Assembly (NCBI GenBank): GCA_023150835.1
Contig: JAKLKB010000105.1
Span: forward strand, 1 to 24,848
Direction of reading: 5' to 3'
Length of the DNA: 24,848 bases
Source: Myxococcota bacterium
GTDB lineage: Bacteria; Myxococcota_C; UBA6777
Shown piece by piece: positions 1 through 24,848 of the stretch. Each line of letters begins with the position of its first letter. The first letter of the stretch is position 1. The translations under genes were made by a program, and so were the position numbers. The notes beneath the pieces are model-generated. The model was given only the letters and a program-made list of their open reading frames with translations. It searched no databases and was not told the DNA's origin.

Positions 1-88
1 GGGGAAGTTGGAACGGGCAGCGTCTGCATTTCGTGCATACAGCGTGCGTCATGAAAAAACAAAATCCCCGATGCTTCCGACTTTCGCT

Positions 89-112
89 CCCTCCCCTGTT
101 CACGGGGGAGGG
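89..112. repeat. GC-rich intergenic hairpin
   Basis: CCCTCCCC (89-96) faces GGGGAGGG (105-112), an 8-bp perfect inverted repeat followed by a G-rich tract. It lies in the 262-base stretch before the first gene, where I see no coding region. It resembles the GC-rich palindromes common in intergenic DNA. A terminator role is not supported because no T-run follows on either strand. Confidence 0.45.
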
Positions 113-153
113 CGGGGTGGGGGGCTTTCCTCCGCTTCACAAGGCGCGTATGG

Positions 154-175
154 GGGCAGCCCCCTGTGGCTGCCC
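154..175 (+). repeat. REP-like palindrome, copy 1
   Basis: GGGCAGCC (154-161) and GGCTGCCC (168-175) form an 8-bp stem. The same hairpin, followed by AAG, recurs near 20800 and several times after 24340. At this copy the tetranucleotide before the stem is GTAT-like rather than the GTAG seen at the other copies. The flanks also resemble the 20746-20880 copy: both continue into CTACG-CACTCTCC-like sequence and GATCACA. Confidence 0.6.
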
Positions 176-262
176 AAGCACAGGGCGTCTACGTACTCTC
201 CTTCGATCACAGATCACGCGGATATCGTCTCAATCCGACATCCCGACAAGAAGTGAACAGCC

Positions 263-1159
263 ATGCCTCATCCACCCCCGACTCAACGCTTTGTCCGCCC
301 TCTCCGATGGATCGGCACGATGACGCTTGTGTTGCTGTTGGGCGGCATGGCTTTGTTGTGGTGGTCTCCGCGTTGGATCTTGCGACCGCTGCGTTGGCTC
401 GAACGCAAGCACTTCGCGTATGTTGGGGACCAAGGCCCTTTGCAGATCGTTCATGCAGGACGATGGGAGCCGATCTATCCGAAGATGTGGAAGAGGCGTA
501 TGCACTTTCGCCGCAAAGCTCATCGAAGTGCGATCTATCTCCGCCTTGTACGGCTCGATCCCGCCGTCTACAGGATCGCGTTGTGGTACGGGATACCTCG
601 TCGCATCGGCTGGATGATGAAAAACACCGATGCGCTCGTGGCGATCAATGCGGGCTTGTTCGATCCCCAACGCCGCCCCCTTGGTCTGTTCAAACAAAAT
701 GGAAAACTGCTCAACGCCCGCCTCCACAAACGCTCGATTGACGGGGTTTTTTCCATCTCACACAACCTACGTCCCCAAATCTTGCCGGGGCGGGGCTTTT
801 CTCATCGCAACAGCCGCGACGCCTTCCAATCTTCCCCGCTGCTCGTCTTCCAAAGCAAGCGACACCCGCTACGCAAGCAAAGTTGGAAAGTGGATCGTCG
901 AAGTGCGCTTTGCCTTGACGAAGCGGGGTATTTGTTGCTGATGGCCACAGAAGGGTACTTTAATGGCTTGAGTTATGGCGAGATGAGTCAGTTGATGAGC
1001 CGCCCTGCGCATCAAGGGGGGCTTCAATGCCGATCGGGGCTGAACTTGGACGGAGGGGGGAGTGTGCAATGGGCTGTACGCACCCAAACAAAGCGGTGGG
1101 AAGCGATTCAGGGGATGGATGCAACGCCGCTATATTTGCTGATCCGTTCACGCAAATAG
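263..1159 (+). CDS. Membrane-anchored phosphodiester glycosidase family (NAGPA/DUF2233-like) protein
   Basis: A 298-residue protein. Residues about 15-35 form one hydrophobic segment after a basic N-terminus (RFVRPLRW), so it is probably anchored in the inner membrane with its domain outside the cytoplasm. Two signatures match the phosphodiester glycosidase (NAGPA, formerly DUF2233) family: AINAGLFD near residue 130 and the C-terminal LNLDGGGSVQ near 265, which in the family holds the catalytic or metal-contacting Asp and Gly residues. Characterised relatives cleave sugar-1-phosphodiester bonds, but the substrate here cannot be inferred. The start is ATG at 263 behind a weak AAGAAG; an internal ATG at 320 is possible. 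The stop codon lies inside a tandemly repeated 39-bp unit, so the C-terminal residues LLIRSRK are part of that repeat. The gene converges on mglA, 151 bp away. Confidence 0.75.
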   Translation: MPHPPPTQRFVRPLRWIGTMTLVLLLGGMALLWWSPRWILRPLRWLERKHFAYVGDQGPLQIVHAGRWEPIYPKMWKRRMHFRRKAHRSAIYLRLVRLDPAVYRIALWYGIPRRIGWMMKNTDALVAINAGLFDPQRRPLGLFKQNGKLLNARLHKRSIDGVFSISHNLRPQILPGRGFSHRNSRDAFQSSPLLVFQSKRHPLRKQSWKVDRRSALCLDEAGYLLLMATEGYFNGLSYGEMSQLMSRPAHQGGLQCRSGLNLDGGGSVQWAVRTQTKRWEAIQGMDATPLYLLIRSRK

Positions 1160-1236
1160 CCGATACCGCTGGATTTGCTGAGCCGTTCACGCAAAGAGCC
1201 GATACCGCTGGATTTGCTGAGCCGTTCACGCAAAGA
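1120..1236. repeat. 39-bp tandem repeat, three copies, across the stop codon
   Basis: Copies run 1120-1158 (divergent, coding), 1159-1197 and 1198-1236 (identical to each other), and a 9-base stub follows. The shared core includes TTGCTGA-CCGTTCACGCAAA. The first copy is the 3' end of the upstream gene. The other two lie in the convergent intergenic space before the mglA stop. This looks like tandem duplication of a gene end. Confidence 0.85.
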
Positions 1237-1310
1237 ATCGATACCACGAGAGACCGCTACATGAAAGAACTGAACGACAGAACCGCAAGACAAGACCACG
1301 CAAAGAGCCG

Positions 1311-1898
1311 TCATGTTCCGCGTTTGAGGTGAGTCAAAACGAGTTTTGCGGTGGCTTTGAGGGTATCAAAGACGCCTTTTCCCGAGACAGCGACAGCCTC
1401 AAACTCAGGGACACCACGCGGGTTGAGTTCAGCGCGTAGCTGTTCGGGGGTTGCGGCGTTGGGGAGGTCGCGTTTGTTGTACTGCATCACAAAAGGGATG
1501 GTATCGAGATCGTAGCCTTGTTCGGCGAGGTTATCGCGCAAGTTTTGAAGGCTTTCGTGATTGGCTTCCATCCGTTCGATCTGTGAGTCGGCGACAAAAA
1601 CCACACCATCCACGCCTTTGAGGATCAGCTTGCGGCTTGCGTCGTAGAAGACTTGGCCGGGGACAGTGTAGAGGTGAAAGCGGGTTTTGAAGCCACGGAT
1701 TTCGCCCAAAGAAAGGGGGAGAAAGTCAAAAAACAGCGTTCGTTCTGTTTCGGTGGCGAGGGAGATCAGCTTCCCTTTGGCGTCGGGGTTGGTCTTCTGA
1801 TAGATGTACTGAAGATTGGTGGTCTTTCCGCAAAGACCGGGACCGTAGTACACGATCTTACAGTTGATCTCACGAGAAGAGTAATTGATGAAGGACAT
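1311..1898 (-). CDS. mglA: Gliding motility / cell polarity GTPase MglA
   Basis: A 195-residue Ras-like small GTPase, the usual length for bacterial MglA. G1/P-loop GPGLCGKTT lies at about residues 19-27. The switch-II region carries TVPGQ in place of the Ras DxxG, which is characteristic of MglA. NKRD at about 140 is the G4 motif and SGKG near 172 the G5-like element. In Myxococcus MglA-GTP marks the leading pole and directs gliding and type IV pilus machinery, while MglB acts as its GAP. The ATG at 1898 is preceded by AAGGAGA. mglB lies upstream on the same strand with a 183-bp gap, so the pair is probably co-transcribed. That gap holds no gene. Confidence 0.95.
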
Positions 1899-2081
1899 CG
1901 CGGTCTCCTTGAGCGTTCAGAGGTGGGCATTCGCTCATGTCACTCGCAATCTGTTCGCAACAGACGCGACAGAAAGCACCTTGCTTCGAGAGAAGCGCAG
2001 CGCGAGAGGAAAGATGCGGTTGGACGACCCTGCTGAAAACCTACGGGAAAAAAGCAAGGGCAGTAAAATACATGGGGTGGT

Positions 2082-2552
2082 TTAGTCTGCAAAAAGGTTG
2101 TCGATATCGTCTTCGCTGATATCATCGAAGATCGATCCTTCTTCTTTTTGGTTGTCTTTTTCCATCTCGTCAAAGACACGCTTGAGTTCTTCGCAGGAGC
2201 GTTTGACGCGCAAGCGCACGAGGCCCAAAGAAGAACGTTTGTCGAAGATCAGCACAAGGATCACGCGACCATCCACGATGGTAAGGTGGATGTTGTCGCG
2301 CTCGCCTTCGTGAAACAGGTTGGAGAATTCGCGCTCGCCAAGCAACTGAGCGAGACCGGTGGTGGCAGCGATGTTCCCCGCTGCAAGGGAGCCAAGCGAG
2401 GTGGTATCCATGTTTTGGACATCGCCGCTCGAAGCGATCAGAAGGCCGTTTTTGTCGATCAAAAAGACCACTTTGGCATTGGCATCGCGGTTCAGCCGAT
2501 CCGTAATCGCCTTGATCTGACGGTACGCCTGTTCGTGTAGCACGAAGCTCAT
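2082..2552 (-). CDS. mglB: MglB, roadblock/LC7-domain GTPase-activating protein
   Basis: A 156-residue roadblock/LC7 protein. The fold covers about residues 8-118 and includes VVFLIDKNGLLIASSG and a Gly-Ala-rich helix. It is followed by a charged helix (residues about 115-137) and an acidic tail (SEDDIDNLFAD). Known MglB dimers bind MglA, act as its GAP, and localise oppositely to MglA at the lagging pole; the C-terminal helix matters for MglA binding in characterised homologues. ATG at 2552 follows GGAGGA. The gene precedes mglA on the same strand, and a strong promoter lies about 255 bp upstream, so the pair need not depend on read-through from recR. Confidence 0.93.
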   Translation of the reverse strand: MSFVLHEQAYRQIKAITDRLNRDANAKVVFLIDKNGLLIASSGDVQNMDTTSLGSLAAGNIAATTGLAQLLGEREFSNLFHEGERDNIHLTIVDGRVILVLIFDKRSSLGLVRLRVKRSCEELKRVFDEMEKDNQKEEGSIFDDISEDDIDNLFAD

Positions 2553-2903
2553 CTAATTCCATCCTCCGCCAGCGTTGCGCCGCGCCTTGGGTTATGCTCC
2601 ACTGTCGTTTGCTGCTTGTTTGTGATCCAACAAACAAAACAACGCCCTATCACCGTTGAATCAACGATCGTTGCGCTGTCATCGGGAACGAAAGACAACG
2701 GTGAAAAACGATATCGAGTACATACTGCGGGAACTTGGAGACGTGAAACTCGCCGAAAGTTGAGGGAACCAAAAGATAAAGAGCAAAGCGAGTCACAACC
2801 GATGCCCATTATACAAAAGACACAAGCAGGGTCAAGCGCAGATCGTAAAACAGCCTGCAAACGCAAACATGCGGCAGGGTGTTTTGGGTGGGATCTAGGG
2901 CAC
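2553..2903. other. recR-mglB intergenic region (long mglB leader)
   Basis: This 351-bp stretch has no convincing gene. Its minus strand carries the mglBA promoter (2808-2835) and then about 250 nt of untranslated leader. The leader contains a short inverted repeat, CGTTGA/TCAACG, near 2655-2667. No intrinsic terminator with a U-run is visible just after recR. Confidence 0.6.
2808..2835 (-). promoter_or_regulatory. Sigma-70-type promoter for mglBA
   Basis: On the minus strand a TTGACC -35 box (2830-2835) and a perfect TATAAT -10 box (2808-2813) are 16 bp apart. Transcription would start near 2800, giving a leader of roughly 250 nt before mglB. Confidence 0.7.
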
Positions 2904-3497
2904 TTAGATCTCGCGTCGCGCTTCGAGGGCTTGGGCGAGGGTCGCACGATCGATGAATTCGAGATCGCCGCCTTTGGGGATCCCTGTGGCGATGCGAGTG
3001 ATGCGCAATCCGGGGACCGAAGCAAGCAGTTTTCGCAGATACAGAGCGGTCGATTCTCCTTCGACGGTGGGGTTGGTCGCAAGGATCAGTTCGCGCACGT
3101 CCGTTCGCTGTAACCGCTGTAAGAGTTCGCGCACCTTCAACTTTTCTGGAGTGATCCCTTCGAGCGGAGCGAGCGCACCATGAAGGATATGATAACGCCC
3201 GTGGTAGGCTTTAGAACGTTCCACCGCCATCATATCGGGGACGGTTTCTACGACACAGATCACATCTTGCTCGCGTTTTGGGTCCGCACAAAGCGAACAA
3301 GGATCTTGTTGGCTGAGGTTGCAACACTCCGAACAAAGATGAACGTGTTCGGCAACATCAAGGATCGCCGCCGAGAGATCGCGTGCAAGCTCCCGTTCTC
3401 CTGCCAACAGCGAAAAAACGATCCGTGTCGCCGAACGTTCGCCAACACCGGGCAATCGCGTCAACAGACGGATCAGATGCAAGATCGGATCGTGCAT
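2904..3497 (-). CDS. recR: Recombination mediator protein RecR
   Basis: A 197-residue protein of normal RecR length. The N-terminal helix-hairpin-helix includes LTRLPGVGERSATRI (residues 12-26). The C4 zinc finger is CSECCNLSQQDPCSLC (about 55-70). The Toprim domain starts at VVETVPDMMAVE (about 82-93) and continues through LATNPTVEGESTA. RecR works with RecF/RecO to load RecA onto SSB-coated gaps. The start overlaps the ybaB stop, implying translational coupling. Order dnaX-ybaB-recR is widely conserved in bacteria. Confidence 0.97.
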   Translation of the reverse strand: MHDPILHLIRLLTRLPGVGERSATRIVFSLLAGERELARDLSAAILDVAEHVHLCSECCNLSQQDPCSLCADPKREQDVICVVETVPDMMAVERSKAYHGRYHILHGALAPLEGITPEKLKVRELLQRLQRTDVRELILATNPTVEGESTALYLRKLLASVPGLRITRIATGIPKGGDLEFIDRATLAQALEARREI

Positions 3498-3820
3498 TAA
3501 AACAGCCCGCCAAGGCCATTCATCATGTTCGCAGGAACGATCTTGCCCATCTCTTCTTGGTATTTTTCTTCGGCAAGCCGCACAGCCTCATTGACTGCGG
3601 CGACGATCAGATCTTGCAACATCTCCACGTCGTTGGGATCGACCACATCTTTATCGATATCCAACTTCACGAGGCGTTTCTTTCCGTTGACGTGTGCGGT
3701 CACCATCCCCCCGCCTGCGCTGGCTTCGACTTGCATCGCTTCCAGATCTTCTTGCATCTTCTCCATTTTTTTCTGCATCTGCTGCGCTTGCTTCATCAAC
3801 TGCTGCATTCCGCCCTTCAT
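3497..3820 (-). CDS. ybaB: Nucleoid-associated protein YbaB/EbfC
   Basis: A 107-residue YbaB/EbfC family protein. It has the Met/Gln-rich N-terminal coiled helix (KGGMQQLMKQAQQMQKKMEK), the central VEASAGGGMVTAHVNGKK strand pair, and the C-terminal helix with EMLQDLIVAAVNEA. Family members are DNA-binding dimers with tweezer-like shape. It lies between dnaX and recR and overlaps recR by the stop/start. The AAGAAGGAGCG preceding ATG 3820 on its strand is a good ribosome-binding site. Confidence 0.96.
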   Translation of the reverse strand: MKGGMQQLMKQAQQMQKKMEKMQEDLEAMQVEASAGGGMVTAHVNGKKRLVKLDIDKDVVDPNDVEMLQDLIVAAVNEAVRLAEEKYQEEMGKIVPANMMNGLGGLF

Positions 3821-3860
3821 CGATCGCTCCTTCTTTTCTTGTTTCGTTAGATCTCGCGCA

Positions 3861-3954
3861 AAAGACGGGGAGTTCTCCGACCCAAACGTCTTTCTTTTCC
3901 TATCTCGTCATATCTTGCGCAAAAGACGGTGAGTTCTCCGAACCAAACGTCTTT
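3861..3954. terminator. Tandemly duplicated terminator-like hairpin between dnaX and ybaB
   Basis: Two copies of one hairpin, 61 bp apart (3861-3893 and 3922-3954). Each has an outer AAAGACG/CGTCTTT stem and, in copy 1, an inner GGAG-tt-CTCC stem. T-runs flank the stem on both strands, so it could terminate in either direction. By position it would act on dnaX transcripts before ybaB. The duplication covers about 3852-3956. Confidence 0.45.
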
Positions 3955-4032
3955 CTCTGCGTGGTTGGCGTTCAAGACGCCGAAACTTAACACCGCCCCC
4001 CTCAAACGGCAAGACCAGACATCAGCGCCCAC

Positions 4033-4143
4033 CGCTGCGCTTGGCTTGCGCCTTACGGCTCGGCTTCGTCGCCTAAAGACGATCAAGACGAACAATCCGA
4101 ACAAACGCTGCGCTTGGCTTGCGCCTTACGGCTCGGCTTCGTC
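4033..4143. repeat. 38-bp direct repeat duplicating the dnaX 3' end
   Basis: An identical 38-bp sequence occurs at 4033-4070 and 4106-4143 (period 73). The second copy contains the final dnaX codons (D-E-A-E-P-stop) plus 20 bp downstream. The first copy is therefore a detached duplicate of the gene end. With the 61-bp tandem repeat next to it, most of the 305-bp dnaX-ybaB spacer is made of duplications. Confidence 0.85.
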
Positions 4144-6486
4144 TTCGCTGCTTGCTTCTGTTTCATCCAACACCAGCGGCGTCACGCGCACGATCTCCGC
4201 GTTGGGGATCACGCGCAAGATCGCCCGCGTCGCATCGTGTTGACGTACTTCTTCCTCAAGCGCTTGTTGGCGCTCTCGCTCTCGCAGAGCTTTGGCGTCC
4301 TCCAAACAAGGCGAAAACTCACGTTGTTGTTCTGCGTTGACTTTGACAAAACGCACCGTCAGCGGCCACCCTTGGCCGCGCAAAAAACGCTCAAGGTTTT
4401 GGCGTTTCGATTCATCAAGCTCTTGCACAGCGTACGGTGGATAGGCCAACAACAACTGTTCTCCCTCAACACGGTAAGCCATTGAGCGCAAAGAACCCGC
4501 CAGAAAAGCTTGCTCTTTCGCGAGCGAATGGATCAGCCGGCTCCATACATTGGATGAAAATTCGTCCTTTGCTCGGGCCGAGTTATCGGCCTTTTTATGG
4601 CTTGAAGCCGCAGAACGCGCAAGAGACTTTTCGCTTGAAGAGGCATTCGCCGGGCGCGAAGGTGCGGAGTTATCTGGAGGTGCGGGCTTTGTTTCTGGAG
4701 GTGCGGGCTTTGTTTCGCGAGCCTCGTTATCCGAAACAGGCTTTGGTGAGCGCATCTCCGAAGCCGGTGCGGCGACACTCATCGAAGGCGACGTGGGCAG
4801 CGAAGCCGTGGGACGCTCCGATGTTGCCGCAAGATAATCATCTCCAAACGCTGGAACAACCGAAGGGATCGTCGCCCCCAAAGAAGAGTGTACGCTGGTG
4901 TGCGCGTTTGGAGAGCGGGCCGTCGCTGCGGCTGTTTGCGAGATATCCGAGGTGGATGCTGCGATCGATTGATGCGAAGGCCCAGAAACAGCCGAACCTG
5001 CGGCCTGTTGCGCAGGCATCGAAATCATCGAACCTACGGCCTGTTGGGGCGTGTTTGAAACAGCCGAACCTACGGTCTGTTGCGGAGTCCCGAAACGAGC
5101 CGTTTCTACGGCCTGTTGCGGCGATCTTGGAACAGATGGAGCGGAGGTATCCGAGAATGTAGAATGGGAGGGAGATGCGAGATGTTCGGGGGTTGCGAGG
5201 CCGGATTGTAGGCTGCGTTGGAGATGTGCGTGGATCGATGCTCCTCCACCGTTGGGGTTTGAAAGAAGGGAAGTCTCCAAAGCAAGAGGACTTGGAGGGA
5301 TGCGCATCTGCGAAGGATCGTCTTGCGCAAGGCCCATCAGACGGCCTTCCAGAGAGGAAAGTTGAGAGATCAGATCTTCGAAGGGTCGGACAGGTTCAAC
5401 CCGCGCCATACGGATCAGCGTCATCTCCAACAACAAACGGGGATGATTCGATTGTGCGATCTCTTCGGCAGCTTGAGTCAAGATCCGAAAGATCTGTTGG
5501 ATGCGTTCGGGTTCTTCGGGCTGCACCAATCGACGCAACGCCGCCAATTCTTCTTCGGTCAGATCGACGATCCCTTCGGTATCTTGGCAGATGCGAACCA
5601 CCATCATATCGCGTAAAAAAGCCGAAAGCTCCTGTGTAAATTGGCGCAGATCGTACGCGAAATAAAACAGCGCATCGACCGCCCGCAAACACGCTCCTGC
5701 GTCTTTGGACAACAAAGCCTGCCCGATCTCCATCATGATCTGGCGATTGATCACGCCGATGGCTTGGGCGACAGCTTCATCTTTGGGAGATTCTCCCCCA
5801 AAAGCGATCACTTGATCCATCAAGCTCATCGCATCACGCGCTCCGCCTTGTGCTGCACGCGCCACCATCGCAAGAGCGGTTTCGCTCAACTGGATCCCTT
5901 CTGCTTTGGCGATCCGACGAAGGTGATCGCGCAACACCGTGGTTGGGATGCGTTTAAAATCGAAGCGTTGGCAACGCGACAAGATCGTCACAGGGATCTT
6001 GTGCGGCTCGGTGGTCGCAAAAATAAACATCACATGCGGGGGAGGTTCTTCGAGGGTCTTGAGCAGCGCGTTGAAGGCTTCTCGTGTAAGCATGTGAACT
6101 TCGTCGATGATGTGGACTTTGCGCTTCCCTTTGGTGGGGGTGTACTGCACGTTGTCCCGTAGCTCGCGGATATCGTCGATCGAGCGGTTGGATGCGCCGT
6201 CGATCTCGATCACATCAACCGATCGTCCTTCGGTGATCTCCACGCATAGATCACAACAGTTGCAAGGTTCCAACTCTTCGCGATCGGCTTTCAGGCAGTT
6301 GACTGTCTTGGCGACGAGACGTGCGATCGTGGTCTTTCCCACCCCTCTTGAACCTGTCAACAACAACGCGTGCGGCAAGCGATCCAACTTGATCGCATTT
6401 TGCAACGCCTGCACCACGTGCGGCTGCGCGATCACTTCTCCAAACCGCTGCGGTCGCCACTTTCGCGCCAAGACTAGGTATGACAT
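4126..6486 (-). CDS. dnaX: DNA polymerase III subunit tau/gamma (clamp loader)
   Basis: The product is 786 residues from ATG 6486, chosen because the family start MSYLVLARKWRP begins there behind AGAAGGA; a longer reading to 6549 has no support. Residues 1-370 form the AAA+ clamp-loader core: Walker A GSRGVGKT at 45-52, a zinc site (an upstream Cys in VNC plus PCNCCDLC), Walker B IIDEVH and the SRC arginine-finger motif ILSRCQR. A long Pro/Ser/Ala/Gln-rich linker (roughly 385-630) holds a 12-residue tandem repeat and a duplicated ETKPAPP. A C-terminal domain (FSSNVWSRL onward) resembles the tau-specific region, and the tail is acidic. DnaX loads the sliding clamp and, as tau, tethers the polymerase core. 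I see no obvious A-rich slippery site for a gamma frameshift. Confidence 0.96.
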   Translation of the reverse strand: MSYLVLARKWRPQRFGEVIAQPHVVQALQNAIKLDRLPHALLLTGSRGVGKTTIARLVAKTVNCLKADREELEPCNCCDLCVEITEGRSVDVIEIDGASNRSIDDIRELRDNVQYTPTKGKRKVHIIDEVHMLTREAFNALLKTLEEPPPHVMFIFATTEPHKIPVTILSRCQRFDFKRIPTTVLRDHLRRIAKAEGIQLSETALAMVARAAQGGARDAMSLMDQVIAFGGESPKDEAVAQAIGVINRQIMMEIGQALLSKDAGACLRAVDALFYFAYDLRQFTQELSAFLRDMMVVRICQDTEGIVDLTEEELAALRRLVQPEEPERIQQIFRILTQAAEEIAQSNHPRLLLEMTLIRMARVEPVRPFEDLISQLSSLEGRLMGLAQDDPSQMRIPPSPLALETSLLSNPNGGGASIHAHLQRSLQSGLATPEHLASPSHSTFSDTSAPSVPRSPQQAVETARFGTPQQTVGSAVSNTPQQAVGSMISMPAQQAAGSAVSGPSHQSIAASTSDISQTAAATARSPNAHTSVHSSLGATIPSVVPAFGDDYLAATSERPTASLPTSPSMSVAAPASEMRSPKPVSDNEARETKPAPPETKPAPPDNSAPSRPANASSSEKSLARSAASSHKKADNSARAKDEFSSNVWSRLIHSLAKEQAFLAGSLRSMAYRVEGEQLLLAYPPYAVQELDESKRQNLERFLRGQGWPLTVRFVKVNAEQQREFSPCLEDAKALRERERQQALEEEVRQHDATRAILRVIPNAEIVRVTPLVLDETEASSEDEAEP
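4993..5136 (-). repeat. 36-bp in-frame tandem repeat in the dnaX linker
   Basis: Four degenerate units of 36 bp start at 4993, 5029, 5065 and 5101, with the conserved core CTACGGCCTGTTG on the plus strand. Each encodes 12 residues of the type T-P-Q-Q-A-V-G-S. They keep the reading frame and sit in the disordered linker, so they should tolerate copy-number change. Confidence 0.75.
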
Positions 6487-6532
6487 CCAACTATCCTTCT
6501 TCCGATAGGACCGACGTGTTTTGTCTGTGTTG

Positions 6533-6549
6533 GTGGGGCGTTGCCCCAC
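6533..6549. repeat. Perfect palindrome between SRP RNA and dnaX
   Basis: GTGGGGC-GTT-GCCCCAC is a perfect 7-bp stem. A degenerate relative (GTGGGGCGTTGCCACA) occurs near 21033. No U-run follows on the minus strand, so it is not a standard terminator. It could be an RNA-processing or stabilising hairpin, or a dispersed repeat. Confidence 0.55.
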
Positions 6550-6665
6550 GAGCCTCGTTGACTAGGCAAGCAACAGTCATCGGCAAGGCAAGCAAAAGAA
6601 AAAAAGGGAGCGTTGAAGCAGAGGAGAGTACAAGGAGAAAAAGACGATGGGAAGGGAGAAATGGG

Positions 6666-6768
<103 letters not shown>

Positions 6769-6787
6769 TAAGGGCGATGATAGATTG

Positions 6788-6876
<89 letters not shown>

Positions 6877-6918
6877 AAGGAAAGAGCCAGATCAGCGTGT
6901 ACTTTATGAAGTACAACT

Positions 6919-7005
6919 CGGAGAGGGTGGGATTCGAACCCACGGTACGGTTCCCCGCACACTTGATTTCGAATCAAGCGCCTTCGACCACTCGGCCACC
7001 TCTCC
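6919..7005 (-). tRNA. tRNA-Ser(CGA)
   Basis: Class-II tRNA on the minus strand with GGAGAGG acceptor strand, long variable arm and anticodon CGA within CTTGATT-CGA-AATCAAG. It reads UCG. Discriminator G, no encoded CCA. It begins 10 nt after the tadA stop codon. The 43-bp spacer to the next tRNA contains a GTACTT/AAGTAC hairpin. Confidence 0.95.
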
Positions 7006-7015
7006 TTGGGGGGGG

Positions 7016-7492
7016 TTACGTCGTTGTTTTGGGCTTTTTTTTACGCCGTGCGCGAAAAAAAGATTGCAACAACATCGCAGATTCTTCGGCGCATACGCCG
7101 CTTGTGATCGCAAATTGGTGATTGAAGCCTGCGTCTTGAGCCAGTTGGTGAAGTGTTCCACAACATCCGGCTTTTGCATCATCACAACCATACACAAGAC
7201 GTTCAATGCGGGCGTTGATCAGGGCTCCAGTACACATGGGGCAGGGTTCGAGGGTGACGTAAACGGTAGCTCCCGATATTCGCCATTGTCCCTTGTTTTT
7301 TGCGGCTTGTTGGAGCGCGAGGATCTCAGCGTGGGCGGTTGGATCCGCGAGTGTTTCGCGGAGGTTGTGTGCGCGACCGATGATTTGTTCTTCAAAGACG
7401 ATCACGCAACCTACGGGGACTTCGCCTTGTAAGGCCGCTTCTGCGGCTTCTTGCAAAGCGATCCCCATCCACAGCCTGTCTTGTTCTTGCAT
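7016..7492 (-). CDS. tadA: tRNA-specific adenosine deaminase TadA
   Basis: A 158-residue protein from ATG 7492. An upstream in-frame ATG at 7531 is rejected because it would place the N-terminus inside the tRNA-Arg 3' end and its terminator. The deaminase zinc motif is HAE (AHAEILALQ) followed by PCPMCTGALI, with the catalytic Glu in HAE and the two Cys and His as zinc ligands. TadA converts A34 to inosine in tRNA-Arg(ACG), allowing CGU/CGC/CGA decoding. That tRNA gene lies directly upstream on the same strand. The only purine-rich ribosome-binding candidate is the GGGG at the 3' side of the terminator hairpin. The C-terminus is Lys/Arg-rich. Confidence 0.96.
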   Translation of the reverse strand: MQEQDRLWMGIALQEAAEAALQGEVPVGCVIVFEEQIIGRAHNLRETLADPTAHAEILALQQAAKNKGQWRISGATVYVTLEPCPMCTGALINARIERLVYGCDDAKAGCCGTLHQLAQDAGFNHQFAITSGVCAEESAMLLQSFFRARRKKKPKTTT

Positions 7493-7497
7493 CACAC

Positions 7498-7521
7498 AAA
7501 AAACCCCGCATATGCAGGGTT
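7498..7521 (-). terminator. Terminator-like hairpin between tRNA-Arg and tadA
   Basis: On the minus strand AACCCTGCA-TA-TGCGGGGTT is followed by six T. The stem has one G-U wobble that works only in minus-strand RNA, supporting that direction. It sits between the tRNA-Arg 3' end and the tadA ATG, so it probably attenuates tadA transcription or defines the tRNA transcript end. Confidence 0.7.
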
Positions 7522-7526
7522 GGTTG

Positions 7527-7600
7527 CGCACCCGGGAGGATTTGAACCACCGACCTTCGGATTCGTAGTCCGACGCTCTATCCAGCTAAGCTACGGGTGC
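7527..7600 (-). tRNA. tRNA-Arg(ACG)
   Basis: On the minus strand the acceptor arm is GCACCCG/CGGGTGC and the anticodon loop reads CTACGAA, giving anticodon ACG. The T arm carries GGTTCAAATCC. A34 is the known substrate position of TadA. Discriminator G, no encoded CCA. Confidence 0.95.
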
Positions 7601-7638
7601 AAGATATGTTAGAAAGTCTCACAAAAGACATCAATTTG

Positions 7639-7728
7639 CGGAGAGAGAGGGATTCGAACCCTCGGTGGGGTTTTAAGCCCCACACCCGCTTAGCAGGCGA
7701 GCGCCTTCAGCCACTCGGCCATCTCTCC
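7639..7728 (-). tRNA. tRNA-Ser(GCU)
   Basis: Class-II tRNA on the minus strand with GGAGAGA acceptor strand, a long variable arm (GTGGGGC-TTAAAA-CCCCAC) and anticodon loop CTGCTAA. It reads AGC and AGU. Discriminator G, no encoded CCA. It is the first gene downstream of the strong promoter at 7818-7846. Confidence 0.94.
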
Positions 7729-8246
7729 TTGGTTGTGATGCACTCTACGGAGACATCGCAACGCGGTTCATTGTGCCAAGCATTTTTTTGTTCGACACTC
7801 CCGCGAAAGCTCGATAGGCTATACCCCAAGCCCTCCACCCTGTCAACTCTTTTTTTCCAACCTCCACACAACGCACCACGATCTCGCAACTTCTTTCTCC
7901 GCTCTTCGCCGTCCACCCGCCCGCTTCGCCATCCGCTCACCTGATTTGCGCCTCCAAAATGACGCGGTTTCGCTCTTTCCCTCTCTGCGTATTTCCCCGC
8001 TCTCCTCGTGCCTTTCACTCACGCAACACGGATCGGCGAGGTTGACTTTGGACGGCACTCTTGGGTACTCTGGGCGGGCTGTCGCGTCCGCTTCCTTGCT
8101 GCGCGGCTCCCAAACGCACGAAGGATGGATATTGGCCGAAGCAACGGCAGACGATCACCACAAGCCCGTTGGGTGGATCAATCCGATGCGGAGCATCATA
8201 AACCCAACACAACGAAAGAATCGCGATTGGATCTTGGAGGAAAAGT
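7729..8246. other. Divergent intergenic region, tRNA cluster / lipoprotein gene
   Basis: This 518-bp stretch separates leftward tRNA transcription from the rightward lipoprotein gene. It contains the tRNA promoter (7818-7846). On the plus strand a weaker candidate promoter, TTGACT (8042-8047) with TACTCT (8066-8071) and an 18-bp spacer, could serve the lipoprotein gene. I see no convincing gene; overlapping open frames lack ribosome-binding sites and recognisable motifs. Confidence 0.5.
7818..7846 (-). promoter_or_regulatory. Sigma-70-type promoter of the tRNA-tadA-SRP cluster
   Basis: Minus strand: consensus TTGACA (7841-7846), 17-bp spacer, TATAGC (7818-7823). Predicted start near 7810, about 80 nt before tRNA-Ser(GCU). 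It is the only clear promoter I find upstream of the nine-gene leftward block. Confidence 0.75.
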
Positions 8247-9119
8247 ATGTTGATTCGCACTTCATGGATGCGGCATTTGATGCAAACGAGCGCTGCTGGT
8301 TTTCTGTTTCTCTGTGTTACTGTCATGCCCGGCTGTCCAGCAAAATCCGACGGAAAATGCGCAGCCGATGCCGATTGCGCGAGCGACGCCACCAAAAAAG
8401 TATGCGACAAAAATGGTGAAAAGTGCGTGCAATGTTTGGAAAGTAAACACTGCGCCACAGGCGAAGTTTGCGATACAGCCGCCTTTACCTGTCGAAAAGG
8501 TTGCAACAACGCGGAGGATTGCAAAGCCTTGCCCGAATTCAAAGATCGCAAAAAAGTCGATTGCCGCGCCAGCGCGTGCGTCGCTTCTTGTGACTCCAAC
8601 GAAGACTGTAAGGCCGATGAAAAATGCGCGGACAGCAAGTGTATCGTCGGTCAGCGCGAAAACCTCCCCGGCAAATACGAAGGCTGCCCCGCTGGAAAAT
8701 GTCAGTTTGGCCTCGAATGTCTCACCTACAAGGGCGGCACCACCAACTACTGTTGGAAGCCTTGCGGCAAAGGTTGCGATGCAGACGAAATATGCGTCAA
8801 AGCCGCTGAATTTGCCGATGGATACGATGTTTGCATGAAAGCCATCCAAGAAGAAAGCGGTGGCTTTAACTACGACCAAGGCACTTCTTGCGGTGAGGGC
8901 TTGATCAAGCTGACTTCAGGAGCCAACAACTTCGGAACTTGCTGGAAAAACTGCACCGACAAATGCCTCGGTGGGCGCGTCTGCGCCAACCACCCCGGCA
9001 TCCAAGACAAAACGGTCAAACTCTGCTTCAAGCCCTGCCAAGCCGACACCGAATGCCCCAAAGGCACCCGCTGCCGCGAAAATACCGCACTCCAAGACAA
9101 ACCCTTCCATTGCTATTGA
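8247..9119 (+). CDS. Cys-rich putative lipoprotein
   Basis: A 290-residue protein starting at ATG 8247 behind GGAGGAAAA. A hydrophobic signal segment (residues about 14-29) ends in V-M-P-G-C, with Cys30 a plausible lipidation site; the -3 residue is Met, so the lipobox is not canonical. The mature part is very rich in Cys, spaced as repeated C-x(4-6)-C modules (CAADADC, CNNAEDC, CDSNEDC, CQADTEC) ending in P-F-H-C-Y. Such disulfide-rich modules are common in secreted proteins of myxobacteria. No enzyme motif is visible and I assign no function. It is not clearly linked to the carboxyltransferase genes downstream, from which it is separated by 148 bp. Confidence 0.75.
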
Positions 9120-9267
9120 TCCCCCCTTCACTCTCCCTCACCTCTTGCTCTCTGTCCCCTTCTTCTGTGCTTTCCAAGAAGGATATTGCCAAGCACACAG
9201 CGATCGGCTATCTCAAGCAACCACAGAAGCAGGCACCCCACGAAAGAATCGCAGAGTTGAGGTTGGG

Positions 9268-10821
9268 ATGAACACGACAGCAGAGAAGATCGAGGCGCTA
9301 CGGGCGCTCAAGAAGAAACTCCTTGATGGACAAGACCCGACAAAGATCGCCAAGCGCCACGAATCGGGAAAATACACCGCTCGCGAACGGATCGAAAAGC
9401 TCCTCGACCCCGGGACATTCCGAGAAACCGATGCCCTTGCACGCCACCGCTGCTATGACTTTGGAATGGACAAACAACGTCCCGAAGGCGACGGTGTGAT
9501 CACTGGCTATGGCAAGGTTCATGGCCGTCTTGTGTACGTCTTCTCACAAGACTTTATGGTGTTTGGTGGCTCGCTTGGCGAAGTCTTTGCAGAAAAGATC
9601 TGCAAGATCATGGATATGGCGATCCAAAATGGCGCGCCCGTGATCGGGATCAATGACTCGGGAGGAGCGCGCATCCAAGAAGGTGTCGTGAGCCTCGGTG
9701 GATACGCCGAGATCTTCTATCGCAATGTGCTTTCTTCGGGCGTCGTTCCACAGATATCTGCGATCATGGGACCGTGCGCAGGAGGAGCCGTCTATTCTCC
9801 TGCATTGACCGACTTTATCATGATGGTGGACAAAGGCAGCCATATGTTTATCACAGGCCCCGAAGTGATCAAGTCCGTCACCCGCGAAGAAGTCACCTTC
9901 GAGGAGCTTGGGGGGGCGATCACCCACAACTCAAAAAGCGGTGTCGCCAATATGATGGCCGCAAACGAAGACGATGCGTTCGAGCAGATCCGTCACTTGC
10001 TCTCCTTCCTACCCGCCAACAACATGGAAGATCCGCCCTTTGCACCTTCGGACGATCCCGCCGATCGCATGGATGCCGAACTCAATACCCTGATCCCCGA
10101 TGATCCGAACCGCCCTTACGATATGCGCGACGTGGTTCGCCACATCGTCGATCACGGCGAGTTCTTCGAGATCCAGCCGATGTGGGGAGCCAACTTGATC
10201 ATCGGCTTTTCCCGTCTCGGTGGCCGCGTGATCGGGGTGGTCGGCAATCAACCCGCTTATCTCGCAGGATGTTTGGACGTCGACGCCTCGATCAAAGGGG
10301 CGCGCTTTGTGCGTTTTTGCGATGCCTTCAATATCCCCTTGCTGACCTTCGTCGACGTCCCCGGCTTTTTGCCCGGAACCTCCCAAGAATACGCTGGCAT
10401 CATCCGAAACGGAGCCAAGCTTCTCTACGCTTATTGCGAAGCCACCGTCCCCAAGCTCACCGTGATCACCCGCAAAGCCTACGGTGGAGCCTACGACGTG
10501 ATGTGCAGCAAACACATCCGCTCGGACTTTAACGTCGCGTGGCCCACCGCAGAGATCGCTGTCATGGGCGCAGAAGGTGCCGTCAATATCATCTTCCGCC
10601 GCGAACTCAGCCAACACCCCGATCCCACCAAACGCCGACTCGAACTCGTCGAAACCTACCGCGACAAATTCGCTTCGCCCTACATCGCCGCTGAGCGCGG
10701 ATACATCGACGATGTGATCGAACCCCAAGAAACACGGCCGCGCTTGATCGAAGCCCTCGAAGCCTGCGCCAACAAACGCGAACGTCATCCAAGTCGCAAA
10801 CACTGCAATATGCCTCTCTAA
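9268..10821 (+). CDS. Acyl-CoA carboxyltransferase, transcarboxylase 12S / PccB-like
   Basis: A 517-residue product from ATG 9268, where the family N-terminus ([18 protein letters not shown]) begins; the open frame extends upstream but that part is unlike the family. The N-terminal crotonase-like half has [18 protein letters not shown] and [19 protein letters not shown]. The C-terminal half has [13 protein letters not shown] and [13 protein letters not shown], the paired oxyanion-hole regions of biotin-dependent carboxyltransferases. Candidates are the 12S subunit of methylmalonyl-CoA carboxytransferase, propionyl-CoA carboxylase beta, or methylmalonyl-CoA decarboxylase alpha. The 5S-like and biotinyl partners next to it favour the first. 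It transfers CO2 between (methyl)malonyl-CoA and biotin. The 5S-like gene follows after 46 bp. Confidence 0.93.
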
Positions 10822-10867
10822 TCGCCTTCACAACCCAAGAGAGACCCCGATACACCGAGGAATCTGT

Positions 10868-12400
10868 ATGCCTCAACAACACCAGCCCCCCCAAAAGACT
10901 CGCCGCCTTCATGTCACCGAAACCGTGTTGCGCGATGCCCATCAATCCTTGCTCGCCACGCGGATGCGCACCGAAGATATGCTCCCCATCCTCGAAAAGC
11001 TCGACCGTGTGGGCTATTGGTCCGTCGAGATGTGGGGTGGGGCAACCTTTGATTCTTGTATGCGCTTTTTGCGCGAAGATCCGTGGGAACGCTTGCGCTT
11101 GATCCGCCACGCCATGCCCAACACCCGCCTCCAAATGCTGATGCGCGGCCAAAATATCGTCGGCTACAAACATTATCCAGACGACCTTGTGCGCGCTTTT
11201 GTCCAACGCACCGCACATTACGGCATGGATGTGTTTCGGATCTTCGATGCCCTCAACGATATCCGCAATATGAAAGTCGCCATCGAATCCGTCCTAGAGA
11301 CAGGAAAGATCGCCGAAGGCGCGATCTCTTACACAGTATCGCCCTTCCATACCGTCGAACGCTACGTCGACTTCGCCAAAGAACTCGCCGCCCTTGGATG
11401 CCAGCAGATCTGCATCAAAGACATGGCCGGCTTGCTCGATCCACAAACCGCCGCCAAGCTGGTGCGCGCCATCAAAGAAGCCCTCCCTCTGCCTGTCCAC
11501 GTCCATTCTCACGCAACCAGCGGCATGTCCGAAGTCTCTTATCTCAAAGCTGTCGAAGCGGGCGCAGATATCATCGACACCGCGATCTCTGCTCTTGCAG
11601 GGGGGACCTCTCAACCTCCCACAGAGTCGATCGTTGCCACCTTCCAAGGAAGCCCCTTCGAGACTGGACTCGATCTCAGCCTACTTTCCGAGATCGCCGA
11701 ATACTTCCGCGCCGTCCGCGAAAAATACGCCCACTTTGAAAGCAAGTTCACCGGCATCGATCCCCGTGTCTTGCGCTTCCAGATCCCGGGCGGCATGATC
11801 TCCAACCTCGCCAACCAACTCCGCGAACAAGGCGCGCTCGACCGCATCGAAGAAGTTCTCGAAGAAGTCCCCCGCGTCCGCGCCGAGATGGGCTACCCTC
11901 CCCTCGTCACACCCACCAGCCAGATCGTCGGGACACAAGCCGTCCTCAACGTCCTCAGCGGCGAACGCTACCAAAACTTTAGCCTCGAAGCCCGCAACCT
12001 CCTGCTCGGAAAATATGGCCGTTGCCCCGCACAAACCGACGATACCCTGCGCCAACGCGCCGAAGAACTCAACAAACAGCCCCCCATCACCACCCGCCCC
12101 GCTGACCTGCTCGAACCCCTGCTCGAAATCAGCCGCCAAGCCGTCAAAGACAAAGGCGGCGATCTCGAAGATGACGCGATCTCTTACGCTCTTTTCCCTC
12201 CGATCGCGCTACAGTATTTCGACGAACGCGATCGCGGCGGACCCGCCCCCGAAGTCCTTGCTGCCGCCCTTTCCGCTGTGATCTTTCACCTCCGCCAAGA
12301 TATCGTCGAACAAGAGGCCCATCCCAACGGTCGTTCCTCGATCAATCCGTGGAAATGGGCCGGACGCATCGAAAGCCTACGTGGCCGTCTTTTCCCCTAA
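10868..12400 (+). CDS. Transcarboxylase 5S-like / pyruvate-oxaloacetate carboxyltransferase subunit
   Basis: A 510-residue protein. The HMGL-like TIM barrel starts TETVLRDAHQS with metal ligand Asp23. KDMAGLL places Lys184 at the position of the carbamylated lysine of the Propionibacterium 5S subunit, and HVHSH supplies metal ligands His213 and His215. The C-terminal conserved carboxylase domain shows QIPGGM, PRVRAEMGYPPLVTPTSQIVG and KPITxRPADLL-like sequence. There is no biotinyl domain in this chain, unlike many OadA proteins; the carrier is encoded separately downstream. It would transfer CO2 between carboxybiotin and pyruvate/oxaloacetate. Pyruvate carboxylase subunit B is the main alternative, but no biotin carboxylase gene is present here. 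Confidence 0.93.
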   Translation: MPQQHQPPQKTRRLHVTETVLRDAHQSLLATRMRTEDMLPILEKLDRVGYWSVEMWGGATFDSCMRFLREDPWERLRLIRHAMPNTRLQMLMRGQNIVGYKHYPDDLVRAFVQRTAHYGMDVFRIFDALNDIRNMKVAIESVLETGKIAEGAISYTVSPFHTVERYVDFAKELAALGCQQICIKDMAGLLDPQTAAKLVRAIKEALPLPVHVHSHATSGMSEVSYLKAVEAGADIIDTAISALAGGTSQPPTESIVATFQGSPFETGLDLSLLSEIAEYFRAVREKYAHFESKFTGIDPRVLRFQIPGGMISNLANQLREQGALDRIEEVLEEVPRVRAEMGYPPLVTPTSQIVGTQAVLNVLSGERYQNFSLEARNLLLGKYGRCPAQTDDTLRQRAEELNKQPPITTRPADLLEPLLEISRQAVKDKGGDLEDDAISYALFPPIALQYFDERDRGGPAPEVLAAALSAVIFHLRQDIVEQEAHPNGRSSINPWKWAGRIESLRGRLFP

Positions 12401-12658
12401 TCCACTATACTTTGCGGGATTCGTTTTTTGTGAGGTGTCACCCCACACCCCACAAGGGAGCTTTTCCCCCTTGACCCCGTATCGGCGGAACGGATCGACG
12501 TTTTTCAAACAGACAACGGCACCGCTTGTCCTGACACAAACACGAAGGGTTTCTGCCCGCCGCATCCGTTCTATCCCATCGGATATCCCGAGATCACGGT
12601 ATCTTTCGTTTGTCATGTCTCAACGTATCCTGTCCCCCCAACCCAAAAGGCTGCTCTC
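12401..12658. other. Intergenic spacer inside the carboxyltransferase cluster
   Basis: 258 bp with no gene. It contains a short hairpin, CAAGGG (12453-12458) with CCCTTG (12468-12473), inside sequence rich in CCCCAC. No T-run follows, so termination is unproven. The gap is unusual if the biotinyl gene is co-transcribed with the two genes before it. Confidence 0.4.
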
Positions 12659-13210
12659 ATGTCTATGCGCGGTAAGATCCAACTCGATCAACTCGGCTTT
12701 GATGTCGAAGCCTCCCAACACGGCGAGCAGATCCGCGTCGCCCTCGGCAACCAAGAATTCCTCGCACACCTCCAAGAAACCCCCCAAGGTTTCAAGGTCC
12801 GCGTCGGCGAAGTCTTGTTGTCTCTCGATACTCCCAAAGAACAAAAAGATGCGATGCGCCTCTCTCGCAGCACCAATGTCTCGATCGACGGCAAGATCCA
12901 CCAAGTTCGTTTTGCTCCCATACGCACACAACGAAAGATCCAAAAAAGCGCAAGTACCGGTAGCAGCGAAGGCAGCGTCACCGCCTTTATGCCGGGAACC
13001 ATCGTCCGCGTCATGGTCACCGTCGGACAACACGTCCAAACAGGCGATGTCCTCTTGATCCTTGAAGCCATGAAGATGGAAAACGAAGTCAAAGCCCCCC
13101 AAGACGGTCTGATCAAAACGCTTCACGTCGCCGCAGGCTCCAACGTCAACAAAGGCCAGACTCTCGTCGAGATCGAGCCGCCCTCCCCTGCCGAGACCGC
13201 CGAAGTCTGA
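12659..13210 (+). CDS. Biotinyl carrier subunit (transcarboxylase 1.3S-like)
   Basis: A 183-residue protein. The C-terminal lipoyl/biotinyl domain (about 108-175) has the EAMKMEN biotinylation motif with Lys139 as the biotin site, after GTIVRVMVTVGQHVQTGD. The N-terminal ~95 residues form a beta-rich domain seen ahead of the biotinyl domain in longer BCCP-like proteins, making this longer than the ~123-residue Propionibacterium 1.3S subunit. ATG at 12659 or 12665 are both possible; neither has a strong ribosome-binding site. It would shuttle CO2 between the 12S-like and 5S-like subunits. It is followed after 12 bp by the split aminotransferase gene. Confidence 0.92.
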   Translation: MSMRGKIQLDQLGFDVEASQHGEQIRVALGNQEFLAHLQETPQGFKVRVGEVLLSLDTPKEQKDAMRLSRSTNVSIDGKIHQVRFAPIRTQRKIQKSASTGSSEGSVTAFMPGTIVRVMVTVGQHVQTGDVLLILEAMKMENEVKAPQDGLIKTLHVAAGSNVNKGQTLVEIEPPSPAETAEV

Positions 13211-13222
13211 AAGCACCCAACG

Positions 13223-13502
13223 ATGCAACGCCCTGCCCCATCGCCTCAAAAAGCCCACTGGCTGCTTGAGCCTGAAACGATCTTTCTCAACCACGGCTCT
13301 TTCGGCGCTTGCCCGCGACTTGTTCTCGAAGCCCAACACGCCTTGCGCCAACAACTCGAAGCCCAACCCGTACGCTTCTTTGTACGCGCCTATGAAACGC
13401 TGCTCGACCAAGCCCGACTCGCCCTTGCCGATTTCTTACACGCCGATCCCGAAGGCATCGCCTTTGTCCCCAACGCCACCCACGGCGTCAACACCGTCTT
13501 AC
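13223..13502 (+). pseudogene. Class-V aminotransferase, 5' fragment (interrupted by IS)
   Basis: This encodes the first 93 codons of an isopenicillin-N-epimerase-like class-V aminotransferase: FLNHGSFGACPRLV near residue 22 and a later FVPNATHGVNTVL. The frame runs ten codons into the inserted element and stops at 13534. Joining 13502 to 15257 restores NTVLRAIPFRSGDQ, the family sequence, in frame. The rebuilt protein is 396 residues, a normal length for the family. The fragment lacks the PLP lysine and cannot be active alone. It lies 12 bp downstream of the biotinyl carrier gene. Confidence 0.92.
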
Positions 13503-13519
13503 ATGAAGAGCCCGTAAAG

Positions 13520-13541
13520 CCCAATGCCTTTTAGGCTTGGG
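13520..13541 (+). repeat. Left-end subterminal hairpin of the IS
   Basis: CCCAA-(t)-GCC, loop TTTTA, GGC-TTGGG: an 8-bp stem with one bulged T, starting 17 nt inside the left end. A GTAA (13514-13517) just 5' of the foot is complementary to target TTAC, like the guide tetranucleotide that recognises cleavage sites in IS608-type elements. Confidence 0.75.
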
Positions 13542-13670
13542 ATATAAGGGCTTTTAAGCACTTGCGGCTTCAGCCGCTAATTTTTTGAAGTTTGGGTTGA
13601 CAAATTGGGGGAGTCGCTTGTACGCTAGAAATAATCCATCTTATCGAACAAGAGAGGTAGAATGGAATGA

Positions 13671-13858
13671 GTCCATCCAACCAAAAAGTATCACTCGACG
13701 CACAGTCTCGTTTATCGTTGCCAGTATCATGTCATTTTTTGTCCAAAATATCGGCGTCCTGTGTTGACATGTGGCATTGCCGAACGTCTGTTTCGACCGT
13801 TGGCAGCGTCACTTTGGACGTGGTGAAACAATACATTGAGCAACAAAAGGGGCGATAA
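13671..13858 (+). pseudogene. tnpA: Internally deleted tnpA (Y1 HUH transposase) relic
   Basis: Both ends of an IS200-type TnpA survive in different frames. From 13671 to about 13790 one frame reads HSLVYRCQYHVIFCPKYRRP and continues VLTCGIAERL, the conserved TnpA N-terminus. From about 13787 to the stop at 13856-13858 another frame reads SVSTVGSVTLDVVKQYIEQQ, the TnpA C-terminus. Only about 65 codons remain of about 130-150. The missing middle would carry the HUH motif and probably the catalytic Tyr. No good in-frame start remains (TGA precedes the N-terminal frame at 13668-13670). The relic ends 6 bp before tnpB. The simplest cause is one internal deletion with frame change near 13790. Confidence 0.78.
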
Positions 13859-13864
13859 GTCGAG

Positions 13865-15223
13865 ATGGTTCAAGTGAGCGAACAAAAGAAAGCCGCCATC
13901 AAAGACGCCTTGCGTCTGACCAAACTCCGGCGACAGACCCAAATCTGTAAGGTCTACGAACTCAAGCTCGACAAGTCCCGTTTCTCGAAAACCACTCTCC
14001 AACAACTCCAACGCCTGTTTGTTGAAGCCAAATGGTTTCGCAACGCCATCCTTGCTTCCGAAAACCTCTGGATGTTCGATACCAAAACCAAACAAGTTCA
14101 GGTCAAAGTCGACCAAGAATTCCAAACCCGACCTCTGACAGTGCTTGGCTCTCAACTCAAACAATCCATTCACGACCAAATCAAAAGTGAACTCTGTGGC
14201 TTATCCACCAAAAAGAAACAAGGTCACAAAGTCGGGGCTTTGAAGTTCAAGTCTTGGGTGGGCAGTGTGAACCTCAAACAACATGGCACCACCTACACCC
14301 TGTCCTCCAATGGTCGCCTGCGCATCCAAAACATCAAACAACGCCTTCGCACCCGTGGCATCGACCAGATTCCCCAAGGGGCTGAGTTTGCCAATGCCAA
14401 ATTGCTCTCCAGACATGGGGATTTTTATCTGCATGTCACCTGCTATCTGACAGCCCAACAACTCCAAGCCCACCATCACAAGAAACCCAAGAAGAATCCC
14501 AAACCCGCACTGCAACAAGTCGAAATTCTGGGACTCGACGTGGGAATCGCCCACCAACTGACCACAAGCAACGGCATCCAGGTGCAATATCGGGTGCCCA
14601 TCAGCCCCCAAATCCGAAAAGCCCACCAGAAGGTCAGCCGTACCCAAAAGCACTCCAACCATCGGAGGAAAGCCAGACAGAGACTGCAAAAAGCCTACGC
14701 GAAGACCACGAACATCAAGCAGAACCTCGTGAATCAGTTGGTGGCCTGCTTGTGCCTGTTTGTGAAAATCATTTGTGTGCAAGACGATTTTGTCAAAGGA
14801 TGGCAACGAATTTGGGGCAAACGGTTGTTTGAAACCACAATCGGCGGATTGATGGGCAAGTTGAAGAAGTTGCCAAACGCCGTGGTGGTCGAGCGTTGGT
14901 TTGCGTCGACGCAAACTTGTCACAGGTGTGCTCAGAAAACGCCGCACTCACTCAAAGAGAGAGTGTTTGTGTGCGGATGTTGCGGGCATACAGAGGACAG
15001 GGACGTGCATTCGGCCAAAAACATAGAAGAGAAGGGATGGAAAAAGAGGATAGGTGGGGAGCCTACCGAATCCTCGCAGGAGCCTCGCGGGAGGGCCTGT
15101 GAACCGACGCCTGTGGACATCAAGACCACTGCTCTGATGGTGGAATTCCTCAACCGGATTCCGCACATCCGAGCAAGTCTCGTGGCTGAAACAGGAAGCC
15201 TATTGGACAAGGACGTCCCTTAG
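13865..15223 (+). CDS. tnpB: TnpB, IS605 OrfB-family RNA-guided nuclease (variant RuvC site)
   Basis: A 452-residue TnpB. RuvC-I is GLDVGIAHQL with Asp225. The RuvC-II segment reads CVQDDFVKGW where the common form is V-E-D-L-N-x-K-G, so Gln306 aligns with the catalytic Glu, although Asp307 and Asp308 are adjacent. RuvC-III is EDRDVHSAKNI with Asp380 as likely ligand. The zinc finger is CHRC (near 358) paired with CGCC. A charged tail of about 65 residues follows and overlaps the region that normally encodes the omega RNA scaffold. Active TnpB uses that RNA to cut the empty donor site and so retain the element. Whether this protein cuts DNA is uncertain. Base composition differs from neighbours: no GATC and a Gln/Lys-rich product. 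Confidence 0.93.
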   Translation: MVQVSEQKKAAIKDALRLTKLRRQTQICKVYELKLDKSRFSKTTLQQLQRLFVEAKWFRNAILASENLWMFDTKTKQVQVKVDQEFQTRPLTVLGSQLKQSIHDQIKSELCGLSTKKKQGHKVGALKFKSWVGSVNLKQHGTTYTLSSNGRLRIQNIKQRLRTRGIDQIPQGAEFANAKLLSRHGDFYLHVTCYLTAQQLQAHHHKKPKKNPKPALQQVEILGLDVGIAHQLTTSNGIQVQYRVPISPQIRKAHQKVSRTQKHSNHRRKARQRLQKAYAKTTNIKQNLVNQLVACLCLFVKIICVQDDFVKGWQRIWGKRLFETTIGGLMGKLKKLPNAVVVERWFASTQTCHRCAQKTPHSLKERVFVCGCCGHTEDRDVHSAKNIEEKGWKKRIGGEPTESSQEPRGRACEPTPVDIKTTALMVEFLNRIPHIRASLVAETGSLLDKDVP

Positions 15224-15256
15224 GAAGCCCAAGCCTTATAGGCTTGGGTAGCTCAC
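15100..15256 (+). ncRNA. Predicted omega RNA scaffold (3' end of tnpB to right end)
   Basis: In TnpB elements the guide RNA scaffold is derived from the 3' part of tnpB and the right end, and its guide is the flank just outside. By analogy the scaffold would end at 15256 and the guide would begin GTGCGATCCCCTTCCG at 15257, which is aminotransferase sequence. The 5' limit is a guess. The right-end hairpin at 15228-15248 would fall in the RNA. Confidence 0.4.
15228..15248 (+). repeat. Right-end subterminal hairpin of the IS
   Basis: CCCAAGCC, loop TTATA, GGCTTGGG: a perfect 8-bp stem ending 8 nt before the right cleavage site. The stem is the same as at the left end apart from the bulge, and the loop differs by one transposition of bases, so both would be bound by one TnpA. 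Confidence 0.85.
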
Positions 15257-16167
15257 GTGCGATCCCCTTCCGATCGGGCGATCAGATCCTGATCACCGAT
15301 CACGGATACAACGCCTGCAACAACGCGGCTCGCCTCATCGCAAAACACCACCACGCCGAAGTCATCGTTGCTTCTCTGCCTTTTCCAACACAAGAGACCG
15401 CCCAACTCCACGACGCCGTCCTCCAACACATCACGCCCCGCACCCGCCTTGTCTTGCTCGATCACGTCACCAGCCCTTCGGCGCTGATCCTCCCGATCCA
15501 CTCGTTGATCCCGAAGCTACGCGAACGCGGTATCCTCACCTTGATCGACGGTGCCCACGCACCCGGCATGTTGCCGCTTGATCTGCGCACGCTTGATCCT
15601 GATTTCTACACAGGCAACTGCCACAAATGGATGTGCGCCCCCAAAGGCACGGCGTTTTTGTACGTCCGCGACTCTTGGCGCGAATCCCTTCAACCTCTCG
15701 CCATCAGCCACGGCGAAAATGACCTACGCTCCGAACGCAGCCGCTTTCACAAGCGATTCGATTGGGTGGGTACAGGCGATCCCACTCCCTATCTCACCCT
15801 TCCCACCGTCCTTTCCACTCTCCCTCAGATCCTTCAACTCTCTTGGCAAGACCTCCAACAACAACAACACGAAAAAGCCTGTGCCGCGAGGCAACTGCTC
15901 TCACAACGCCTCTCTCTGCCTCTGCTCTGCCCTGATCATCTGCTCGGTAGCATGGCCGCTTTGCCCCTTCCCCCACTCCCTTCTTCCCCACCACCCGGCA
16001 CGATCGACCCTCTCCAACAGCGCCTCTTTACCGACCACGCCATCGAGATCCCCGTCATGCCCTACCCTTCGCAAAATCAACGACTGCTCCGCCTCTCCGC
16101 ACACGCCTACAACACCACCGACGAATATCTCTATCTCGCTCACGCGCTCTCAGCCCTCCTTTCCTAA
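15257..16167 (+). pseudogene. Class-V aminotransferase, 3' fragment (interrupted by IS)
   Basis: The remaining 302 codons of the split gene. The original frame resumes at CGT GCG ATC with the C of TTAC. Visible family features are LITDHGYNACNNAARLI, LLDHVTSPSALILPI, the DGAHAPGML motif with the PLP-contacting Asp-x-x-His, and YTGNCHKWMCAPKG with the PLP-binding Lys (HK). A TTG at 15244 inside the element could start a 307-residue product missing the first domain, but no ribosome-binding site supports it. Relatives include isopenicillin-N epimerases and cysteine desulfurase-like enzymes. The substrate is unknown. Confidence 0.92.
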
Positions 16168-16236
16168 GCGCGCTCTCGTCACTCCTTTCCTCTCGACAAA
16201 AGAGCCTAGCCCACGAAAAATAGATGCCTTATTCTC

Positions 16237-16266
16237 TTGAAATGGGGGCCTGTGCAAAAGTATCTT
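16237..16266 (+). promoter_or_regulatory. Possible promoter of the NHL lipoprotein gene
   Basis: TTGAAA (16237-16242) and TATCTT (16261-16266) with an 18-bp spacer. Transcription would start near 16273, leaving only a short leader before ATG 16286. Weak match; offered as a candidate only. Confidence 0.3.
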
Positions 16267-16285
16267 TCAACGCGGTGGGTGCATC

Positions 16286-19084
16286 ATGGCGAGACGATCT
16301 TCCTGTTTGTCTGCTTCGGCTTTTTTCTTTCTCTCCAATTCTTCGCGCTTTTTGTTCCTGCTGTTGCTTTTCGGATCGGGCCTTGGAGCCTGTCGAGGCC
16401 AAGGGACGTGCAGCAAACAAGAAGACTGCATCGCAGGCACTTATTGCGTCGAATACTTCTGCAAGGTGCTTTCCTGCCCCATCGACCGCCCTCATCTGTG
16501 CGCTCTGCGTTGCACCAACATGAAAAAAGATGCCAATCATTGTGGTCAGTGCGGAAAAGCTTGTGACTTTGGCGAAGTTTGCGTCAGCGGTGGATGCCGT
16601 AGCGGCGTCGGTTGCACCGCCGAATCCGCTCTTTGCAACAACGCCTGCACCGAGCTTTATAAAGATGCCAAAAATTGCGGACAATGCGGCTTTGCTTGTG
16701 CCGCTGGTTATCTTTGCAAAGACAGCAAGTGCGTCCTTGACTGCGGAGATGGCGGCGTGTGCAACGGAAAGTGCGTGGCGCTCAAAACCGATCGCAACAA
16801 CTGCGGTCAATGCGCAAAAAAATGTGCGCGCACAGAGCTCTGCCAAGCGGGTGTTTGCACCGACGCTTGCGGAACGAGCCGCGCCCTGTGTGGAGAAACG
16901 TGCGTTGATCTCAACACGGACAAGGCCCACTGCGGAGCCTGCAATCGCGCTTGCCTTGATCAAGAAACCTGTACAGGCGGGCGCTGCGTCTGCCAAAACA
17001 ACGCTCGCCGAGCTTGTTATGACGGCCCCACCGCCACCAAAGGCATCGGCCCTTGCAAAGAGGGTTATCGAACCTGCAGCGCAGGAAACTGGTCGGATTG
17101 CGTCGCTCAGATCCTCCCCACCCTTGAAGTCCAAGGCGATCAAGTCGACAACGATTGCGATGGCCAGATCGACGAAGCCCCTTCGCGGACGATCAAGACG
17201 TGGATCGGTGCCGCTGGCGTGCTCTCCACCCCTTCGGGAGTCGCCTACGACGACGACGAAGGCGTCTTATACGTCTCTAGCACAGGCACACACCGCCTCT
17301 ACAAGCTCTATCCAAACGGACAACTCAGCCTTTTTGCAGGGAGCATCGTAGGAAAAACCAATGCCACAGGCGCGGCTGCGCGATTCAGCAGCCCTGCTGC
17401 TTTGGCGCTCGACGCACAAAAAAATCTTTACATCGCAGAATACGGCAACCATTGCATCCGCAAACTCACTCCCAAAGCAACCGCCAGCTTCTTCGCAGGA
17501 TGCGTCAGCATCGGCGCAGCCGACGGACAAGGCACCAAAGCCTCTTTCTTTCACCCGTTCTACCTTGCTTTTTCCCCAAACGGCGAGCTTTTCGCCACAC
17601 AAGACAGCAACACCAACCCGCCCGACAGCCATCTTTTGCGACGCATCACACCCGATGGGACGGTGTCCACTCTCGCCACCTTTGCCTTCGGTCGCAAAGA
17701 CGGCTCGCTCAGCGAGGCCAAGTTCCAATACCTCCGTGGCATCGCGATCTCCCCCGATATGCGCTTCTTGATCGCCGCAGATAGCGGAAACGATATCTTG
17801 CGCCGCCTGAATTTTGCGGATGGACAAGTCAGCACGTTCGCTGGAAGCGGTGTCAAGGGCAAGATCGACGGTGTCGCCTTTGCTGCGCAGTTCTGGTCTC
17901 CGCAAAGCGTGGTCTTCGACGGCAGCGGCGATCTTTATGTCTCCGATACAGGCAACCACGCCATCCGAAAGGTCGCTCCTGACGGACGAACCGTCACCCT
18001 CGCAGGCAACGGACGCGGTTGGCAAGATGGCCTCGGAACCGACGCCAAGTTCTACAACCCCGCTCAGATCACCCTTGATCGCAACGGCAACCTCTATGTC
18101 GCCGATAGCGCCAACAACGCCATCCGAAAAGTCGCTCCTGACGGCAATACCTCCACGATCTACCGCGAGATCACCCATCCCACCCACGAAAAACTCTTGC
18201 GCCCGGGAGCCCTCGCCATCGATAGCCTTGGCCGCCTTTTTGTCCCAGACATCGAGGCTCACGGCATCTTTGCTGCCGGTTCTCAAGGCGATCTCCTCGA
18301 ATGGAGCGGACACAACGGCAGCGGCTACACTGACGGAAAGCTCAACGCCTCATACAACGCCCCAAGCGCCCTTGCCTTCGATGCTCAAGACAACCTTTAC
18401 GTCGCCGACGAAGGAAACCACTGCATCCGAAAGATCGAAAAAGACGGAAGTGTCACCACTTTTGCCGGAACCAACACCGAAGGCTTTGCCGACGGAACTC
18501 GCCAACAAGCCCGATTCTCCGCCCCAAGCGGACTCGCCTTCGACACCAACGGCAACCTCTACATCGCCGACAAAAACAACCACCGCATCCGCAAAGTCGA
18601 CACCAACGGCAACGTGACAACCTTCGCTGGGGACGGAACACCCGCCCACCAAGACGGCCCAAGCTCCACCGCCCAGTTCCGCAACCCCACAGGACTTGCC
18701 TTTGACAACAACGGCAACCTCTACATCGCCGACACGGGAAATCATCGCATCCGCAAAGTCGACACCAACGGCAACGTGACGACCTTTGCGGGCGATGGCA
18801 ACGGGATATGGCGCGATGGGCCTGCTGCCATCGCCTCTTTCTTCGGCCCAAGCGGTGTCCTCTCCATGACCAACGGTGATCTGCTCGTCGCAGACACACA
18901 AAGCCGTCGTATCCGTCGCATCGACCCTCAAGGCAACGTGACAACTTTCGCGGGCAACGGTAGCACCAGCTTCAACGCGGGCCCCGTCGAAAACACAGGA
19001 CTCTCTGCCCCTTATTCAATGGTGCGCGACAAGACAGGCCGCATCTTTCTCTCCGACCGACAAACCATCCGCGTCATCGAATAA
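16286..19084 (+). CDS. Cys-rich NHL-repeat beta-propeller lipoprotein
   Basis: A 932-residue exported protein. A signal peptide (hydrophobic 22-33) ends in lipobox L-G-A-C with Cys36, so it is likely anchored in the outer membrane. Residues about 37-230 are Cys-rich modules built on NCGQCGxxC and C-x-x-G-x-C, recurring five or six times. Residues about 235-293 resemble the MopE-type unit CYDGP...GIGPCKEGYRTCSAG, ending VDNDCDGQIDEA. From about 300 to the end it has NHL-type propeller repeats of the form GNLYIADTGNHRIRKV with VTTFAG between, roughly ten or more. NHL propellers are usually binding scaffolds; no catalytic residues are evident. Two late repeats are almost identical over a 162-bp period. 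The gene converges on the TPR gene with 11 bp between stops. Confidence 0.85.
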   Translation: MARRSSCLSASAFFFLSNSSRFLFLLLLFGSGLGACRGQGTCSKQEDCIAGTYCVEYFCKVLSCPIDRPHLCALRCTNMKKDANHCGQCGKACDFGEVCVSGGCRSGVGCTAESALCNNACTELYKDAKNCGQCGFACAAGYLCKDSKCVLDCGDGGVCNGKCVALKTDRNNCGQCAKKCARTELCQAGVCTDACGTSRALCGETCVDLNTDKAHCGACNRACLDQETCTGGRCVCQNNARRACYDGPTATKGIGPCKEGYRTCSAGNWSDCVAQILPTLEVQGDQVDNDCDGQIDEAPSRTIKTWIGAAGVLSTPSGVAYDDDEGVLYVSSTGTHRLYKLYPNGQLSLFAGSIVGKTNATGAAARFSSPAALALDAQKNLYIAEYGNHCIRKLTPKATASFFAGCVSIGAADGQGTKASFFHPFYLAFSPNGELFATQDSNTNPPDSHLLRRITPDGTVSTLATFAFGRKDGSLSEAKFQYLRGIAISPDMRFLIAADSGNDILRRLNFADGQVSTFAGSGVKGKIDGVAFAAQFWSPQSVVFDGSGDLYVSDTGNHAIRKVAPDGRTVTLAGNGRGWQDGLGTDAKFYNPAQITLDRNGNLYVADSANNAIRKVAPDGNTSTIYREITHPTHEKLLRPGALAIDSLGRLFVPDIEAHGIFAAGSQGDLLEWSGHNGSGYTDGKLNASYNAPSALAFDAQDNLYVADEGNHCIRKIEKDGSVTTFAGTNTEGFADGTRQQARFSAPSGLAFDTNGNLYIADKNNHRIRKVDTNGNVTTFAGDGTPAHQDGPSSTAQFRNPTGLAFDNNGNLYIADTGNHRIRKVDTNGNVTTFAGDGNGIWRDGPAAIASFFGPSGVLSMTNGDLLVADTQSRRIRRIDPQGNVTTFAGNGSTSFNAGPVENTGLSAPYSMVRDKTGRIFLSDRQTIRVIE

Positions 19085-19095
19085 TCCACACGCCA

Positions 19096-20730
19096 TCAGG
19101 TCGATTCCTCTGAGAGCATCTCCCAACGACGCCTTTGTTGGGCTTGGCGAAAAAACAAAAACAGCACCGAAAGCACCGAAAACAGCAGAAAAAACGAAAA
19201 GGCAAACAGCGGCGCTCCACTCGATCCCTGTCCCGAAGCTGCGCTGTTGTTTGGGTGGGTAGGTTGTGAAACACCCGCAGCATCGACCATTTGGGGAGGT
19301 TCGGCTTTTTTCTGTGTGGTGGCTTTTTTCTGCGTAGTGGCTTTTTTGACGACGATCGGCTCTTGACCTTCTTTTTTCTGCTTTTTGTGGCGGAGGTATT
19401 CTTCGGATGTCGCAAAAGCCATCGTTAAATAACGCGAAAAGGCTTTGTTTGAAAGCAACAATAGCTTCCCTGTGGTGGTGCTTGGATTGGCGAGATAATG
19501 GCGCAAAAACAACGCTTCGGGATCTTGCGTTTTGTCTCGCAACCAACCGCGAAGCTGGCTTCGTATCTTGGCGCTCCAACGGCTCGCGTCTCTGACTTCT
19601 TTGCGAAAAGACGCCTCGAACGTACGAAACTTTACCCGCCGAAGCTCTTTGGCTTTGTCCCCAACCCGATCGCTCCGCCCCAGATCCAAATCGCTCAAAC
19701 TGCCCTGCCCCCAATTCAAAGTGATCGGCGGATTCGCCTCTTCCTTGGTCAAGGTTTTTGCAAGGATCTCTTTGGCTTTCGCATCATAATAAGCCTTTTG
19801 CCTTCTGTCTTTTGTTTCGTAGGACGCTTTCAAAAAAGCCCGCACCGCCATGCGCTGGCCGTTCGCCCCGTATCCTTCGGCAAGAAGGCTCCCCAAAGCG
19901 CTCAACAAGATCGGCGAATCATGCCGACCAAACCGCATCATCCCCAAGATCCCCCGAACCGCTGCATCTCTCAATGCACGTGGCTCCTCCGACAGGCTCG
20001 GAAAATACTGCTTGGCAACAAAGCGCCTTCCGCCTTTTGATTGAGCCATCACATACGCAGAAAACCCTTCTTTTGTTGCAGATCGCTTCGTGGACCAACG
20101 CTTTGCTGCGGAGAGTCGGCCCTCTTTCATCACATACTCCACCAACAAGATCTGATAGATCTCCCGTCCAAAGTGAGCATCCGGGTTCAAGGCCACCGCC
20201 TCTTTTAGAAAAGCGAGGCCCTTTGGAAACAACTTCGTCTTTTTTTGAAAAGCTGCGCGGTGGATGTAAAACGTCCCCAGATTCGCCAACGTTTCGTAAC
20301 GGTGCGTTGAAAATCGGAGCTTTTGTTGGATGACTTGGATCGCTTTTTCGTAACGGCCCAACTTGTCATACGAAACAGCAAGATCATCGTACCAGAGCGG
20401 ATTGTTTGGATCCGACTTCTGCTTTTTTTGTCGATCTCGGATCCGCCAACGGTGGAATTCCTTCGATAGTCGGGCAAAACGGCCCGTAATCAAGTCCCGC
20501 ACCAAGCGATGCTCTTTGCGCCGTCGCTCTTGATCAAAAAGCTCACGCTCGCGACGGCTCACCAACAACCGACGCTCTTTTGCTTCCTCTTCGGATTCTA
20601 TCTCGATCAGTGGCGCTGACTTCAGGTTTCGAGTTCGCCAATCATTCAAGCAGGCTCGGCTTGGCGAAGGCATCCCTCCCCAAAAGGCCACGACCACCGC
20701 GAGCACAACGCATCCAACGCTCCGAAACAT
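19096..20730 (-). CDS. TPR-containing exported protein with C-terminal membrane anchor
   Basis: A 544-residue protein with ATG 20730 behind GGAGG. An N-terminal signal peptide (CVVLAVVVAFWGG) ends near PSRA-C. A strongly basic helical stretch (40-100) follows. One or two TPR-like motifs lie near residues 110-185 (NPLWYDDLAVSYDKLGRYEK, then YETLANLGTFYIHRA). The middle is helical, basic and unrecognised. Near the end are a KKATTQ tandem and a Ser/Gly-rich linker, then one hydrophobic helix (LFAFSFFLLFSVLSVLFLFF) and basic RQAQQRRR. The helix plus basic tail resembles C-terminal sorting signals, but the Cys motif of MYXO-CTERM is missing. TPRs suggest a role in protein assembly at the envelope; the exact function is unknown. 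Confidence 0.75.
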   Translation of the reverse strand: MFRSVGCVVLAVVVAFWGGMPSPSRACLNDWRTRNLKSAPLIEIESEEEAKERRLLVSRRERELFDQERRRKEHRLVRDLITGRFARLSKEFHRWRIRDRQKKQKSDPNNPLWYDDLAVSYDKLGRYEKAIQVIQQKLRFSTHRYETLANLGTFYIHRAAFQKKTKLFPKGLAFLKEAVALNPDAHFGREIYQILLVEYVMKEGRLSAAKRWSTKRSATKEGFSAYVMAQSKGGRRFVAKQYFPSLSEEPRALRDAAVRGILGMMRFGRHDSPILLSALGSLLAEGYGANGQRMAVRAFLKASYETKDRRQKAYYDAKAKEILAKTLTKEEANPPITLNWGQGSLSDLDLGRSDRVGDKAKELRRVKFRTFEASFRKEVRDASRWSAKIRSQLRGWLRDKTQDPEALFLRHYLANPSTTTGKLLLLSNKAFSRYLTMAFATSEEYLRHKKQKKEGQEPIVVKKATTQKKATTQKKAEPPQMVDAAGVSQPTHPNNSAASGQGSSGAPLFAFSFFLLFSVLSVLFLFFRQAQQRRRWEMLSEEST

Positions 20731-20799
20731 CGAACACCTCCAAGCATGAAATCAGGATCGAACTTGTACGAAATCCGCCCGTTGCGTTATCGTAAAGGT

Positions 20800-20825
20800 G
20801 TAGGGGTTGTCCCCCGTGGCTGCCC
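20800..20825 (+). repeat. REP-like palindrome, diverged copy
   Basis: GTAG (20800-20803) followed by GGGTTGTCCCCCGTGGCTGC-CC. The right arm GGCTGCCC matches the other copies, but the left arm has decayed so the stem is imperfect. Upstream, ACGAAATCCGCCCGTTG matches the 87-bp units at 24311-24571, so this is a full but degenerate unit. Confidence 0.65.
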
Positions 20826-21040
20826 AAGAATAGGGCCTCTACGCACTCTCCTACGATCACACATCGCTCAGATATCGTATGATGCGGTTGGGCTTATTCC
20901 TATCTCAGAAAAGAGTCCGCTTTGTTTTCAGAAACATCAAGCCTCTGATAGTAGAACCCCACTCCGAAAAGTTCCCCACCCCACAAAAAGACTTTTTCGC
21001 GAAGCGATACCCTCGTTTTTCCCCGTGTTTGTGTGGGGCG

Positions 21041-21067
21041 TTGCCACAAACCCTCTGCTCGTATAGT
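21041..21067 (+). promoter_or_regulatory. Possible promoter of the ABC transporter operon
   Basis: TTGCCA (21041-21046) and TATAGT (21062-21067), spacer 15 bp. The -10 box is good and the spacing short. The start would lie about 40 bp before the ATG at 21116. Confidence 0.35.
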
Positions 21068-21115
21068 CTAACCGCTCGTTTGCGCTGTATTCCCCCACCC
21101 AACGGAGAGGATCGC

Positions 21116-22069
21116 ATGGAACCCACCATCCCGCCGCCCGAACCATCCAACACCAACGAATCCGCCCCCGCTCCCTCTAAGACCAACGAACCCACGCCCG
21201 ATTCGGACACTTCTCTACTCGTCCCCGAACCCGACGCTTCTCTCCTCGCCCCCGTCTCCGAAAATATCCGCCAAGATGCCGCCCCTTGGTGCTTTCGCAT
21301 CCGCGATCTGGGCAAATGCTTTGGCACACACTGGGCCGTTCGGAACCTTTCGATCACATTGCGCCACGGCGAAGTGTACGGACTTCTCGGACCCAACGGT
21401 GCAGGAAAAACCACCACCCTACGCATGATCGCTGGATTGATCGAACCCGACGAAGGCAGTCTCCAACTGTCTGGCGTTGATCGCGATGCTGCCCCCCTCG
21501 AAGCGCGAAAAAAGATCGGCTTTGTCACAGGCAGCACAGGACTTTACCAACGCCTTACACCCATCGAGCTTTTGCACTTCTTCGCCAAGCTCCACGAGAT
21601 CCCCAAACACGATGCCCAACGCCGCATCGACGAACTGGTCGAAGCTCTCGCCTTACACAGTTTCGCCAAACAACAAGCAGCCACCCTCTCCACCGGCCAG
21701 AAACAACGCGTCAATCTCGCACGCGCTTTGTTGCATCAACCCACCCTGTTGATCCTCGATGAACCCACCGCAGGACTCGATATCATCAGCGCTGACTTTA
21801 TCCTTCAAACCATCCAAAAAGCCCGAAAAGACGGACGCAGCGTGATCCTTAGCACGCACATCCTGACCGAAACCGAGTTGCTCTGTGATCGCATCGGTGT
21901 CCTCTTTGGCGGAAAGCTCGCCCAAGAAGGCTCTCTTGCGCAGCTCTTCCAATCCACCCAAACCCACAGTCTCGCCCAAGCCTTCCTCAAGATCATCCAA
22001 CAAGCCGACCCGCTCGCTGCCCCCCACGCTTCCGCACAGTTGAACCACGCCACGGAGAACGCATCATGA
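21116..22069 (+). CDS. ABC transporter ATPase, NatA-like
   Basis: A 317-residue product from ATG 21116, supported by GGAGAGG. An unusual Pro/Ser/Asn-rich N-terminal extension of about 55 residues precedes the ATPase domain, which starts near CFRIRDLGKCFG. Walker A is GPNGAGKTT, the signature LSTGQKQRV, Walker B LLILDEPTAGLD, and the H-loop is STHI. Closest family pattern is the NatA/DrrA-type exporters. ATP hydrolysis would power the permease encoded next; the ATGA overlap at 22066-22069 shows translational coupling. The substrate cannot be told from sequence; sodium extrusion is the precedent for NatAB. Confidence 0.9.
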   Translation: MEPTIPPPEPSNTNESAPAPSKTNEPTPDSDTSLLVPEPDASLLAPVSENIRQDAAPWCFRIRDLGKCFGTHWAVRNLSITLRHGEVYGLLGPNGAGKTTTLRMIAGLIEPDEGSLQLSGVDRDAAPLEARKKIGFVTGSTGLYQRLTPIELLHFFAKLHEIPKHDAQRRIDELVEALALHSFAKQQAATLSTGQKQRVNLARALLHQPTLLILDEPTAGLDIISADFILQTIQKARKDGRSVILSTHILTETELLCDRIGVLFGGKLAQEGSLAQLFQSTQTHSLAQAFLKIIQQADPLAAPHASAQLNHATENAS

Positions 22070-24309
22070 GATGGCCGATTGTACACACCCTTTGGAAAAA
22101 AGAGATGCTTGAGATGCTGCGTGATCGACGCACCATCCTGATCATGGTTCTCTTGCCGCTCGTCCTTTACCCTGTCATCGGCATCATCACCAGCCAAGCA
22201 CAATCCGCTCACGTCCAAAAGCTCCAAGCCTCCCGACTGCGCGTCGGACTGGTGGGCGCTGCGCTTCCTGCTCCCCTCATGCAAAAACTCTTGCGAAACA
22301 ACGAACTCGAACATATCCCCCCCTACGCTCCTTGGAAAGAACGCCTCGCCCAAAAACAACTTCACGCCATCCTCGACACCAGCTATCCCTCCATCCCCTC
22401 GACACAACCCGTCTCAACGCCATCAACCGCCCAACCAAAGCATCCACGCCCCCCCACAAACATCGCCCCTCCTTCGGCCTCTCTGCCCAAACATCCCGAA
22501 ACCGCCCCTCCTGCGGCTTCTCTACCCGCCTCCACAAAAGCCGCTCTCCTGCTCTCGCCAAGGAGTCCCTCCACATCCTTGCCGTCGATGCGTCTTACCG
22601 CGCCTCCGCCCTACACCATCCGCGTGATCTACCTGTCCACATGGGATGCTTCTCGCACTGCGTCTCGGCGCATCGAAGATATCCTCCGCGAGTTTCACCG
22701 CGAAGCCCTTCAAAAGCGCCTCCAAGACTTCCGCATCGCACCTGCTTTTGTGCAAGTCTTTACCGTCAAAACCCAAGACACCGCCAGTGCTCAAGCCCGT
22801 GGCCGCGACTTGCTTGGCACCATGCTTCCTTTGCTGCTAATCATCATGACCATCGTTGGGGCGCTTTACCCTGCGGTCGATCTCACCGCTGGAGAAAAAG
22901 AACGCGGCACTCTCGAAACGCTCTTAACTGCCCCCATCACCTCGATTGAGATCGTCACAGGAAAATACCTCACGATCTTCTGTATCTCCCTCGCAACGGG
23001 CCTGCTCAATATGTTTTCGCTTTGGCTCACCTTTAGCCAAGGGCTGCGGATGCTTGCAAGCAACCGTAAACTCGCGATCGATATGACACTCAACTTCCAA
23101 CATTATCTCGCATTGATCGGCTTCTTGGCGCTGATCGCTGCGCTTTCTTCGGCGGTCATGCTCTCCATGGCCAGTTTCGCTCGATCCTTCAAAGAAGGCC
23201 AAAACTACACCACGCCTGCCTATCTGCTTTGCTTTATGCCTGCCTTCCTTGCCACCTTGCCCGGGGCCAAACCTTCGCTCACCAGCGCCATGATCCCTTT
23301 TGTCAACGTCGCCTACGCCATCAAAGGCACCATCAAAGGCGATCTCAGCTTGGATTATGCCCTACTCACCGTCTTTTCCATGCTCGTTGTCACCGTCGCT
23401 TTTTTGCGCCTTTCTGCGATGATCTTTCAAAACGAGCAAGTCCTCTTTCGCGAAGGCGATATCTCTTGGCGTGGCCTGTTTTCGCAAAACACTGCTCACC
23501 CCCAACCCCTCCCAAACATCAGCGACACCTTTTTCTTGCTCAGTCTCCAGTTCGCATTGTTCTTTTACGTCGGCCTCAGCCTCCAACAGAAAAACATCGC
23601 CCTTGGTACAGCGATCACGCTGTGGGGCATCTTTTTGTTGCCTGCTGTTCTTTGGGCGCGCACGCGGCACCTCGATATCAAAGCCACCTTTCGCCTACAA
23701 CCGTTGCCTCTTCGGCAGATCCCGCCGATCCTCTTGATCGTCTTGGGCGGCCTGCCGCTGGTTTTGATCATCACCTATTACACCTCGATGTGGCTCTTCC
23801 CCGATTGGCTCGAATTTGCCCGCAAGATGAACGAATCCCTCTCCCTCAAAAGCTTCGGCATCAGCACACCCGTCTTTTTCTTGATCTTGGCTCTCTCCCC
23901 CGGGATCTGTGAAGAGGCCGTATTTCGGGGCTTTGCGCTCTCTTCTTTCCACAAACGCCTCTCGCCTCAAACCGCCATCGCCCTTTCTGCCTTTCTTTTC
24001 GCAGCCTTTCACCTCAGCTTGTATCGGCTTTTGCCGACCTTTCTGCTCGGCCTTGTCTTTGGCTGGCTTTGTTGGCGCACGGGTTCGCTGTACGCTTCCG
24101 TCCTCGCACACACGCTCCACAACGCTCTCAGCCTTGCCATCGGCCTTTTCTTCGCGAAAACCGCCATCGCTCGCTCCCTCGATCAACAACCCGCTGTTTG
24201 GTGGCTCCCTCTCGGCCTGATCCTCTTTGTCACGGGCATCGTCTGGCTCCATCGCATCGCTCCCCCGCCACGATCCGCAAAAACGCCCCTTTCCGATCCA
24301 CGTACCTGA
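22066..24309 (+). CDS. ABC-2 permease fused to CPBP intramembrane protease
   Basis: A 747-residue fusion. Residues 1-430 are a NatB/ABC-2-type permease: a TM helix near 25-45 after KKEMLEMLRDRRT, a large extracytoplasmic loop, then several TM helices including LLGTMLPLLLIIMTIVGALYP and the ERGTLETLLTAP coupling helix. From about 475 a second membrane domain matches CPBP (CAAX protease/bacteriocin-processing) enzymes: EEAVFRG with Glu616-Glu617, FAAFH with His649, and H-T-L-H-N with His682 and Asn686, the expected metal-site residues. So protease activity looks intact. A Pro/Ser-rich insert (about 105-180) interrupts the extracytoplasmic loop. ABC-2/CPBP fusions are known in several bacteria. 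The gene ends two bases before an array of 87-bp repeats. Confidence 0.9.
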   Translation: MRWPIVHTLWKKEMLEMLRDRRTILIMVLLPLVLYPVIGIITSQAQSAHVQKLQASRLRVGLVGAALPAPLMQKLLRNNELEHIPPYAPWKERLAQKQLHAILDTSYPSIPSTQPVSTPSTAQPKHPRPPTNIAPPSASLPKHPETAPPAASLPASTKAALLLSPRSPSTSLPSMRLTAPPPYTIRVIYLSTWDASRTASRRIEDILREFHREALQKRLQDFRIAPAFVQVFTVKTQDTASAQARGRDLLGTMLPLLLIIMTIVGALYPAVDLTAGEKERGTLETLLTAPITSIEIVTGKYLTIFCISLATGLLNMFSLWLTFSQGLRMLASNRKLAIDMTLNFQHYLALIGFLALIAALSSAVMLSMASFARSFKEGQNYTTPAYLLCFMPAFLATLPGAKPSLTSAMIPFVNVAYAIKGTIKGDLSLDYALLTVFSMLVVTVAFLRLSAMIFQNEQVLFREGDISWRGLFSQNTAHPQPLPNISDTFFLLSLQFALFFYVGLSLQQKNIALGTAITLWGIFLLPAVLWARTRHLDIKATFRLQPLPLRQIPPILLIVLGGLPLVLIITYYTSMWLFPDWLEFARKMNESLSLKSFGISTPVFFLILALSPGICEEAVFRGFALSSFHKRLSPQTAIALSAFLFAAFHLSLYRLLPTFLLGLVFGWLCWRTGSLYASVLAHTLHNALSLAIGLFFAKTAIARSLDQQPAVWWLPLGLILFVTGIVWLHRIAPPPRSAKTPLSDPRT

Positions 24310-24310
24310 T

Positions 24311-24571
24311 ACGAAATCCGCCCGTTGTGTGATCGTAAAAACGTAGGGGCAGCCCCCCGTGGCTGCCCAAGAATCGTATGGGGTGGAACCCCATCATACG
24401 AAATCCGCCCGTCGTGTGATCGTAAAAATGTAGGGGCAGCCCCCTGTGGCTGCCCAAGAATCGTATGGGGTGGAACCCCATCATACGAGATCCGCCCGTT
24501 GTGTGATCGTAAAAATGTAGGGGCAGACAGGTGTGGCTGCCCAAGAATTGTATGGGGTGGAACCCCATCAG
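24311..24571 (+). repeat. Three tandem 87-bp REP-containing units
   Basis: Units start at 24311, 24398 and 24485. Each has ACGAAATCCGCCCGTTGTG, then GTAAAAA, GTAG and the hairpin GGGCAGCC/GGCTGCCC, then a second palindrome CGTATGGGGT/ACCCCATCATACG. GTAG feet are at 24343, 24430 and 24517. The third unit has a damaged left hairpin arm (GGGCAGACAG). The array lies directly after the permease stop and could act as a transcript-end structure. Confidence 0.88.
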
Positions 24572-24677
24572 AGGGCGTCTGGAAACTCGCTACATGACAG
24601 TTGAAGAAAACAACGAAAACTCGAGGGGTTCGTTCAAAACAGATAGCGATGAAGAGGTCAGCGACGCAACAGAGCGA

Positions 24678-24753
24678 GGGCAGGCACGGGGGCCTGCCCC
24701 TACAAAACACCGTGTGATTTCCGACACGTAGGGGCAACCATGCGCGGTTGCCC
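24678..24753. repeat. Inverted pair of REP-like hairpins (REPIN/BIME-like)
   Basis: Left member: GGGCAGGC/GCCTGCCC (24678-24699) followed by CTAC (24700-24703). Right member: GTAG (24728-24731) followed by GGGCAACC/GGTTGCCC (24732-24753). The two face each other across a 24-bp linker. Their stems differ from each other and from the 24343 type by paired changes that keep pairing. The last 95 bases of the window after this hold no feature I can support. Confidence 0.75.
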
Positions 24754-24848
24754 TCGCTGAGAAGTGTTGCCTCTTGGGGTGAGGGGAATCACAAGACGTC
24801 CATTCCTTCGATGTTTCTGTGTACACATCCAAAAGATCTCACTGTTTT

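Follow-up and report, generated by a model that had tools for sequence, protein, structure and literature searches.

GATC excess as a probable by-product of a genus-wide AAT/GAT trinucleotide signature in a Myxococcota genome

The cyanobacterial word HIP1 (GCGATCGC) is over-represented under both first- and second-order Markov models and accompanies methylases of GATC and CGATCG (PMC4390886). The Myxococcota genome studied here resembles this case in having a very frequent GATC-containing word; unlike HIP1, however, the excess disappears at second order (observed/expected ratio 2.26 under the dinucleotide model and 0.98 at order 2). Dam/MutH-directed repair concerns the same tetramer, and a sister genome encodes a DpnM/Dam relative, but the present genome differs in having neither a Dam protein above the family cut-off nor MutH. 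Genome signatures, the taxon-specific biases of di-, tri-, and tetranucleotides, are likewise genome-wide and strand-symmetric, differ little between coding and non-coding DNA, and are shared within a genus; the bias described below differs from them in its strength, with AAT at 0.47 and GAT at 1.52 of expectation, beyond the range of a 64-locus panel. The window also contains an insertion that, like TnpB-only elements of the IS605 family, has OrfB_IS605 and TNB domains and similar short end motifs, although no TnpA transposase gene was seen in it.

Frequency of GATC in the window and in the genome

GATC was counted exactly in the window, that is, the whole stretch of 24,848 bp analysed here, and in 601 kb sampled in stretches spread over the 7.56-Mb draft genome (G000, 93% complete). 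The comparison within the phylum covered five genomes: G000, the other genome of its genus (G001), and G002–G004 from sister genera. The features considered are listed below.

1–24848, no strand: host DNA in which GAT/ATC is in excess and AAT/ATT depleted, the probable source of the GATC excess
9541–10320, no strand: GATC-dense stretch in a carboxyltransferase-like gene, 20 GATC, at the upper end of the genome's normal range
13223–13502, plus strand: class-V aminotransferase gene, 5′ part, host-like in GATC, aligned to the uninterrupted gene in G001 (contig C240)
13503–15257, plus strand: inserted TnpB-only IS605-type element, no GATC, ends approximate
15257–15305, plus strand: six GATC in 49 bp of the aminotransferase 3′ part just past the element, sites between 15261 and 15301
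15262–16167, plus strand: 3′ part of the aminotransferase gene (PF00266)

The window holds 273 GATC (approximately one per 91 bp), whereas shuffled windows with the dinucleotides kept held 118 ± 10 (maximum, 143). In the genome sample, 6469 GATC were found, corresponding to one per 93 bp; since the excess is not local, any contrast with the inserted element is a contrast with the whole genome. Against the dinucleotide model, no tetramer exceeded its expectation by more than GATC (2.25 in the first 334 kb sampled). The initial annotation, which relied on hand counts, had reported approximately 20 GATC at 9541–10320, six at 15257–15305, and none in the element, and the exact recount returned the same values. 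Its claim of an excess over random expectation is also real and applies genome-wide, but the density of one per 40 bp that it gave is a local peak; 780-bp stretches with at least 20 GATC were found in five of the 22 sampled stretches. The six-site cluster was the densest seen, and no such cluster appeared in a 3-Mb order-2 simulation. It lies within a conserved stretch of the aminotransferase gene, and three of its five alignable sites are also present in G001. No GATC occurs from 13449 to 15260. By codon phase (0, 1, and 2), GATC of the window numbered 69, 11, and 166, compared with 47, 9, and 67 after shuffling of synonymous codons, which bears out the earlier statement that the excess is not confined to a single phase.

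GATC counts at the trinucleotide level

In the 601 kb of G000, the order-2 Markov model predicted 6592 GATC, slightly more than the number found, and the corresponding ratio in the congener G001 was 0.95. With a codon-phase-specific order-2 model the overall ratio was 0.95, and the single phases stood at 0.95, 0.83, and 0.96. The Karlin index, which corrects for all shorter and gapped words, was 0.93; GATC is neutral by this measure because the value lies between the limits of 0.78 (under-representation) and 1.23 (over-representation) used in PMC4687349. A Markov model thus explains the counts without extra GATC, the outcome that the initial annotation itself had named as evidence against its proposal, and selection on the word is not supported. 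A signal that inflates the trinucleotides on which a model of order k−2 is built can be taken up by that model and so be hidden. For this reason, GATG, GATA, CATC, and TATC were used as direct controls, which counter this objection though not to the last percent. When synonymous codons were shuffled over 98,529 codons, the phase 2 ratios to the shuffle were 1.82 for G-ATC, 1.97 for G-ATG, 1.99 for G-ATA, and 1.53 for G-ATT, versus only 0.18 for A-ATC (hyphens mark codon boundaries). The phase 0 ratios were 1.44 for GAT-C, 1.48 for AAT-C, 1.43 for CAT-C, and 1.50 for TAT-C, and the probability that the next base is C was 0.465 after GAT, 0.557 after CAT, and 0.478 after TAT. Since GATG and GATA, as well as AAT-C, CAT-C, and TAT-C, were raised like GATC, the enrichment belongs to GAT and ATC separately. 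GATC is not favoured as a word, and its excess is explained at the trinucleotide level.

Relative to the dinucleotide expectation, GAT/ATC stood at 1.52 and AAT/ATT at 0.47 in the 601 kb of G000. With counts symmetrised over strands and the coding and non-coding fractions separated by mechanical ORFs, GAT was 1.52 in coding and 1.49 in non-coding DNA, AAT was 0.45 and 0.48, respectively, and the order-2 ratio of GATC in the non-coding fraction was 0.95. Because non-coding DNA is nearly the same, codon choice is a consequence and not the cause, and the earlier suggestion of a bias at the DNA level, beyond protein or codon choice, was right. The values in G001 were nearly identical (GAT, 1.51; AAT, 0.49), and the sister genera G002–G004 were much weaker (GAT, 1.12–1.21; AAT, 0.67–0.77). 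The genus lies outside both ranges of 64 diverse loci from other phyla (GAT, 0.73–1.27; AAT, 0.51–0.98). The bias thus behaves as a genome signature, being similar in coding and non-coding DNA, common to a close relative, and fading with distance. Raised GAT and ATC overlap as GATC, so that GATC rises 2.3-fold without any pull on the tetramer. These results make it highly probable that a genus-wide, strand-symmetric preference for GAT/ATC over AAT/ATT produces the GATC excess as a side effect. Striking word counts can therefore mislead, as a palindrome may be two to three times over-common with no pull on the palindrome.

Methylases, avoided sites, and alternative explanations

No dominant longer word was found around GATC in G000: GCGATCGC occurred 25 times against 45 expected, and the flanks of GATC were varied. 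With the order-2 ratio of 0.98, these counts do not support the HIP1-like role that had been proposed. GATATC, considered as a second enriched palindrome (332 versus 165 expected at order 2 or 3), was rejected, being neutral by the Karlin index (0.90) and by 5-mers (1.09).

The search of G000 for a dam-like methylase, which the earlier annotation had recommended, detected three MethyltransfD12 proteins with scores of 26, 28, and 42 bits. None of the three reaches the Dam-family cut-off of 114.85 (TIGR00571), and neither of the two compared with solved structures had a match. MutH had no match in the five genomes of the phylum, while the E. coli control was positive. Contig C194 of G000 carries a gene for a DpnA/CcrM-type adenine methylase, whose best PDB match was CcrM. 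Its product is 49% identical to a methylase of plasmid pSRQ700, which is among its nearest annotated plasmid relatives and is encoded by the middle gene of a two-methylase operon, between a DNA adenine methylase gene and a type II restriction endonuclease gene. The C194 product may be specific for GATC or GANTC. Orthologues of it were found in G001 (97%), G003 (65%), and G004 (63%). A true DpnM/Dam relative is encoded in G004, where GATC was lowest (dinucleotide-model ratio 1.05, compared with 1.34 in G003). Although both hold C194 orthologues, and G004 also Dam, G003 and G004 are low in GATC, and across the five genomes the density of GATC did not vary with the methylases present. The suggested link with a GATC methylase is therefore not supported.

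G000 as a whole is rich in methylases (three D12, 12 N6/N4, and 11 C5 matches, with some genes split over two matches), which fits a long history of restriction-modification. On contig C94 (L017), a D12 methylase domain occupies the C-terminal part of a 692-aa protein adjoining large helicase-like and other phage- or element-like ORFs. Avoided sites were surveyed in the window as a whole and in samples of G000 (601 kb) and G001 (229 kb). CCWGG was almost entirely absent, with 19 occurrences versus 1100 expected at order 2 (0.02 of expectation). Several 6-bp palindromes were likewise depleted (observed/expected: CGCGCG, 4/529; CCGCGG, 2/232; CTCGAG, 5/209; GTGCAC, 5/151), and the avoided palindromes stood at 0.01–0.06 of expectation, far under the usual threshold of 0.78. 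This avoidance is common to the genus, and most of the sites are far less avoided in the sister genera; the exception is CTCGAG, which was low in all genomes compared, sister genera included. As a record of selection at the DNA level in the genus, this near-total loss of CCWGG and several 6-bp palindromes probably says more than the GATC excess does.

Three other explanations of the GATC excess were weighed. If GATC were selected as a word, a methylase acting in mismatch repair, replication timing, or a HIP1-like role would need the sites, and GAT and ATC would follow. This would agree with the top rank of GATC among tetramers under the dinucleotide model and with the C194 gene, whose pSRQ700 relative makes GATC methylation possible. 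Against the by-product reading, G is slightly more conserved between G000 and G001 before ATC than before ATG (263 of 297 versus 150 of 181), although this test of GATC-specific conservation was not significant (Fisher P = 0.10). However, GATC shows no order-2 excess, GATG and GATA are equally raised in the same phase, and GATC is low in G003 and G004 despite the C194 orthologues and lowest in G004 despite its Dam. With D12 scores of 26–42 bits against 115 in G000 and no MutH in the five genomes, we consider selection of the word very unlikely.

It is just as improbable that translational preference for codons or codon pairs (ATC for Ile, GAT for Asp, and NNG before Ile or Met) creates the excess. 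ATC accounts for 83% of Ile codons and GAT for 60% of Asp codons, and most GATC lie in phase 2, but a 1.63-fold excess remains after the synonymous-codon shuffle and non-coding DNA has the same bias. Restriction-site avoidance might instead raise GATC indirectly, as one of the few unavoided palindromes, and the depletion of CCWGG and the 6-bp palindromes and the many methylase matches fit this idea. Avoidance cannot, however, lower AAT or raise GAT beyond palindromes; GATG, GATA, and TATC are also raised, and GATC stands at its order-2 expectation, not above it. Such an indirect effect is accordingly given equally little credence.

Origin of the trinucleotide preference and the TnpB element

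For the preference for GAT/ATC over AAT/ATT, substitutions were read at four-fold degenerate sites in a 91-kb alignment of G000 and G001, which are approximately 93% identical. Before AT, these sites were A in 4% and G in 58% of cases, compared with 20% and 26% before AC. A before AT changed to G at approximately 0.5 per A versus 0.05–0.28 in other contexts (33 A–G pairs), and the rate of G to A before AT was 0.034, ca. 2–3-fold below most contexts. A mutable A in AAT fits these rates better, since strong selection should nearly abolish the G-to-A change; the argument assumes equilibrium and draws on few A sites. Context-dependent substitution of A by G in AAT and of T by C in ATT would turn AATC, GATT, and AATT into GATC. 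Mutation bias is the likeliest source of the signature, with about an even chance; selection acting on properties of the DNA and other causes share what is left. More tentatively, the genus may possess a strong mutational or DNA-modifying process, specific to sequence context, by which A is turned into G in AAT (and T into C in ATT) throughout the genome. If so, this process would reshape both codon choice and tetramer content, and the GATC excess would be its most visible trace.

The inserted element was delimited, approximately, from the empty site in G001 together with two similar motifs at its ends (GCCTTTTAGGC and GCCTTATAGGC). On contig C240 of G001, the aminotransferase gene is uninterrupted, with 92% identity (DNA of the 5′ part, and protein). 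The TnpB ORF (13865–15223) matched PF07282 above the cut-off and PF01385 with 30.3 bits, just under the cut-off of 30.5. The element contains 27 AAT and 16 GAT, the reverse of the host, and G precedes none of its 16 ATC codons. Its lack of the host signature leads to the GATC contrast and supports a recent arrival; together with the empty site in G001, it shows that the initial annotation was right to regard the element as recent foreign DNA. The element probably came recently from DNA without the AAT/GAT signature and has not adjusted to it. From its own composition, 4–6.6 GATC were expected versus none found (P about 0.001–0.008), so that the deficit is not only relative to the host. Perhaps, as a guess, this deficit stems from earlier hosts with GATC restriction. 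In TnpB homologues, GATC was mostly below the codon-shuffle mean, with small counts and with a longest plus-strand ORF that may not be tnpB in several loci, so that the deficit is claimed for the element of the window alone. The nearest relative found for the element belongs to the sister genus represented by G003 (52% identity). In this poorly sampled phylum, the AAT/GAT bias could serve to date foreign DNA.

The element also carries CCAGG at 14578, a site nearly missing from the host. A second, distant TnpB (29% identity) is encoded on contig C7 (L025) of G000, with one GATC in its central 963 bp, far below host density. Elsewhere in the window, the intergenic stretches 12413–12564 and 131–236 belong to two families of dispersed repeats, roughly 80–140 bp in length, with approximately 45 copies together among the matches in G001.

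Follow-up and report, generated by a model that had tools for sequence, protein, structure and literature searches.

The right end of the window, as we call the whole 24,848-nucleotide stretch of DNA analysed here, carries a group of hairpins with the foot GTAG. The locus raises the question of whether these hairpins are genuine REPs and, if so, which enzyme has dispersed them. How REPs spread has been in question, and RAYT is the favoured candidate. The window corresponds to contig 42 in a draft genome of 7.56 Mb (G000; 239 contigs, 93% complete). The comparison within the phylum covers five genomes, G000 to G004, of which G001 is the congener.

Hairpins and repeats in the window

Each hairpin consists of GTAG, an 8-bp stem and a 6-nt loop, as read from the letters of the window. 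Three lie in tandem on the plus strand at 24343-24368 and 24430-24455 (stem GGGCAGCC/GGCTGCCC in both) and at 24517-24542 (GGGCAGAC/GGCTGCCC, with one imperfect pair). A fourth lies on the minus strand at 24678-24703 (GGGCAGGC/GCCTGCCC) and a fifth on the plus strand at 24728-24753 (GGGCAACC/GGTTGCCC). As in GTAG REPs, an imperfect palindrome rich in GC follows immediately 3' of the GT[AG]G motif. Folded as single-stranded DNA, the five hairpins have energies of -8.7 to -9.9 kcal/mol and z-scores of -3.0 to -3.7 against dinucleotide shuffles. The preliminary description listed those at 24343, 24430 and 24728 and the inverted copy at 24678-24703, all of which are borne out by direct reading and folding, but overlooked the tandem copy at 24517-24542. 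Its statement that both stem arms change together also holds. The variants AGCC/GGCT, AACC/GGTT and AGGC/GCCT are present, and stem covariation is 0.135, compared with 0.068 in shuffles (0/500) and 0.089 or less in slid registers (n=34 distinct genomic variants). The related copies it named at 154 and 20800 are both present but decayed. The copy at 154-175 has a whole stem and has lost its foot (GTATGG); the copy at 20800-20825 has kept its foot and lost its stem (z -0.97 against dinucleotide shuffles). On the minus strand, at 24434-24455 and 24347-24368, the REP stem is followed by CTAC-ATTTTT, an arrangement similar to an intrinsic terminator serving the opposite strand.

The three tandem hairpins belong to an array of 3 x 87 bp (24309-24570, plus strand, 94% matches). 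The array unit is made up of the left arm of a MITE (TACGAAATCCGCCCGTTGTGTGATCGTAAAAAT), the REP and a second small hairpin, GTATGGGGTGGAACCCCATC; the right MITE end is absent. The left terminal inverted repeat (TIR) of this MITE, which we call class I, is TACGAAATCCG at 24310-24320 in the first unit, and it recurs at 24397 and, in the form TACGAGATCCG, at 24484 (plus strand). The TGA stop codon (24307-24309) of a 747-aa ABC permease-like gene (22066-24309, plus strand) occupies the place expected for the TNA target copy. Homology to the congener ends exactly at 24310, directly after this stop codon. The array is a rearranged MITE class I copy, set at the stop codon. Within the permease-like gene, approximately 117 bp (22441-22557; 39 Pro/Thr/Ala-rich codons) are missing from the 92% identical G001. 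A complete 113-bp MITE class I is present at 20767-20879 (plus strand), with TIRs at 20767-20777 and 20869-20879 around the decayed REP at 20800-20825. Its flanking triplets are TTG and TGA, and a perfect duplication is no longer present. The right half of another copy lies at 148-229 (plus strand), with the REP stem at 154-175 and the right TIR, CGGATATCGTC, at 219-229.

Another repeated element starts at 24571 and runs off the contig at 24848 (plus strand). Its ends are GAGGGCGTCTGGAAA, then CTCGCTACATGACAG at 24586-24600, it encloses the facing pair of REPs, and several contigs carry further copies of it. The preliminary description took this pair (24678-24753) for a REPIN. In a REPIN the feet point outward and the pair is the mobile unit. 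Here the feet point inward (CTAC-24 nt-GTAG), and the pair recurs as a block inside the larger repeat. The spacer between the feet (24704-24727) has a length of 24 nt, which is constant in four copies in the sample and in G001. The orientation and the fixed block context rule out a free-standing REPIN. An insertion sequence with CTCGCTACATGACAG ends and a DDE_Tnp_1 transposase (L250, contig C103) has an end in common with the element from 24571. It was considered as the source of MITE class I and rejected, since it accounts for the right edge of the window instead.

Other repeats and mobile sequences occur elsewhere in the window. An IS605-type element at approximately 13535-15230 (TnpB 13865-15223, Y1 remnant 13710-13793) divides an aminotransferase-like gene into ORFs 13223-13534 and 15244-16167. 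There is a perfect 38-bp direct repeat at 4033-4070 and 4106-4143, and a tandem repeat of 3 x 39 nt at 1127-1243, close to the 3' end of an ORF.

Genomic copies and the cognate RAYT gene

A strict REP pattern matches 398 places in the genome, compared with 1 for the reversed pattern used as a control, and a relaxed pattern matches 617 (control 1). The relatives contain 109 (G001), 12 (G003) and no copies (G002 and G004). REP statistics rest on 1.06 Mb of G000, whose first 40 stretches were chosen mostly from REP-bearing contigs, and on 0.52 Mb of G001; an unbiased 0.26 Mb of G000 contains 35 REPs. The 1.06-Mb sample contains 173 REPs, 144 of them between genes, even though a simple ORF call (100 codons or more) assigns 86% of this DNA to coding sequence. 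An Rfam search returned no relevant family.

The genome contains a single RAYT gene, on contig C113. Its 254-aa product has the HuH motif MPNHIH and the tyrosine motif IRQYI, matches Pfam Y1_Tnp above the cut-off and aligns to the solved E. coli TnpA-REP (PDB 4er8, E 0.0017). The match to NF047646 (E 9e-16) scores 58 bits, below the cut-off of 80, and is split by a long insert. Five REPs lie directly 3' of the gene. Two further hairpins are inserted in frame into the linker between the catalytic motifs; their stem, GGGCAGGC/GCCTGCCC, is identical to that of the window hairpin at 24678-24703. The high copy number, the intergenic preference and the REP-flanked RAYT-type Y1 gene are what the preliminary description proposed to look for. 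By their anatomy, the window hairpins are genuine GTAG REPs that match a RAYT gene elsewhere in the genome. By the in-frame REPs in the linker, they belong to a RAYT system like TnpA-REP subclass 2.4, for which such insertions between the HuH and tyrosine motifs have already been described (Quentin et al. 2018, PMC6006769). A REP inside a RAYT gene is therefore published, and we dropped it as a novelty.

The RAYT of G001 is 43% identical to that on C113 and is flanked by a different REP type, GTAGGGGCGGTTCGCGAACCGCCC. The G004 RAYT gene (L058 830-1480) has a dense row of GGGCAAGTGGAAACTTGCCCC hairpins upstream, also a different REP type, several of them with the foot GTAA. In a set of 80 RAYT loci drawn from many phyla, GTAGGGG and/or CCCCTAC is present in this linker in most of the full ORFs, a share that is biased because the query sequence itself contained such a linker.

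Inverted ends, target duplications and empty sites

When the surroundings of the REPs are aligned, the arm before the foot and the tail after the stem are conserved. A scan for the inverted ends TACGA[A/T/G]ATCCG recovers 111 end-to-end elements, nearly all of 99-124 bp, with length modes at 112-113 and 121-122 bp. Class I, the main element, is 112-122 bp long with the ends TACGAWATCCG. Like MITEs in general, these elements are short, non-coding and uniform in length and have terminal inverted repeats. In direct arrays of the REP, the unit length ranges from 39 to approximately 170 bp, and some arrays lie within intact ends. The 122-bp form has as its core a complete REPIN whose feet point outward, with a spacer of 7 nt.

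Deduplication leaves 96 class I elements. A 3-bp direct repeat flanks 42 of them (permutation mean 13.4, maximum 29; 10,000 permutations). The fourth flanking base matches in 0/96 and the inverted triplet in 2/96. The duplicated triplet is TNA in 41/42 cases (T in 41/42, A in 42/42), the target and duplication length of IS5/IS1031-type elements. Of the pairs with TNA on both sides, 43/61 share the middle base, so that a longer inverted repeat cannot account for the triplet match. The remaining 54/96 elements are without a perfect duplication, which we attribute to age or arrays.

The congener is approximately 92% identical to G000, and empty sites can be read in it. At L155:14116-14237 the inserted form is GTG-TGA-[ TACGAAATCC...GATCGTA ]-TGA-CGCC, and the empty site in G001 is GTGTGACGCC, with a single TGA. 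Two more insertions are found only in G000: L040:6683-6794 has the triplet TTA and an insertion near L175 5830-5985 the triplet TGC, each single in G001. An insertion opposite L155:14450 is found only in G001, with the triplet TGA, and a further G001 element is nested inside another class I element with TCA/TCA flanks. The duplications and empty sites of class I are marks of DDE-type transposition.

In total, 158 of 173 sampled REPs (approximately 91%) lie in the context of TIR elements, a share that includes copies recognised by a single end or arm. Class I takes in 66 REPs within elements that have both ends, 46 within elements with a single end and 15 placed by arm or tail alone; 21 belong to class II, 10 to class III and 15 to no element class. 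In class II, the inward pair with its 24-nt spacer is bounded by GGGTTCGTTCAAA and TTTGAACGGACCC, and 8-bp repeats border one site (two contigs with the same flanks, counted as one event). Class III is 116 bp long, with the ends TAGGACTTACGCAGTT, the REP GGTT-CGCG-AACC and 7-8-bp repeats at few sites. Its ends also hold another core of approximately 170 bp, GTGGGGTTCCACCCCAC...CTTGACCCCG (L044 6054-6223, L234 4503-4673, L248 16319-16487). This core is itself an abundant repeat of the genome. The REP is thus carried by three or more kinds of element with TIRs.

These elements bear on a classical REP/REPIN explanation, in which single-strand transposition by RAYT moves the hairpins and the shared flanks are no more than long REPIN spacers or context duplicated long ago. 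The presence of a RAYT gene that has REPs both next to it and within it is consistent with this, as are the outward REPINs with a 7-nt spacer, and tandem REPIN clusters that include flanks have been described (Bertels and Rainey, PMC3116915). However, the flanks have defined inverted ends, a uniform length, a 3-bp TNA duplication and empty sites. We know of no 3-bp target duplications made by Y1 transposases of the RAYT/IS200 kind. IS200/IS605 elements have neither TIRs nor larger target duplications (PMC2817692). We consider this explanation quite unlikely. REPs from other phyla also count against it. In G007 (Aminicenantes) and G013 (Ardenticatenales), the same hairpin type occurs free-standing, singly or mostly as outward pairs, without the shell.

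Flanks were compared between phyla by local alignment, because indels in the arms make an ungapped comparison uninformative. For the 45 nt before the foot, the share of high-scoring pairs is 31% in G000 (control 0), 13% in G007, where the flanks are of low complexity and the control reaches 7%, and 0.2% in G013, equal to its control. Some 26-mers are letter-identical across phyla (GTAGGGGCAACCCCCTGTGGTTGCCC and GTAGGGGCAGGCCCCCGTGCCTGCCC). Identical 26-nt REPs in three phyla point either to RAYT/REP transfer or to a very tight recognition constraint.

The hairpin could also be part of an ordinary MITE, with a stem-loop that is REP-like by chance and a GTAG foot without meaning. Nearly all copies do lie within TIR elements, as this would predict. 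It is nevertheless very improbable, since three element classes with different ends all carry the GTAGGGGC hairpin type, the same hairpins flank RAYT genes and lie within them, in this genome as well as in other phyla, and some letter-identical REPs in other phyla lie outside any such MITE.

A third alternative is that the hairpins persist because they terminate transcription or protect mRNA 3' ends, with mobility as a secondary trait. In the 1.06-Mb sample, convergent gaps are enriched for REPs (42/102, compared with 19% of gap length), and CTAC-ATTTTT follows the hairpin on the minus strand. In addition, the target triplet is a stop codon in 28% of class I elements, whereas the share among intergenic TNA sites is 17% (p 0.01). 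This excess is weak, and with stricter ORFs p is 0.08. An apparent 3-fold excess, which had suggested stop-codon targeting, came from a comparison with an ORF-call background and falls to 28% against 17% under an equal rule, and we take it as no more than a hint. A bias towards intergenic and convergent sites is also expected from purifying selection against insertions into genes and 5' regions, and the empty sites in the congener mark these copies as dispensable. We regard retention as terminators as rather unlikely to be the primary explanation. Approximately a quarter of class I copies (for example L040, L155, L169 and window position 24307) target a stop codon, which the duplication restores.

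Proposed dispersal and comparison with known systems

Most REP copies have probably been spread by an ordinary transposase of the cut-and-paste type, not by the REP transposase. Since approximately 91% of the REPs are cores of TIR elements and class I makes TNA duplications, RAYT is probably not the main disperser. The preliminary view of the hairpins as REPs recognised by RAYT thus stands for the family, its copies, their intergenic bias and the RAYT gene, but not for RAYT as the disperser of most copies. We consider it likely that these GTAG REPs are the cores of short non-autonomous transposons that are dispersed by a DDE transposase, with RAYT acting on the cores alone.

In this lineage, the REP would have become such a core. 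IS5-family elements of the IS1031-like kind make a 3-bp TNA target duplication. By this TNA rule, class I was most likely dispersed in trans by a putative IS5/IS1031-type DDE transposase acting on the ends TACGAWATCCG. Searches of the draft genome with PF01609 and PF13586 found no autonomous DDE element with these ends, and none of the five DDE_Tnp_1 matches in the genome has them; the draft assembly (239 contigs, 93% complete) may have lost the autonomous partner. An IS5-like transposase remnant (L253 1472-1880) has TTA flanks and different ends of its own, GAGGGTGTTTGCG.

Proximity and the pattern of arrays and variants suggest that RAYT probably acts on the core alone. It may cut at GTAG, by which stem variants would be exchanged between cores, and it may add a second REP to give an outward REPIN within a MITE. 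It may also help direct tandem arrays to form, of which the window's 3 x 87 bp array would be one. Either strand of the core folds into a hairpin, followed on the minus strand by CTAC-ATTTTT, and copies beside gene ends may serve as terminators as well. More tentatively, this may be an element with two engines, in which a DDE transposase copies the shell, RAYT cuts, exchanges and tandemly amplifies the core, and three unrelated MITE classes have each captured and kept the same RAYT substrate.

In this genome pair, most REP copies have been placed by an element with TIRs and target duplications, and the empty sites are readable at approximately 92% identity. REP copy number alone is thus no evidence of RAYT activity. 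The pair offers a natural system for separating the contributions of DDE transposases and RAYT.

The system resembles the GTAG REPs and REPtrons of TnpA-REP subclass 2.4 (PMC6006769) in the GTAG foot, the GC-rich stem and the single RAYT gene. REPs likewise flank that gene and lie in frame between its HuH and tyrosine motifs, and double-foot or outward pairs occur in both. It differs in that approximately 91% of the dispersed REPs lie within TIR elements, and in its occurrence in a hardly sampled phylum. With REPINs (Bertels and Rainey 2011, PMC3116915) it shares inverted pairs, tandem clusters that include flanks and, in the 122-bp elements, an outward pair with a 7-nt spacer. Unlike in REPINs, the feet of the window pair point inward across a fixed 24-nt spacer, and what inserts is a unit that extends beyond the pair.

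Bacterial MITEs with TNA targets (IS5, IS1031-like) are, as is generally known, likewise approximately 110-120 bp long, non-coding, bounded by TIRs, flanked by a duplicated TNA, intergenic and nested. Here, in contrast, a REP or REPIN of RAYT type forms the core, and the parental insertion sequence was not found in the draft genome. In the open-access literature searched, which covers only a minority of subscription journals and preprints, no paper was found that describes MITEs with TIRs and target duplications built around a REP core. TIRtrons and TIRYTs (Di Nocera et al. 2013, PMC3733652) also link tyrosine transposases with repeats of the TIR type, and the text of that paper makes no mention of a duplication. 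In TIRtrons the TIRs flank the transposase gene, whereas here they enclose the REP itself. REPs inside a RAYT gene were already known; the new part is the shell outside the hairpin.
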